The notes under the pieces were generated by a model that saw nothing but the letters and a program-made list of their open reading frames with translations, was not told where the DNA came from and did no database searches. Of a stretch of 64,000 nucleotides of DNA, positions 1 to 64,000 are shown piece after piece. This DNA comes from Pelagovum pacificum (GTDB lineage: Bacteria; Pseudomonadota; Alphaproteobacteria; Rhodobacterales; Rhodobacteraceae): positions 744,001 through 808,000 of the forward strand of contig NZ_CP065915.1 in the NCBI RefSeq assembly GCF_016134045.1, written 5' to 3'. The stretch's first letter is position 1. Each line of letters starts with the position of its first letter. A program made the translations under genes and the position numbers.

Positions 1-2130
1 GAACTGCCGGACTGTCCCGACCGTGCCGCGCTCGACCGGGCGCTGGCCGCCTACGAAGAGGAAATGGATGAACCCTTCCCGCAGGATCCGGCGCGGCAGT
101 TGAGCGACGTGCTCAACTCCATGGCCCGGGCGTGGGAGGGGACGACTGCCCGGCTATTGCGGGAGGCGAAGGGAGCACCGGCGGACGCCGGCCTCGGCCT
201 CGTCGTGCAGGCGATGTCGCTCGGCGTCGGGCGGGGCGAGTGCGGCTCGGGCGTGATCCAGTTCATCGACGGCACTACCGGTCAGCGCCGCGTCACCGGC
301 CGCTACCTGTCTCAGAGCCAGGGGCGCGAGGCGCTGACGGCGGAGAGCGGCGCGCTCTACCTCACGCGAGATCCGCGCGGCCTGTCGCTGGAAGAGGCGC
401 ACCCGGCGACCTTCGCGACGCTCGTCGATTACGGCGCCCGGACACGGACGCGCCTGAAGGAAGAGATGGAAATCGAGTTCACGGTCGAAGACGGACAATT
501 GTCCATCCTCGATGCCGTACGGGTGCCCCGGAACAGCCAGGCGGCTGTCCGGATCGCCGTCGACCTCACCGAGGACAACATCATCCGCCCGGAAGAAGCG
601 GTCATGCGCATCCAGCCGCAGACGCTGTCGGAGCTGCTGCACCAGCAGGTCGACCCGCGCGCGGTGCGCGATGTCATCACCCGCGGCATCGCGGCCAGTC
701 CCGGCGGTGCGCGCGGGCGTATCGTCTTTTCCGCCACCGACGCGCAGGCCGCTGCCTCGCGGGGTGAGAGCTGCATTCTCGTCCGGCGCGAAACCACGCC
801 CGAGGACATCCGCGGGATGCATGCGGCGGCGGCCGTTCTGACGATCCGGGGCGGCGTAACGAGCCATGCCGCGGTGATCGGCCGGGGGCTTGGCCTGCCC
901 TGCGTCGTGGGCGCGTCGCAGCTTCGGATCGACCGCAAGAAGGCCGCCATCATCGCCCCCGACGGGCGGCGCTTCGCCGAGGGCGAGACGATCACTGTGG
1001 ACGGTACGACCGGCGAAGTACTCGCCGGGGAGCCGCCGATGCTGGAAGCCGCGATCGACGGGGCGTTCGGCACGCTGCTCGACTGGGCCGACCGGTTCCG
1101 CGACATCGGGGTGCGGGCAAACGCCGACACGCCAGCGGACGCGCAGACGGCGCGGAACTTCGCTGCGGAGGGGATCGGGCTCTGCCGGACCGAGCATATG
1201 TTCTTCGAGGGCGAGCGCCTGAGCCTGATGCGGGAGATGATCTTCGCCGACACACCGGAGGACCGGAAAGCGGTGCTGGCGCGGCTCCTGCCGATGCAGC
1301 GGGCCGACTTCATCGAGCTCTTCCAGATCATGGCTGGCCATCCGGTCTGCATCCGGCTGTTCGATCCGCCGCTGCACGAGTTCCTGCCCGCCGACAAGAG
1401 CGGCATTCGGGAGCTCGCGGACCTGCTGAACCTGCCGTTGGCGGATGTCACCGCGCGGGTGGAGGCGCTGGAGGAATACAACCCGATGCTGGGGCTTCGG
1501 GGGGTGCGGCTCGGTGTGACCGTGCCCGAAATCTACGAGATGCAGGCCCGCGCGATCTTCGAGGCGACCATCGCCGCCTCCCGCAAGGGCGAGGCGGTCG
1601 TTCCCGAGATCATGATCCCGCTGGTTTCCGCGATGCGCGAAGTCGAGCTGGTGAAGAACCGGATCGACGCGGTGGCGGTCAATGTCCACAACATGACCGG
1701 CGCGACCTTCGACTACCGGCTCGGTGTCATGGTGGAGACGCCGCGTGCCGCACTGCGCGCAGGCGACATAGCGCTGCATTCCTCGTTCCTGTCATTCGGG
1801 ACCAACGATCTCACGCAGATGACCTATGGGCTGTCGCGCGACGACGCGGGGCGGTTCATGTCGACCTACGTCCAGAAGGGCGTCTACGAGGAAGACCCGT
1901 TTCATACGCTGGACCTCGAAGGGGTCGGCGAACTGCTGACCATCGGGGCCGAGCGGGCACGTGCCACGCGTCCCGAGATCACGCTGTCGATCTGCGGTGA
2001 GCATGGCGGAAGCCGGTCGGCGATCGCCTTCAGCCGGCAGCGGGGACTGAACTACGTCTCCTGTTCTCCGTTCCGGGTGCCGCTGGCGCGGCTCGCGGCG
2101 GCGCAGATCGCCCTTTCCGACCGGGGGTGA
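1..2130 (+). CDS. PPDK-like PEP-utilising enzyme, C-terminal part (5' end outside window)
   Basis: The frame is open from the first base and ends at 2130, giving at least 709 residues; pyruvate phosphate dikinases are usually about 880. Visible parts are a central phosphohistidine domain with GGVTSHAAVIGRG (near 850-890; the His accepts phosphate) and a C-terminal PEP/pyruvate barrel ending in the CGEHGG signature near 1993-2010, whose Cys is the PPDK acid/base. The family reaction interconverts pyruvate + ATP + Pi and PEP + AMP + PPi. The ATP-grasp remnant is divergent: where PPDKs normally end this domain with a conserved LQTR-like motif, this protein reads LSILDAVRVP. It may therefore be a PPDK paralogue rather than the main enzyme. 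The N-terminal nucleotide-binding half is off-window, so activity cannot be judged. Confidence 0.85.
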   Translation, partial: ELPDCPDRAALDRALAAYEEEMDEPFPQDPARQLSDVLNSMARAWEGTTARLLREAKGAPADAGLGLVVQAMSLGVGRGECGSGVIQFIDGTTGQRRVTGRYLSQSQGREALTAESGALYLTRDPRGLSLEEAHPATFATLVDYGARTRTRLKEEMEIEFTVEDGQLSILDAVRVPRNSQAAVRIAVDLTEDNIIRPEEAVMRIQPQTLSELLHQQVDPRAVRDVITRGIAASPGGARGRIVFSATDAQAAASRGESCILVRRETTPEDIRGMHAAAAVLTIRGGVTSHAAVIGRGLGLPCVVGASQLRIDRKKAAIIAPDGRRFAEGETITVDGTTGEVLAGEPPMLEAAIDGAFGTLLDWADRFRDIGVRANADTPADAQTARNFAAEGIGLCRTEHMFFEGERLSLMREMIFADTPEDRKAVLARLLPMQRADFIELFQIMAGHPVCIRLFDPPLHEFLPADKSGIRELADLLNLPLADVTARVEALEEYNPMLGLRGVRLGVTVPEIYEMQARAIFEATIAASRKGEAVVPEIMIPLVSAMREVELVKNRIDAVAVNVHNMTGATFDYRLGVMVETPRAALRAGDIALHSSFLSFGTNDLTQMTYGLSRDDAGRFMSTYVQKGVYEEDPFHTLDLEGVGELLTIGAERARATRPEITLSICGEHGGSRSAIAFSRQRGLNYVSCSPFRVPLARLAAAQIALSDRG

Positions 2131-2319
2131 CGCGGCGGGTCTCGTAGGGTCAACTGGCTGGCCCTCGATATCTTGTATGTCTTTCGACATCTTGGTTGCC
2201 TGGTTCATGCAGTGCGTGATCTTCGGGCTGGAACTTATGGAATTCCCTGAACTTTCTTGGTAGCGCCTCTCGCGTCCGGGGCTTTTCTGTCACTGGATCG
2301 AGGTACAGAGGGGCCAGGA

Positions 2320-2964
2320 ATGTGGGGATTTCGACATTTTGCCAGCGGACTTGCAGCCATAGTCGCGGTGCCGGGATTCGCGGCAGCCGAAGGGGCAATC
2401 GCCGATCGGCTGGGCGCGGTCCTGACGCAGGAGCGGGCGTCGCTCGACGCGGTGCCTGCCGCGCGGCTGGATGAGATCGGGGAGGCGCAGGTCATCGCCC
2501 GCGCGTCGACTGCCGGAACCTTTCCCTACGATTCCGCCTACCTCGCCGGCCTGCCGGCGGCGAGCGGAGGGTCACAATGGTATTGCCTGACGGAGGCGCT
2601 CTATTTCGAGGCGCGGGGTGAGAGCGTCGAGGGGCTCTTTGCCGTCGGTGAAGTCATCCTGAACCGGACCGAGGACCCGCGCTTTCCGGGTAGCGTCTGT
2701 GGCGTTGTGAACGAGGGGACAGGGCGCCAGTTCGCCTGTCAGTTCACCTACACCTGCGACGGACGGCCCGAACATATCGGTGAAAGCGTGGCATGGGACC
2801 GGGTCGGCAAGATCGCGCGCCTCCTGATGGACGGGGCGCCGCGCGCGCTGACCTCAGGCGCAACGCACTATCACACCCATCAGGTCGCGCCGAACTGGTC
2901 GCGGGCCTATCCGCGCACCACGACGGTGGGACTGCACCACTTCTACCGCTGGCCGTCACGTTGA
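2320..2964 (+). CDS. Secreted SleB-type cell wall hydrolase
   Basis: This 214-residue protein has a signal peptide (MWGFRHFASG, then a hydrophobic run ending GFAAAEG) and a C-terminal Hydrolase_2/SleB domain. The domain shows the typical ALYFEARGE and GEVILNRT motifs, followed by FACQFTYTCDG and a W..V...A stretch. SleB-type enzymes are peptidoglycan lytic transglycosylases or amidases; in non-spore-formers they are taken to act on periplasmic wall. I prefer the ATG at 2320, which leads straight into the signal peptide and has a purine-rich AGGGGCCAGGA in front, over the upstream GTG at 2257. It stands alone between the PPDK-like gene and folB. Confidence 0.85.
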   Translation: MWGFRHFASGLAAIVAVPGFAAAEGAIADRLGAVLTQERASLDAVPAARLDEIGEAQVIARASTAGTFPYDSAYLAGLPAASGGSQWYCLTEALYFEARGESVEGLFAVGEVILNRTEDPRFPGSVCGVVNEGTGRQFACQFTYTCDGRPEHIGESVAWDRVGKIARLLMDGAPRALTSGATHYHTHQVAPNWSRAYPRTTTVGLHHFYRWPSR

Positions 2965-3055
2965 GTCAGGGGTGGGCAGGCGGCCGGAATAGGGCTTTCA
3001 CCCAACACCTGCAGTTGTAGTCTGCCCCCCGACGACAGGAAGACGAGGGGCAGGC

Positions 3056-3928
3056 ATGGCCGAAGACGCGAGGCTGGCGTTCGCGCATCCCGAGGAGCGG
3101 TCCGAAGCGACCGCCGAGGGTCCGCGCGATCGCATCTCCGTGCGCGACTACGTGGTCGAAGTCGAGATCGGCGCGTTCCAGGCGGAGCGCGACATGCTCC
3201 AGACGTTGCGCTTCAACATCGTGGTGGAGGTGCTGCCGCCGCCGCCGGACCTCGACGACAATGTCGACCGCATCCTCTCCTACGACAAGCTGACCGAGGC
3301 CGTGACCATCGAGCTGGCGGCGGAGCGGCTCAACCTGCTGGAGACGCTGGCCGAACGGATCGCCGCCCGCATCCTTGCCGAGCCGCTGGCCGCCCGGGTG
3401 TTCGTGCGGATCGAGAAGACCGACCGGGGGCCGTTCGACCTTGGCGTGGAGATCGTGCGCTCCGCCGGGGAGATTCAGGCCATTGGCGGTGAGCGGATGT
3501 CGCCGCGCGTGCTCTTCCTCGCCCCGGGCGAGACGGGCGGGATCGCCGAACGGCTGGAGGCGCTCTCCGACATGCCGCTGATCGTCTGCGTCGGCGCGGC
3601 CGTGGGCCGGCCCCAGGTCGAGACGCCGGGCGCGCAGCGGCGGATCGACCTCCTCGCCATCGAACAATCGGCATGGGAGTTGTCGTCGGCGGAGCCGCGC
3701 TGTGTCGTGGCGGGCTCACGGACCGAACTCGAATGGGCGTTGCGAAACGGACAGGTGTCCGTCTGGGCCCCGTCGCGGATGGTCCTGGATTCCGTCGGGG
3801 CGGCGCCGGACCTCGCCGAGCCGGTCAGCCTGGCCGCGTGGCTGGCCGAAGTGCTCGAGGCGCGGGAGCTGGTGCTGGTCGGGGCCGAGCCGCCCTCGAC
3901 CTCCGTGCCCGTCCGGGTGATGACATGA
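3056..3928 (+). CDS. folB: Dihydroneopterin aldolase with C-terminal extension
   Basis: The N-terminal ~120 residues are a FolB domain: ISVRDYVVEVEIGAFQAERD, a YDKL segment and the conserved basic IEKTDRG near residue 120. FolB converts dihydroneopterin to 6-hydroxymethyldihydropterin and glycolaldehyde in folate synthesis. The remaining ~150 residues (from about GERMSPRVLFL) are not part of the catalytic fold and look like a second alpha/beta domain; long FolB versions of this kind are, to my knowledge, common in Rhodobacteraceae, and the function of the extension is unknown to me. The stop overlaps the folP start as ATGA (3925-3928), so translation is probably coupled. Confidence 0.88.
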   Translation: MAEDARLAFAHPEERSEATAEGPRDRISVRDYVVEVEIGAFQAERDMLQTLRFNIVVEVLPPPPDLDDNVDRILSYDKLTEAVTIELAAERLNLLETLAERIAARILAEPLAARVFVRIEKTDRGPFDLGVEIVRSAGEIQAIGGERMSPRVLFLAPGETGGIAERLEALSDMPLIVCVGAAVGRPQVETPGAQRRIDLLAIEQSAWELSSAEPRCVVAGSRTELEWALRNGQVSVWAPSRMVLDSVGAAPDLAEPVSLAAWLAEVLEARELVLVGAEPPSTSVPVRVMT

Positions 3929-4902
3929 TCCCCCGGCCGCTGCCTTCCGCCGGGATCGGGTTGCCGCTGGCCGGCAGCGAGATCGTGCGCTTCGATCGCG
4001 TGATGGGCGAGGCCGGACCTCTCGGACTCGAGGTGCTGAGCGACCGCGATCTCGACCTGCTGACCGCCGCGCGGGCACCGGTCGCCGGGCTCGACCTGTC
4101 GTCGCCGCGGGTGATGGGCATCCTCAACGTGACGCCGGACAGTTTCTCCGACGGGGGAGACCTGTCGACGATCGAGAAGATCGTCGAGCGGGCGAAACGG
4201 ATGGCGGGCGAGGCAGACATCCTCGACATCGGCGGCGAGAGCACGCGCCCCGGCGCCGCGGAAGTGCCCCTTCGGGAGGAGATCGACCGCGTCGCCCCGG
4301 CGATCCGTGCGATCCGCGAGGCCGGGATCACGACGCCGATCTCGGTCGACACACGCAAGGCGGCGGTCGCGGAGGCGGCGCTCGACGCGGGCGCCGATCT
4401 GGTCAACGACGTCACCGCGATGCGCTTCGATCCGGATATGGCAGGCCTCGTCGCGGCGCGCGGTGTGCCGGTCTGCCTGATGCACTCGGTCGCCGATCCG
4501 GAGACGATGCAGCAGCACGCGCAGTACGACGACGTGGTGGCGTCGGTCTTCGATCACCTGGCGGAGCGGATTTCCGCCGCGGAGCAGGCTGGCATCCCGC
4601 TCAGCCGCATCGTGGTTGATCCCGGAATCGGCTTCGGTAAGACGATGCAACATAACTTGAGGTTGCTTCGCGAGCTGACACTATATCATGCGCTCGGAGC
4701 CGCCATTCTGGTCGGCGCCTCGCGCAAGCGCTTCATCGGGGACCTCGGTGACGCGCCGGAGGCGAAGGACCGGCTGGGCGGTTCCCTGGCGGTGGCGTTG
4801 CACGCGGCCGCGAACGGCGCGCAAATCCTGCGCGTCCACGACACATACGAGACCAGGCAGGCACTGCGCCTGCACCTGGCCCTGGACGGAAGAGGCGAGT
4901 GA
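3925..4902 (+). CDS. folP: Dihydropteroate synthase
   Basis: This 325-residue protein condenses hydroxymethyldihydropterin pyrophosphate with p-aminobenzoate. It has the DHPS signatures [15 protein letters not shown] (pterin/PP loop), [11 protein letters not shown] (pABA loop), the barrel motif ISVDTRKA and the late [10 protein letters not shown]. About 60 extra N-terminal residues precede the barrel. A longer upstream frame exists, but the ATG at 3925 overlapping the folB stop is the natural start. The stop region also abuts glmM, so folB-folP-glmM reads as one operon. Confidence 0.95.
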
Positions 4903-4907
4903 CGCAG

Positions 4908-6257
4908 ATGGGCAAGCTATTCGGAACCGACGGTGTTCGCGGCACGGCGAACGACTGGCCCATGACCGCAGAGATGGCGCTCAAGATCGGCGCGGCGGCG
5001 GGACGGTATTTCCGCAACGACGGCGACAACGGCCACCGGGTGGTGATCGGCAAGGACACGCGGCTGTCGGGCTACATGTTCGAGAACGCGCTGACCGCCG
5101 GTCTCACCTCGACGGGGATGAACGTCCTTCTGCTCGGCCCCGTGCCGACGCCGGCTGTCGGCCTGCTGACGACCTCCATGCGGGCGGACGTCGGGATCAT
5201 GATCTCGGCCAGCCACAACCCGCACCAGGACAACGGGATCAAGTTCTTCGGCCCCGACGGGTTCAAGCTGTCGGATCACGCCGAGGAGGAGATCGAGGCG
5301 ATCGTCGCGGCCGAGATCGCGCCCGCGCAGGCCGAGAACATCGGCCGGGCCAAGCGGATCGACGATGGCCGCTTCCGCTATGCCGAGCGTCTGAAGTCGA
5401 CCTTCCCCGCGGGGATGCGGCTCGACGGGCTGAAGGTCGTCATAGATTGCGCCAACGGGGCGGCCTACAAGGTCGCGCCCGAAGTGCTTTGGGAACTCGG
5501 CGCCGAGGTGATCCCGGTGGGCACGCACCCGAACGGTCTGAACATCAACCAGGACTGCGGCTCGACCTCGACCGCGACGGCGGCGGAGACGATCGTCGCG
5601 CATGGCGCGGACGTCGGCATCTGCCTCGACGGGGACGCCGACCGGGTGATGATCCTCGACGAGCGGGGGCAGGTGGCCGACGGCGACCAGCTGATGGCGC
5701 TGTTCGCGACCCGCTGGGCGGAGCAGCAGCGCCTGAAGGACGGCGTGCTTGTGGCGACGGTGATGTCGAACCTCGGGCTCGAGCGCTACCTCGGCGGACG
5801 CGGGCTGCGGCTCGAACGGACGAAGGTCGGCGACCGCTACGTGGTCGAGGCGATGCGCGCCGGGGGCTGGAACCTCGGCGGGGAGCAGTCGGGGCACATC
5901 GTGATGACCGACTTCGCGACGACCGGGGACGGGCTGCTCGCAGGCCTGCAGTACCTCGCCGCGATGGTCGAGACGGGGTGCCGCGCGTCGGAGCTCGCCG
6001 TGACCTTCGACCGGGTGCCGCAGCTGCTGCAGAACGTGCGCTACGCGGCGGGGCAGGACCCGCTGGCGGCGGCGTCGGTGAAGGCGGCAATCCGCGACGC
6101 GGAAGCGGAGATGGGCGCGACGGGGCGGCTGCTGATCCGCAAGTCGGGAACCGAGCCGCTGATCCGCGTCATGGCGGAGTGCGAGGACGAGGCGCTTCTT
6201 ACCAAGGTGGTCGAGGGGATCGTCGACGAGGTGAAAGCGGCGACCGTCGCGGCTTAG
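4908..6257 (+). CDS. glmM: Phosphoglucosamine mutase
   Basis: This 449-residue enzyme converts glucosamine-6-phosphate to glucosamine-1-phosphate for UDP-GlcNAc, and so feeds peptidoglycan and lipid A. It has the [11 protein letters not shown] start, the phosphoserine loop ISASHNP with Ser102 in the same position as in E. coli, the metal site DGDADR and the C-terminal phosphate-binding [16 protein letters not shown] at 4899 is in frame, but the ATG at 4908 gives the family N-terminus MGKLFGTDG, so I chose it. The gene ends 4 bp into the convergent transporter gene. Confidence 0.96.
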
Positions 6258-7153
6258 CGGCTCATCAGACGCAGGAGCGTGCGCCACTGGCTGACGGCGA
6301 GGCCGAACAGGATCAGGGCGAGCGCGTAGAAGAAGCGGCCTGGCAGGGCCTCGGACAGGACCAGCCAGCCGAACAGCATCGACCAGAGCGGGACCTGGTA
6401 GTTCACCAGCGTCATGAAGACCGGGCCCGCGCTGCGGATCACGGTGATGCGCAGCACGGCGGCGAGCGCGGTCGGAAACAGCCCCAGCACGATGATCGCG
6501 ATCCCCGAACGCGGGTCGGCCCATGTCGGCACGCCCTCGACCAGCAGCATCAGCGGCACCAGCACGCAGGCCCCGATGGTCAGCGTCAGCGCGGAGAGCG
6601 AGATCGGGTCCACCGGCGGGCAGCGCCGGGTGAGGGTCGAGGAGATCGCGTAGGCCAGCGTCGCGCCGAGGCAGGCGAGCAGGCCGAGCGGCTCTCCCCC
6701 CTCGGCGAGGTCGGTGAGGCCCGGCCCGATCAGCACCAGCGCCCCCGAAAAGCCGAGCACGACGCCCCAGAGCTTCGGCCAGGACAGGCGGTCGTCGGCG
6801 AAGAAGTGGGCGAGCGGCAGCAGGAACAGCGGCACGGCGGCGATGGTGAGGCCGGCGAAGGCAGAGGGGACATATTGCTGCCCCCAGCTGAGCAGGAAGA
6901 AGGGCAGCGCGGTCGACAGCAGCCCGATCGCGACGATATGCGGCCAGAGCCCCGGCGCGCGGCCGGGCAGGGGCCGCCTGAGGGCGCGCATCAGCAGCAG
7001 CGTCGCCGCCGCCCCGAGCGTGGTCCGCGCGGCAGCCACGGTGACCGGCCCGTAGCCGTCGAGCGCGAAGCGGACCACCATGAAGGTGCCGCCCCAGATC
7101 AGCCCCAGTCCGAAGATGGAGATCCAGTTCGCTGTCGTCGGCTTGTCGGGCAA
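6254..7153 (-). CDS. EamA-family (DMT) transporter
   Basis: This 299-residue integral membrane protein has about ten hydrophobic segments arranged as two EamA repeats; the first opens with [17 protein letters not shown] and the second with [16 protein letters not shown]. Family members export metabolites or amino acids by drug/metabolite-type exchange; the substrate cannot be read from the sequence. The 3' end overlaps the glmM stop by 4 bp. Its start lies at the left edge of the AT-rich accessory island. Confidence 0.88.
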
Positions 7154-7272
7154 GGGGAGGGCCTTCGGGTCGTTACCGGGTGGGTGGACGACGTGGGGCG
7201 GTGGGAGTCAAGGGGGGGAGTATTCTCTTCGTATTAATGGCTGCTTCATCGTCACGGCGGACCCAATTATAG

Positions 7273-7461
7273 TGGCGGCCTGCCGTCATCCATCGCTCAA
7301 CTTTTCCGGCTACGAGGTCCCGACTTGGATTGTACAAGCTTGGTGGTGTGCTCTACTTGCATCTCATTTGCTCCGCGGACGATGAGTTTATCGATGCGCC
7401 GAAAGTTCAACAAATCGTTGCGGACTCGAGAGGTTATATGCGAGTAAAGCTCCTTAGGTGA
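7273..7461 (+). pseudogene. Possible small ORF or gene tail at the island's left edge
   Basis: An open frame runs from the stop at 7270-7272 to a TGA at 7459-7461. It has no ATG; possible starts are TTG 7330 or GTG 7348. The last ~43 codons read like real protein (LGGVLYLHLICSADDEF, then QIVADSRGYMRVKLL), with mixed hydrophobic/acidic patterning and base composition like the genes that follow. It ends 20 bp before the next gene. It could be a short gene translated from TTG with GAGG at 7314-7317, or the 3' stub of a gene cut off when the island formed. I do not recognise the family. Confidence 0.3.
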
Positions 7462-7481
7462 GAGGTTGAAGGGGTGCAAAT

Positions 7482-7907
7482 TTGCTCGAGACCCAAGTGG
7501 ACTTCTCGTGTCCCAGAACACGAAAATCGACTACTTATGTCTATCAACATTCTACAAAACACCGAGATGGCCATCCTGGGAAATCACAGTGGACAATCTC
7601 TCTTGATGATGAAGCTCTGTCATTTCGATGTTCTTGTGAAGGAGGGTGGATTATCGGATCTAGTGGATGGGGGATTTACCTTGTTGAAGGAGTTATCTCT
7701 TATCTCGGATACGACCGGGAGGCTGGTGAGGTGTTCTTCGCTAAGTTTGATAACCACGCTCAAGACCTTTGGCATGGTTATCCGTGCGATTATAAGAAGA
7801 ATAACCAATGCCCTTCTCCAGATATCTTACAAGATTGGGTTCATCGCGGCTATCTTAGGCTCGCTCAGATGCGGAAGATCACTAAGGGGCAGAGATGCGT
7901 GATCTGA
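7482..7907 (+). CDS. Island gene A: unassigned 141-aa Cys/Trp-rich protein
   Basis: The start is TTG, with AAGGGG at 7469-7474 placed 7 bases before it; no ATG is available in this frame. The protein has seven cysteines, including SCP near residue 10, CSCEGG near 50, then C..Y...NQC near 102-109. Its C-terminal half reads DLWHGYPCDYKKN, DILQDWVHRGYLR, MRKITKGQRC, which has the amphipathic texture of a folded domain. I see no signal peptide or membrane segment. Codon use and GC content are far below the neighbours, which points to recent acquisition. Its last 13 bp overlap the next gene, so the two are surely co-translated. An overlapping 142-codon frame (7474-7902) is less protein-like. No family recognised. 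Confidence 0.65.
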   Translation: MLETQVDFSCPRTRKSTTYVYQHSTKHRDGHPGKSQWTISLDDEALSFRCSCEGGWIIGSSGWGIYLVEGVISYLGYDREAGEVFFAKFDNHAQDLWHGYPCDYKKNNQCPSPDILQDWVHRGYLRLAQMRKITKGQRCVI

Positions 7908-9091
7908 AAATAGCCGTTGAAGGACGTTGGTGGGATACGTTGCTTTATAAAGGGAAGCTCCACGCCCTTACTCCAGAAGGTGACTGGGAAATTTTCGACT
8001 GGGATGCCGTGATTGCTGAGCTTGCAGAGACGGTAGAGGAACGCGCTGGAGCCGCTATTCAATACGCATTTCGATCGAGTAATGCTATTAGCAACGGCAA
8101 TTTAAATCGTGACGACGTTATAGAGGGGTTCTCAAGAGTTCCAACGGAAAGTTTTGAGATCTCGTCTAAAAAGCTGCGAAGACACCTTCTTCTTAAGGGT
8201 AGTGCAGTAAGCTCATTCCCTAGCACATCAATGCTTATGCATTATGACAGAATGGTGATTTCATCTCTGGGTGGCGTCTACACTGAATACATAAACCCGA
8301 ACGACGTTTCAATTGGCTCATTAAAAAGGATAACATCTGTCGCTACGCGACAAATTTCCGCAGCATATGGGAGGATCGCATGTGCTTCAGGCGAAGCTGG
8401 CTTGCGCCAACTTGATCTACAGCTCGAAAGCGGATTTCATCCGAATGAAAGTGATGGGTATCAGCTGACTCAAGAAAGCTGTGACGCATGTGATTGGATG
8501 TATCAGAACGTATCGGCGATGTCGTATCATGGAAATAGCATTATCGCGAAGTTTGATAGAACAAATGAGTTCTTCCAGCCAGCAGGCGCCCAGCAATCAG
8601 GAGGTGAAATTGAAGAGGGCGGTGTTGAAAGGCTTGAGTTTTCGGGAATAGAAAGTTTGACCGAAGGTCTTAACGAGAATAGGCGCAATGGAAAGGTTAT
8701 AGCTTGGGGATCACACGATAAGATTTATCGAATTTCTGGAAGTATTTTGGAGTCTTTCAGGTTCATTTCGTCAGGGAAAAGATACGACTTAGGTGCGGTC
8801 GAGCTACCAAGTTCCGCAGGCGAAATTGTGTCGGTCAAAGCGGCACTATTTGGCGTCGTGGTTGAGTTTGACGCTAGTGTTGTGGTCATAAGAGGTGGTG
8901 GTGATTGTTTGATAATTGAGGGTGAGCCAATAAATACATCGACTTTCCCCCGGTCGAAAAGCTACGAAAATCAGCTTCACTTAATATTCGATGATCAGTT
9001 GTCAGTTGTTTCATTGAATTCGCCTATTGAAAGCGAGGACTTTTATCAGAAGAAGTTTGGTTCTAAGGCTCCCTCAGGGTGGTTTGGATGA
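7895..9091 (+). CDS. Island gene B: unassigned 398-aa protein
   Basis: The ATG at 7895 lies inside gene A with AAGGGGCAGAG just ahead, a good ribosome site. The N-terminus WWDTLLYKGKLHAL..DGDWEIFDWD and the C-terminal strands (KVIAWGSHDKIYRISG, GVVVEFDASVVVIRGG, LHLIFDDQLSVVSL) look beta-rich and could form a propeller or sandwich. The middle (about 90-230) is helical, with a CDACDW motif near 195. No signal peptide, membrane span or nuclease/ATPase motif stands out. The gene is AT-rich like gene A. The pairing of a small Cys-rich protein with a larger partner in a foreign island fits defence, toxin-immunity or modification pairs, but nothing in the sequence proves any of these. Confidence 0.65.
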   Translation: MRDLKIAVEGRWWDTLLYKGKLHALTPEGDWEIFDWDAVIAELAETVEERAGAAIQYAFRSSNAISNGNLNRDDVIEGFSRVPTESFEISSKKLRRHLLLKGSAVSSFPSTSMLMHYDRMVISSLGGVYTEYINPNDVSIGSLKRITSVATRQISAAYGRIACASGEAGLRQLDLQLESGFHPNESDGYQLTQESCDACDWMYQNVSAMSYHGNSIIAKFDRTNEFFQPAGAQQSGGEIEEGGVERLEFSGIESLTEGLNENRRNGKVIAWGSHDKIYRISGSILESFRFISSGKRYDLGAVELPSSAGEIVSVKAALFGVVVEFDASVVVIRGGGDCLIIEGEPINTSTFPRSKSYENQLHLIFDDQLSVVSLNSPIESEDFYQKKFGSKAPSGWFG

Positions 9092-9217
9092 TTAGCGTTG
9101 CAGACAAATTGAACTTTGTTTAGTGTGAGCCCCAGTACATTGCCTCGGACTCGCATTCAGTCAACCGGTAGCCATGCGACCATAAGCTAAGACAGCTAAG
9201 CGGTATTCCCCCCCCCC

Positions 9218-10141
9218 TCACGCCGTATCCTCCGCCACTGCCGCCTTGTACAACTCGCGGATGCGGGTGAGCACGGGGCCGCGGCCTCCGTCGGGGCCGA
9301 TGGGGCGGCCGTCGATCTCGGCGACCGGGGTCTGGGCGCCGAAGGTGCCGGTCAGGAAGGCCTCGTCGGCGCCGTAGGCCTCGACCAGGGAATAGTTCTT
9401 CTCGAACACGGGGATGTCGTTGGCGCGGCAGAGGTCGATGACCTTGCGGCGGGTGACTCCGTTCATGCAGTAGTCGCCGGTGCTGGTCCACACCTCGCCC
9501 TTCCTCACGATGAAGAAGTTGCAGGCGTTGGTCGTGTTCACGAAGCCATGCGGGTCGAGCATCAGCCCCTCGTCGGCGCCCGCCTGCTCGGCCTGCAGAC
9601 AGGCGATCACGCAGTTCAGCTTGGAGTGGCTGTTGTACTTGGCGTCCTGGCTCATCGGCAGGCCGCGCACCTGCGGCACGGTGGCGAGGCGGATGCCCTT
9701 CTTCTGGAGCGCGTCGACGGGCTTGGAATGCTCGAGGATCATCACGATCGTCGGCCCGGTGCGGCTGAGCGAGGGGTGCTGGAACGGCCGCACCTTCACG
9801 CCGCGCGTCACCATGAGGCGGCAGTGGACGTCGGTCTCCATCCCGTTGGCCTCGCGCGTCCGCTCGAGCTCGGCCACCAGCGTCTCGCGGTCTAGGCCGA
9901 TGTCGAGCGCGACCGCCTTGCAGGCCTCGTAGAGCCGGTCCATGTGATCGTCGAGAAACGCCCACTTGCCGTTGTAGAGGCGCAGCCCCTCCCACATGCC
10001 GTCGCCCAGCATGAAGCCTGAATCGTAGACCGAGACCTTCGCCTCGTCCCGGTGCTTCAGCTCCCCGTCGACGTAGATCAGGATGTCGCGGTTGCGGGGA
10101 TCGTCCTCGGCGGAGTGGGTGGTCGTTTCCTGGTCGTGCAT
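9218..10141 (-). CDS. PLP-dependent class IV aminotransferase
   Basis: This 307-residue fold-type IV aminotransferase belongs with the branched-chain, D-alanine and ADC lyase enzymes. Landmarks are SVYDSGFMLGDGMWEGLRLY near the N-terminus, HSKLN (the candidate PLP lysine, middle), DEGLMLDPHGFVNTTNACNFF and FLTGTFGAQTPVAEIDGR. The family transfers amino groups between branched-chain or D-amino acids and 2-oxoacids; which substrate is used here cannot be decided. The stop codon directly abuts a run of ten C (9208-9217) at the right edge of the island. Confidence 0.85.
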   Translation of the reverse strand: MHDQETTTHSAEDDPRNRDILIYVDGELKHRDEAKVSVYDSGFMLGDGMWEGLRLYNGKWAFLDDHMDRLYEACKAVALDIGLDRETLVAELERTREANGMETDVHCRLMVTRGVKVRPFQHPSLSRTGPTIVMILEHSKPVDALQKKGIRLATVPQVRGLPMSQDAKYNSHSKLNCVIACLQAEQAGADEGLMLDPHGFVNTTNACNFFIVRKGEVWTSTGDYCMNGVTRRKVIDLCRANDIPVFEKNYSLVEAYGADEAFLTGTFGAQTPVAEIDGRPIGPDGGRGPVLTRIRELYKAAVAEDTA

Positions 10142-10216
10142 CGGGGGTCCTGCCTGTTCGTGTTCAGGCGGACAATGCGCCGGGGCGGCGCGGCATTCAA
10201 TCGGGGCGGTCGTGCC

Positions 10217-10525
10217 TCAGCTGCACATGCTCTCGGCGGTGTCGATGAAGCGGGAGTAGCGGCGCCAGGCCTCGTCGGCGTGGGGCCGGTCGTCGAGTTT
10301 CATCCGCTGGAGCCGCTCGGGGTCGGAGAAGTAGCGCGCCGTCTCGCGCTGTTCGCTGCGGTTGAGCGTCTGGTGCGCGGCGCGCTGCACGCAGCCGCAC
10401 AGCGCGGCGTTGTTGTTGCCGCGGTCGGACGCCATGCAGGCGTTGGCCACGGGTCCGGTGCTGCCACGCTCCCCGCCGCAGGATGCCACTGCGAGGATCG
10501 CCACCACGAGGATCAGGCGTTTCAT
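10217..10525 (-). CDS. Small lipoprotein, unknown function
   Basis: A 102-residue protein that starts with a lipoprotein signal (MKRLILVVAILAVASCGG; Cys near 17 is the likely lipidation site). The mature part has further cysteines (NACMASDRG, LCGCVQ, terminal SMCS), so disulphides are likely. It looks like the small Cys-containing lipoproteins seen widely in Rhodobacteraceae. The frame extends further upstream, but the lipobox position fixes the ATG at 10525. Function unknown. Confidence 0.7.
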   Translation of the reverse strand: MKRLILVVAILAVASCGGERGSTGPVANACMASDRGNNNAALCGCVQRAAHQTLNRSEQRETARYFSDPERLQRMKLDDRPHADEAWRRYSRFIDTAESMCS

Positions 10526-10733
10526 GTGTTGGGACTGCCCCGGTCTGTTCTGCTCTGCCTTTTCGGGTCGCCACGGCCCCGTTTCCCGCGTGTCTCGGTC
10601 GCGTCCCACGTTCGGATTCTGCCTCAGCCGGTCGCCGCAGGCAACCGGGGGCCGGACGGAAAACACGACGGGGGCCAACAAAACCGTCACACTCGTGTGA
10701 TCTTAAGCGCGTCGCAACGACGGGAGATCCGCA

Positions 10734-11651
10734 ATGGACGATATGGGCAAGGACAGCGGACAGGACTGGCTGGAGGCGGAGCTCGCCGACACGCTCGACG
10801 AGGATTACGAGATCGAGCTCGAGGACGCGGTCCTGTCGATGAAGATCAAGGAAATCTACCGGAACGCTCATGGCGAGACGCTGCCGCGCCCGGAGTATTT
10901 CCGGGCGCTGCTGCAGCTCCAGTCCGAGCTCATCAAGCTGCAGGACTGGGTGGTGCACAACCGGGAGAAGGTGGTCGTCCTCTTCGAGGGCCGCGACTCG
11001 GCGGGGAAGGGCGGCGTCATTAAGCGGATCACGCAGCGGCTCAATCCCCGCGTCGCGCGGGTCGTGGCGCTGCCCGCGCCGACGGATCGCGAGAAGAGCC
11101 AGTGGTATTTCCAGCGCTACGTGCCGCACCTTCCGGCGGGCGGCGAAATGGTGTTCTTCGACCGCTCCTGGTACAACCGGGCGGGCGTCGAGCGGGTGAT
11201 GGGCTTCGCCGACGAGGACCAGGTGGAACAGTTCTTCACCGACGTGCCGGAGTTCGAGCGGATGCTTGTCCGCTCCGGAATCCGGCTGGTGAAATACTGG
11301 TTCTCGATCACGGATGAAGAGCAGCAGATGCGCTTTCTCGTGCGGATCCACGATCCGCTGAAGCAGTGGAAGCTGTCGCCGATGGACCTGCAGAGCCGGG
11401 TAAAGTGGGAGAGCTACACCAAGGCCAAGGAAGAGATGTTCGCCCGCACCAACATCCCCGAAAGCCCGTGGTACATCGTTCCCGGCAACGACAAGAAGCG
11501 GGCCCGGCTGAACTGCATGGACCACCTGCTGTCGCTGTTTCCCTACGAGGACGTGCCCCACGAGGAGATCACGCTGCCCGAGCGGGTCTACAATTCGGAT
11601 TACGAGCGGTCCGTCCTGCCGCCCGAGCTTTACGTGCCGTCGAAATACTAG
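10734..11651 (+). CDS. ppk2: Polyphosphate kinase 2, class I
   Basis: This 305-residue enzyme transfers phosphate between polyphosphate and nucleoside diphosphates. It has the Walker A loop GRDSAGKGG (residues 86-94), the PPK2-specific ALPAPTDREKSQWYFQRYV and Walker B DRSWYNRAGVERVMGF. The single-domain length and these motifs match class I PPK2. The ATG at 10734 has GGGAG a few bases upstream. The gene stands alone. Confidence 0.94.
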   Translation: MDDMGKDSGQDWLEAELADTLDEDYEIELEDAVLSMKIKEIYRNAHGETLPRPEYFRALLQLQSELIKLQDWVVHNREKVVVLFEGRDSAGKGGVIKRITQRLNPRVARVVALPAPTDREKSQWYFQRYVPHLPAGGEMVFFDRSWYNRAGVERVMGFADEDQVEQFFTDVPEFERMLVRSGIRLVKYWFSITDEEQQMRFLVRIHDPLKQWKLSPMDLQSRVKWESYTKAKEEMFARTNIPESPWYIVPGNDKKRARLNCMDHLLSLFPYEDVPHEEITLPERVYNSDYERSVLPPELYVPSKY

Positions 11652-11660
11652 GGCAGGGGG

Positions 11661-12191
11661 CTAGGCCGGCGCGTAGCTCAGACAGACGGTCTGCGCGCCG
11701 AACCTTTCGGTCCCGATGAGCCGCAGCGGCGGAAGCGGGCCGGCGAAGAAGGGTTTGCCCGAGCCGACGACAGTGGGCGACAGGTAGAGACGATATTCGT
11801 CGATGAGGCCGAGTTCCCCGAGCGTGTGGGCGAGTGCCGGGCCGCCGACATCGACTTCGCCCTCGAGTTCGGCCTTCAACTGGCCGAGCGCGGGGCCAAG
11901 ATCGCCGCGGATCAGCGTCGCGTTCGGTCCGACAGACGTCAGCGTCTTCGAGACCACCCATTTCGGGCAGCGCCGCCAGGCTGTCGCGAAGGCCCGTTCC
12001 GGCTCCGACCAGTCGGGATTGTCGTCGTCCCAGTAGCGCATGATTTCGTAGAGGCGGCGTCCATACAGGCTGCCGGCAATGCCGCCGACGTAGCGGACCC
12101 AATGGTCGAACAGACCGGGCTCCGGCGCGAAGGAGTCGTGATCGACGTAGCCGTCGAGCGAGACGTTCATCCCGAACACAAACCTTGCCAC
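11661..12191 (-). CDS. Dihydrofolate reductase / RibD C-terminal family protein
   Basis: This 176-residue protein has the RibD_C/DHFR fold: the FGMNVSLDGYVDH N-terminus, a YGRRLYEIMRYW helix, the WVVSKTL strand, the VDVGGPALAHTLGELGLIDEYRLYLSP nucleotide-binding region and VVGSGKPFF. Such stand-alone proteins (YyaP/YwjB type) are NADPH-binding reductases of unknown substrate; it is not the folate-pathway DHFR. Convergent with ppk2. Confidence 0.85.
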   Translation of the reverse strand: MARFVFGMNVSLDGYVDHDSFAPEPGLFDHWVRYVGGIAGSLYGRRLYEIMRYWDDDNPDWSEPERAFATAWRRCPKWVVSKTLTSVGPNATLIRGDLGPALGQLKAELEGEVDVGGPALAHTLGELGLIDEYRLYLSPTVVGSGKPFFAGPLPPLRLIGTERFGAQTVCLSYAPA

Positions 12192-12438
12192 CGCACATTC
12201 CTCCTGCCCGGTGGCCTGATCTTACAGCGTCACCGCGCGCCCGGCGACCATTTTCGCGCGGGGCTGCCGGGCACCGCGTGGGGGACCGCCAGACACGAGG
12301 TGCCTGCTTTCAGGGCAAACTGCGCGGTAACGTCACAGGCGATGCGCCGGTGCGCTGCATTGGCTTTGACCACCTCGGTGCGGCCTGCATGATGTCGGTC
12401 GGCGACGCGCGCGCCGCCACATGATATGGGAGACGAAT

Positions 12439-13446
12439 TTGCTGACACGCCTGGTACCTGCCGCTTTTGCCACCTTTGCCCTGGCCGCCCCGGCCCTGGC
12501 GCAGACCGACATGCCCTTCGCGCTCGACTGGCGCTTCGAGGGGCCGTCCGCGCCTTACTTCCTTGCCATCGACAACGGATATTTCTCCGATGCCGACCTG
12601 AACGTTGAGATCACCGAGGGCAACGGGTCGCTCGACGCCATTCCGAAGGTCGCCACCGGCGCCTTCCCGGTCGGGTTCGCCGACATCAACAGCCTGATGC
12701 GCTTCCTCGACCAGAACCCCGGTGCGCCGGTGACCGCCGTGATGATGATCTACGACAAGCCGCCCTTTGCGGTCGTCGGGCGCAAGTCGCTCGGCATCGA
12801 AGAGCCGGCGGATCTCGAGGGCTCCGTTCTCGGCGCGCCGCCGCCGGACGGTGCATGGGCGCAGTTCCCGATCTTCGCTGCAGAGAACGATCTCGACATG
12901 GATGCGATCACGGTTGAGGAAGTCGGCTTCCCGACGCGCGAGCCGATGCTGGCGGAAGAGCAGGTCGACTCCGTGACCGGCTTCTCCTTCTCGTCCACGC
13001 TGAACCTGCTGCGCCTCGGCGTGCCGGAGGATGACCTCACCGTGCTGCTGATGGCGGATCACGGCGTCGACCTTTATGGCAACGCGGTCATCGTGAACAC
13101 CGACTTCGCGGCCGAGAACCCGGAGGCGGTGACCGCCTTCCTCGGCGCCATCGCGGAGGGCTGGAAGGCGGCGATCGCCGATCCGGACGCCGCCATCGTG
13201 TCGCTGCTGGAGCGCAACCCGGCGGCCGATGCCGAGCTCGAGACGCAGCGCCTGCAGATGTCGATCGACGACAACGTGCTGACCGACTACGTGGCCGAGA
13301 ACGGCCTCGGCGGGATCGACGAGGACCGGATGGCCGGCGCGATCGAGCAGACACAGACTGTCTACGAGTTCCAGAACGAGCCCGACGCCGCACTCTACTT
13401 CGATGGCAGCTACCTGCCGCCCGCCGAAGAGCTGATGCTTCAATAA
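12439..13446 (+). CDS. ABC importer substrate-binding protein, NMT1/THI5-like
   Basis: A periplasmic binding protein of about 335 residues with signal peptide LTRLVPAAFATFALAAPALAQ. The mature part has the NMT1 pattern: FALDWRFEGPSAPYFLAIDNGYF, a GNGSLDAIPKVATGAFPVGF ligand loop and DHGVDLYGNAVIVN. NMT1/THI5-type proteins bind pyrimidine thiamine precursors or related small ligands; the ligand here is unproven. I favour TTG 12439, with GGGAG at 12428-12432, over ATG 12421, which would swallow that site. It is the first gene of a three-gene importer operon. I looked for a TPP riboswitch upstream and did not find one. Confidence 0.85.
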   Translation: MLTRLVPAAFATFALAAPALAQTDMPFALDWRFEGPSAPYFLAIDNGYFSDADLNVEITEGNGSLDAIPKVATGAFPVGFADINSLMRFLDQNPGAPVTAVMMIYDKPPFAVVGRKSLGIEEPADLEGSVLGAPPPDGAWAQFPIFAAENDLDMDAITVEEVGFPTREPMLAEEQVDSVTGFSFSSTLNLLRLGVPEDDLTVLLMADHGVDLYGNAVIVNTDFAAENPEAVTAFLGAIAEGWKAAIADPDAAIVSLLERNPAADAELETQRLQMSIDDNVLTDYVAENGLGGIDEDRMAGAIEQTQTVYEFQNEPDAALYFDGSYLPPAEELMLQ

Positions 13447-13455
13447 GACCTCAAG

Positions 13456-13484
13456 GGACCGGCCCCCCGATGCGGGGCCGGTCC
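13456..13484 (+). promoter_or_regulatory. Intercistronic hairpin after the binding-protein gene
   Basis: A perfect 11-bp stem (13456-13466 with 13474-13484, arm GGACCGGCCCC) closes a 7-base loop, 9 bp after the binding-protein stop and 18 bp before the ATPase start. There is no T-run, so it is unlikely to be a full terminator. Such hairpins commonly protect the 3' end of the upstream message, giving more binding protein than ATPase and permease. Confidence 0.6.
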
Positions 13485-13502
13485 GCCAAGACCGGGCGCC
13501 CC

Positions 13503-14306
13503 ATGACAAACCTCATCGACATCAAGGGCGTGACCCACGCCTATCGCACGCCGAACGGTCCGCTGCCGGTGCTCGACAACCTCGAAATCGGCGTACCCGA
13601 AGGCGAGTTCGCCGCCGTCGTCGGCCCCTCGGGCTGCGGGAAGTCCACGCTGACCCGCCTGGTCGCCGGGCTGATGAAGCCCGACGCGGGTGAAGTCTGG
13701 CTGCATGGCGAGCTGGTAAAGAGCCCTCGCAAGACGGTCGGCATGGCCTTCCAGAACCCGGTGCTGCTGGAGTGGCGCAGCATCCTCGACAACGTGATCC
13801 TTCCGCTCGAGATCGTGTCGCCCTCCATGCCGCGCGCGAAACGGCGCGAGCGGGCGGAGGAGTTGCTGGAGCTCGTCGGCCTGACGGGGTTCGAGGACAA
13901 GCGGCCGTCCGAACTGTCGGGCGGCATGCGCCAGCGGGCCTCGCTCTGCCGGGCGATCGTGCACAAGCCGGATGTCCTCATCATGGACGAGCCGTTCGGC
14001 GCGCTCGACGCCTTCACGCGCGAGGACCTGTGGCAGACGATGCACGAGCTTCGCGCGAAGGAGCCGTTCACCGCCGTTCTCATCACGCATGACCTGCGGG
14101 AGAGCGTCTACCTCGGCGACCAGGTGATCGTGCTGTCCGGGCGGCCTGCGACGACGCAATATATCATGGACGTGAAATATCCCGGGGAGGGGCTGCGCAA
14201 GCTCGACGGGCTCTACACGCCCGAGGCGGCCGAGATGCTGTCGATCCTGCGCGAGCAGATCCGCATCGCGCAGGGCCGCCAGCCCGGTGAAGAGGGGGCA
14301 CACTGA
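13503..14306 (+). CDS. ABC importer ATP-binding protein (NitT/TauT type)
   Basis: A 267-residue ATPase: Walker A VGPSGCGKST, Q-loop FQNPVLLEW, signature LSGGMRQR, Walker B VLIMDEPFGALD and switch His in LITHDLRES. It energises the importer encoded by its neighbours. The frame extends upstream to 13470, but the ATG at 13503 gives the normal N-terminus MTNLIDIKGVTHAY and leaves the hairpin outside the gene. Its stop overlaps the permease start by one base (TGATG). Confidence 0.93.
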   Translation: MTNLIDIKGVTHAYRTPNGPLPVLDNLEIGVPEGEFAAVVGPSGCGKSTLTRLVAGLMKPDAGEVWLHGELVKSPRKTVGMAFQNPVLLEWRSILDNVILPLEIVSPSMPRAKRRERAEELLELVGLTGFEDKRPSELSGGMRQRASLCRAIVHKPDVLIMDEPFGALDAFTREDLWQTMHELRAKEPFTAVLITHDLRESVYLGDQVIVLSGRPATTQYIMDVKYPGEGLRKLDGLYTPEAAEMLSILREQIRIAQGRQPGEEGAH

Positions 14307-15070
14307 TGGAGCGGTTCCAGAAAGTCGCGGTGCCCGTCGCCGCAATCGTCGCATTTCTTCTCCTGTGGGAGCTGTTGGTCTGGGCGAACGGCTGGCCGAA
14401 CTACGTGATGGCGTCGCCCTCCGACCTGCCGGCGGCCTACGCGCGCTTTGCAGGGCTGTTCATCGAGGGCAGCTGGCAGACGCTCTGGCGGACCGTGGCG
14501 GGGCTTGGCCTTGCCGTGATCTTCGGCACGCTGCTCGGCATGGTCATGGGCTTCTCGCGGATCGCGCGGGATGCGCTCTATCCACTTCTCGTCGGGTTCA
14601 ACGCGGTCCCGAAGGCGACGCTGGTGCCGGTGCTGGCGCTCCTGTTCATCGGCCAGCACAATTTCAACACGGTGCTGATGGCGTTCCTGATCTCGTTCTT
14701 CCCGATCGCGGTGTCCGTCGGGATCGGGCTGTCGACGCTGGAGCCGGAGTACCGCGACATCCTGCGCTCACTCGGGGCGAGCCGGCTGACGATCTTCTAC
14801 AAGATCGCGCTGCCCAAGACCCTGCCGGAGTTCTTCGGCGCGCTGAAAGTCTCGGTTACGCTGGCCTTCATCGGCACCAACCTCGTCGAGATCATCTCGC
14901 CCCACGGGCGGGGGCTGGGCGCGCTGTTCCTGTCGGGGCAAACCAATTCCAACTACCCGCTGATGTTCGCCGTTCTGATCGCGCTCGCCGTGCTCGGGAT
15001 CATCCTCTACTACGCGGTGGTCTGGCTGGAACGTACCTTCGCGGGCTGGGCCGAACGGCCGCAGGGCTGA
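14306..15070 (+). CDS. ABC importer permease (NitT/TauT type)
   Basis: This 254-residue permease has about six membrane segments and a BPD_transp_1 domain; the coupling-helix motif is EYRDILRSLGASRLTIFYKIALP. Start overlaps the ATPase stop as TGATG. With the NMT1-like binding protein and ATPase it completes a small-molecule importer, perhaps for a vitamin precursor. Confidence 0.92.
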   Translation: MERFQKVAVPVAAIVAFLLLWELLVWANGWPNYVMASPSDLPAAYARFAGLFIEGSWQTLWRTVAGLGLAVIFGTLLGMVMGFSRIARDALYPLLVGFNAVPKATLVPVLALLFIGQHNFNTVLMAFLISFFPIAVSVGIGLSTLEPEYRDILRSLGASRLTIFYKIALPKTLPEFFGALKVSVTLAFIGTNLVEIISPHGRGLGALFLSGQTNSNYPLMFAVLIALAVLGIILYYAVVWLERTFAGWAERPQG

Positions 15071-15091
15071 GGCCAACGGGGCCGGGCCCTC

Positions 15092-15118
15092 GGGCGACGC
15101 TCGCCTGCGGCGTCGCCC
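15092..15118 (+). terminator. Possible hairpin terminator after the importer operon
   Basis: A 9-bp stem GGGCGACGC/GCGTCGCCC (15092-15100 with 15110-15118) and 9-base loop lies 21 bp after the permease stop. No clear T-run follows, so termination would be weak or Rho-assisted. Confidence 0.4.
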
Positions 15119-15200
15119 CGCCCGCCGTCCCGCGGGCCGGTGCCCTTTCCTCCGGGCGCGGACCTGATACATGGGAGCCGAGGCAGCAAGGACCCGACCT

Positions 15201-16859
15201 ATGACCGACCGACTTCGCCTGACCATCGCGCAGATCAACGCGACCGTGGGGGACCTCGCCGGCAATGCCGCGAAGGCCCGCGCCGCGTGGGACGCAGGCA
15301 AGGCCGCCGGCGCCGACATGGTGGTCATGCCCGAGATGTTCCTGTCCGGCTACCAGGCGCAGGACCTCGTGATGAAGCCGGCCTTCGTGATCGATTGCGA
15401 CCGCTACATCCGCCAGCTCGCCGCCGAATGCGCCGACGGGCCGGCCCTCGGCATCGGGGCGCCGGGCTACGAGGGGACCGAGCTCTACAATTGCTACTTC
15501 GTGCTGCAGGGCGGGGAAATCCGGGTCGTCCAGCAGAAGCACGACCTGCCGAACTTCACCGTGTTCGACGAGAAGCGCCTGTTCTCCTCCGGTCCGCTGA
15601 CCGGTCCCTTCGATCTGAACGGGGTGCGGATCGGTCTGCCGATCTGTGAAGATGCGTGGCACGAAGAAGTGCCCGAGGCGATGGTCGAAAGCGGGGCGGA
15701 GATCCTCGTCGTGCCCAACGGCTCCCCCTATTTCCGGGACAAGTTCGACGTGCGGATGAACCAGATGGTCGCCCGCGTCGTGGAGAACGACGTGCCACTC
15801 GTCTACCTCAACCAGGTCGGGGGACAGGACGACCAGGTTTTCGATGGCGGCTCTTTCGTGCTCAACCGGCACGGGGTGCTGGCGATGCGGCTGCCGATCT
15901 TCCTCGAAGAGATCGCCCATGTCGATTTCGAACGTGGCGACGACGGCTGGCAGGCCACGCCGGGCGAGATCGCCGAGCTGCCTGACAGCCTCGAGCAGGA
16001 CTGGCACTGCATGGTGCTCGCCCTGCGGGACTACATGGCTAAGACGGGTTTCCGGAAAGTGCTTCTGGGCCTGTCGGGCGGAATCGATTCCGCCTGCGTC
16101 GCTGCGGTCGCCGTCGATGCGCTCGGGCCCGAGAACGTGCGCTGCGTGATGCTGCCGTCGGAATACACCTCCGAGCACAGTCTCGAGGATGCGAAGGCGG
16201 TCGCGAAGAATCTCGGTTCGACCTACGATTTCGTGCCCATCAAGGAGGTGCGCGATGCCGTGACCGGCACGCTCGCGCCGCTGTTCGAAGGCTACGATGC
16301 CGACCTGACAGAAGAGAACATCCAGTCGCGGATCCGGGGGCTGCTCCTGATGGCGCAGTCGAACAAGTTCGGCGAGATGCTTCTGACCACCGGCAACAAG
16401 TCCGAGGTCGCGGTCGGCTACGCGACGATCTACGGCGACATGTCGGGCGGCTACAATCCGATCAAGGACCTCTACAAAACGCGGGTCTTCGACATCTGCC
16501 GCTGGCGCAACGCCAATCACCGGGACTGGATGGACGGCCCGGCGGGCGAGGTGATCCCGACCCGCGTGATCGACAAGCCGCCGAGCGCCGAACTGCGCGC
16601 CGACCAGAAGGACGAGGACAGCCTGCCGCCCTACGAGGTGCTCGACGGCATCCTGACGATGCTGGTGGACGACGACCGTTCGGTCGCGGATTGCGTCGAC
16701 GCAGGCTACGACCGGGAGATCGTGAAGAAGGTCGAGCACTTACTCTACATCAGCGAATACAAGCGCTTCCAGTCGGCACCGGGGACGCGGCTCTCGATGC
16801 GGGCCTTCTGGCTCGACCGGCGCTACCCGATCGTGAACCGCTGGCGCGACCCGAGCTGA
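15201..16859 (+). CDS. nadE: Glutamine-dependent NAD+ synthetase
   Basis: A 552-residue two-domain enzyme that makes NAD+ from nicotinate adenine dinucleotide, using ammonia released from glutamine. The N-terminal nitrilase domain shows the catalytic triad Glu45 (PEMFLSGY), Lys113 (QQKHDLPN) and Cys149 (GLPICEDAWHE). The C-terminal synthetase has the PP-loop LGLSGGIDSA and TTGNKSEVAVGY. The ATG at 15201 begins the usual MTDRLRLTIAQIN; an in-frame ATG at 15171 has weaker support. nadD, which acts just before this step, lies at 39179. Confidence 0.95.
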   Translation: MTDRLRLTIAQINATVGDLAGNAAKARAAWDAGKAAGADMVVMPEMFLSGYQAQDLVMKPAFVIDCDRYIRQLAAECADGPALGIGAPGYEGTELYNCYFVLQGGEIRVVQQKHDLPNFTVFDEKRLFSSGPLTGPFDLNGVRIGLPICEDAWHEEVPEAMVESGAEILVVPNGSPYFRDKFDVRMNQMVARVVENDVPLVYLNQVGGQDDQVFDGGSFVLNRHGVLAMRLPIFLEEIAHVDFERGDDGWQATPGEIAELPDSLEQDWHCMVLALRDYMAKTGFRKVLLGLSGGIDSACVAAVAVDALGPENVRCVMLPSEYTSEHSLEDAKAVAKNLGSTYDFVPIKEVRDAVTGTLAPLFEGYDADLTEENIQSRIRGLLLMAQSNKFGEMLLTTGNKSEVAVGYATIYGDMSGGYNPIKDLYKTRVFDICRWRNANHRDWMDGPAGEVIPTRVIDKPPSAELRADQKDEDSLPPYEVLDGILTMLVDDDRSVADCVDAGYDREIVKKVEHLLYISEYKRFQSAPGTRLSMRAFWLDRRYPIVNRWRDPS

Positions 16860-16865
16860 CGGCCC

Positions 16866-17357
16866 TTACGTCCAGCTATCGTCGGTGAGCCGGCGCCCGA
16901 GCGGGCAGTCGGGGCGCGGCACCTCGGCGACGCGTGCGACCATCTGAACCACCGAAGCGGGGTCGGCGCGGCAGATCTCCGGGCTTTCCTGTCCGGGCGG
17001 ATAGGCCCCGATCACCGCGAAGTCCGACGAGGCGGAGACCCGTTTGTGGCCGACCCCGGCCGGCAGGATCATCACGTCGCCCGCCTGAACGTCGAGTTGC
17101 GGCCCGTCGGGACCGCCGACATGGATCACGGCGCTGCCGGCGGCGACGCCAAGGACTTCGTGACTGGCGGGGTGAAAATGGTGGTAGTCGTAAACGCTCC
17201 AGCGCCACGTGCCGCGCCATCCGTTCGCCAGAAACGTCTCTTCAATCTGATCGGGTGCTACGGCGCTGCGGACCAGCAGGGCAGGCCAGGCGGGGTGGTT
17301 CGGGATGCCTCCGTTGGCCGGGACCATCACCTGGTCGAGGTCGATTTCTGCTGACAT
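16866..17357 (-). CDS. Cupin-domain protein
   Basis: A 163-residue protein with a single cupin barrel: YDYHHFHPASHEVLGVAAG supplies the histidine/Glu metal-binding motif, and GDVMILPAGVGHKRV supplies the second histidine. Family members range from isomerases to dioxygenases, so the reaction is unknown. The ATG at 17357 gives the natural MSAEIDLDQ start; the longer frame to 17432 has no domain content. Confidence 0.8.
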   Translation of the reverse strand: MSAEIDLDQVMVPANGGIPNHPAWPALLVRSAVAPDQIEETFLANGWRGTWRWSVYDYHHFHPASHEVLGVAAGSAVIHVGGPDGPQLDVQAGDVMILPAGVGHKRVSASSDFAVIGAYPPGQESPEICRADPASVVQMVARVAEVPRPDCPLGRRLTDDSWT

Positions 17358-17569
17358 TGCGATGGCTCCACTCTCTCTGCGTGTATGCTTGCTTTGCATT
17401 TCAATCTGACATGCCACGTGAGGTTCGATCAACGTGATAGGCGCTTTTGCGCCTGTCGCTGCGTCAACGCCGGAACGAATAGCATGGCTCGTTGCTTCCT
17501 CCAGTCATCAGACGGCCCGCACCAGCGACTGCATCCGGTCGGACGGGTCGACCATTTGGAGGAAGATAA

Positions 17570-18322
17570 ATGAAACATCTCAAAACTCTCACCGCTTCGG
17601 CCCTCGCGATTGCCGTGGCCGCTCCCGTTGCCGCCGCTCCGTTCGATGCCGGCGTCATCACAGACCTCAACATTCGCCGCGGCCCGGGCCCGGACTTTGA
17701 AGTGGTGGGCGTGATCCCCGCCGATGGCACCGTCACCGTGAACGGCTGTCTCGAAGACGCCGGCTGGTGCGAAGTGTCGTTCGACGGGCAGACCGGCTGG
17801 GCCTATGACCAGTACCTTGCCGTCGAGCCCGGCATGGCCGACCCGATCGACGAAGAGGGTGTCGAAGCCGACATCGTGGCCGACGCCGAAGCCGACGTGG
17901 CAAACCCGGAGCGCGTGATCGTCGCGCAGCGTCCGTCCACGGTCGAAGTCGACACGATCACCTACCAAGATGAAGCCACGGAAGGTGAACAGTCGCTCGG
18001 TGCCGGGATCGGTGCGACGGCGGGTGCCCTTACGGCCTACGCTCTTGGTGGTCCGGCGGCCGGTATCGTGGCCGGTGGGATCTTCGGTGGCGCCGCGGGT
18101 GCGGAAGCCAGCGACGAAGTCGAGCGCACCGTGACCTATGTTCGCGAGAACCCGGTCGAGACGGTTTACCTCGACGGCGAAGTCGTGGTCGGCGCGCAGG
18201 TCCCGAACAGCGTGCAGACCTATGAGCTGCCCGATGCGGACGGCTACGACTACCTCACGGTCAACCAGGTTCCGGTGATCGTCGATGCCGAGACCGGCAC
18301 GATCGTTCGCGCAATCCGGTAA
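17570..18322 (+). CDS. Secreted SH3b/DUF1236 protein
   Basis: A 250-residue protein preceded by a strong GGAGGA site. Signal peptide MKHLKTLTASALAIAVAAPVAA, then an SH3b domain (TDLNIRRGPGPDFEVVGVIPADG, NGCLEDAGWCEVSFDGQTGWAY), an acidic linker, a glycine/alanine-rich segment (about 142-180) that could insert in or cross a membrane, and a C-terminal DUF1236 domain (VGAQVPNSVQTYELPD, VNQVPVIVD). SH3b domains usually bind cell wall; the role is otherwise unknown. It is monocistronic with its own terminator. Confidence 0.82.
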   Translation: MKHLKTLTASALAIAVAAPVAAAPFDAGVITDLNIRRGPGPDFEVVGVIPADGTVTVNGCLEDAGWCEVSFDGQTGWAYDQYLAVEPGMADPIDEEGVEADIVADAEADVANPERVIVAQRPSTVEVDTITYQDEATEGEQSLGAGIGATAGALTAYALGGPAAGIVAGGIFGGAAGAEASDEVERTVTYVRENPVETVYLDGEVVVGAQVPNSVQTYELPDADGYDYLTVNQVPVIVDAETGTIVRAIR

Positions 18323-18364
18323 TCGTTCCGATGCCGACACGACGCACATTGTGCGTCTGAAAGG

Positions 18365-18394
18365 GCCTCCACCCAGCCGGGTGGAGGCTCGTTT
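18365..18394 (+). terminator. Rho-independent terminator of the SH3b gene
   Basis: Perfect 10-bp stem GCCTCCACCC/GGGTGGAGGC (18365-18374 with 18379-18388), tetraloop AGCC, followed by T-rich TCGTTTCGTT. Confidence 0.8.
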
Positions 18395-18515
18395 CGTTCC
18401 TGGAGGTGCGACCTTGCGCGAATGCGCACAGGATCGTCGCTTACATGCCAATTCCCTTCCTGCCGGTCAGGACTAGGTCGCAGGGAGATTGCAACTCTCG
18501 ACAGAAAGGTTTGCC

Positions 18516-19109
18516 ATGAGCGCTCCGAAAATTCTCGTCCTGTTCTACACGACCTACGGCACCAACCACGCCATCGCCGAAGCCGCGGCTGATGCCGCCC
18601 GCGAAGCTGGCGCTGAAGTGAAAGTCGTCCGTGCCCGCGAGACCGCCCCGCAAGAGGCGATCGACGGCCAGGAGCCCTGGAAAGCGCAGATCGAGAAGAT
18701 GGCGCATATTCCCGAGGCGACCGCCGACGACATGGTCTGGGCCGATGGCTACTTCGTCTCCGTGCCGACTCGCTACGGCGTTCCGGCCAGCCAGATGCGC
18801 GCCTTCATCGACACGCTCGGCCCCATCTGGCAAGAGGGCAAGCTCGCCAACAAGACCTTCACGGCGACTACGTCCGCCCAGAACGTGCACGGCGGACAGG
18901 AGACGACGATCCACTCGCTCTACACCACCGCCATGCACTGGGGGACGATCATCGTCGCACCGGGATATGCCGATCCGGTGAAGTTCGAGGACGGCGGCAA
19001 CCCCTACGGCTACTCGGCCCAGGCCGGCTCCTTCGACGAGAAGGGCAAGGAATCGGTCGCCTACCAGGCGAAGCGTCTCGTCGAATTCACGAAGAAGCTG
19101 ACCGCCTGA
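18516..19109 (+). CDS. NAD(P)H:quinone oxidoreductase, WrbA family
   Basis: A 197-residue flavodoxin-like enzyme: FMN phosphate loop [13 protein letters not shown], then [23 protein letters not shown], the [14 protein letters not shown] loop and the C-terminal YQAKRLVEF. Family members reduce quinones by two electrons and protect against redox cycling. The ATG at 18516 gives the canonical [12 protein letters not shown]. Confidence 0.92.
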
Positions 19110-19122
19110 CGTCATGGTAAAG

Positions 19123-19153
19123 CTCCCCGGTCGTGCTAGGCTCGGCCGGGGAG
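19123..19153 (+). promoter_or_regulatory. Hairpin whose right arm contains the next gene's ribosome site
   Basis: CTCCCCGG (19123-19130) pairs with CCGGGGAG (19146-19153). The right arm holds the GGGGAG that serves the ATG at 19160. The hairpin may attenuate readthrough from the WrbA-like gene or hide the ribosome site. Confidence 0.4.
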
Positions 19154-19159
19154 ACCGCC

Positions 19160-19588
19160 ATGACAGAGAACAAGACGCAGCCGACCGGGTCCGACGTGAC
19201 CGCTTTTCTCGAAGCGGTGGAGAATCCGGTCCGGCGCGCCGACGGCCTGGCGCTCGACGCGCTGTTTCGCGACGTCACAGGCTATGGTCCCCGCATGTGG
19301 GGGCCTACGATCGTCGGCTATGGCCGCTACCACTACCGCTACGACAGTGGCCGCGAGGGCGATTTCCTCGCCACCGGGTTCAGCCCCCGCAAGGCCAACC
19401 TCTCCATCTACATCATGCCCGGCTATCAGGACTACGGCACGATTCTCGCGCGGCTCGGCAAGCATAAACTGGGCAAATCGTGCCTCTACGTGAACCGGCT
19501 CTCCGACATCGACACCGACGTCTTGTCCGAGCTGATCCGCGCCGGGCTTCGCGATCTCGACGCCAGATGGCCGGTCAGCGGCCCCTAG
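19160..19588 (+). CDS. DUF1801 (YdhG-like) domain protein
   Basis: A 142-residue soluble protein with the DUF1801 pattern: MWGPTIVGYGRYHYRYDSGREG, LSIYIMPGYQDYGTILARLGKHKLGKSCLYVNRLSDID. Structures in this family resemble iron-chaperone-like folds; no reaction is established. Convergent with the PfkB gene, overlapping by 4 bp. Confidence 0.85.
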   Translation: MTENKTQPTGSDVTAFLEAVENPVRRADGLALDALFRDVTGYGPRMWGPTIVGYGRYHYRYDSGREGDFLATGFSPRKANLSIYIMPGYQDYGTILARLGKHKLGKSCLYVNRLSDIDTDVLSELIRAGLRDLDARWPVSGP

Positions 19589-20532
19589 AGCTCGCTCACC
19601 ACGCAGGCCGGCAGCAGCCGGTCGAGGTCGACCCGATGACAGAGCTGCGTGCCCGGCGTCGTCACGGCCGCGCTCGCCGCGGCGGCACCCCATGACAAGG
19701 CTGTCTCCACCGGCTCTCCGCTGGCGAGCGCCATCGTGAAGCCGCCGACGAAGCTGTCGCCCGCGCCGACCTTGCTGTTCACCACGACCGGCGCGGCCGA
19801 GACGTGCAGCAGCCGGTCGGCCTCCGCCATCACGGAGCCATCTGCGCCCCGTGCCACGATCACCATCCGCGCCGCGCCGCGCTGGACCAGACTGCGGGCG
19901 AAAATCGCACTGTCGCGGCGGCTGGCAAGCGGGCGGCGTGCCAGTTCCTCGGCCTCGTGCTGATCCATGCGCAAGACGAAGGGCGGCTTTTCCTGCCCGG
20001 CGGCGAGGTGGGCAAGTGCCGGACCCGAGGTGTCGAGGATGATCTCTTCCGACGTTCCGGCGAAGTCGTGGCAGATGCGCGCGTAGAGGTCCGGCGCGGC
20101 GCCCGACGGTCCGCTTCCCGACAGGACGAGGTAACCGTCCCCGGTCGCGGCGTCGAGGATCGCCTGCCGCACGGCGGCGATGTCGCGGCTCTCCCATTCC
20201 GGGCCGGGCAGCATGAAGCGGAATTGGTCGTTGGTGGAAAGATCGGTGACGGCGAGGCTCTGCCGCGTCTCGCCGGGCGCGGCATGAACGACCGGGTTGA
20301 GCCCGGCCCGGCTCAGCAGGTTCAACAGGGATTGCCCGGTATCCCCGCCGAGCGCGACGAAGCAGCGGGCCTCTCCGCCAAGCTGGTGGATCGCGCGCGC
20401 CACGTTGAGGCCCCCGCCGCCGGGATCGGTGTCGGGCGGGCCGCAGCGCAGTTTCACGTTCGGCTGGGCATGCGCGACCGAGGTCGCGAGGTCGAGCGCG
20501 GGATTCAGGGTGACGGTCAGGATATCGCGCAT
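19585..20532 (-). CDS. PfkB-family hexose kinase, 1-phosphofructokinase type
   Basis: A 315-residue kinase: N-terminal TLNPALDLATSV typical of PfkB/FruK, the first signature GGGGLNVARAIHQLGG, and the C-terminal catalytic motif NSKVGAGDSFVGGF, where Asp is the base. Members phosphorylate fructose-6-phosphate, fructose-1-phosphate or tagatose-6-phosphate; no PTS genes are adjacent, so the substrate is open. Confidence 0.9.
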   Translation of the reverse strand: MRDILTVTLNPALDLATSVAHAQPNVKLRCGPPDTDPGGGGLNVARAIHQLGGEARCFVALGGDTGQSLLNLLSRAGLNPVVHAAPGETRQSLAVTDLSTNDQFRFMLPGPEWESRDIAAVRQAILDAATGDGYLVLSGSGPSGAAPDLYARICHDFAGTSEEIILDTSGPALAHLAAGQEKPPFVLRMDQHEAEELARRPLASRRDSAIFARSLVQRGAARMVIVARGADGSVMAEADRLLHVSAAPVVVNSKVGAGDSFVGGFTMALASGEPVETALSWGAAAASAAVTTPGTQLCHRVDLDRLLPACVVSEL

Positions 20533-20632
20533 GTGAGCGGCCTTCGGTGACGTTGCCGCGGGAGAGTGCCAGTCGCCGCGCGACCTGCCAAGCCTTTGTC
20601 AGTCGGGCGGCCTTCGCCCGTCTCGCGCGTCT

Positions 20633-20773
20633 CCGGTCTTCTTTGGGCTTTCAAATATTCGCGGGGGTGAATTGGCCGAAGGCCAAGAGGGGGCAGAAAG
20701 CCCCCTGTTTCGCCCGATCGTCAGGGAGGGCGCCCAAGGCGCGCGCGCGAGCGCGCTCCGCCGGATCAGGCCT
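20633..20773 (+). repeat. Dispersed intergenic repeat, copy A
   Basis: About 140 bp sharing a core with 41938-42080 and, inverted, 56760-56901. The order is a T-rich lead (CTTTGGGCTTTCAAATATT), GGGGGTGAATT, a GGCC..GGCC stem, AGAGGGGGCAG, a CCCCC run, then a variable GC-rich tail with CGCGCGCG. It sits at the 3' end of the zincin gene on the other strand. It is slightly diverged from copy B. Confidence 0.75.
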
Positions 20774-20776
20774 GCG

Positions 20777-21169
20777 TCAGTCCCACCACTGGTCGATGGC
20801 GGCGATGTCGTCGTCGGACCAGCCGAAGTGGTGGGCGAACTCGTGCACCGTCACATGCGCGACGAGGTCGGTGAAGGTGACGTTGCCGCGCTCCGCCCAC
20901 TCGTCCAGCAACGCGCGGCGGAACAGCCAGACCGTGTCCGGCCCCGACGGCACGTCCATCACCGATTTCTGGGTCAGCGGCACGCCGTCATACAGGCCCG
21001 AGATGTCGAACGGCCCGGCTTCCATGTCCTCGAGCACATCGTCGGGCGGAAACTCCACGACGCGCAGGCTGACCGCGCGCGCGGCGTCGCGGAAGGTCTC
21101 GGGCAGCGTCTCCACCGTGTCGCGGGCGATCTGCTCTATCTCGTCGAGGGTCGGTGCGGTCAGGTCCAT
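20777..21169 (-). CDS. Zincin-like metallopeptidase family protein
   Basis: A 130-residue member of the small 'zincin_1' family with HEFAHHFG (His109, Glu110, His113), a typical HExxH zinc site, and the family's GPDTVWLFRRALLDEW. Its substrate is unknown. The ATG at 21169 begins the helix DLTAPTLDEIEQIA. It is divergent from gltX with 48 bp between starts. Confidence 0.85.
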   Translation of the reverse strand: MDLTAPTLDEIEQIARDTVETLPETFRDAARAVSLRVVEFPPDDVLEDMEAGPFDISGLYDGVPLTQKSVMDVPSGPDTVWLFRRALLDEWAERGNVTFTDLVAHVTVHEFAHHFGWSDDDIAAIDQWWD

Positions 21170-21217
21170 GGGCTTCGATATGGACAAAAGCCCGGCCTTG
21201 TGAAAGAGCCTCGGCGC

Positions 21218-22537
21218 ATGACAACCACCCGTTTCGCCCCTTCGCCGACCGGCTACCTGCACATCGGCAACCTGCGCGCCGCGCTGTTCAACTTCGCCAT
21301 CGCCCGCAAGGCCGGCGGAACGTTCATCCTGCGCATCGACGACACCGATCCCGAGCGGTCGAAGCAGGAGTACGTGGATGCGATCCGCGAGGACCTGACG
21401 TGGCTCGGCCTGAGCTGGGACCGGGAGGAACGGCAATCGGACCGGATCGCGCGCTACATGGAGGTCAAGCAGCAGCTGATCGACATGGGGCGGCTCTACG
21501 AGTGTTTCGAAAGCCCGACCGAGCTGGACCTGAAGCGGAAGAAGCAGCTCAACATGGGCCGCCCGCCGGTTTATGACCGCGCCGCTCTCGACCTCTCCGA
21601 GGCGGAGAAGGACAAGCTGCGCGAGGAACGCGGCGGCTACTGGCGCTTCAAGCTGGACCATGCGCGGATCGAGTGGACCGACGGCATCCTCGGCGATATC
21701 TCCATCGACGCAGCGAGCGTGTCGGACCCGGTGCTGATCCGCGCGGACGGGCAGGTGCTGTATACCTTCGCGTCGGTCGTGGACGACACCGACTTCGGGA
21801 TCACCGACGTCGTGCGCGGCTCGGACCACGTGACCAACACGGCGACGCAGATCCAGATCATCGAGGCGATCGGCGGCACGGTTCCGGCCTTCGCGCACCA
21901 TTCGCTGCTGACCGGCCCGCAGGGTGAGGCGCTGTCGAAGCGGCTCGGCACCCTGTCGCTGCGCGATTTGCGCGCGCGGGGCATCGCGCCGATGGCGATC
22001 CTGTCGCTGATGGCGCGGCTCGGCTCCTCCGATCCGGTCGAACTGCGTGAGACGGTGGACGAGATCGTCGAGGGCTTCGACATCGGCAGCTTCGGCTCCG
22101 CCCCGACCAAGTTCGACAGCGAGGACCTGATCCCGCTCACTCACCGCTGGCTGTCCCATCGACCATACGAGGCCGTGAAGGCAGACGTGCTGGCGCTTGG
22201 CGTGCCGGAAGAGCTCGGCCCCACATTCTGGGACGTCGTCCGCGAGAATATCGACACGCTTGAGAGCATGTCGGGCTGGTGGGCGCTGTTCAACGAAGGC
22301 GGCGAGGCCAAGGTCGATGACGAGGACCGCGCCTTCGTGGACGAGGCGTTCGCCATGCTGGGCGAACCGCCGTACGGCCCCGAAACCTGGAGCGAGTGGA
22401 CTTCCGCGGTGAAGGAGGCGACGGGCCGCAAGGGCAAGGGGCTGTTCATGCCGCTCCGCCGCGCGGTGACCGGCATGGATCGCGGCCCGGAAATGGCCGA
22501 CGTCATGCGGCTGATGCAGGTGAAGCCCAAACCTTGA
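21218..22537 (+). CDS. gltX: Glutamyl-tRNA synthetase, short form
   Basis: A 439-residue class I synthetase with RFAPSPTGYLHIGNLRAALFN (HIGH loop is HIGN), FILRIDDTDPERSK and a KMSKS-loop equivalent reading EALSKRLGTLSL. It is somewhat shorter than the usual 465-500 residues, with a compact anticodon-binding region. Alphaproteobacteria often carry two gltX copies, one of which can charge tRNA-Gln with Glu for the amidotransferase; this may be one of that pair. Start at ATG 21218 fits the family; a much longer upstream frame is not coding. Confidence 0.94.
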   Translation: MTTTRFAPSPTGYLHIGNLRAALFNFAIARKAGGTFILRIDDTDPERSKQEYVDAIREDLTWLGLSWDREERQSDRIARYMEVKQQLIDMGRLYECFESPTELDLKRKKQLNMGRPPVYDRAALDLSEAEKDKLREERGGYWRFKLDHARIEWTDGILGDISIDAASVSDPVLIRADGQVLYTFASVVDDTDFGITDVVRGSDHVTNTATQIQIIEAIGGTVPAFAHHSLLTGPQGEALSKRLGTLSLRDLRARGIAPMAILSLMARLGSSDPVELRETVDEIVEGFDIGSFGSAPTKFDSEDLIPLTHRWLSHRPYEAVKADVLALGVPEELGPTFWDVVRENIDTLESMSGWWALFNEGGEAKVDDEDRAFVDEAFAMLGEPPYGPETWSEWTSAVKEATGRKGKGLFMPLRRAVTGMDRGPEMADVMRLMQVKPKP

Positions 22538-22644
22538 TCTGTGCGGTATCGCACTAGTGATGCGTGGGTTTCGGGAATTACGTGCGCCGAAGCAGAGGTT
22601 ATCTGTCGGCGCATCGTAGACCCAACCAACTGGACCAGATCCGA

Positions 22645-23046
22645 ATGACCGAGACCCTCGACCGCTACGCGCCGCAGATGCTGAGCGTGTTCCGCATTGC
22701 CATCGCGCTGCCCTTCATCGCGCACGGCACCCAGAAACTCCTCAACTTTCCGGCGTCCGAGATGTCGGCGCCGCTGTTCTCGCTGCTTGGCCTTGCCGGC
22801 TTCCTCGAGATTGTCGGTGGAATCCTCGTGCTGATCGGCCTGTTCACCCGCGCGACGTCGTTCGTTCTGTCCGGCCTGATGGCCGTCGCCTACTTCATGG
22901 CCCACGCGCCGGCGAGCTTCTTCCCGGCCCTTAACGGCGGCGACGCGGCGATCCTGTGGTGCTTCGCGTTCCTCTACCTTGTCTTCGCGGGCCCGGGTCC
23001 ATGGAGCGTCGACGCGAGCCGCAGCGGCTCGACTGTCGCGGCATGA
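22645..23046 (+). CDS. DoxX family membrane protein
   Basis: A 133-residue protein with four hydrophobic segments and the DoxX pattern: FRIAIALPFIAHGTQKLL, LGLAGFLEIVGGILVLIGLFTRATSF, AYFMAHAPASFFP. DoxX-type proteins sit in the inner membrane and are linked to thiosulfate or sulfur/redox systems; function here unknown. Ends at a strong terminator. Confidence 0.85.
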   Translation: MTETLDRYAPQMLSVFRIAIALPFIAHGTQKLLNFPASEMSAPLFSLLGLAGFLEIVGGILVLIGLFTRATSFVLSGLMAVAYFMAHAPASFFPALNGGDAAILWCFAFLYLVFAGPGPWSVDASRSGSTVAA

Positions 23047-23051
23047 TCCAG

Positions 23052-23077
23052 AACGGGGGCCTTCGGGTCCCCGTTTT
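23052..23077. terminator. Strong bidirectional terminator with a UUCG tetraloop
   Basis: A 10-bp stem (23052-23061 with 23066-23075, one G-T pair) closed by TTCG and followed by TTTT lies between the convergent DoxX and gamma-glutamylcyclotransferase genes. Confidence 0.85.
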
Positions 23078-23080
23078 CGT

Positions 23081-23659
23081 TCAGGAGCCGACCGCCTCGG
23101 CTGCGATAAGGCGGCAGTCGAGGTCGCGCAGCAGGCTGTCGATGTAGCTTCGTTGCTCGGACGTCGGCTGCTGGAAGCGCGGGTAGATCGGCATCTCGCG
23201 GTCGTTCATCACCGGGGCATGCCAGCCGGTCGTCGTTTCGCAGAACCGTATGACGCCATCCTCTCCGAACAGCTCGAGATAGCCGAGGATCACCGTCTCG
23301 AGGTAGCTCAGCAGGATTGGGTGCGCCGTGTCGGGCGGGGAGAGCAGCCCTTCGGCGACTTCGTAAACGGCGGTGTCGGCACGCTCGCCGTCATTGGTGA
23401 CCTCGTGCGTCACATCGCGGCGCAGGTAGGCGCGCTCGCGCTCGTCCAGCGCCTCCCAATCGGCACCTGGGACATCGGCGACGACGCCTTCGATCTCTGC
23501 ATCCTCGTGACGCTCGACCGACAGGAAGGCGAGGGGGCGCAGCGTCGAGTGCCGCCAGACCCGGCGCCAGCCTGAGAGGCGGGCGATCCGGGCGTTGGGA
23601 TAGTCATGCGTGGCGAGGTTGACGAGGCTGCCGTAGCCGAAAAATCTGGGTGTACTCAT
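23081..23659 (-). CDS. Gamma-glutamylcyclotransferase-like protein
   Basis: A 192-residue GGCT-fold protein with FFGYGSLVNLATHDY, the glutamate-binding loop of the fold, and an ERAYLRRDVTHEV region with the expected acidic residue. Family members release 5-oxoproline from gamma-glutamyl peptides. The start overlaps the stop of the upstream permease gene by 4 bp (ATGA on the minus strand), so it belongs to the same transcript as the FtsX-like exporter. Confidence 0.82.
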   Translation of the reverse strand: MSTPRFFGYGSLVNLATHDYPNARIARLSGWRRVWRHSTLRPLAFLSVERHEDAEIEGVVADVPGADWEALDERERAYLRRDVTHEVTNDGERADTAVYEVAEGLLSPPDTAHPILLSYLETVILGYLELFGEDGVIRFCETTTGWHAPVMNDREMPIYPRFQQPTSEQRSYIDSLLRDLDCRLIAAEAVGS

Positions 23660-26181
23660 TCCCGAGCCCGTAACACGCGGGCAGGGCGCGCGGCCAGCGG
23701 ACGGAGCGCGAAGAGAAGCCCGGCAAGCAGCGTCGCGAGCACTCCGCCCACGATGACGGCGATTGCCGAAGGCCAGACGACGGAAAAGCTCGTCTCCATG
23801 ATGAAATGGCAGACGGCCCATCCCCCCGCGATTCCGGCGGCGAGCGCGACGAGCCCGGCGGCGAGGCCGAGCAGGGCGGAGCGTAGCGCGAAGCTTGCGA
23901 GGATGCGCGACCGGCTTGCGCCGAGCGTCTTCAATACCGCGCTTTCGTAGGTGCGGGTCCTCTCACCCGCCGCAGCTGCCCCGATCAGCACGAGGAAGCC
24001 GGTCAGCAGCGTCGCTGCCGCGCCGTAGCGCGTGGCCGCCGCGATCCCGCCGAGGAGTTCGACCACCCGGTCGATCGCGTCGCGCACGCGGATCGCGGTG
24101 ATGTTGGGATAGGCGTCGGCGAGGTCGCGCAAGATCGCGGCTTCCGCCTCCGGCTCGGCGTAGACCGTGGAGATCCAGCTGTGCGGGGCGCCCGCCAGCG
24201 TGTTCGGGCTCATCGAGATGATGAAGCCGATGCCAGCCGTCTCGAAGTTCACTTCCCGGAAGGAGGCGATCTCGGCGGTGAACTCACGCCCGAGGATGTT
24301 GACTGTCACGGTGTCGCCGAGTTGCAGGCCGATCTCCGCGGCTTCATCCGCCGAGAAGGACATGAGGGGTGGGCCATCGTAATTTTCCGGCCACCATTCG
24401 CCTGCGGTGATGGATGTGTTGTCGGGCAGCTCTTCGGAGTAGGTGATGCCCCGGTCACCCTGGATCACCCAGTGGCCGCCGGCGACCTCGGTCGCGGGCT
24501 GGCCGTTGATCTGCGTGATGACGCCGCGCAGCATCGGGGCGCTGTCGACCCGAGACACGGCGGGATCGCCGTCGAGCCGTTCGCGGAAGCCGTCGATCTG
24601 GTCGGGCTGAATGTCGACGAAGAAGTAGCTCGGTGCGACGTCGGGCAGTTCGGTCGAGATCGCGTTGCGCAGGTTCCCGTCAATCTGTCCGACGGAGGCG
24701 AGCACCGTCAGGCCGAGACCGAGCGACAGGACGACAGACGTCGTCTCCCCTCCGCGCGCGCCGATGGCGCCGAGGGCAAGCCGCAGGGCAGGGCGGCCCC
24801 GGCTGACGCGGGCCAAGCCCCGAGAGACCCGCCGGGCGAGGAGGGCCGCCAGCGCGAGCACGATCAGCGCGCCGACGATGCCGCCGGCAGTTATCAGCGT
24901 CAGCTCGACCGTTCCGGAAAAGAGCACCGCCGCCCCGACGAGCAGTGCGAAGAGCACCGCCGTGATCGCGAGGTAGCGTGGCGCGGGCAACGCGCGGCCG
25001 CCGGAGAAGGCATCGCGGAACAGGGTCGCGGCGCGGATCTCTTCGGCGCGGGCGAGGGGCCAAAGCGTGAAGATCAGCGCGGCGAGGATGCCGTAAAGCG
25101 ACGCCTCGATCAGCGGGCGGGCATAGATGCCGAATTCCGCCGGTATCGGCAGGTTCGCCTGGATCAGCGGCGAGAACAGGTTGGGCACGCCGACGCCGAG
25201 AATGAGACCGATCACCAAGCCGACGATGGTCAGCACGCCGATCTGGATGAAGTAGGTCTGGAACACGGTCGCACGGGTCGCACCGAGCGTCTTGAGCGTG
25301 GCGATGACCTCTGTCTTGCCGGCGAGGTAGGAGCGAACGGCGGAACTCACCCCGACGCCGCCGACCGCAAGGCCGGACAGCCCGACGAGGATGAGGAACG
25401 CGCCAAGCCGCTCGACGAACTCGCTGATGCCGGGGGCGCCTTCGCGGGCATCGCGCCATCGCAGGCCGTCGTTGCGGAACCGCTCTTCCGCTTCGGCCTC
25501 CAGCGCGGCGAGGTCGGCGCCCTCGGGCAGGTCGAGGCGGTATTGCGTGTCGAACAGCGTGCCTTCCTGCAGCAGGCCGGACTGGCCAAGGTCCTCCGTC
25601 CGGACCAGCGACACGGGGCCGAGGCCGAAGCCGCTGCCGGAATTGTCGGGATAGCGTTCGAGGATCGCAGTCAGAACGAAGTCCTGATCGCCGAGGCGGA
25701 ACGTGTCACCGGGGGACAGGCCAAGCCGGTCGGCGAGCACGCGCTGCATCAGCCCGCCGGGCAGGGTGCCGTCGCCCTCGAACGCTTCGGCAAGCGGAAT
25801 TTCGGGGTCCAGCACGGCGGTGCCGGCGAGGGGGTAGAGGTCGTCGACCGCCTTCACCTGGGTGAGCGCGCGCTCGGGCTCGTCCCGGTCGACCACGGCG
25901 AGAGAGCGGAACTCGACCACTTCGGAGATGCGGTCGGCGATGCTCTCCATCCACTCGAGCTCCACATCGCGGGCGAAGCGGTAAGTGAATTGAACCTCCG
26001 CATCGCCACCGAGCAGGGCCGCGCCTTCCCGCGTCAAGCCCGCTTCGATCGCGGAGCGGACAGTGCCGACCGCGGCGATGGCCGCGACGCCGAGAGCGAG
26101 GCAGGCGATGAAGATGCGAAAGCCGGAGAGGCCGCCGCGCAGCTCCCTCCGGGCGATGCGGGCGGCGACCGGCCAGCTCAT
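23656..26181 (-). CDS. FtsX/YbbP-like ABC permease
   Basis: An 841-residue membrane protein with one N-terminal segment, a large periplasmic domain (about 45-230), an FtsX core, a second periplasmic region (about 500-700) and a second FtsX core ending near FALRPLAARPARVL. The coupling motifs VIATLKTLGATRATVFQ and ESAVLKTLGASRSRILA mark both halves. It resembles E. coli YbbP, partner of YbbA and TesA. Its start overlaps the ATPase stop by 4 bp. Confidence 0.92.
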   Translation of the reverse strand: MSWPVAARIARRELRGGLSGFRIFIACLALGVAAIAAVGTVRSAIEAGLTREGAALLGGDAEVQFTYRFARDVELEWMESIADRISEVVEFRSLAVVDRDEPERALTQVKAVDDLYPLAGTAVLDPEIPLAEAFEGDGTLPGGLMQRVLADRLGLSPGDTFRLGDQDFVLTAILERYPDNSGSGFGLGPVSLVRTEDLGQSGLLQEGTLFDTQYRLDLPEGADLAALEAEAEERFRNDGLRWRDAREGAPGISEFVERLGAFLILVGLSGLAVGGVGVSSAVRSYLAGKTEVIATLKTLGATRATVFQTYFIQIGVLTIVGLVIGLILGVGVPNLFSPLIQANLPIPAEFGIYARPLIEASLYGILAALIFTLWPLARAEEIRAATLFRDAFSGGRALPAPRYLAITAVLFALLVGAAVLFSGTVELTLITAGGIVGALIVLALAALLARRVSRGLARVSRGRPALRLALGAIGARGGETTSVVLSLGLGLTVLASVGQIDGNLRNAISTELPDVAPSYFFVDIQPDQIDGFRERLDGDPAVSRVDSAPMLRGVITQINGQPATEVAGGHWVIQGDRGITYSEELPDNTSITAGEWWPENYDGPPLMSFSADEAAEIGLQLGDTVTVNILGREFTAEIASFREVNFETAGIGFIISMSPNTLAGAPHSWISTVYAEPEAEAAILRDLADAYPNITAIRVRDAIDRVVELLGGIAAATRYGAAATLLTGFLVLIGAAAAGERTRTYESAVLKTLGASRSRILASFALRSALLGLAAGLVALAAGIAGGWAVCHFIMETSFSVVWPSAIAVIVGGVLATLLAGLLFALRPLAARPARVLRARE

Positions 26182-26876
26182 TCGGCGGCGCTCGCCGTGG
26201 CGGCGGAGCTTTCGATCCGTCCATCGCGAAGGCCGACGACCCGGTCACAGCGGCGGGCGAGATCGAGCGAGTGCGTCACCATGATGAGCGTCGCGCCGTG
26301 CCGGTCGCGCAGGCCGAAGAGCAGATCCATGATCGCGCCGCCGTTCGTCTCGTCCAGATTGCCGGTCGGTTCGTCAGCAAGAAGGATGGCCGGCCGCGGC
26401 GCGGAGGCACGGGCGAGCGCGACGCGCTGCTGTTCGCCCCCGGACAATTGCGAGGGGTAGTGGTCGCCGCGATGGCCGAGGCCGACGGCCTCGAGTTCCG
26501 CCGCCGCGCGGTCGAACGCATCGCGTATGCCGGCCAGTTCCAGCGGTGTCGCGACATTCTCAAGCGCGGTCATTGTCGGGATCAGGTGGAAGCTTTGGAA
26601 GACGACCCCCATATTATCCCTGCGAAACCGGGCGAGCGCGTCTTCGTTCATGGAGGTAAGGTCTTGGCCGAGCGCCATGATCGATCCCGACGATGCGCTT
26701 TCGAGCCCGCCCATGAGCATGAGGAGCGACGACTTGCCCGACCCGCTTGGCCCCACGAGACCCAGCGTCTCCCCCCTGTTCACCGACATCGAGATGTCGT
26801 GCAGGATGTCGACCCGACCCGCGTTGCCCATCAGGGACAATGAAACGTCGGACAGCGAAAGAATGGACTCTGGCAT
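26178..26876 (-). CDS. ABC ATPase, YbbA/LolD type
   Basis: A 232-residue ATPase with Walker A VGPSGSGKSS, FQSFHLIPTMTALENV, signature LSGGEQQRVALARA, Walker B ILLADEPTGNLDE and VTHSLDLA. It pairs with the adjacent permease. The gene order ATPase-permease divergent from tesA is the same as ybbA-ybbP/tesA in E. coli. The start at 26876 lies 14 bp inside the likely tesA start, so both genes are fired from one tightly packed region. Confidence 0.93.
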   Translation of the reverse strand: MPESILSLSDVSLSLMGNAGRVDILHDISMSVNRGETLGLVGPSGSGKSSLLMLMGGLESASSGSIMALGQDLTSMNEDALARFRRDNMGVVFQSFHLIPTMTALENVATPLELAGIRDAFDRAAAELEAVGLGHRGDHYPSQLSGGEQQRVALARASAPRPAILLADEPTGNLDETNGGAIMDLLFGLRDRHGATLIMVTHSLDLARRCDRVVGLRDGRIESSAATASAAE

Positions 26877-27561
26877 ACGGGGTCTTTCGGCTCTGTTCGG
26901 CTCATTCCGATATGGGGCTGTTCGCCGCGCCTGCAATATAGGCGCCGTTGTCATGGTTGCCGGATGCGCCACCGCAGACGCCGATACGATCACGATTGCG
27001 GCGTTTGGCGACAGCCTTACCCAAGGCTACGGACTGCCCGCACAGCAAGGCTTTGTGCCCCAGCTCGAAGAGTGGCTGCGCGCGAATGGCGCAGACGTGA
27101 CCGTGGTTAACGCGGGGGTCTCGGGCGACACGACGGCGGGGGGGCTCAGCCGCGTCGACTGGGCGATCACGCCCGAGACGGACGCGATGATCCTGGAACT
27201 CGGCGCGAACGACTTCCTGCGCGGTATCGACCCCGCAGTGAGCCGGGAGAACCTCGACGGCATTCTCTCCGTCGCAGACGAGGCCGGGCTGGAGACGCTG
27301 CTGGTCGCCATCCCCGCGTCCACCAACTACGGCACTGAATTCAAGACACAATTCGACGGCATGTACGTCGACCTCGCCGAGAAATACGACGTGCCGCTCT
27401 ACCCGAATTTCATGGAGCCACTGGGCGAGGGCGAGACGGTCGCCGGGGCGGCGGAACAGTATCTTCAGTCCGACGGCCTGCATCCGACGGCGGAGGGCGT
27501 CGCCCTGATCGTCGAGGGGATCGGGCCGTCCGTGCTCGAGCTTATCGAGGGGCTCGAGTGA
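26863..27561 (+). CDS. tesA: Arylesterase / acyl-CoA thioesterase I-type GDSL hydrolase
   Basis: An SGNH hydrolase of about 232 residues with block I IAAFGDSLTQGYGL (Ser nucleophile), GANDFLRGIDP (block III), and DGLHPTAEGVAL (catalytic Asp/His). A hydrophobic N-terminus with VVMVAGCATADA suggests periplasmic or lipoprotein export. The start is uncertain: ATG 26863 overlaps the divergent ATPase start, and a later ATG at 26953 would shorten the signal. Enzymes of this type hydrolyse acyl-CoAs, aryl esters and lysophospholipids. Confidence 0.88.
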   Translation: MDSGIRGLSALFGSFRYGAVRRACNIGAVVMVAGCATADADTITIAAFGDSLTQGYGLPAQQGFVPQLEEWLRANGADVTVVNAGVSGDTTAGGLSRVDWAITPETDAMILELGANDFLRGIDPAVSRENLDGILSVADEAGLETLLVAIPASTNYGTEFKTQFDGMYVDLAEKYDVPLYPNFMEPLGEGETVAGAAEQYLQSDGLHPTAEGVALIVEGIGPSVLELIEGLE

Positions 27562-27562
27562 G

Positions 27563-28174
27563 GTGCCCGGCCGGTTTTTCCTAACCCGGCCGATGGACGA
27601 GGTCGCCGATTTCCTCGGCGTTCGCGACGTCCCGAACGATCCGCCGCGTCACAACATCCAGCCGGGGCAGGAGGTGCTCACCCTCACCCCCGGCGGTGTC
27701 GAACGGATGCGGTGGGGGCTGATCCCGGTCGGTCGCAAGAACGCGCGTGGCCGTCCGGTGATGGAAACCCTCGTGAACGCGCGCTCTGAGACCGTCTTCG
27801 ACAAGTCGGCCTATGAGGGTGTCCGTCGGGCGATCGTCGCGGTCGACGGCTGGTACGAGTGGACTGGCAAGCCGCGAAACAAGACCGCATGGCGTATCTC
27901 TGCGAAGGACAGCGGGATGCTCGCCTTCGCGGCGATCTACGACGTTTGGACTGCGCCGGGCGGGCTGCAATTGCCTCAACTGGCGACAGTGACGTGTGCG
28001 CCCAATGACGATGTCGCGCCGATCCACGACAGGATGGGCGTGCTGCTGCGGCCTTCCGACTTTGACACGTGGCTGCACGGCGGCGAAGACGCCGCCGCCG
28101 CGCTCATGGCGCCCTGGCCCGACGGTCTGCTGGAGATCGCCGAGGCGGAAGGCGTCGACTGGTCCGGGCCCTGA
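27563..28174 (+). CDS. SRAP-domain protein (YedK/HMCES family) lacking Cys2
   Basis: A 203-residue SRAP domain starting at GTG 27563, one base after the tesA stop. The family shields abasic sites in single-stranded DNA through a thiazolidine crosslink formed by Cys at position 2, the mature N-terminus (Met-Cys-Gly-Arg). Here the start reads Met-Pro-Gly-Arg-Phe: the codon is CCC at 27566-27568. The other site residues are present: Asn72 (LVNARSET), Glu99 (DGWYEW) and His155 (PIHDRMG). Without Cys2 the usual crosslink cannot form, so it may bind DNA without covalent trapping, or use a different chemistry. Confidence 0.88.
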   Translation: MPGRFFLTRPMDEVADFLGVRDVPNDPPRHNIQPGQEVLTLTPGGVERMRWGLIPVGRKNARGRPVMETLVNARSETVFDKSAYEGVRRAIVAVDGWYEWTGKPRNKTAWRISAKDSGMLAFAAIYDVWTAPGGLQLPQLATVTCAPNDDVAPIHDRMGVLLRPSDFDTWLHGGEDAAAALMAPWPDGLLEIAEAEGVDWSGP

Positions 28175-28177
28175 GGC

Positions 28178-28384
28178 TCAGATCAGCTCGAGGTTGACCG
28201 CGCTTTCGCGACCGTCCCGGCCGCTCTGAAGCTCGAAGGACACCTTCTGGTTATCCTTGAGGCCGGTCAGGCCAGAACGCTCCACCGCGCTGATATGCAC
28301 GAAAATGTCCTTGCTCCCGCCATCGGGGGCAATGAACCCGTATCCCTTGGTCGTGTTGAACCATTTGACGGTTCCGGTCGCCAT
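28178..28384 (-). CDS. Cold-shock protein 1
   Basis: A 68-residue single CSD protein with RNP1 KGYGFIAPD and RNP2 DIFVHISAV, which binds single-stranded RNA/DNA as an RNA chaperone. It is about three-quarters identical to the second copy at 30277-30483. A leader of up to about 290 bases lies upstream, as in many csp genes. Confidence 0.94.
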
Positions 28385-28452
28385 CGTCTTCTCCGTATCT
28401 TTCCGCTCGCAGGATGCAGCGGGTCGGCTCGTCAGTGCTCGTCGTTCACTGG

Positions 28453-28468
28453 GCCGGGTCGCGGAGAC
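28453..28468 (-). promoter_or_regulatory. Sequence shared by both cold-shock leaders, copy 1
   Basis: GCCGGGTCGCGGAGAC on the plus strand, 69 bases upstream of this csp start; the second csp has the same block with one or two changes at 30564-30579. It lies in the presumed 5' leader or core promoter region of both genes. Confidence 0.4.
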
Positions 28469-28679
28469 AGCAGGTAACCGAGATAACGCGCAGTCAGATT
28501 TTATCGTGGGCACCCTGTTTCGGGCAAGAGTTTTTGCCGGATCGACGTGCGAACGCTCAAGAGGTCATCGTTGCGTCGCCGGTGGCCGACAAGATTGGGC
28601 ACGACGGGGACCAGCCCTTCAATCGCAGAACGGCGTAAGTCACACTCAAGCGGTACCGGAAGAATAGAGGAGCGAGGGT

Positions 28680-28946
28680 ATGTTCAAGTTTCTGTTCGGA
28701 CGAAAATCCGATGTGCCGCAAGTGGTGCGGGAAACTCAGCGAGAGACGATCGAGCGCGCCCTTGGCGAAATCAACGAGATCACGGCGCTGATGGACCCGA
28801 AGCCCAAGTTCGTCGTCGACGGCCAAACCGGCCATCTTGAGCTCGACTTGCCCGATCAGCTGCCGGACGAAGCCTTGGCTTTGCCGTCTCCTGCCGATGA
28901 ACCGGAGACGGACGAGGCGAAACCGGCGAACCCGGTTCCGGCCTGA
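28680..28946 (+). CDS. Small acidic protein, unknown
   Basis: An 88-residue protein with AGGAG at the right spacing before ATG 28680. The N-terminus MFKFLFGRKSDVPQ is followed by a helical part (ETQRETIERALGEINEITALM), then KPKFVVDGQTGHLELDLPDQLPDEA and a Pro/Glu-rich tail. There is no membrane segment or signal. Not assigned to a family. Confidence 0.6.
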   Translation: MFKFLFGRKSDVPQVVRETQRETIERALGEINEITALMDPKPKFVVDGQTGHLELDLPDQLPDEALALPSPADEPETDEAKPANPVPA

Positions 28947-28948
28947 CC

Positions 28949-29056
28949 TCAGATGAGTGCGAAGTCGTCGAAGAGGTGACGCACGGGTTTGCGTGGGCCC
29001 GGCTGGGGAATGCGGAGCTTGGGCTGTTCACGGGCGTCTTGGCGGCGGTGTCTCAT
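28949..29056 (-). CDS. Tiny protein (35 aa), member 1 of a tandem pair
   Basis: ATG at 29056 (minus strand) with AGGA six bases ahead; stop at 28949-28951. The protein is basic at its front (MRHRRQDAREQPKLR) and ends QPGPRKPVRHLFDDFALI. The ending matches that of the tiny gene 125 bp upstream (QPGPKSPKTYRFTDWAAI): shared QPGP, a basic/Pro stretch, F-[DT]-D and a terminal Ala-x-Ile. Two separate short frames sharing a C-terminal pattern, each with a ribosome site, argues against chance. Function unknown. Confidence 0.5.
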   Translation of the reverse strand: MRHRRQDAREQPKLRIPQPGPRKPVRHLFDDFALI

Positions 29057-29180
29057 TTTCGGTCCTGGTCAATTCTGCGTTGCGTCTTGCGGGGTCAACG
29101 GCATGTTCAGGGTCTGGTTCCAACCCGGTTTGCAACCGCGATCGCCCTTGTTTCATTCTGAAATGTGCAGCGTGAGCAGC

Positions 29181-29285
29181 TCAGATCGCGGCCCAGTCGG
29201 TGAAGCGGTAGGTCTTCGGACTCTTCGGTCCCGGCTGGCGAGTGACGGGTGCAGGTTGCGGGGCGGGTTGTGCGTGGTGTGTCAT
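29181..29285 (-). CDS. Tiny protein (34 aa), member 2 of a tandem pair
   Basis: ATG at 29285 (minus strand) with GGAGG nine bases upstream; stop at 29181-29183. The front is Pro/Gln/Ala-rich (MTHHAQPAPQPAPVTR) and the end is QPGPKSPKTYRFTDWAAI, resembling the downstream tiny gene at 28949-29056. The conserved ends and the good ribosome site make it a likely gene. It is too short for any domain; it could be a peptide that acts through its C-terminus. Confidence 0.5.
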   Translation of the reverse strand: MTHHAQPAPQPAPVTRQPGPKSPKTYRFTDWAAI

Positions 29286-29510
29286 GGGTCGGGTCCTCCG
29301 GTGTGATGCCAAGAGGATGGGGACGATCGGCCCTGACAGACAAAGTCGCGCCGTTGAAAGCGGAGAACCAGCCGCTGCTATCCGATGACATCGTGCGAAA
29401 TCAAACAGTTGCGACGTCGGCGGGAACTGCCGTCGGGCATCGTTGGTTCGCTCCGGGATGGCAGATGCGTCGCCTGCCCGATCCGCGCGGCGTTACGGAT
29501 GGAGAAAGAC

Positions 29511-29696
29511 ATGTCCCTGAAGAGAGTCGCGAAGACCGCCCTCAAGACCTATGCCCGGAACAGCCGTCGCAGCGGCCCCGTCAACCGTACGTCGACTGTG
29601 GGTCACAGCCCGGGGACCTATCGCCCGGGTTCGACCAAACAGAAGGCGGCACGGACCGCCGTTCGCGAAGTCGGCAAGGCGTTGCGGCGCTTTTGA
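29511..29696 (+). CDS. Small strongly basic protein (61 aa)
   Basis: ATG 29511 preceded by GGAGAAAG. The sequence is rich in Arg, Lys, Ser and Thr (MSLKRVAKTALKTYARN, RTSTVGHSPGTYRPG, TAVREVGKALRRF) with no acidic patches, so it should bind nucleic acid or membrane. A clear terminator follows. No family recognised. Confidence 0.6.
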   Translation: MSLKRVAKTALKTYARNSRRSGPVNRTSTVGHSPGTYRPGSTKQKAARTAVREVGKALRRF

Positions 29697-29720
29697 CGGC
29701 GCAAACTGACCGGCCGAAGT

Positions 29721-29745
29721 GGCGCGTCCGTTGGGCGCGCCTTTT
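29721..29745. terminator. Terminator between the basic protein and the RbsD/FucU gene
   Basis: Stem GGCGCG/CGCGCC (29721-29726 with 29736-29741), 9-base loop, TTTT at 29742-29745. The genes on either side are convergent. Confidence 0.7.
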
Positions 29746-29754
29746 CTCTTGGCA

Positions 29755-30183
29755 TCAGCCGATGACGCCCTTCTTGAGGATGATGTTCCCGTACAGCCGG
29801 GTTTCGCCGGTCTGGACGATCACGAAGGCCTCGGACGCGCGCTGATAGAAATCGAACCGTTCGAGAGAGGCGATCGGAGCGGGGTGATCCGCCGTCTCAT
29901 CGATGATCTTCTGAAACTCACCGAAAATCGGCGGCGCCTCGTCCGGCTTGCCGACGACCTGCATCGTGAGCGCGGGGTCGGGGACGAAATTGTCGAGCGG
30001 CATAAGAGAGAGGACCGCCTGCAAAACATCGGTTGCGTCCAGTCCGTCCAGCCGGATGGCTGTCGGTCCCAGAGACGAGGCCGGGAAGTTCGCATCGCCG
30101 AGCACGATGTCGTCGCCATGCCCCATCGCGGCAAGCGCGTGCAGCAGGTCGGGCGAGAGAATTGGTGGAATGTTTCGCAGCAT
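29755..30183 (-). CDS. RbsD/FucU sugar mutarotase family protein
   Basis: A 142-residue protein with the conserved N-terminus SPDLLHALAAMGHGDDIVLGDANFPASS (catalytic His in MGHGD) and C-terminal ETRLYGNIILKKGVI. Family members interconvert anomers of ribose or fucose. The NIILKKGVI ending is more like FucU. No sugar transporter is adjacent. Confidence 0.88.
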   Translation of the reverse strand: MLRNIPPILSPDLLHALAAMGHGDDIVLGDANFPASSLGPTAIRLDGLDATDVLQAVLSLMPLDNFVPDPALTMQVVGKPDEAPPIFGEFQKIIDETADHPAPIASLERFDFYQRASEAFVIVQTGETRLYGNIILKKGVIG

Positions 30184-30276
30184 TGGAGCCCCTCGGAGAA
30201 TGTCTCGGACACTCTATCCGGTTGGGATCAGCTTGCGTAGGGGGTGGCGCGCCGGAACACCGGCGCGCCGATCGCC

Positions 30277-30483
30277 TCAGGCGAGAGCGAGGTTCGTCGC
30301 GCTCGAACGGCCGTCGCGGCCGGATTCGATGTCGAACGTCACTTTCTGGTCGTCACGCAGGCCGGTCAGGCCAGAACGCTCGACGGCGGAGATGTGCACG
30401 AACACGTCCTTGCCGCCTTCGTCAGGAGCGATGAAGCCGAAACCTTTGGTTGCGTTGAACCATTTCACGGTGCCAGTGGCCAT
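30277..30483 (-). CDS. Cold-shock protein 2
   Basis: A 68-residue cold-shock domain protein with RNP1 KGFGFIAPD and RNP2 DVFVHISAV, a paralogue of 28178-28384. The frame continues upstream, but ATG 30483 gives the invariant [10 protein letters not shown]. The leader contains the block shared with copy 1. Confidence 0.94.
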   Translation of the reverse strand: MATGTVKWFNATKGFGFIAPDEGGKDVFVHISAVERSGLTGLRDDQKVTFDIESGRDGRSSATNLALA

Positions 30484-30563
30484 GTGAAGATTCCTTCCGT
30501 TTTGTCTTGCTGCCCGCAACATGCGGCAGCCCGGCTCGGTCACGTCTGGTTCGAAAACTGTGA

Positions 30564-30579
30564 GCCGGGTCGCGGAAAA
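30564..30579 (-). promoter_or_regulatory. Sequence shared by both cold-shock leaders, copy 2
   Basis: GCCGGGTCGCGGAAAA on the plus strand, 81 bases upstream of csp 2; matches 28453-28468. It may be a promoter part or a leader element. Confidence 0.4.
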
Positions 30580-30723
30580 CAGAAGGGTCGAAGAGAAGAT
30601 CGGTCGCAGCCATCTCTATGCGCTCTTTTGTGAGTCGTTGCAAGCGGCGCAGTTCTCAGGATCATGTGACCGCGCAACAGTCGACTTCAGGAATTCTTAA
30701 GGTCGATCGGTTTGTCTGTCGGC

Positions 30724-31233
30724 ATGAGAGCGCATGTCCAGTCGGCCCCCGCGACGTTCCGTTTCTGCACCCTCTCCCTTTCGAGGGAGGGGGACAGGCT
30801 GCTGATCGAACACCTCGATCTGTTCCGGGCGAGCTACTGGGACGAGGTTCGGCGCCGGCCCCTCGTCACTGACTGCATCGTCGTGCTTCCCGACCACCTC
30901 CATGCGATCTGGTCGTCGGCCGGGTCGGTGAAGTACACGGCCGGGCGCTGGTCCCGCATCAAGGCCGGCTTCACCCGACGCCTGAAATCCCGGACAGGTG
31001 TCCGCGAAAGCCCGTGGATGCCGGGGGTTCTGCAACATCGTATCCGCAGTCTGCCCGACCTCGAGGCGCACCGCCGGCTGATCTGGACCAATCCGGTGCG
31101 CCACAATCTTGTCCCCCGGCCGGAGGACTGGCTGGTGACATCGCTCCACCGCGACCTGAGGGAAGGGCGAGTGGATGATGCCTGGATGGTCGCATTGGGC
31201 GCCGGACCTGCCGAGGAACCAAGGCCCGGTTGA
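30724..31233 (+). CDS. RAYT (REP-associated transposase) with Leu at the catalytic Tyr position
   Basis: A 169-residue Y1_Tnp/HUH-type protein. The HxH metal motif is present in [11 protein letters not shown] (His58, His60), followed by W..IK..FTRR and HRIRSLPDLEAHRRLIWTNPVRHNLV. In the E. coli relative the nucleophile is Tyr115 in HHVDYIYINPVKHG; here the aligned residue is Leu119 (HRRLIWTNPVRHN). It should therefore not be able to cut and join DNA by the normal route. A TTG at 30712 is an alternative start. Copy 2 at 31535 keeps the tyrosine. Confidence 0.82.
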   Translation: MRAHVQSAPATFRFCTLSLSREGDRLLIEHLDLFRASYWDEVRRRPLVTDCIVVLPDHLHAIWSSAGSVKYTAGRWSRIKAGFTRRLKSRTGVRESPWMPGVLQHRIRSLPDLEAHRRLIWTNPVRHNLVPRPEDWLVTSLHRDLREGRVDDAWMVALGAGPAEEPRPG

Positions 31234-31235
31234 GC

Positions 31236-31385
31236 TCAGGCATGCCGACCCGTCATCAGGCCGCTTGCGATGATGAGAGCGAGCACACCGTAGAAGGCGA
31301 GCGCGGTAGCGACACCGGCACCAGAAAACAAGGTGAGAGAGGCGGCGAACAATGCGCCGTTAAGTCCGATCAGGGTGCGTGCCAC
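31236..31385 (-). CDS. Small membrane protein (49 aa)
   Basis: GTG start at 31385 (minus strand) with an excellent GGAGGT five bases before it; stop at 31236-31238. The peptide has two hydrophobic segments (IGLNGALFAASLTLFSGAGV and ALAFYGVLALIIASGL) ending TGRHA, so a small integral membrane protein with two close spans or one long hairpin. It lies between the two RAYT genes on the opposite strand. No known family. Confidence 0.6.
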   Translation of the reverse strand: MARTLIGLNGALFAASLTLFSGAGVATALAFYGVLALIIASGLMTGRHA

Positions 31386-31534
31386 GAGTAACCTCCGTTC
31401 TGGCTGACCAGAGGCATTTTGGCGAACGGGCTTTAACCGTCGGTCAGCAAAGCCGGGTCATTTGAAGGCGATACCGCGTGACATCGTGGCAATCGTGAAC
31501 CTGCCCTTAACCCCGACTGCCTTATTCCAGCTTC

Positions 31535-32105
31535 ATGACTTCGTACCGACGGCTGCGCGTCCCGGGCGGCACATATTTCTTCACGGTCTGCGCGGTCGGG
31601 GAGGGATCGACGATCCTCACCGATCATGTGGACCTTCTGAGGCGAGCCTGGTCCGATACCTGTCGGGACAAACCGTTCAGGACAATCGCCGCGGTGGTCC
31701 TGCCGGATCATCTGCATGCGATCTGGACGCTGCCGGCGGGCGACTCCGACTTCTCCAACCGATGGGGCATGCTCAAGGCACGTTTCACGCGGCGGTATAG
31801 GGCGCGAATGGGCTATGCCCCGATACCTCGATCCATGTCGAAGGCTCGCAAAGCCGAAGCCGGGGTCTGGCAGCGCCGCTTCTGGGAGCATCATATCCGA
31901 GATGCGGCGGACCTCCGTGCGCATCGGGAGTATTGCTGGGCCGATCCCGTCCGGCATGGACTCGTCGCGCAGCCGGCGGACTGGGCGTTGTCATCCCTGC
32001 AGCGGGAGGTCCGAGCGGGCCGGATCGGGGCAGACTGGCGACCGGCGAGTCTCGAGGGTCCGGGTAGGATGGGTGAACCACCCATCCTACGAGACTCACA
32101 TCACC

Positions 32106-32116
<11 letters not shown>
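31535..32116 (+). CDS. RAYT (REP-associated tyrosine transposase), intact motif
   Basis: A 193-residue HUH-type enzyme: [18 protein letters not shown] start, HxH motif in [14 protein letters not shown] (His59, His61), [19 protein letters not shown], and the nucleophile Tyr133 in [13 protein letters not shown]. RAYTs cut and move REP palindromes. The last ~20 codons are written across a perfect REP-like palindrome (32069-32095), so the gene runs into its likely substrate. It overlaps the 3' end of convergent ettA by 11 bp. Confidence 0.88.
32069..32095. repeat. REP-like palindrome at the RAYT 3' end
   Basis: GTAGGATGGGTG, three bases, then its exact reverse complement CACCCATCCTAC: a 12-bp perfect inverted repeat inside the end of the RAYT gene and 11 bp from the ettA stop. 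The GGATGGGT arm is typical of RAYT-linked REPs, and a related palindrome occurs at 52529-52551. Confidence 0.75.
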
Positions 32117-33761
<1,645 letters not shown>

Positions 33762-33879
33762 GATCGTCGGTCCTCCGGGGAATGGTTTTCGCGCGATCTA
33801 CAGTCTGGCCGGGGCGGGTGCAATCGAGGAGGCGCGATCGCCTCAACTTCACCACGGGCGAAGTTTTTCCGGAACTCTG

Positions 33880-35004
33880 ATGACGATCCCGTGTTTGTCA
33901 CCTGACATGGCGGACGATATCAACGGGACACAGTACGACGAACGTACGAAAGAGCTGCGGGCGATCCGCCGCCTTATCGGGGCGATGTTCATCATCGCGC
34001 TGTTCGGCACACTCTACTTCGCCCGTGCCCTGCTGTTTCCCATCGTTCTCGGGTTGCTGATTGCGCTGACCCTGCGGCCCGTGGCGCGCAGCTTTTCGAG
34101 GATCGGAATTCCCCTCATCGTTTCAGGCGTTTCGCTGATCGCGGCCTTCTCGGTCCTCGTCGGCGGCGCGATCTATTTCGCCAGCGGCCCGGTCGGTCGA
34201 TTGGTGAGCCGGGCGCCGGAGATCGGTCAGGACCTGCAGTTCAAGCTGCGTCACCTGCTGCAGTCGGTCGACGACGTGCAGGAGGCGTCCGAGCAGGTCG
34301 AGAACATGACCACCGGCGGCGACGGCGTGCAGCAGGTCGTGCTGGAGCAGGGTGGCTTGCTGTCCAACGTCGTAGGATCACTCGCCAGTGCGGGCACGTC
34401 GCTCGCCGTGGCGACGGTGCTGGCGATGTTCTTCCTCGCTTCCGGCGACTTCTTCCAGCAACGCGTGGTCGAAGTGTCCCGCCGCCTTCAGGACAAGAAG
34501 CGCGCGCTGATCATCGTGCGCGACGTCGAGCGTCAGATTTCCCGCTACCTCGCCGCGATCACGATCATCAACGCCGGCCTCGGCGTGTGCATCTGGCTGG
34601 CGCTCTGGCTGATCGGACTGCCCAACGCACACTTCTGGGGCATCGCCGCCTTCCTGTTGAATTTCCTGCCCTTTATCGGTGCGATGATCGGCGTCGTCGG
34701 GGTCGCGATGGTGTCTGTCGTGACGTTCGACTCGATCGGCTACGCGGCGCTTTGCCCGGCCGCCTACCTTGCGCTTACCGCGCTCGAGGGGAACGTGGTC
34801 ACGCCCTCGCTTCTGGGCCGTCACCTTGCCATCAACGTGACGGCCGTCTTCCTGACGGTCACGCTCTGGGTATGGCTCTGGGGAATCGCGGGGGCCTTCC
34901 TCGCCGTGCCCGTGCTGGTGATCCTCAAGGTCCTGTGCGACCATGTGCCGGCGATGAATTCCTTCGGCCTGTTCCTTGGCTCTGGCGAGTCCAAGCGAGG
35001 TTGA
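33880..35004 (+). CDS. AI-2E family (PerM) transporter
   Basis: A protein of about 374 residues with around eight membrane segments: an N-terminal FIIALFGTLYFARALLFPIVLGLLIALTLRPV block, a soluble loop (about 110-190) and a C-terminal cluster including AAFLLNFLPFIGAMIGVV. Family members are permeases or Na+/H+ exchangers; no substrate can be read. ATG 33880 has GGAA upstream; ATG 33907 is a possible alternative. Confidence 0.87.
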   Translation: MTIPCLSPDMADDINGTQYDERTKELRAIRRLIGAMFIIALFGTLYFARALLFPIVLGLLIALTLRPVARSFSRIGIPLIVSGVSLIAAFSVLVGGAIYFASGPVGRLVSRAPEIGQDLQFKLRHLLQSVDDVQEASEQVENMTTGGDGVQQVVLEQGGLLSNVVGSLASAGTSLAVATVLAMFFLASGDFFQQRVVEVSRRLQDKKRALIIVRDVERQISRYLAAITIINAGLGVCIWLALWLIGLPNAHFWGIAAFLLNFLPFIGAMIGVVGVAMVSVVTFDSIGYAALCPAAYLALTALEGNVVTPSLLGRHLAINVTAVFLTVTLWVWLWGIAGAFLAVPVLVILKVLCDHVPAMNSFGLFLGSGESKRG

Positions 35005-35066
35005 AGGTGAATTGCGGGGACAGGCCCTGCGACAGGCAAAGCATTGTTTTTAGGGCCTCGTCCGCA

Positions 35067-35189
35067 ATAATCCGTCGGAAGGCGGCCATGGTCGGGCAGG
35101 TCACCGCCGCTGGACAGGCGCTGAGCAAAGAGGCCGCCGAGCTGTGCGAGTTGATGGCGTAGTTTCACCTGTCGGCTGAAGATGATGAT
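35067..35189 (+). pseudogene. Decayed 3' end of a methyl-accepting chemotaxis protein
   Basis: The frame around 35079-35162 reads RKAAMVGQVTAAGQALSKEA then AELCELMA and a TAG at 35160-35162, continuing FHLSAEDDD. Chemotaxis receptors end with a helix of the form NAAMVEQ.TAA...L..EA..L..LV..F.L, so this is a good match to the last signalling helix, with the stop where the tail should continue. Nothing of the receptor's upstream part remains, so it is a remnant of about 40 codons. Confidence 0.5.
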
Positions 35190-35310
35190 CCCGCTATTGT
35201 CGAGCCGCTTCACGTCGGCGCCCGCCCCGACCCGCGCACTGCCGCCATCGGCGCTCCCCATCACCGCCTTCCGCCGTTTGACATTTCCTGGCGGGACGTC
35301 TCTTATCCCC

Positions 35311-35321
35311 TAAAACGTTTA
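35311..35321. promoter_or_regulatory. Candidate LacI-type operator
   Basis: TAAAACGTTTA, an imperfect palindrome centred on the CpG, 48 bp before the aldo/keto reductase start. LacI-family regulators of sugar genes often bind AAACGTTT-centred sites, and the operon downstream handles sugars. No regulator gene is in the window. Confidence 0.35.
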
Positions 35322-35368
35322 CGACCGCCATCAATCATGGCGGGACGACCTTTGGGAGGAGACCGAAG

Positions 35369-36397
35369 ATGAGCTATCACGCGGCAGAAGATCGCTATGA
35401 GAAGATGGTCTACCGGCGCTGCGGCGCCAGCGGACTGAAACTGCCGGCCATCAGCCTCGGGCTGTGGCACAATTTCGGGCACGATTTCCCGCACCAGACG
35501 AAGCGCGAGATCTGCCTGACCGCGTTCGACCACGGCATCACGCACTTCGACCTCGCCAACAATTATGGCCCGCCCCCGGGCAGCGCCGAACATGCGTTCG
35601 GCTCCATCATGGCCGAGGACCTGAAGCCCTACCGCGACGAGCTCATCATCTCTTCCAAGGCCGGCTACGACATGTGGCCCGGGCCCTACGGTGAATGGGG
35701 CAGCCGCAAGTACCTGATCGCCTCCTGCGACCAGTCGCTGAAGCGGATGGGCCTCGACTATGTCGATATCTTCTACTCTCACCGTTTCGACCCCGACACG
35801 CCGCTGGAAGAAACGATGGGCGCGCTCGATTACATCGTGCGCTCGGGCCGTGCGCTTTATGTCGGGATCAGCTCCTACAACAGCGACCGCACGCGCGAGG
35901 CGGCAGCGATCCTGAAGGACCTCGGCACGCCCTGCCTGATCCACCAGCCGGCCTACAACATGCTGAACCGCTGGGTCGAGCGTGACGGGCTGAAGGAAAC
36001 GCTGACCGAGCTCGGCATCGGCTCCATCGCCTTCACGCCGCTCGCCCAGGGCATGCTGACGAAGAAGTATCTCGGCGGCATTCCCGACGACAGCCGCGCC
36101 AGCCAGAACAAGTCGCTCAATCCGTCGATGCTGTCCGAGCGTGCGGTCGAGAACATCCGCAAGCTCAACGAGATCGCCGAGAACCGCGGCCAGACGCTCG
36201 CCCAGATGGCGATCGCATGGGTGCTGCGCGAAGGGGGGATCACCTCCGCCCTGATCGGGGCGTCGCGGCCAAGCCAGGTGATCGACTGCGTCGGCGCCGT
36301 CGGCAACCTCGAGTTCAGCGCCGAAGAGATCGCGCAGATCGACGAGTATGCCGACGAGGAGAAGATCAACCTCTGGGCGCGCTCCTCGGATGCCTGA
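35369..36397 (+). CDS. Aldo/keto reductase, YghZ (glyceraldehyde-3-P reductase) type
   Basis: A 342-residue AKR with Asp in THFDLANNYGPPPGSAE, catalytic Tyr in NNYG, Lys in IISSKAGYDMWPGPYG, His in YSHRFDPDTP, and the NADPH site ALIGASRPSQV. It matches the AKR14/YghZ subgroup, which reduces small aldehydes such as L-glyceraldehyde 3-phosphate and methylglyoxal. It heads a sugar-use run with a GH43 enzyme; AGGAGA lies 10 bp upstream of the ATG. Confidence 0.9.
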   Translation: MSYHAAEDRYEKMVYRRCGASGLKLPAISLGLWHNFGHDFPHQTKREICLTAFDHGITHFDLANNYGPPPGSAEHAFGSIMAEDLKPYRDELIISSKAGYDMWPGPYGEWGSRKYLIASCDQSLKRMGLDYVDIFYSHRFDPDTPLEETMGALDYIVRSGRALYVGISSYNSDRTREAAAILKDLGTPCLIHQPAYNMLNRWVERDGLKETLTELGIGSIAFTPLAQGMLTKKYLGGIPDDSRASQNKSLNPSMLSERAVENIRKLNEIAENRGQTLAQMAIAWVLREGGITSALIGASRPSQVIDCVGAVGNLEFSAEEIAQIDEYADEEKINLWARSSDA

Positions 36398-36704
36398 CGC
36401 CGGGTATGCCACCCGGCCACTCGCACCGGAATCCTGGCAGCCCTATGCCGATCTCGTCGATCGTCACCATCGCCGCAAAGGCGTCGCCGCCCGGGCGCTT
36501 GAGGGAGCAATGCCCCTCATCGCCGAAGCGGGCTGCGGCACGGTCGGGGCCTGTCCCGAGGAGCTGACCGGCCAGAAGACCTCTGCCGGTTTCCTGTGGG
36601 GCGGCACTCTCAGCCTGTTCGAGCGGGCCGGTTTCGCGCCGCACCGCAAGATCGGAAAGCACCGCTGGATCGTGCGGCGCAATATCGAAAGGACACTCCA
36701 ATGA
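36390..36704 (+). pseudogene. GNAT acetyltransferase with a large internal deletion
   Basis: A 104-residue frame overlapping the reductase stop by 8 bp and the GH43 start by 4 bp. It has the N-terminal GNAT strand (YATRPLAPESWQPYADLVDRH) joined directly to the CoA-binding motif and C-terminus (HRRKGVAARALEGAMPLIAE, FERAGFAPHRKIGKHRWIV). Full members are about 200 residues, with some 85 residues between these two parts, including the substrate site. The frame survived the deletion, so translation through to the next gene still works, but the enzyme must be dead. Confidence 0.7.
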
Positions 36705-38299
36705 TCCGCAATCCCGTGCTGAAAGGCTTCAACGCGGACCCGTCGTTCCTTCGCGTGGGCGAGGATTACTACCTCGCCGTCTCGACGTTCGAATGGTATC
36801 CGGGCGTGCAGATCCACCATTCCCGGGGCCTCGTGAACTGGCGGCTGGTCTCGCGACCGCTGGACCGTGAAGCGCTGCTCGACATGCGCGGCAATGCCGA
36901 CAGCTGCGGTGTCTGGGCGCCCTGCCTGAGCCACGACGGAGAACGCTTCTGGCTGGTCTACACCGACGTGAAGCGGCTCGACGGCAACTTCAAGGACGCC
37001 CACAACTACATCACATGCAGCGAGACGATCGACGGGCCCTGGTCCGACCCGTGGTACGTGAACTCGTCCGGCTTCGATCCGTCGCTGTTCCACGATGACG
37101 ACGGGCGGAAGTGGTTTGTGAACCAGCAGTGGAACCACCGCGGCCCCGGCACCGGCGGCAACCCTGCCCACGCGAGCTTCGACGGGATCCTCTTGCAGGA
37201 ATGGTCGCCCGAAGAGGGGCTGATCGGCGAGGCCGAGAACATCTTTCCCGGCTCCGACCGCGGCCTGACCGAAGCGCCCCACCTCTTCAAACGGGACGGC
37301 TATTACTACCTGACAACCGCCGAGGGCGGGACGGGCTACGATCACGCGGTGACGATGGCGCGCAGCCGTGACATCCACGGCCCCTATGAGCTGCACCCCG
37401 AGACGCACCTGATCTCGACCAAGGGCACGCAGGGTCCGATCCAGCGCACCGGCCACGGTCAGTACGTGGAGACGCATTGGGGCGATCACTACCACTCCTT
37501 CCTGATGGGCCGGCCGATGCCGGGCCGCGACGGCACCGGGCGCTACTGCCCGATGGGGCGCGAGACTGGGCTGGAAAAGGTCGTCTGGAAGGACGGCTGG
37601 CTGTGGCTCGAGGAGGGTGGCACCGTGCCGCGCACCGAGGTGCCCGCGCCGGTCGATGTCGCTCCGGAGCCGGAAGTCGCCATCGACTACGGGTTCGATG
37701 CCGGCCTGCCGATGGACTTCCAGTGGCTGCGCACGCCCGCGCCAGAGCGGATCTTCCGCACCGGCGACGGTGCCCTGACGCTGTTCGGACGCGAAAGCCT
37801 CGGCAGCTGGTTCGAACAGGCGCTCGTCGCGCGCCGGCAGGAGCATTTCGCCTACACTGCTGAAACGGAAGTCGATTTTGCTCCGACGACCTACCAGCAG
37901 GCTGCCGGCCTCACGACCTATTACAACCGTCACAAGTTCCACGCGCTGCTCGTCACGGATGAACCCGGGATCGGCCGGGTGCTGACAATCCTGTCCTGTC
38001 CCGGCGACTGGCCCGAACAGCGGCTCTCGATGCCGGCCGAGCCGGTGGCGCTCGCCGACGGCCCGGTCGAGATGCGGGTCGTGGTCGATCATGCCGAACA
38101 GCAGTTCTGGTATCGGCAGGGTGGCGACTGGCAGCCGTTCGGTCCGGCCCTCGACGCGAGCGTGATCTCGGACGAGGGCGGACGGGGCGAACATGCCTCC
38201 TTCACGGGTGCCTTCGTCGGCATGGTGGCGATGGACACCTCCGGCCGGGGCCGCGAGGCGCGTTTTTCGCGGTTCCGCTACGCCCCCGCCGGCACCTGA
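36701..38299 (+). CDS. GH43 beta-xylosidase / arabinofuranosidase
   Basis: A 532-residue five-bladed propeller enzyme plus C-terminal beta-sandwich (about 330-532). The catalytic base Asp is in LKGFNADPSFLRVG near residue 14, the pKa-setting Asp in SSGFDPSLFHDDDG, and the acid Glu in GLTEAPHLFKRDGYYYL. It matches the xylosidase subfamily (xynB-like, GH43_11). There is no signal peptide, so it should act on imported oligosaccharides. The start overlaps the broken GNAT stop as ATGA. Confidence 0.93.
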   Translation: MIRNPVLKGFNADPSFLRVGEDYYLAVSTFEWYPGVQIHHSRGLVNWRLVSRPLDREALLDMRGNADSCGVWAPCLSHDGERFWLVYTDVKRLDGNFKDAHNYITCSETIDGPWSDPWYVNSSGFDPSLFHDDDGRKWFVNQQWNHRGPGTGGNPAHASFDGILLQEWSPEEGLIGEAENIFPGSDRGLTEAPHLFKRDGYYYLTTAEGGTGYDHAVTMARSRDIHGPYELHPETHLISTKGTQGPIQRTGHGQYVETHWGDHYHSFLMGRPMPGRDGTGRYCPMGRETGLEKVVWKDGWLWLEEGGTVPRTEVPAPVDVAPEPEVAIDYGFDAGLPMDFQWLRTPAPERIFRTGDGALTLFGRESLGSWFEQALVARRQEHFAYTAETEVDFAPTTYQQAAGLTTYYNRHKFHALLVTDEPGIGRVLTILSCPGDWPEQRLSMPAEPVALADGPVEMRVVVDHAEQQFWYRQGGDWQPFGPALDASVISDEGGRGEHASFTGAFVGMVAMDTSGRGREARFSRFRYAPAGT

Positions 38300-38330
38300 A
38301 TTTTCGAAGGAAATTCGTGAGACCCGACAG

Positions 38331-39149
38331 ATGATGAGTGAACTCTGCCTGTGCGACCCGTCCGGCAACCTCGAGGTGCTGATGACCCACGATGGTCATA
38401 TCGAGGCGCCGAACTGGCATCCGGACGGATACCTCGTGGTCAACGGAGGGGGGCGGATATTCCGCGTCCCCCTCGACGCGCCCGAGCTGCTGCCGATCGA
38501 CACGGGCTTTGCCGACAGGTGCAACAACGATCACGGCCTGTCGCCCGACGGCCGAACGCTCGTAATCTCCGACGCCAACGAGCACGGCAAGAGCTGCATT
38601 TACACCCTCCCGGTGGAGGGCGGCGCGCCGACCAAGGTCACCCGGCGACAGCCTTCCTGGTGGCACGGCTGGTCCCCCGACGGTAGCCTGCTGACTTATG
38701 TCGGCGCGCGGGGCGACCGGGTGGTCAAACCCTTCGTCAGCAATGTCGACGGCAGCGGCGAGCGCTGCCTGATCGAGACCTTCGACCATGTCGATGGCAC
38801 CGATTTCTCCGCTGACGGGACATGGGTCTGGTTCAACGGAGAGCGGGACGGTCAGGTCGATCTCTGGCGCATCCGCCTCGACGGCTCCGACCTGCAGCGG
38901 ATGACCGACGGGCCGAGCGTCGACTGGTTTCCGCACCCATCGCCGGATGGCCGGCATGTCATCTGGATCGCCTATCCGCCGGGCACCGAAGGCCACCCCG
39001 GCGGGCTCGACGTCAGTCTCTGGATCATGCCGCAGGACGGCGGGGCAGGGACCGAGCTGGTGGCGCTGCATGGCGGGCAGGGCACGATGAACGTGCCCAA
39101 CTGGTCGCCCGACGGCGAACGCTTCGCCTTCATGCGCTATTCGCGCTAG
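38331..39149 (+). CDS. TolB-like beta-propeller protein
   Basis: About 272 residues of repeated WD40-like/PD40 blades: [88 protein letters not shown]. It has no signal peptide, so it is a cytoplasmic propeller, unlike true TolB. ATG 38331 (and 38334) follow the GH43 stop by 31 bp, so it belongs to the same operon and may act on or sense a sugar intermediate. Confidence 0.85.
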
Positions 39150-39178
39150 GTCGCTCCGAAAGCCTTGAGGGACGTCAG

Positions 39179-39778
39179 GTGAGACACGGGTTCCCAGTTG
39201 CGCGTGCTGGCCAGGTCATCGGCCTGCTCGGCGGATCGTTCGATCCGCCGCACGAGGGACATGTGCATATCTCCCGGACCGCGCTTCGCCGCTTCGGCCT
39301 CGATCAGGTCTGGTGGCTGGTCTCGCCGGGCAACCCGCTGAAAGCGAAGGGTCCCGCGCCGCTCGAGCGCCGGCTCGCCGCTTCGCGCGAGATCATGCGC
39401 CACCCGTCGGTGCAGGTGACCGACCTCGAGGCGCGGCTCGGCACCCGCTACACCGCCGAGACGCTGGAGCGGCTGCGCGCACTCTATCCCGGCGTGCGCT
39501 TCGTCTGGCTGATGGGGGCCGACAACCTCGCCCAGCTTCACCGCTGGCAGGACTGGGAAGAGATCATGCTGAGCGTGCCGGTCGGCGTTCTCGCCCGGCC
39601 CGGTCAGCGCATCTCGGCCCGGATGTCGAAAGCCGCCCGCATCTACCGCGAAACCCGCCTGCCGGCGCGCGCCTCGCACCTGCTCGGCCGGGCAGAGGCG
39701 CCGACATGGTGCTTCGTCAATCTCCAGATGAGCGGCGCGTCCTCGACCGAGATCCGCGCCACGGGCGGCTGGACCTAG
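39179..39778 (+). CDS. nadD: Nicotinate-nucleotide adenylyltransferase
   Basis: A 199-residue nucleotidyltransferase with [37 protein letters not shown] and the late [13 protein letters not shown] (ISSTxIR). It makes nicotinate adenine dinucleotide, the substrate of nadE at 15201. The start is GTG 39179, since the frame has no earlier domain content and GAGGGAC lies upstream. Convergent with tdk, overlapping by 4 bp. Confidence 0.94.
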
Positions 39779-40353
39779 GTGCCGGTCGCCTCCCGCCAGT
39801 GACGCCGGCAGAGCGAGACGTAGGTCTCGTTCCCGCCGATCTGCACTTGCGCGCCATCCCGCACCGCCTGACCGTCCGGTCCGCGCCGGATCACCATCGT
39901 CGCCTTGCGCCCGCAGTGACAGATCGTGCGCACTTCCCGCATCTCGTCGGCCAGCGCCAGCAGCGCGGCAGAGCCTGGGAACAGCTTGCCCATGAAATCC
40001 ACGCGCAGCCCGTAGCACATCACGGGGACGCCGATGTCGTCGACCGCGCGGGCCAGCTGCCAGACCTGCGCCTCGGTCAGGAACTGCGCCTCGTCCACGA
40101 AGACGCAGGCACAGGGTCCCTCGTCGAGACGCGCCTGCACCCGGGCCATCAGATCGTCCTCGGGCCGGAAAGTCGCAGCCTCCGCGCCGATCCCGATCCG
40201 ACTCGCGATGCGGCCCGATCCGGCCCGGTCGTCATGCGCGGCGGTCAGAAGGAACGTCTCCATCCCCCGCTCGATATAGTTGTGGGACGCCTGGAGGAGC
40301 ACCGTCGACTTGCCGGCGTTCATCGTCGAGTAGTGGAAATAGAGCTTGGCCAT
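39775..40353 (-). CDS. tdk: Thymidine kinase
   Basis: A 192-residue type II thymidine kinase with P-loop [14 protein letters not shown], Walker [15 protein letters not shown], and the zinc-lasso region CHCGRKA plus CRRHW. It phosphorylates thymidine for salvage. Confidence 0.95.
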
Positions 40354-40403
40354 GGGCGACGGGCTAGCCCGCCGAACCGGGCTTATCAAGCGGCCGGCGG
40401 CGG

Positions 40404-41519
40404 TCAGAGCCGCTCGACGATGACCGACCCGACGGAATAGCCGGCCCCGAAGGAACAGATCAGTCCGAGATCGCCGGGCGCCAGCCCGTCCCGATTCTGT
40501 GCGAAGGCGATGATCGACCCGGCGGACGACGTGTTGGCGTAGTCCTGAAGGATGTTGGGCTGCTCGCCCGGCGCTGGCTCGCGGCCCAGCACCTTCTTTC
40601 CGATGAAGTCGTTCATCGACTTGTTCGCCTGATGCAGCCAGAGCCGCTTCAGCTGATCCGCGCCGATCCCCTCGTCGTCCATATGGGCCGCGATATGCTC
40701 GCTCACCAGCGGCAGCACTTCCTTGAAGACCTTCCGGCCGTTCTGCATGAAGCGCATGTCCCGCCGGTCTTCCATCTGGTTGTGCGCCGACCGCAGGAAA
40801 CCGTGGTTGTTGCGGATATTGTTGGAATATTGCGTCGCCGCGCGGGTGGACCGGACAAGGAAGCCGCCAGCCGCGTCCTCTTCGCGTTGAAGCAGCACCG
40901 CCGTCGCCACGTCGCCGAAAATGAAATGGCAGTCCCGGTCCCGCCACTCGAGATGGCCGGAGGTGATCTCGGGCGACAGTACGAGGGCCGAACGGATCGA
41001 CCCTGCCCGGATCATGTCCGCCGCAGTCTGGATTCCGAAGGTGGCGGAGGAGCAGGCGACATTCATGTCGAAGGCGAAGCCCGCCGTGCCGAGGATCGAC
41101 TGCACCTCGACCGCAATCGCCGGATAGGCGCGTTCGTGGTTGGAGGCCGCGCAAAGGATCGCATCGACCGCGTCCGGCGCGACACCGGCCTCTGCCAGCG
41201 CCGCCTCCGCCGCCTTCACCGCGATCTCGGCCATCAGCGAGGGCTCGCCGTCCTCGCGCGGGGGCAGGTCGGGATACATCCGGTCGGGATCGAGCACGCC
41301 TTTGCGGGTCATCACGAAGCGGCTCTCGATGCCCGAGGCCTTCAGGATGAAGTCGGACGAGGAATGCTCCTTCGCCGCCACCGTGCCGGCCTCGATCTCC
41401 TCGGCATGGTCGCGGTTGAACCGGTCGGCATAGTCGTTGAACGCCGCCACCAGCTCGTCGTTTGTGATACGCTCGGGCGGTGTGAAAACGCCCGTCCCGG
41501 AAATGACGGCGCGATACAT
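40404..41519 (-). CDS. Beta-ketoacyl-ACP synthase III-like enzyme (371 aa)
   Basis: A FabH-fold thiolase with catalytic Cys156 in NVACSSATFG, His in WLHQANKSMNDFIGKK and Asn in YANTSSAGSI. The length of 371 residues is some 50 longer than FabH, with an insertion around 30-95 (AAFNDYADRFNRDHAEEI). It may start fatty acid synthesis with a different acyl donor. ATG 41519 gives the family start MYRAVISGTGVFTPP. Confidence 0.9.
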   Translation of the reverse strand: MYRAVISGTGVFTPPERITNDELVAAFNDYADRFNRDHAEEIEAGTVAAKEHSSSDFILKASGIESRFVMTRKGVLDPDRMYPDLPPREDGEPSLMAEIAVKAAEAALAEAGVAPDAVDAILCAASNHERAYPAIAVEVQSILGTAGFAFDMNVACSSATFGIQTAADMIRAGSIRSALVLSPEITSGHLEWRDRDCHFIFGDVATAVLLQREEDAAGGFLVRSTRAATQYSNNIRNNHGFLRSAHNQMEDRRDMRFMQNGRKVFKEVLPLVSEHIAAHMDDEGIGADQLKRLWLHQANKSMNDFIGKKVLGREPAPGEQPNILQDYANTSSAGSIIAFAQNRDGLAPGDLGLICSFGAGYSVGSVIVERL

Positions 41520-41662
41520 GGGGCCCCTCCCTGACAGTCCGAAGAGCGTGACGGCCCCGTCCGCGCTTGTCCAGAGCGTCGACGCAACGTCCCCCGCGCT
41601 CGGCACTTCTTCATTCCCGCTCCCTAGGGTGCCCGCCGAACCGAAACCACGAGGGTGCTTCC

Positions 41663-41923
41663 ATGACCGACCATTTCCGGGCCAGCGTCTCCGGCCTCGA
41701 CTCGCCCGCTTCCGGCCTCTTCGCGATCACGCCCGACGATGGCGCCGACCTTGCCATCGCCACGCGCGCCATCGTCGCCGCGACGTCGGGCCATGTCCGC
41801 GTCACGACGATCGACGGCAGCGAAGGCACGCTCTTCGTCGCCGCCGGCGCCCCGATGCCGGTGCGCGTCGCGCGGGTCTGGGCCACGGACACGGATGCCA
41901 CCGGGCTGGTCGGCCTCTACTAG
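41663..41923 (+). CDS. Spike base protein family (RCAP_Rcc01079 type)
   Basis: An 86-residue protein whose pattern SGLDSPASGLFAITPDDGADL, VRVTTIDGSEGTLFV and GAPMPVRVARVWATDTDATGLVGLY matches the head spike base protein of the Rhodobacter gene transfer agent. The match is by recall of the family pattern, not a search. No other gene-transfer-agent gene is near, so this is an orphan copy, a common state in Rhodobacteraceae. Confidence 0.65.
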   Translation: MTDHFRASVSGLDSPASGLFAITPDDGADLAIATRAIVAATSGHVRVTTIDGSEGTLFVAAGAPMPVRVARVWATDTDATGLVGLY

Positions 41924-41937
41924 GCACCTCGTCCATT

Positions 41938-42080
41938 GGCTTCTTTGGGCTTCAAATATTTCTCGGGGGTGAATTGGGCCAGAGGCCCAAGAGGGGGCAG
42001 ACAGCCCCCCTCGATCCGCTCGCCCGCAAGGGCGGGCTGACCCTGCGCGCGCGGCACGCGCGCTCCGCAAGGTCAGGCCT
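41938..42080 (+). repeat. Dispersed intergenic repeat, copy B
   Basis: Same organisation as copy A: TTTGGGCTTCAAATATT, TCGGGGGTGAATTGGGCC, a GGGCC..GGCCC hairpin, AGAGGGGGCAGACAGCCCCC, then a tail with GCGGGC arms. It lies at the 3' end of carB. Confidence 0.8.
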
Positions 42081-42087
42081 TTCGAGG

Positions 42088-45417
<3,330 letters not shown>

Positions 45418-45619
45418 GGTCATTCCCTCGACAACACCCGAGTCGGACGGTCCGGCTCGGGCAAATTGATGTGCCTTATAGATAGCGGACTGTTGGGTGC
45501 AACCCCGCGCGCGCCGTGCCTCCGGAGGTCGGGGAAACCGGAATGGACCCACGCGCCGCGAGCGGCTTTCCTAAAGGCGTCATTCATTTCGACAAACCAT
45601 TTTTTAAGGGAGACTTCAG

Positions 45620-46789
45620 ATGTCACTATTCAGGACAATGGCGTCCGCCATGTTGCTTTTGGTCTGCGGGCAGGGGGCTGTTGCTCAGGACCTCAACGTT
45701 ACCCTCGAGAGCAACGCGATCGTCCGGCCGGAACGCGCGAGCGCGCTCAACATGTTCGATGGGAAATTCGTCAACGAGGCCTTCGTCGACCGGCTGACCG
45801 ACCGGCCGGTTCTGCATTGGGAACTGGTCGAAAACGGCGACGCTCCGTTGCTCGCGATCACGATCCAGCGGCCTCGCCGGATCGAGACGGTTGTACTGAC
45901 CGAACCGCTTCCAAATGCGGGCCATCGGGTGCAGGAAGGCGGCCAGCAGCGTGCGGGTATGTTCGGCGGCTACCCGATCCTGTTCCGCGCGGAGACGGAA
46001 ACCTCGATCTCTCTCGATCCCGACACGTGGGACTTCTTCGGAGAGCCCGACTCGCCCTACATGGTTTCGACCACCGAAGTTCAGGTCCGGCGGGTGCCCC
46101 GCATCCACGGTCAGGGGCAGGGCCTTTGGGTGCCGGCTTTCTCGGTGACCGAACAGGCGTCAATGCCCACTGGCTCCGCGCCCTGGCGCGTTGCGGTCGA
46201 GATCAACGCTCCCGATGGCCAGACGCTCGGCGGCAGCAGCATGACCACGCAGGCGTCTTCGAGTTCCGACTCGACAGCGGACGCCTGTGCCGAATTCGGC
46301 GAAGCCCGCGCCGAGTACGCACGTCAGCAACTCGAGGAGATGCGCGATGGGGCGCTGAACGACTTCAACATGTCGGTCGGCTCCAGCATCATCGCGGCCT
46401 ACGTCGGAGCGCGCTTCGGGCCTCAAGGAGCCGGCGCGGCCTCCAGTGCCGTGGCCACCGGTGTCGAGAACAGCTCCAGCTATGGCCTCGAGGCAACCTT
46501 CCGTGCGCTTCAATCCTGGCAGCACGCCCAGATGGTCACGGCCGAGCAAATGATCAACGAGGCGATCTGCCGGGCTGCAGCGGGGATCGATCCGAGCATC
46601 GCCGCCGCGCTGATCGAGATCATGCCGCAGGCTGGCGGCGGACCCGCTCCCGGCGCTCAACTCACGGCTGTCTGTCTCGAATGGAGCGAGGACTACGAGA
46701 CTTTCGAGGAGGTCGGCGAGGGCGAGTATGAGCTCGTCCTCCACTCCGGCAAGTGCGTCCGCTTCACGTTCCTCTGGCTCGAGACCTGA
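45620..46789 (+). CDS. Secreted protein of unknown function
   Basis: A 389-residue protein with signal peptide MSLFRTMASAMLLLVCGQGAVAQ and AAGGGAGA upstream of the ATG. The mature part has a beta-rich first half (DLNVTLESNAIVRPERASA, VETVVLTEPLP-like strands), a Ser/Gln-rich linker, a helix with two Gly/Ala-rich hydrophobic patches (IAAYVGARFGPQGAGAASSAVA), and a C-terminal Cys-containing strand. Unassigned; probably periplasmic or surface-located. Confidence 0.7.
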   Translation: MSLFRTMASAMLLLVCGQGAVAQDLNVTLESNAIVRPERASALNMFDGKFVNEAFVDRLTDRPVLHWELVENGDAPLLAITIQRPRRIETVVLTEPLPNAGHRVQEGGQQRAGMFGGYPILFRAETETSISLDPDTWDFFGEPDSPYMVSTTEVQVRRVPRIHGQGQGLWVPAFSVTEQASMPTGSAPWRVAVEINAPDGQTLGGSSMTTQASSSSDSTADACAEFGEARAEYARQQLEEMRDGALNDFNMSVGSSIIAAYVGARFGPQGAGAASSAVATGVENSSSYGLEATFRALQSWQHAQMVTAEQMINEAICRAAAGIDPSIAAALIEIMPQAGGGPAPGAQLTAVCLEWSEDYETFEEVGEGEYELVLHSGKCVRFTFLWLET

Positions 46790-46791
46790 CC

Positions 46792-47958
46792 TCAGGCCTC
46801 CGAGCCGTCCGAAAAGACCTGCGGGCGCGGCTCCGGCTGCGCCCGTTCGCGTATGGTCGCCACGAACAGGATCGACAGGGCCAGCAGCGACAGCGAGCCG
46901 AGCACCACCGGCAGGTTCAGCGCCTCGGGGGCAAGCGCAACCGGACCGGTGCCGGCCAGCGTCAGCGGCAGGGCGCACCCGATGATGACGAGACCTCCGG
47001 TCCGCAGCCCGAACCGGTCGAGGAGGTGGGGCATGAAGGCCAGCGCCGGCAAATAGGCCGACGGCCCCGCATAGGGCGTGACGAAGGTCAGCGCGGTCAG
47101 TGCTACGGGCCACGTCAGCACGTGGATCCGCTCTCGCCCCGTGATCGCCAAGGTGGTGAAGGCCAGGGTCGCGGCCATCACGATGGCCGAGGTCATCTGC
47201 CACGCATCGGGGCGGATCGCCGCCTCGGGCCAGGCCCAGGTGCCCAGCATCGCGTCGAGCGACCAGCGCCCTTCGGTCGGCGACAGGCGCAGCGCCTCGA
47301 GCGCGGCAAGGTAGTCCTCGTGCATCGGCGCACCGGCGACCGCGACCGACAGGCTCAGCACGATCGCACATGTGCAGAGGAAGACCGCCGTCTCGCGCCA
47401 GCGGCCGGCAACCAGCCAGAGCGGTGCAAGCAACGCGACATGGATCGACAGCGACGTGGCCCCGGCAAGCGCGAGGCCGGCCACCAGCGGCACCTTCGAC
47501 TGCGACCGCTCGATCGCCGCCACCGTCAGGAAGCCGGCGAGGATCGCCGACTGGTCACTCGCCAACGCCTCCGTCCCCGGCAATACGAAGAGCATCGCCA
47601 CACAGCCCACGGCCGTCATCATGGTGGTCGAGACGTCCCGTGCCTCGATCGGGCGCGCGGCGATCCAGACCGACCCGGCGAGCAGCACCGGCGCGGTCGC
47701 CACGATCATCAGCTTCAGCGCGCCGAATGGCAGGAGCTGCACGCCCCACGAGGCGAATACGGCCCAGATCGGCAACATCGCGAAGGGGGCAAGTGCCCCG
47801 TCCGCGCTGTAGACCGCCGCCTCTTCGCCGAGCGCCAACAGGTGTCCGGCAATGAATAGTTGTCGGACTTCAGGGGCGGACTGGTGGGCAAACAGCAGCC
47901 AGCACGCCGCCCAGAAGGCGGCGACGACGATCGCCGTGTAATAGGCCGGATGTCTCAA
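46792..47958 (-). CDS. GT87/DUF2029-like membrane glycosyltransferase
   Basis: A 388-residue polytopic protein with about ten spans and the GT87-type N-terminus (HPAYYTAIVVAAFWAACWLLF). Members are mannosyltransferases or lipid-linked glycosyltransferases of the envelope. Substrate unknown. It follows a related gene 77 bp upstream; both are on the minus strand and likely co-transcribed. Confidence 0.72.
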   Translation of the reverse strand: MRHPAYYTAIVVAAFWAACWLLFAHQSAPEVRQLFIAGHLLALGEEAAVYSADGALAPFAMLPIWAVFASWGVQLLPFGALKLMIVATAPVLLAGSVWIAARPIEARDVSTTMMTAVGCVAMLFVLPGTEALASDQSAILAGFLTVAAIERSQSKVPLVAGLALAGATSLSIHVALLAPLWLVAGRWRETAVFLCTCAIVLSLSVAVAGAPMHEDYLAALEALRLSPTEGRWSLDAMLGTWAWPEAAIRPDAWQMTSAIVMAATLAFTTLAITGRERIHVLTWPVALTALTFVTPYAGPSAYLPALAFMPHLLDRFGLRTGGLVIIGCALPLTLAGTGPVALAPEALNLPVVLGSLSLLALSILFVATIRERAQPEPRPQVFSDGSEA

Positions 47959-48034
47959 TTTCTGCCCGATCCGGTTCGCGCTCTCGAGGGCGCCGTTGCC
48001 GCGACCTTAGCCGGGAGGTGTGGACAGGCTCAAC

Positions 48035-49291
48035 TCAGCTCGTTGCCGGAAGGGACGACGTGGCGCCGCGTCCGGGGGATTTCAGCAACAGTGCCAAGAG
48101 GATGAGCAGCGCCAGCGGTCCGCACATCAGCGACAGCAGGCCGACATCCGGCAGACGGAACTGAGTGAAGGGCGACAACAGGACCAGCAGCACCAAGCCG
48201 GACATCAGCGCGCGTGCCGGAGGCATCCGGCAGAGGAGCGCCGGCGCCAGCAAAAGCGGCAAGATGGCGTAGTGCGACCAGCCAATGGGTGAGGCGAGGA
48301 TCAGGAGGATCGACAGCGCGATGGCGAGCCGGACGGTCCGATCCTCCGCAGGCCAGCTTGCGGCGCAGCGCAGCAGAAGGGCGATCCCGCCGAGCAGCAG
48401 GCACAATCCGACGAGACCGGCCCAGGCCGGGGCCGGGAGGATTTCGAACCCCTGTCCGGGATTGGCGCCATCGGTCAGCGCGACGAGAAGCGGAAGCAGG
48501 CTGTAGTTCGCCGCCGTCACCATCAGGTTGGCGCGGGCGCGGGACAGCTGCTCGAGAAAGGACAGGTGCAGCTCCGGTCCGGCGATCCCGAGGCTGAGCG
48601 CGGCGAGGCCGATCGTCGTCGCAATGGTGACAAGCGCTGCGCGGCGGTCGCCGTTCAGCAGGAAGACGAGGCAGAAGACGAGTGGCGTCAGCTTGATCGC
48701 CGCCGCCACACCGAGCGCGAGTCCAGCCATGATGGGCCATCCCGCCTGGTGGCGTTCGAGCGCCAGAAGTATCAGCGCGACGACGGTCAGCGTGGGCTGC
48801 GCATGCCAGAGCGCCGTCATCCCCGGCATCGTCAGCGACAGCACGACCAGGTTGGCGAGGAGCCAGAGCGTCAGAGGCCAGCGGCCGCGTCCACCGAGCC
48901 GCCACGCAAGCACGGCGCCGCCGAGGATCAGGACCGTCTGCACGATACGGGCGGCGGCGAAGAATGCCTCGGGCGTCGAAGCCGCGGCGGCCGGTGACAA
49001 CAGCGCCGCCCAGAGCGGCGGGTAGACAAAGGCCACGGTCGGCATGCCGGGGCTCCCGGCCTCGGCAAGCAGGGCGGCGACCGCCGGATCGGGGTTTGGC
49101 CCGAAAAAGCGCTCCGGCGCGGCATAGACCAATTGATCCAGCCCTTCGCCGTAGGCGCGCGCCGCGACGTAGACGGCGGACAGGTCGACCGCCCACCCGC
49201 CGAACCAACGGATGAGCAGCACGAGCGCCGCCGCCAGCAGAAGGATGCTGACCGCGACGTCGATCCGGTCGGTGAAGCCCCGTTGTCCCAT
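48035..49291 (-). CDS. GT87 family membrane glycosyltransferase
   Basis: A 418-residue polytopic protein with the GT87 motif VYPPLWAALLSP (FxYPP) near residue 110, ALWHAQPTLTVVALILLALER and KLTPLVFCLVFLLNGDRR, which are standard in this family. ATG 49291 (MGQRGFTDRIDVAVS) is preferred to a longer frame without hydrophobic content. The pair with 46792-47958 suggests a paralogous envelope-glycan enzyme set. Confidence 0.85.
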   Translation of the reverse strand: MGQRGFTDRIDVAVSILLLAAALVLLIRWFGGWAVDLSAVYVAARAYGEGLDQLVYAAPERFFGPNPDPAVAALLAEAGSPGMPTVAFVYPPLWAALLSPAAAASTPEAFFAAARIVQTVLILGGAVLAWRLGGRGRWPLTLWLLANLVVLSLTMPGMTALWHAQPTLTVVALILLALERHQAGWPIMAGLALGVAAAIKLTPLVFCLVFLLNGDRRAALVTIATTIGLAALSLGIAGPELHLSFLEQLSRARANLMVTAANYSLLPLLVALTDGANPGQGFEILPAPAWAGLVGLCLLLGGIALLLRCAASWPAEDRTVRLAIALSILLILASPIGWSHYAILPLLLAPALLCRMPPARALMSGLVLLVLLSPFTQFRLPDVGLLSLMCGPLALLILLALLLKSPGRGATSSLPATS

Positions 49292-49335
49292 GCGCGCATG
49301 GGTCGCCCACGATCCGGGCGGTTCTGCGGCAGGTC

Positions 49336-50550
49336 TCAGGTCTTGTAGAGATAATCCCGCGTCAGTGGCACCGCGGTCTTGTCGTGCGACAGCTGGAACT
49401 GGAACACGCCGAGGCGCTCCAGCCGGAAGCTCTCTTCTGCCGCGACGAGGTAGTAGCGCCACATCCGGAAAAACCGTTCATCATAGAGCGCGAGCGCCTC
49501 GTCGCGCCGGGCGAGGAAGCGGTCGTGCCAGTGCCGCAGCGTCCGGGCGTAGTGAATCCGCCAGACCTCGACATCGTCGACGGTAAGGTCGGCGGCTTCG
49601 ATCGCGCGGACGGTCTCGGACATGGCAGGGATGTAGCCGCCGGGGAAGATGTACTTGCGGATCCACGTCGAGGTGGCGCGTGGCGGCGCGGAGGAGCCGA
49701 TCGTGTGGATCAGCGCGACGCCGTGCGGCGCGAGCAGCTTCGCCACCTTGTCGAAATAGGTTCGGAACTGCGCGGCTCCGACATGCTCGAACATGCCGAC
49801 GGAGACGATGCGGTCGAACGGTCCCTCGACGTTGCGATAATCCTCGAGCCGGATGTCGATCCGGTCGGCGAGGCCGGCGGCCTCCGCGCGCTCGGTCGCG
49901 ATCCGGTGCTGCTCCTCCGACAGGGTCACGCCGACCACCGAGGCGCCATAGTCGCGGGCCAGCGTCAGCGCCATCCCGCCCCAGCCGCAGCCGATGTCGA
50001 GCACCCGCTCCCCCGGCCGGATCAGCAGCTTCTTCGCGATATGCTGCTTCTTCGCCTCCTGCGCGTCCTCGAGGCTCATCTCGGGGTCGGGGAAGTAGCC
50101 GCAGGAATACTGGCGGTCCGAGTCCAGGAAGAGGTCGTAGAGCTCTCCCGACAGGTCGTAGTGATGCTGCACGTTTCGGCGCGAGGACGAGACCCGGTTG
50201 TGGGCGAAGAAGCGCTGGATCGGCATCAACATCTTCTGCAGCGCCATCATCACCGCCGGGGAATGCCCGTGCCGACGATTGTCGAGCGCCAGACGTATCA
50301 GCGGACGGGGATCGTCGCCCGGCAGGACGATCCTGCCCTCCATGAACCCCTCGCCGAGCGCGAGGTCGGGCGTGTAGAGCAGGCGGCGCACCGTGCCGGG
50401 ATCGTTGATCTCGGACTTGACGGGCGTTGCGTCGTCTTCCCCGTAGCGACGGGTCGTGCCGTCGGGAAAGGTCACTTCGAGCGCGCCGCGCCGGACGAGA
50501 CGGGCGAGGGCTTTGTCTAGAGCGGAATTCCACATGACGAACAACGGCAT
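49336..50550 (-). CDS. cfa: Cyclopropane-fatty-acyl-phospholipid synthase
   Basis: A 404-residue SAM-dependent enzyme that methylenates unsaturated phospholipid chains. SAM motif [13 protein letters not shown], then [42 protein letters not shown] and the late [28 protein letters not shown]. An in-frame Met at 50535 is an alternative start. Confidence 0.93.
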
Positions 50551-50745
50551 ATCGGATCGTTAAGAAAAGTTAACGTAACCGTCAGTTCGCGCTCGTCCAG
50601 CCCCTTTGACCGGATAAAACGGTTCAGTCCTGCACAGTACGGGGGCCATCTCCGCCCACCTCGGCGGCCGCTGGGCTGGCAAGCCGGGTTGACTTGCCCC
50701 GCGCGACTTGGTCAATCGGCGCGGAACATGAACCCGGAGTTTCTG

Positions 50746-52524
50746 ATGCACATCTATCGCACGCACACCTGCGCTGGCCTGTCGAGCGCCAACGTGGGCG
50801 AGACCGTCCGCCTCTCGGGCTGGGTCCACCGCGTCCGGGACCACGGGGGCATCCTCTTCATAGACCTGCGTGACCATTACGGCGTGACGCAGGTGCTCTG
50901 CGATCCCGACAGCGCCGCCTTCGCCGAGGTCGAGAAGGTGCGCTCCGAATGGTGCATCCGCATCGACGGCGAAGTGAAGGCCCGCGACGCGGAACTGGTG
51001 AATTCCAAGATCCCGACCGGCGAGATCGAGGTCTTCGTGCGCGACATCGAGGTGCTCGGCGCCGCGAAGGAGCTGCCGCTCATCGTCTTCGGCGACCAGG
51101 AGTACCCGGAGGAGACGCGGCTTCGGTATCGCTACCTCGACCTGCGCCGCGAGGTGATGCAGAAGAACATGACACTCCGCTCCGACGTCGTCGCTTCCAT
51201 GCGCAAGCGGATGTGGGACCAGGAATTCCGCGAGTACCAGACGCCGATCATCACGGCCTCCTCGCCCGAGGGGGCGCGCGACTTCCTCGTGCCGTCCCGC
51301 CTGCACCCCGGCAAGTTCTACGCGCTGCCGCAGGCGCCGCAGCAGTTCAAGCAGCTGATCATGGTGTCGGGCTTCGACAAGTATTTCCAGATCGCGCCCT
51401 GCTTCCGCGACGAAGACCCGCGCGCCGACCGCTCGCCCACCGATTTCTACCAGCTCGACCTCGAGATGAGCTTCGTCGAACAGCAGGACGTGTTCGACAC
51501 GATTCAGCCGGTGATCCAGGGCGTGTTCGAGGAATTCGGCGGCGGCCGGAAGGTCGACACCGAGTGGCCGCAGATCTCCTACAAGGACGCGGCTCTCTGG
51601 TACGGCACCGACAAGCCGGACCTGCGCAACCCGATCAAGATGGACGTGGTGTCCGAGCATTTTGCCGGCTCCGGCTTCGCGATCTTCGCCAAACTGCTGG
51701 AACAGGACGGCACCGAGATCCGCGCCATTCCCGCGCCGGGCGGCGGCAGCCGGAAGTTCTGTGACCGGATGAATGCCTTTGCCCAGAAGGAAGGCCTGCC
51801 GGGGATGGGCTACATCTTCTGGCGCGATGCGAACGGCGAGATGGAAGCCGCCGGCCCGCTGGCCAAGAACATCGGCCCGGAGCGGACCGAGGCGATCCGC
51901 CAGCAGCTCGACCTCGGGGTGGGCGATGCGGCCTTCTTCCTCGGCGGCAAGCCGGCGAGCTTCGAGCGCGTGGCCGGCAAGGCCCGCGACGTGATCGGCG
52001 ACGAGCTGGAGCTAACGGATAAGGACCGCTTTGCCTTCTGCTGGATCGTCGACTTCCCGATGTACGAGGCGGACGAGGAATCGGGCGACATCGACTTCTC
52101 GCACAACCCGTTCTCGATGCCGCAGGGCGGTCTCGAGGCGCTGGAGGGCAATCCGCTCGACGTGCTCGGCTTCCAGTACGACCTTGCCTGCAACGGCTAC
52201 GAGCTGATCTCGGGCGCGATCCGGAACCACAAGCTCGACGTGATGATCAAGGCGTTCGAGCTGGCGGGCTACGACGAGGCGGAAGTGCGCAAGCGCTTCG
52301 GTGGCATGGTCAACGCGTTCCAGTATGGTGCCCCGCCGCACGGCGGCTGCGCGGTCGGGATCGACCGCTGCGTCATGCTGCTGGCGGACGAGGACAATAT
52401 CCGCGAAGTCATCATGTTCCCGATGAACCAGCGGGCCGAGGACCTGATGATGGGCGCACCGTCTGAGCCGACGAACGAGCAGCTGCGCGAACTGCGCCTG
52501 CGGGTTTTGCCACCCGAGAGCTGA
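50746..52524 (+). CDS. aspS: Aspartyl-tRNA synthetase
   Basis: A 592-residue bacterial-type class II synthetase with OB anticodon domain ([23 protein letters not shown]), motif 2 [27 protein letters not shown] insertion domain, and motif 3 [21 protein letters not shown] 50746 has GGAG 6 bases before it and gives the family start MHIYRTHTC. Alphaproteobacterial AspRS is often non-discriminating, charging tRNA-Asn as well; which type this is was not determined. Confidence 0.96.
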
Positions 52525-52528
52525 GAAA

Positions 52529-52551
52529 GGCATGGGTTTCTCAACCCATCC
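52529..52551. repeat. REP-like palindrome after aspS
   Basis: A near-perfect inverted repeat with arms CATGGGTT/AACCCATC around TCTC, 4 bp after the aspS stop. Its GGATGGGTTGAG-like arm resembles the palindrome at the RAYT2 gene end. Confidence 0.6.
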
Positions 52552-52726
52552 TTCAGGCCGGATCATCCTGATCCACGGAGCGTCGAGCGCCGGCAAGTCG
52601 ACCCTTGCCGGCGGCGTGCTGTTCTTGTTGCGGGTCGGCACCGACCGCCTGCTCGTGGCCATGCGGTCGCTCCGCCTTCTTCGAGGGATGAGAGCTAATC
52701 CGCCTGTCGCCGTCCGCTGCGTCTGA
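52532..52726 (+). pseudogene. Truncated kinase-like P-loop fragment
   Basis: A 64-codon frame beginning inside the REP palindrome. It reads GRIILIHGASSAGKSTLAGG at residues 9-28, a perfect P-loop of the chloramphenicol phosphotransferase-like/AAA kinase type (IxxGASSxGKST), then loses kinase character (VLFLLRVGTDRLLVAMRSL). The rest of the kinase is missing. It looks like the 5' stub of a lost kinase gene. Confidence 0.5.
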
Positions 52727-52784
52727 TCGGCGGCAACCGGATCGTTCCATCGCGCGTTAAGAGGCATCTGCAACGGAGGCTATC

Positions 52785-52907
52785 ATGCGCAAGCTCGTGA
52801 AGTGGTTCGCCCTCTACAAGCTGGCACAGCAGGTGCTGCGCCATCGCCGTCAGCCCGCCGACCGGGTCGAGCCCCGGCCCGCGCGTCCGGCTGAACCACA
52901 CTACTGA
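52785..52907 (+). CDS. Small basic protein (40 aa)
   Basis: ATG 52785 with GGAGG 6 bases upstream; the 40-residue product MRKLVKWFALYKLAQQVLRH is amphipathic and basic, then Arg/Pro-rich to the end. A strong terminator follows 22 bp later. The ribosome site and own terminator make it a probable gene; function unknown. Confidence 0.6.
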   Translation: MRKLVKWFALYKLAQQVLRHRRQPADRVEPRPARPAEPHY

Positions 52908-52928
52908 ACCAGACGATCGAACGAAGAA

Positions 52929-52955
52929 GGCCGCACCCCATCGGGTGCGGCCTTT
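52929..52955. terminator. Terminator after the 40-aa gene
   Basis: Perfect 10-bp stem GGCCGCACCC/GGGTGCGGCC (52929-52938 with 52943-52952), loop CATC, then TTT. It separates the tiny gene from the convergent L,D-transpeptidase. Confidence 0.85.
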
Positions 52956-52977
52956 GGCATTTCCGCGTCGCGGTCGG

Positions 52978-53805
52978 TCAGTCCGACAGGTTGCTCAGCA
53001 CGCCTTCGAGCTCACGAACCAGCTCATCCGCGTCGGGTTCGACGGGATCGACCGTTATTTCGGTGTCGCTGGCCGCGACGTTGTCACTCGCGGCGACGTT
53101 CTCCACCGGCTCCAACGTGGTTTCCGCCACCGGGTCCTCGGCCACCAGAACCGGCTCGGACTCGACCTCCGGCGGCTCGGAGGGTTCGATGATGCCGCCC
53201 TCGATCACCTCGGCCTGAACCGGGGGAAGGATGTCCTTCTCGTAGAGATAGACTTTCGTGTTGATCGGCACGCGCGGGTAGAGATCGACGATCTGCTCGT
53301 CTACCAGCCGCGCGCAGCCGTTGGAGACGTCCTGCCGGATCGTCTCCGGCTTGTCGGTGCCGTGGATACGCAGATACGTGTCGCCGCGTCCTTCCTGGAA
53401 CAGGTAGAGCGCCCGCGCGCCGAGCGGGTTGCCCGGGCCGCCCGGCATGCCGTCGGCGTACTGGGCGTACTGGTCAGGGTTGCGCTCGATCATGTCGGGG
53501 GTCGGTGTCCAGGACGGCCAGCGCTTCTTCGCGCCGACATAGAAGATCCCCGGCTCGTAAAGCTCGTCCCGGCCGACACCGACGTAATAGCGGATTGCCT
53601 CGGTCTCCGAGGTGACGAGGTAGAGCGAGTAATCGTCGGGGACCATGTGGATTTCGCCGACGGGCAGGGGCTTCAGCAGACGCATCCGCCGCGGCCAGAG
53701 TTCGGGCGGCAGAGCCGCGAGGTTGTCGTCCTGAGCCCGCAGCATGCTGGGGCCGAGGGCCAGACCGGCCGCGGCGGTTGCGAGAAATTGGCGTCTGCTG
53801 TTCAT
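52978..53805 (-). CDS. L,D-transpeptidase (YkuD domain) with acidic tail
   Basis: A 275-residue exported enzyme. N-terminus MNSRRQFLATAAAGLALG has an RR motif of Tat type. YkuD domain with catalytic His148 in IHGTDKPET and Cys164 in VSNGCARL. The last ~75 residues are an acidic Glu/Val/Pro-rich tail with an EPSEPPEVESEP-type repeat. It likely crosslinks peptidoglycan (3-3) or attaches proteins to it. Confidence 0.9.
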   Translation of the reverse strand: MNSRRQFLATAAAGLALGPSMLRAQDDNLAALPPELWPRRMRLLKPLPVGEIHMVPDDYSLYLVTSETEAIRYYVGVGRDELYEPGIFYVGAKKRWPSWTPTPDMIERNPDQYAQYADGMPGGPGNPLGARALYLFQEGRGDTYLRIHGTDKPETIRQDVSNGCARLVDEQIVDLYPRVPINTKVYLYEKDILPPVQAEVIEGGIIEPSEPPEVESEPVLVAEDPVAETTLEPVENVAASDNVAASDTEITVDPVEPDADELVRELEGVLSNLSD

Positions 53806-53933
53806 TAACCTGTCTCCTTCTGTCCGTGCCTGAAAGGCATGAACGCGCGTAATCTTATACGGTTTCGTCGCATTGCACCCGTCACATGATTGTGGCCAAT
53901 TGTGCGGAGTCTCCGGGACTCGGGAGGTTCCTC

Positions 53934-54440
53934 ATGTATGACGCCGTCGTTCTGCCCGCACTTCAGGCAATGAACCGGGCGGGCCACCTGCTCGACGTGG
54001 TGGATGCCACGGGCCGGGCAAATAACTTGCTGTCGGCCAAGCTGGCCCCTGACATGTTCGACTTCTCTATGCAAATTCGGATGGTGCCCGACTTCGCGTT
54101 GCGCGCCACCTTTCCGCTCACCGGACGGGCAGTGCCAGAGCTTGGCCACGGGCACGACATGGCCGCGCTGCGCGCCCGTCTGGAGGAGAGCGACGCCCTC
54201 GTCCGCGGCCTGACAGAAGCTGATTTCGATGGCGGGGCGGATCGGATCATCCGCCACCGGGCCGGGGACGCGGAGCTCGAGCAGACGGGGCGCGACTACT
54301 TGCAGCGGTTCGCGCTGCCGAACCTGTGGTTTCACCTGTCGATGGCCTTCGCAATCCTGCGCATCGCCCACGTCCCGGTGGGCAAGGGGGATTTCGACGG
54401 CCTGCACAGCTATGCCCCCGGCTTCAGTTTCGTTTCATGA
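53934..54440 (+). CDS. DUF1993 family protein
   Basis: A 168-residue all-helical soluble protein, MYDAVVLPALQAMNRAGHLLD, with a HGHDMAALRARLEES turn and FALPNLWFHLSMAFAILR near the end, matching the DUF1993/DinB-like fold. GGGAGG lies 7 bases upstream of ATG 53934. It leads the operon that ends with the endonuclease gene; ATGA overlap with the next gene. Confidence 0.82.
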   Translation: MYDAVVLPALQAMNRAGHLLDVVDATGRANNLLSAKLAPDMFDFSMQIRMVPDFALRATFPLTGRAVPELGHGHDMAALRARLEESDALVRGLTEADFDGGADRIIRHRAGDAELEQTGRDYLQRFALPNLWFHLSMAFAILRIAHVPVGKGDFDGLHSYAPGFSFVS

Positions 54441-55129
54441 CATCGCTCGCCGACTGGACCCCGCCACCGCTACCGACCCGAACCGCGATGGCAGGGCGCT
54501 ACGTGACGCTCGAACCGCTTGCTGCGGACCATGTCCCGGGCCTCTACGAGGCATTCAGCGAAGATACGTCCAACGCGATGTGGCACTACCTGCCGACAGG
54601 ACCATATGCCGACGAGGCGGCGCTCGCGGCGTGGGTCGAGGGCGCCCGCCTGCAACACGACCCGGTCTTCTACGCGATCCGAATGGCGGACGGGCGGCTC
54701 GGCGGGATCATCAGTTACCTGCGCATCACGCCGGTTGTGGGCTCGATCGAGGCCGGCTGGCTGACTTTTGCCCCACGCCTTCAGCGCACGCGCGCGGCGT
54801 CGGAGGCCGTGATGCTGCTGGTGCGCTGGGCCTTCGAGGCGGGTTATCGCCGGTTCGAGTGGAAGTGCGACGCCGGCAACGCACCCTCGCGGGCGGCGGC
54901 GGAGCGGTTCGGCCTGTCCTACGAGGGGGTGTTCCGGCAGGCCGCGGTCGTGAAGGGCCGCAACCGCGACACGGCCTGGTTCGCTGCGATCGACGGGGAA
55001 TGGCCGGCCCTTCGCGCGGCCTACGACGCGTGGCTCGATCCGTCGAACTTCGACGAGGCGGGGCGGCAGATCGTGTCGCTGCGCGACCTGACCGGGCCGA
55101 TCCTCGTCGCGCGGGACCCGGCAGGCTGA
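54437..55129 (+). CDS. GNAT acetyltransferase (RimJ/RimL type)
   Basis: A 230-residue acetyltransferase: GRYVTLEPLAADHVPGLYEAF start, LGGIISYLRITPVVGSIEAGW, and the CoA-binding RTRAASEAVMLLVRWAFEAGYRRFEWKCDAGNAPSRAAAERFG. Usually acts on small molecules or protein N-termini. Start overlaps DUF1993 as ATGA; its stop overlaps the endonuclease start as TGATG. Confidence 0.9.
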   Translation: MTSLADWTPPPLPTRTAMAGRYVTLEPLAADHVPGLYEAFSEDTSNAMWHYLPTGPYADEAALAAWVEGARLQHDPVFYAIRMADGRLGGIISYLRITPVVGSIEAGWLTFAPRLQRTRAASEAVMLLVRWAFEAGYRRFEWKCDAGNAPSRAAAERFGLSYEGVFRQAAVVKGRNRDTAWFAAIDGEWPALRAAYDAWLDPSNFDEAGRQIVSLRDLTGPILVARDPAG

Positions 55130-55860
55130 TGCTTGGGCCCCTGAGGGATGCGGGGTTCGACGTGCTTGCCCGCAACCACGCAGAGGCGATCCTCGCCCAT
55201 GATTTCGCGACTGAAACCGCAGAGCTGTTCGATGCCCTGACCCGCTATCGGATCTCGCTGGCCGAACTCGTCTCGGGCGGAGGCGGCGAGAGCGGCCAGA
55301 CCCAACGCCTGCGCCGCACGCTGGCGGACCGGGACTGGGCCAAGCACAAGTTCAGCGTCCAGACCATCGTCGACGGGCAGGAGCGCGAAGCGGTGAGCCA
55401 CGAGGTCGACCATGTCCGCTTCGGCCCGGCGGGGACGCTCGCGCTCGAGATCGAATGGAACAACAAGGACCCGTTCTTCGACCGTGACCTGGAGAATTTC
55501 CAGCGGCTGCACGCGATGTCGGCGATCTCGGTCGGCATCATCGTCACGCGGGGCAGCTCGATGCAGGAGGTGCTGTTCGACCGGGTGCGGGACTGGCTGG
55601 ACGGGCAGGGGCTTCGCGAGGAGGCCGATCTCGAGAGGCTCGGGATCGGGACGCGGACGGCAGCCCAGAGGCGCAACGTCGCGACGCAGGTCGCGCGAGG
55701 GGTGCCTTTCGGTGAGGCCTTCAGCCGGAACTTCGTGACCAGCAAGTTCGGGATCGCGACGACCCACTGGGCAAAGCTCGAGGATCGGGTACGGCGGGGC
55801 GTCGGCAATCCCTGTCCATTGCTTCTGATCGGGCTGCCCGAGTCGATCCTGGACGGGTAG
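55129..55860 (+). CDS. BglII/BstYI-type restriction endonuclease
   Basis: A 243-residue PD-(D/E)xK nuclease candidate. The catalytic cluster is Asp94 (HEVDHVRFG), Glu107 and Glu109 (ALEIEWNNKDPFFDRDL), in place of the D..ExQ of BglII, followed by a DLENFQRLHAMSAISVGIIVTRG helix-strand typical of that family. The match is from the recognisable EIEWNNKDPFFDRDL block, not a search. BglII-family enzymes cleave GATC-containing sites such as RGATCY; specificity here is not shown. Start overlaps the GNAT stop as TGATG; the adenine methyltransferase faces it. Confidence 0.72.
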   Translation: MLGPLRDAGFDVLARNHAEAILAHDFATETAELFDALTRYRISLAELVSGGGGESGQTQRLRRTLADRDWAKHKFSVQTIVDGQEREAVSHEVDHVRFGPAGTLALEIEWNNKDPFFDRDLENFQRLHAMSAISVGIIVTRGSSMQEVLFDRVRDWLDGQGLREEADLERLGIGTRTAAQRRNVATQVARGVPFGEAFSRNFVTSKFGIATTHWAKLEDRVRRGVGNPCPLLLIGLPESILDG

Positions 55861-55967
55861 GGGGCGCGCCATCGACGACACCCGGTTCGCGATCTCCCAA
55901 GGCGGTCCGGCACTTCGAAACGCCCGACTGCAGTAGTGACTTGAGGACCCTCTCGACGGGGCCGGCA

Positions 55968-55983
55968 GGCGCTTAGACGCGCC
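55968..55983. terminator. Short hairpin between the endonuclease and methyltransferase genes
   Basis: GGCGC/GCGCC (55968-55972 with 55979-55983) with loop TTAGAC followed by TTCT; it sits between the convergent genes. Confidence 0.35.
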
Positions 55984-55985
55984 TT

Positions 55986-56627
55986 CTACTCCGCGGCGAC
56001 GGAGGAGTTGTAGGCGTAGGTCTTCCAGCCGGGCTTGTAGTCGGCATCCGCCTGGTTGCCCCAGACGGTCCAGCCCTCACGCACACCGCGGCCGAAAAGC
56101 TCTAGGTAGGGACCCCAGGAACATTCCTCGATCAGCTTGTATTGCTCGTCGGGCTTTCGGGAATGTTCGCGTTTGCGGGTCTGCATCATGTTCACCTGAC
56201 GCCGGCCGGGGGGCAGGGTGCGGGCATTCTTGCCCTTGGTGCCGAACAACATGAGCTCCGTCACGTTGCGAAAGTAGAACCCGACGCCGCGGCCGTCCGA
56301 GCCGCCGTCCTTGCGGACCTTGTGCCAGACGATGTTCGACTTGTACTCGAACCCCCATGCAGACAGCACGCGCAGCCCTTCGGGCAGCAACGCGTTCGGC
56401 ACCCAGAGGTAGCAATGCGCCCGGTCTTCCAGATGGTCGGCGACCGGCAGGGCGCAGATCTCGTCCAGAGTCATCGTCGGATAGCGCGACAGCCGCTTGT
56501 GTTCGGGCGCGACCTTCCCGGTACGGTTGGTGAACCGCCACGGCGGATCGGCCATCACCGTCGAGAATCTGTCCCCGTTGAGGAACTGCTGCAAATGTTG
56601 CGAAGCGTCGGCGCTCATATCCAACAT
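55986..56627 (-). CDS. MT-A70 family adenine DNA methyltransferase
   Basis: A 213-residue N6-adenine methyltransferase with DPPW (residues 27-30), the AdoMet/target-site ALPVADHLEDRAHCYLWVPN region and RNVTELMLFGTKG, characteristic of MT-A70 (Ime4/M.MunI-like). It probably protects the sites cut by the facing BglII-like nuclease. ATG 56627 follows a GGAGG 11 bases ahead; MSADASQ at 56618 is an alternative. Confidence 0.85.
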   Translation of the reverse strand: MLDMSADASQHLQQFLNGDRFSTVMADPPWRFTNRTGKVAPEHKRLSRYPTMTLDEICALPVADHLEDRAHCYLWVPNALLPEGLRVLSAWGFEYKSNIVWHKVRKDGGSDGRGVGFYFRNVTELMLFGTKGKNARTLPPGRRQVNMMQTRKREHSRKPDEQYKLIEECSWGPYLELFGRGVREGWTVWGNQADADYKPGWKTYAYNSSVAAE

Positions 56628-56630
56628 ATT

Positions 56631-56643
56631 GGAGGAATCCTCC
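56631..56643. promoter_or_regulatory. Palindrome overlapping the methyltransferase ribosome site
   Basis: GGAGGAATCCTCC is a perfect 13-bp odd palindrome, three bases before the ATG at 56627. On the transcript, the GGAGG ribosome site can pair with the CCUCC next to it, or a protein dimer could bind it; either could control methyltransferase output. Confidence 0.35.
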
Positions 56644-56759
56644 GCCCCTGTCATGCGAACATTTATAGAACATAGCGTGGGGCGGCGAAGTTTGGCAAGG
56701 GGCAGGCGGCACCGAACTGTCTCCGTTTGTGGAGAACTTTCGACAATTTTTCCGGGGTG

Positions 56760-56901
56760 CGCCCTGATCGCCGGGCGGAGCACCTTCGGGGCGCTCGATC
56801 AGCCCTCCCTCCGGTCGGGCGGCGTTCAGGGGGCTGTCTGCCCCCTCTGGGCCTGCGGCCCATTCACCCCCGAGAAATATTTGAAGCCCAAAGAAGACCG
56901 G
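56760..56901 (-). repeat. Dispersed intergenic repeat, copy C (inverted)
   Basis: On the minus strand it begins CCGGTCTTCTTTGGGCTTCA and continues AATATTTCTCGGGGGTGAAT, with a GGGCC..GGCCC hairpin and the AGAGGGGGCAGACAGCCCCC core, matching copies A and B. It fills most of the 378-bp gap between the methyltransferase and the sulfurylase gene. No other feature was seen there. Confidence 0.8.
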
Positions 56902-57005
56902 GGAGGCGCGTCGTCTCCCGCTCTTTCGCCGTGAAAGAGCGGGCAAAGAGAAAGGCCGGCCGCAGCGGGGCGACCGGCCTTTCGGAACTGTCGGAAATGC
57001 CGGCC

Positions 57006-59084
57006 TCAGTGGGCGGCGATCAGGCCCATGCTCTCGAGCTTGAGGACGACCTGGTGGGCGCAGTTGTCGACATCGGTGCCCTCGGTCTCGAGCCGGATTT
57101 CCGGGTTCTCGGGAACGTCGTAGGGGTCGGAGATGCCGGTGAACTCCTTGATCTTGCCTTCGCGGGCAAGCTTGTAGAGGCCCTTGCGGTCACGTTTCTC
57201 GCATTCCTCGATCGTCGTCGCGACGTGGACCTCGACGAAGGCGCCGAAGGCCTCGATGTCCTCGCGCACCGCGCGGCGGGTCGCCTGGTAGGGGGCGATC
57301 GGCGCGCAGATGGCGATGCCGCCGTTCTTGGTGATCTCGGAAGCGACGTAGCCGATCCGTCGGATGTTGAGGTCCCTGTGCTCTTTCGAGAAGCCGAGCT
57401 CGGAGGACAGGTTCTTGCGGACGATGTCACCGTCGAGCAGCGTCACCGGGCGGCCGCCCATCTCCATCAGCTTGACCATCAGCGCGTTCGCGATCGTCGA
57501 TTTGCCGGAGCCGGAGAAGCCGGTGAAGAACACGGTGAAGCCCTGCTGGGACCGCGGCGGACGGGTCTTGCGCAGTTCGGACACCACTTCGGGGAAGGAG
57601 AACCACTCGGGGATCTCGAGGCCCTCGGCGAGGCGGCGCCGCAGCTCGGTGCCGGAGATGTTGAGGATGGTGACGTTGTCCTTGTCCTCGATCTCGTCGT
57701 TCGGCTCGTACTGGGCGCGTTCCTGCACGTAGACCATGTGTTTGAAGTCGACCATCTCGATGCCCATCTCTTCCTGGTGGGTCCGGAAGAGGTCCTGCGC
57801 GTCGTAGGGGCCGTAGAAATCTTCACCGGCGGAATTCTTGCCCGGACCGGCGTGGTCGCGGCCGACGATGAAGTGGGTGCAGCCGTGGTTGGCGCGGATC
57901 AGGCCGTGCCACACCGCCTCGCGCGGGCCGGCCATGCGCATCGCCAGCGGCAGCAGGGACATGGTCGTGGTCGACGAGGGGTATTTGTCCAGCACGGCCT
58001 CGTAGCAGCGCACGCGGGTGAAGTGATCGACGTCGCCCGGCTTGGTCATGCCGACGACGGGATGGATCAGCAGGTTGGCCTGCGCTTCCTTGGCGGCGCG
58101 GAACGTCAGTTCCTGGTGGGCGCGGTGCAGCGGGTTGCGCGTCTGGAACGCGACGACCCGGCGCCAGCCGAGCTTGCGGAAGGTGGCGCGCAGTTCGTTC
58201 GGCGTGTCGCGCCGGGCGCGGAAGTCGTAGTGCACGGGCTGCTGGATCCCGGTGACCGGGCCGCCGAGGTAGATCTTGCCGGCGTGGTTGTGCAGGTAGT
58301 TCACCGCCGGGTGGGCGAGGTCGTCGGCGCCGAAGACCTTCTCGGCTTCCTTGGACTTGTCCGGCGCCCAGCGGTCGGTGACCGTCATGGTGCCGAGGAT
58401 CACGCCTTCCTGGTCGCGCAGCGCGATGTCCTGCCCGATCTCGATGGACTCGGCGAACTTCTCGGAAACGTCCAGCGTGATCGGCATCGGCCAGAGCGAT
58501 CCGTCGGCGAGGCGCATCGTGTCGACGACGCTGTCGTAATCCTCTTCCGTGAGGAAGCCCTTGAGCGGGTTGAAGCCGCCGTTCATCAGCAGCTCGAGGT
58601 CGCAGATCTGGCGCGGGGTCAGGTCCCACGATGTCAGGTCGGCCGCCTCGACCTTCAGCTTCAGGGAACTCTCGTAGGAAACATAGAGCTCGGGGATCGG
58701 AGCAAGGTTGTTCTTCATCAATTCGGTCCTGTGTTTCAGGGGAACATGTCCACTGGTCGTGCCGGTAAGTTCAGCGTGGAGCGCGTCGTATTCAGCGAAT
58801 TTCCGGGCGAGAAAACGGTCGGTCAGCCGGATCTTCTCGGCCGCGCCGCGCGAGGTGAGCGAGTAGGCGAAGCGGCGGCGCTTGTCGGGGCCGCCCCGTT
58901 CGGAAATCCGCACCAGCCCCGCGTCGGAGACGGCCCGCAAACAGGTGTTGAGCCGGCCGAGCGACACGCCCACGGCCTCCGCCGTATGCCGCTGCGATGC
59001 GTCCGGCGCGCGGTCGAGCTGGCGCAGGATGCGGAAGAGGAGGTCCTCTTCCGGCAGCTGTGTCATGGTCGAAGGCACTGGCAT
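57006..59084 (-). CDS. sat: MarR-type winged helix - ATP sulfurylase - APS kinase fusion
   Basis: One uninterrupted 692-residue frame. Residues 1-105 match the EPS-associated MarR-family regulator: EEDLLFRILRQLDRAPDASQ, VGVSLGRLNTCLRAVSDAGLV, RGAAEKIRLTDRFLARKFAEYDAL. Residues 123-505 are ATP sulfurylase, with QTRNPLHRAHQE near 313-322 and GRDHAGPGK. Residues 510-692 are APS kinase, with GFSGSGKST near 520-528 and RDLNIRRIGYVAS. The enzyme half makes APS from sulfate and then PAPS. An internal ATG at 58718 (MKNNLAPIPELYVSYE), the usual sulfurylase start, has AGGA 8 bases ahead, so a 570-residue enzyme without the helix domain may also be made. There is no stop between the parts. Confidence 0.88.
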   Translation of the reverse strand: MPVPSTMTQLPEEDLLFRILRQLDRAPDASQRHTAEAVGVSLGRLNTCLRAVSDAGLVRISERGGPDKRRRFAYSLTSRGAAEKIRLTDRFLARKFAEYDALHAELTGTTSGHVPLKHRTELMKNNLAPIPELYVSYESSLKLKVEAADLTSWDLTPRQICDLELLMNGGFNPLKGFLTEEDYDSVVDTMRLADGSLWPMPITLDVSEKFAESIEIGQDIALRDQEGVILGTMTVTDRWAPDKSKEAEKVFGADDLAHPAVNYLHNHAGKIYLGGPVTGIQQPVHYDFRARRDTPNELRATFRKLGWRRVVAFQTRNPLHRAHQELTFRAAKEAQANLLIHPVVGMTKPGDVDHFTRVRCYEAVLDKYPSSTTTMSLLPLAMRMAGPREAVWHGLIRANHGCTHFIVGRDHAGPGKNSAGEDFYGPYDAQDLFRTHQEEMGIEMVDFKHMVYVQERAQYEPNDEIEDKDNVTILNISGTELRRRLAEGLEIPEWFSFPEVVSELRKTRPPRSQQGFTVFFTGFSGSGKSTIANALMVKLMEMGGRPVTLLDGDIVRKNLSSELGFSKEHRDLNIRRIGYVASEITKNGGIAICAPIAPYQATRRAVREDIEAFGAFVEVHVATTIEECEKRDRKGLYKLAREGKIKEFTGISDPYDVPENPEIRLETEGTDVDNCAHQVVLKLESMGLIAAH
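58718..58733 (-). promoter_or_regulatory. Candidate internal ribosome site and start for the enzyme half
   Basis: AGGA followed by eight bases and an ATG at 58718 within the 692-codon frame; the resulting protein would start where stand-alone bifunctional sulfurylase/kinases do. It could allow two products from the one frame. Confidence 0.45.
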
Positions 59085-59575
59085 CTTGGCGACTCAAAGT
59101 CTGTTCACGCGTGAACGCATTGCACAGTTTGCAGGTGCAGAAAAGTCTTTCCTGTCACGGTTGGTGAATTGTCGCCGGACTGTCACGTGCGCCGGGGGTG
59201 CAGGGTTATTGTCCCCTGGCCGAGCTGGCGGGCGGTCTCGCGTCGCTTCAGGGGCTGGTTTGAACCGGCGCGCTTCGCCATTGCGTGGCGGCGTCCGGTT
59301 TCGCACTTGGCAGGGGTATGCCATGGCGGTTCAGTCGATCAGGCAGACACGCGCCAGACCCGGGCGGCATCGCGACAATCAGAGCAAGCTATGTCCCGTT
59401 GATGCCGGTTGCCATCGCCAAGCGTTGCGACTGCGGCGCCAGCCTCACCGGGAGAGGTAGAAAGCGCCAGTTGTCCATCTGGATTATTTTGCCCGTGCGG
59501 GCGTGTCCGCAGGGGGCAGCCGGGCCGGGCGCGCGATTCTCGAAGAGGATGCGCCGCCCGGACCCCTGCAGGCGA
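59085..59575. other. 491-bp gap without a clear gene
   Basis: Between the sulfurylase fusion and trxB. Several short frames exist, none with a ribosome site, signature or a convincing protein. It probably carries the promoter of the fusion and, on the left, spacer from older rearrangements; nothing specific was recognised. Confidence 0.5.
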
Positions 59576-60598
<1,023 letters not shown>

Positions 60599-60742
60599 TC
60601 AGGCTCGATATAGGGACCTGTGGACATGGAGGGAACCCTCGGGCAAATACAGCGTTCGCCAGCAACGATCTTGCGCTCACGCGAAACAATATTGCGCAGC
60701 GCGCCCCGCTGGCGTATGGTTCGCAAAGAATTAGGAGCCCCC

Positions 60743-61243
60743 ATGCCCGGACCTCGACTCGACGACATCGATCGCATGATTCTCGCGGAACTGCAGGGCA
60801 ATGGCCGGATGACCAACGTCGAGCTTGCCCGCCGTGTCGGCATCTCCGCCCCGCCGTGCCTGCGCCGTGTGCGTGCGCTCGAGGAAGAGGGCTTCATCCG
60901 GGGCTACCACGCCGTCGTCGATCCGCGCGAGCTGTCGTTCGAAGTGCAGGTCTTCGTGTCCGTCGGGCTGAAGAGCCAGGCCGAGGCGGATCTTTCCGCG
61001 TTCGAGGCGCTCTGCGCCAACTGGCCGCTGGTCCGCGAATGTCACATGCTGAACGGGGAAGTCGACTTCATCCTGAAGTGCGTCGCGCCCGACCTCCGGT
61101 CGTTCCAGAGCTTCCTGACCGAGCAGCTGACCGCAGCGCCGAACGTGGCGAGCGTGAAAACCTCGCTTGTGATCCGGCAGGCGAAGAACGAGCCGGGCGT
61201 GCCGTTCGACGTGCTCGAGGAGCGGTTGAAGAAAGAGGCGTGA
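60743..61243 (+). CDS. Lrp/AsnC family transcriptional regulator
   Basis: A 166-residue regulator with N-terminal HTH (IDRMILAELQGNGRMTNVEL, RRVGISAPPCLRRVRALEEEGFIRGY) and a C-terminal RAM/AsnC ligand domain. Usually responds to amino acids. ATG 60743 with GGAG ahead; the upstream ORF part has no domain. Divergent from trxB across a 162-bp region with an ATTGCGCA-type palindromic stretch near 60685-60705 that could be its operator. Confidence 0.93.
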   Translation: MPGPRLDDIDRMILAELQGNGRMTNVELARRVGISAPPCLRRVRALEEEGFIRGYHAVVDPRELSFEVQVFVSVGLKSQAEADLSAFEALCANWPLVRECHMLNGEVDFILKCVAPDLRSFQSFLTEQLTAAPNVASVKTSLVIRQAKNEPGVPFDVLEERLKKEA

Positions 61244-61334
61244 GGCGGCGCGGGCGCGGATGGCGTGAGGCGACAGCTGCAATCCGTGCCGACCACCTGA
61301 GCGGACACGAAACCGCAACGCCCCTCACCACCCC

Positions 61335-61355
61335 CAAATTTTCGCCGAAAATTTG
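61335..61355. repeat. AT-rich perfect palindrome, 21 bp
   Basis: CAAATTTTCG, one C, then CGAAAATTTG, a perfect inverted repeat of two 10-base arms in the 224-bp gap between the Lrp and Hint genes. Its AT content stands out locally. It could be a terminator-like element or protein-binding site. Confidence 0.6.
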
Positions 61356-61467
61356 ATAGTGCGCGGGTTAAGATCGCGTGAATTTCAGATCGGAGCGGCC
61401 CGGTAATCTCCGGACCAGTCCGACCGAATTTCAGAGCAGCGGCAGGCCAGGGCCCAACGCAAAGCCA

Positions 61468-62256
61468 CTACGCGACGCCCAGCATCTCCAGGTCCGACAT
61501 CCGCAGCCGCGCATAGCGCAGCGGTCCGAAGTCCGCGAAATCGTCGAAGTGCGGGAACAGCGACATGTAGAGGCCGAGGTTCTCGCCCCTCAACGCCAGT
61601 TCGTGCAGCGTCCCGGGGTGATGGCTTTCGATCTCGACGCCACAGGCGATCAGCCGGTGATGGCCCGCGAAGCCGAGGTGATAGACCGGAACCGCGCTCA
61701 TCGGCGTCAGCTCGATCAGGTTGATCCCGTCGATCATGTCGCGCGCCGGCACGAATGCCCCGTCCGCCCGCGTCAGGCGCTGGACGGCTTCCGTCCGGTG
61801 GTAGATCCGCGCCTTCGGTCCGAGCACGAGGTCCGGCATCGGCCGCGCCACGCCAAGTGCGTCGGCGGCGATGCGGGTCAGTCGCCCCATCTGCGGGGAC
61901 TGGCCGCGCGCGTTTGGCACGATCGTCGTCGACCCTTTCCAGAGCAGCGGCTGAAAGCCTTCCTCCACGGTCTTCACCATGTCGCCGGGCAGCAGGTCTT
62001 CGACGGCGACCGGCCCCTGGGCGGTCGAGATCAGGGTGCCGCGCGCGAAGGCGCTGAACGCATCCTCGAAGGCCGCGATCGCGGGCGCCACGCGGACCAG
62101 TTCGCCGATGTCGCCGCTGCGGTCGAGCCACGTCACCTCGTACTTGCGCATCAGCGTGCGCTGGCGCGGTTCGGCGGGATCGGTTGCGGAGGGAAGGGTC
62201 GTGGCCTCGTCGAGGTCGGAATCCGACCGGGCGGGCAGTCGAGGGGGAATGGTCAT
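61468..62256 (-). CDS. Hint-domain protein lacking the N-terminal Cys
   Basis: A 262-residue protein with a Hint (hedgehog/intein) domain from about residue 67: AFARGTLISTAQGPVAVEDL, GDMVKTVEEGFQPLLWKGS and a later PVYHLGF..HHRLIACGVEIESHHPGT. The classical domain opens Cys-Phe-x-x-Gly-Thr, where the Cys starts autocleavage; here position 69 is Ala (AFARGT). The protein should therefore not self-cleave. The start is ATG 62256. Function unknown. Confidence 0.78.
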   Translation of the reverse strand: MTIPPRLPARSDSDLDEATTLPSATDPAEPRQRTLMRKYEVTWLDRSGDIGELVRVAPAIAAFEDAFSAFARGTLISTAQGPVAVEDLLPGDMVKTVEEGFQPLLWKGSTTIVPNARGQSPQMGRLTRIAADALGVARPMPDLVLGPKARIYHRTEAVQRLTRADGAFVPARDMIDGINLIELTPMSAVPVYHLGFAGHHRLIACGVEIESHHPGTLHELALRGENLGLYMSLFPHFDDFADFGPLRYARLRMSDLEMLGVA

Positions 62257-62475
62257 GCGATCACCTTGCGGTTGGTCACATCTTCTGCCGGCCCCCACCG
62301 ACGACGTCCGAGGACGATTACAATATCGAAGTGGAACCAGTCTCTGCCGACACGGCCCGTTGTGTCAAAATTCCAGGCTGCTCGTTCGTGTCTGGTCCGG
62401 AAATGCGGGGCAGGAGGCGCGATTGTCGCCGCTCGCGCTACCGTCCCGCCACATTCCGATTCGCTGTTTCCCGGC

Positions 62476-62649
62476 TCAGGCCGAGGCGATGCGGAAGACG
62501 CTGGCCTTCGGCGCGTCGGAGGAGTCGCCGCGCAGGCGGCGCTTGGCGATGAAGCTCTCGCGCCGGACGCCACGCTCCCACGGCATGGAAACCTTGGTGC
62601 GATCGGCCTCGGACCGGATACGCTCGATGACGCGGCTGACGTCCTTCAT
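62476..62649 (-). CDS. Small conserved-type basic protein (57 aa)
   Basis: MKDVSRVIERIRSEADRTKV begins an amphipathic helix; the second half is basic (MPWERGVRRESFIAKRRLRG). It looks like a small protein I have seen annotated as hypothetical in Rhodobacteraceae. The frame extends upstream, but ATG 62649 gives the compact product. Function unknown. Confidence 0.6.
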   Translation of the reverse strand: MKDVSRVIERIRSEADRTKVSMPWERGVRRESFIAKRRLRGDSSDAPKASVFRIASA

Positions 62650-62789
62650 GGCTTTGTACCTTCTGCACAGGGGAGGGCGCGTCGTGCGCGCTACCACCCC
62701 AATGCAACAGTCACCGGGGGCGAAATTGCGGCGACGCTAGGACAACTTTCTGCCGATCATGGTTGACGACAGGCCCGGAGCGATCGCCG

Positions 62790-63545
62790 TCAGAGGCGGA
62801 TCGCGGCGATCAGGCGCCCGTAATCCGCTTCCCGCTGATGCACGCTGCGACGGTAGCTGAAGAACCGTTCCGGGTCGGAATAGGTGCAGTGGCGCGTCCA
62901 GTGCGCCTCGGCCACGCCCGCTTCGCGCAGCCGGTAGAGCCCGAAGGCCGGCAGGTCGAAGTGGTAGCGGTCGCCGTCGCCCGACGCGAAGAAGCGGCCA
63001 TAAGCGTTGTCCGCGTCGATGAAGGTCTCGAGGAACTCAGGTCCGACCTCGTAGGCGCGCTGACTGATGGAGGGGCCGATCGCCGCCGTGATCCGCCCCC
63101 GCTCGGCGCCGAGCGCAACCATCGCGTCGATCGTCGCCTCCAGCACGCCATCAAGCGCCCCGCGCCATCCGGCGTGGGCCGCGCCGATCACGCCGGCCTC
63201 GGCATCGGCGAACAAGACCGGCTGGCAATCGGCCGTCAGCACCGACAGCGCGATCCCCGGTGTCGCGGTGACGAGCGCGTCCGCCCGCGCGACGTCCTCC
63301 GTCGGCGCATCCACCGTGACCACGTCTGCCGAATGGACCTGGCTGACGCCCTGCAGCCGCTCCGGCGGAAGGTCGAACGACAGGGCCACCCGCGCGCGGT
63401 TGATCTTCACCGCCTCGTGCTGGTCGGAACTGCCGAACCCGCAGTTCAGCCCGCGGAATACGCCGGAGGACGCGCCGCCCGCACGGGCGAAGAAGCCGTG
63501 GCGGACCGGCGAGAGCAGGTCGGACGTGATAATGTCCAGCTTCAT
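62790..63545 (-). CDS. pgeF: Multicopper polyphenol oxidase/purine nucleosidase family (YfiH/PgeF)
   Basis: A 251-residue YfiH/LACC1-type protein with HGFFARAGGASSGVF, a VHSADVV motif, LTADCQPVLFAD, GAAHAGWRGALDGV and the late HCTYSDPERFFSYRR. The zinc/copper ligands include the His of QVHS, the Cys of TADC and the His of AHAGW. Members repair peptidoglycan intermediates carrying the wrong amino acid, or cleave purine nucleosides. Its start overlaps the stop of the methyltransferase gene by 4 bp. Confidence 0.92.
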   Translation of the reverse strand: MKLDIITSDLLSPVRHGFFARAGGASSGVFRGLNCGFGSSDQHEAVKINRARVALSFDLPPERLQGVSQVHSADVVTVDAPTEDVARADALVTATPGIALSVLTADCQPVLFADAEAGVIGAAHAGWRGALDGVLEATIDAMVALGAERGRITAAIGPSISQRAYEVGPEFLETFIDADNAYGRFFASGDGDRYHFDLPAFGLYRLREAGVAEAHWTRHCTYSDPERFFSYRRSVHQREADYGRLIAAIRL

Positions 63546-64000
63546 GTCATAAGGCCCGGAGGCGGTGCCGCGGTCGTCGGATAAATCCCCATCACCTTGA
63601 AAAGGTGACCCATCTCGGCGGGGTGGGTCAAGCGGCGGTGCGCGGCGATATGCTCGCCGAGGGCGCCGCCGCTCAACGAGGCGGCAAGCGTCCGTGCCCG
63701 GTCCGCAATGCCGAGCCGTTCGAGAAAGACCCCTTGAGGGACCGGCTCCGTGGCCGCTGCGGGGGCTGCGGCAGCGGCGATCGGGCGGAAGTCGACATGC
63801 GCCGTCAGGTCCGCTTCGCCCGGTGCCTCGAGCACCTTCACCTTCCGGTGATGCGAGATCGCCTGCAGCGTGTCGCCGGTCTGGCCCCAGTCGCCGTAGT
63901 CCACGATTAGCGCCGCGCCGCCGTGCGCCTCGATTCGCCGGCCGATCTCGGCGGCCATCGGCTCCGCGGTGGCGCAGAGCTCGACCATGTCGCCCTCCTC
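63542..64000 (-). CDS. MidA-type SAM methyltransferase family, C-terminal part (5' end outside window)
   Basis: At least 152 residues of a COG1565/MidA-type protein: GGAALIVDYGDWGQTGDTLQAISHHRKVKV, a block that in this family follows the methyltransferase core, then PGEADLTAHVDF and a C-terminal GVFLERLGIADRA. The frame is open to the window edge (64000). Related proteins methylate a mitochondrial complex I subunit; the bacterial role is unclear. Order with pgeF is typical of alphaproteobacteria. Confidence 0.85.
   Translation of the reverse strand, partial: EEGDMVELCATAEPMAAEIGRRIEAHGGAALIVDYGDWGQTGDTLQAISHHRKVKVLEAPGEADLTAHVDFRPIAAAAAPAAATEPVPQGVFLERLGIADRARTLAASLSGGALGEHIAAHRRLTHPAEMGHLFKVMGIYPTTAAPPPGLMT

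Follow-up and report, generated by a model that had tools for sequence, protein, structure and literature searches.

A horizontally acquired pair of overlapping genes in Pelagovum pacificum, one encoding a predicted beta-propeller, is probably an undescribed self-protection module of putative defence or toxin-antitoxin function

We analysed a stretch of 64,000 nucleotides of the genome of Pelagovum pacificum (hereafter the window), in which a block rich in A and T, about 2 kb long, lies between a gene for an EamA transporter and a gene for a class IV aminotransferase (Table 1). The GC content of this block, delimited with a 100-bp profile, is 0.464, against 0.663 around it. For the pair of genes A and B which the block carries, the GC content is 0.457, while the 1174 overlapping segments of 1610 bp taken outside the island have a GC content of 0.663 (standard deviation 0.020, lowest value 0.614), and the GC content at third codon positions is 0.44 in A and 0.42 in B, six flanking genes having values of 0.80-0.95. 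The contrast in composition between the pair and the window is far beyond chance. A preliminary description of this DNA had placed two overlapping plus-strand genes between the two minus-strand neighbours, and both open reading frames are as it described them; it was also right about the AT-richness of the block, but its extent of ~1.8 kb is too short when compared to the 100-bp profile. Scans returned no promoter site, one terminator site against 1.9 expected, and no match in Rfam.

Table 1. Position, strand and basis of the features of the island and of its two neighbours (positions in the window)
Feature	Position	Strand	Basis
EamA gene	6254-7153	-	PF00892, E 1.3e-33
G7 run, left composition edge	7212..7218	+	read from the sequence
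Low-GC block, import supported	7220..9207	.	GC contrast and 100-bp profile
Putative Shine-Dalgarno AAGGGG, 7 nt upstream of the start codon (TTG) of A	7469..7474	+	putative, from the sequence
Gene A, 141 aa, TTG start, unnamed WHGYP family, putative RNase-like effector	7482..7907	+	ORF, homologues
His27 codon of A	7560..7562	+	invariant, 121/121 ungapped rows
WHGYP motif codons, W97-H98-G99-Y100-P101 of A	7770..7784	+	alignment
Putative Shine-Dalgarno AAGGGG for B, inside the 3' end of A	7884..7889	+	putative, 5 nt before the start of B
Overlap of A and B, 13 nt	7895..7907	+	13 nt in 6/8 pairs measured
Gene B, 398 aa, ATG start, predicted beta-propeller with seven blades, putative sensor and inhibitor	7895..9091	+	
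G10 run (C10 on the plus strand), right composition edge	9208..9217	-	read from the sequence
Class IV aminotransferase gene	9218-10141	-	PF01063, E 6e-41

Runs of at least seven G or C occur three times in the whole 64 kb, and two of them are found one at each edge of the island, with opposite orientations. In a post hoc simulation, three randomly placed runs struck both edges in 3 of 2,000,000 trials. Such runs were looked for in the loci L002-L011 described below and none was found; the copy of the pair on a Sphingomonas plasmid (L023) has a run of 39 G at 5729-5767, upstream of gene A at a distance of about 150 nt.

An open reading frame of 142 aa starting with GTG overlaps A and was set aside as the gene: the homologues, which are 56-70% identical to A, match the frame of A, and we therefore take the latter as the supported frame. 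The profile of the A family has 139 matches at E <= 1, so that the family counts at least 139 proteins, 124 of which make up the alignment called A8 (P0138, whose row is incomplete, was left out). In A8, the residues H27, W37, E44 and those of WHGYP are near-invariant, H98 being found in 123 of the 124 rows and Y100 in all of them, and R28 is also among the conserved residues. H27, H98 and Y100, together with R28 or K88, would be the likely active site of A. When A was compared at E <= 1 to Pfam, PADLOC, PHROGs and NCBIfam, only matches at chance level appeared (NsnC, E 0.1), and a search of the PDB sequences with the profiles A8 and A5 gave none.

The predicted structure of B has seven four-stranded blades, and we are confident in predicting a propeller of the WD40-like kind. 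The preliminary description attributed to B a WD-like front and a beta-rich end; the WD-like character stands but not its restriction to the front, as the predicted propeller extends over the whole length of the protein. In the same four libraries at E <= 1, B has only matches at chance level (deiodinase, 0.061); none of them gives an enzyme family, and no DNA-binding domain is recognised in Pfam.

The gene A adjoins the gene B, in the same order, in the nine distinct loci which could be read: the window, Monaibacterium (L002), Sinorhizobium americanum (L003), a Chlorobiota MAG (L004), two types of IMG/VR contigs (L005 and L006), Agrobacterium pusense (L010), the plasmid pRUMAL01 of Ruminococcus albus (L011) and the Sphingomonas plasmid. 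Each pair was counted once (that of L009 is identical to that of L003, and L007 and L008 are the same as L006 there), and the count covers these nine loci, most of the 124 A proteins being without readable neighbours. The two genes overlap in all eight pairs measured (all but L006), by 13 nt in six of them and by 4 nt in two. In the Sphingomonas copy, A is clear (98%) while B is recognisable over its last 74 columns only (84%). For eight pairs, the distances between A proteins and those between B proteins are correlated with r = 0.95, a value equalled in 4 of 10,000 permutations and to which the shared descent of the hosts also adds. Hence, A and B are a module, and the pair is found in at least three phyla; the recurrence of the homologues as a pair, which the preliminary description had raised, extends from Alphaproteobacteria to the Chlorobiota MAG and to Ruminococcus. 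The same description held the two genes to be co-translated on the strength of a 13-bp overlap; the overlap is confirmed, and together with the AAGGGG sequence before the start of B it suggests a translational coupling, short of proof.

The profile of B finds the gene in one of 61 genomes, that of the window, and it is missing in the four congeners and in 56 other relatives; it is present in two of the 394 genomes of the family, the second one bearing it at the same place as in Monaibacterium. The profiles of A find the window's genome alone among 398 genomes of the phylum, and likewise among 357 of the class, while in the phylum of L004 the only carrier among 296 genomes is that of L004 itself (these samples overlap in part). 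The block folP-glmM-eamA is kept in two of the four congeners with no aminotransferase nearby, which places the island at a break of synteny. Since B is absent from the four congeners and A is found only in the window's genome out of 398, a horizontal acquisition of the A-B block is supported, as had been supposed. Part of what would have counted against the preliminary description was checked: the genes are not present in close relatives, and none of the relatives carries an annotation or a match of the housekeeping kind. Phage genomes gave no match to P0015 (a relative of B) and P0032 (a relative of A), and viral contigs scanned with queries from other branches gave no relative. A tblastn match in Paracoccus aminovorans (H6, E 0.09) was rejected as due to chance: it has no open reading frame of 80 aa in its own frame and overlaps one of 640 aa in another.

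Ten neighbouring proteins from the loci L005, L009 and L010 were scanned with PADLOC, and all three loci have neighbours with defence names. In Agrobacterium (L010), a gene for an HNH nuclease precedes the pair, and the genes Vsr, DruE2 (2340 bits) and DruG2 come after it in the opposite sense; in Sinorhizobium (L009), a fragment of DrmB comes after the pair and a DrmA-like helicase lies beyond copies of IS66; in L005, a HerA ATPase is found about 6 kb downstream. We take the names DruE2 and DruG2 to stand for Druantia, and DrmA and DrmB for DISARM. The defence context raised for the pair in the preliminary description is supported in part, by these three of the nine loci. In the window the neighbours are EamA and the aminotransferase, and the annotation of L011 and L023 names replication and transposase genes and no defence gene. 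The same Agrobacterium region (L010) holds, at 2197-6249, a gene of the caspase family (PADLOC caspase, E 3e-5) with an unassigned gene on each side, and in S. americanum (L009, 5743-7341) a protein of 532 aa without any Pfam match is encoded just upstream of the pair.

We consider that the A-B pair is probably an undescribed self-protection module, with a putative function in defence or as a toxin-antitoxin. It could also be an addiction system of the plasmid type, with A as toxin and B as antitoxin, which selection would favour because it stabilises mobile DNA and not because it stops phages. Four of the nine distinct loci are on plasmids, the spread of the pair is rare and patchy, and the small gene comes first with its larger partner overlapping it; as in type II toxin-antitoxin systems, the genes are adjacent and overlap (in the eight pairs measured), B being unusually large. 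However, many type II antitoxins carry a DNA-binding domain, of which Pfam recognises none in B, a length of 398 aa is large for an antitoxin, and the three scanned loci lie near defence-named genes. We regard such an addiction module as unlikely, and keep a self-protection module as the preferred reading.

The structure model of A has a pLDDT of 93.8. Its fold matches are weak, the top two being chains of CDI toxin complexes, and the library of viral structures returned nothing at E <= 0.001. The best VIA match, with a low Z, is the CdiA-CT of Yersinia kristensenii (5E3E), of the bacterial RNase A superfamily, whose His175, Thr276 and Tyr278, the catalytic residues reported for this RNase A-like toxin, would fall under H27, H98 and Y100 of A, in a register drawn from the ends of the alignment only. 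Four sequences of PF18431, the family of bacterial RNase A-like toxins, end with T-x-[YF]-P, a place taken in A by H-G-Y-P. Unlike A, which is encoded on its own beside a propeller partner and which has an extra C-terminal helical part in the model, CdiA-CT is a delivered domain with the CdiI immunity protein. Sequence profiles give no support to this link: PF18431 does not match A in Pfam at E <= 1, it is absent among the matches listed for the 124 members of A8 (25 of the 44 Pfam families struck), and the alignment of the A family by hhalign with four of the six PF18431 loci found (L065, with a stop inside, and L066, under the cut-off, were omitted) scored 0.2%. The RNase-like reading of A is thus putative, drawn from a weak similarity of fold and from the conservation of residues, and A may be a small protein which perhaps cuts RNA.

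The PADLOC model NsnC (PDLC03898), which we take to be a part of the Menshen system, matches 11 of the 124 members of A8 at E <= 1 (best 7e-4). The A of the window reaches it at E 0.1, and the tie of A to NsnC runs through proteins of the loci L040-L043. These come from a search of 200 genomes with PDLC03898, which found one locus in each of eight. In L040-L043, a small gene with WHG[YF]P is directly followed by a larger one, the spacing going from an overlap of 4 nt to a gap of 3 nt, and the larger protein has at least 468 aa and runs off the end of the locus. The two partners scanned, those of L041 and L043, have a Peptidase_M78 (IrrE/M78) domain (E 1.1e-8 and 9e-11) and resemble the models capP and RmrA, the latter presumably a part of RosmerTA. 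In L042 and L043, the small protein matches positions 177-259 of PDLC03898 (E 3e-9 and 6e-10), and the set of small proteins of the four loci aligns with A8 at 95% over 47 columns. The larger gene of L045 is similar, but the match of its small gene contains a stop; a stop is present in L039 too, and the match in L046 is short. The order of genes in L040-L043 is that of A-B, but the partner is not a propeller; this gene pair, to which that of L045 is similar, is possibly a further undescribed toxin-antitoxin or defence pair.

The remaining locus, L044, is of the Menshen type, with an AAA ATPase matching NsnB (E 4e-89) beside NsnC (E 3e-11). By eye, its NsnC has YHAYE instead of WHGYP and keeps Y-x5-H and H-x-Y; taken alone, it matches neither A8 nor A10, and the chain from A to Menshen is therefore indirect. 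Menshen is named as a system in PMC10952713. Its NsnC models have about 250-270 positions, with NsnB adjoining in L044, whereas A has 141 aa and no NsnB beside it; neither A nor B matches a model of NsnA or NsnB, the flanks are EamA and the aminotransferase, and we do not count the pair as Menshen. NsnC, which in L044 adjoins the ATPase, is matched over its C-terminal part by relatives of A, and the link of fold between A and RNases is weak; both would fit an A acting, in the manner of NsnC, as a non-enzymatic adaptor binding nucleic acids or a partner, with B as scaffold or effector. We find this improbable, as the two near-invariant histidines, Y100, E44 and R28 resemble an active site over the 124 rows, and B shows no enzyme family. 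That the pair is an ordinary imported one, metabolic or related to the surface and without any role in conflict, would agree with the housekeeping-type flanks in the window and with PEPCK upstream of the pair in L004, but seems quite doubtful given the genome counts above, which are those of accessory genes, the defence-named neighbours in L005, L009 and L010, and the lack of a metabolic family for A or B in the four libraries.

We come back to the self-protection module, for which the following working is proposed from the import, the pairing, the overlap, the predicted folds, the conserved residues of A and the defence neighbours of some relatives, all directly supported. The effector would be A, a small protein whose most likely activity is that of an RNase, of RNase A-like/BECR type. 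The ring-shaped B may restrain it: it would bind A and keep it inactive, then sense a product of a phage or of a plasmid and release or activate A, which would cut RNA, so that the growth of the cell stops before the invader spreads. That the pair is a horizontally acquired, probably translationally coupled conflict module of this kind, with an RNase-type A held and triggered by the propeller, is in our view nearly as probable as its contrary. PMC9519451 describes an E. coli phage-defence protein with an Mrr nuclease domain and a seven-bladed propeller, which makes such a division of labour between A and B plausible. The combination of nuclease and propeller would be shared (the nuclease role of A being putative), but the E. 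coli system, likened here by its description, is one protein with an Mrr-family domain, while A-B has two genes and another small domain. A survey of 2012 (PMC3482391) reports that it came upon no propeller in the immunity proteins of toxins. Among the literature matches listed, mostly titles and openings of abstracts, no description of this pair was found.

More tentatively, we suggest a wider proposal, possible but less than probable: that of a new defence or toxin-antitoxin system, present as a pair in three phyla or more, whose seven-bladed propeller both inhibits an RNase A-like effector and senses infection, and in which the WHGYP domain is a cassette that swaps partners, with a propeller, with an IrrE-type peptidase or within the NsnC of Menshen. 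The four profile libraries give no convincing match for A or for B, yet the family of A has at least 139 members and its candidate active site is conserved, and genes of Druantia and DISARM type are found again near the pair. A Menshen paper of 2025 reportedly may already bear on the role of NsnC. If the indirect link between A and NsnC holds, the role proposed for A would suggest one for NsnC too.
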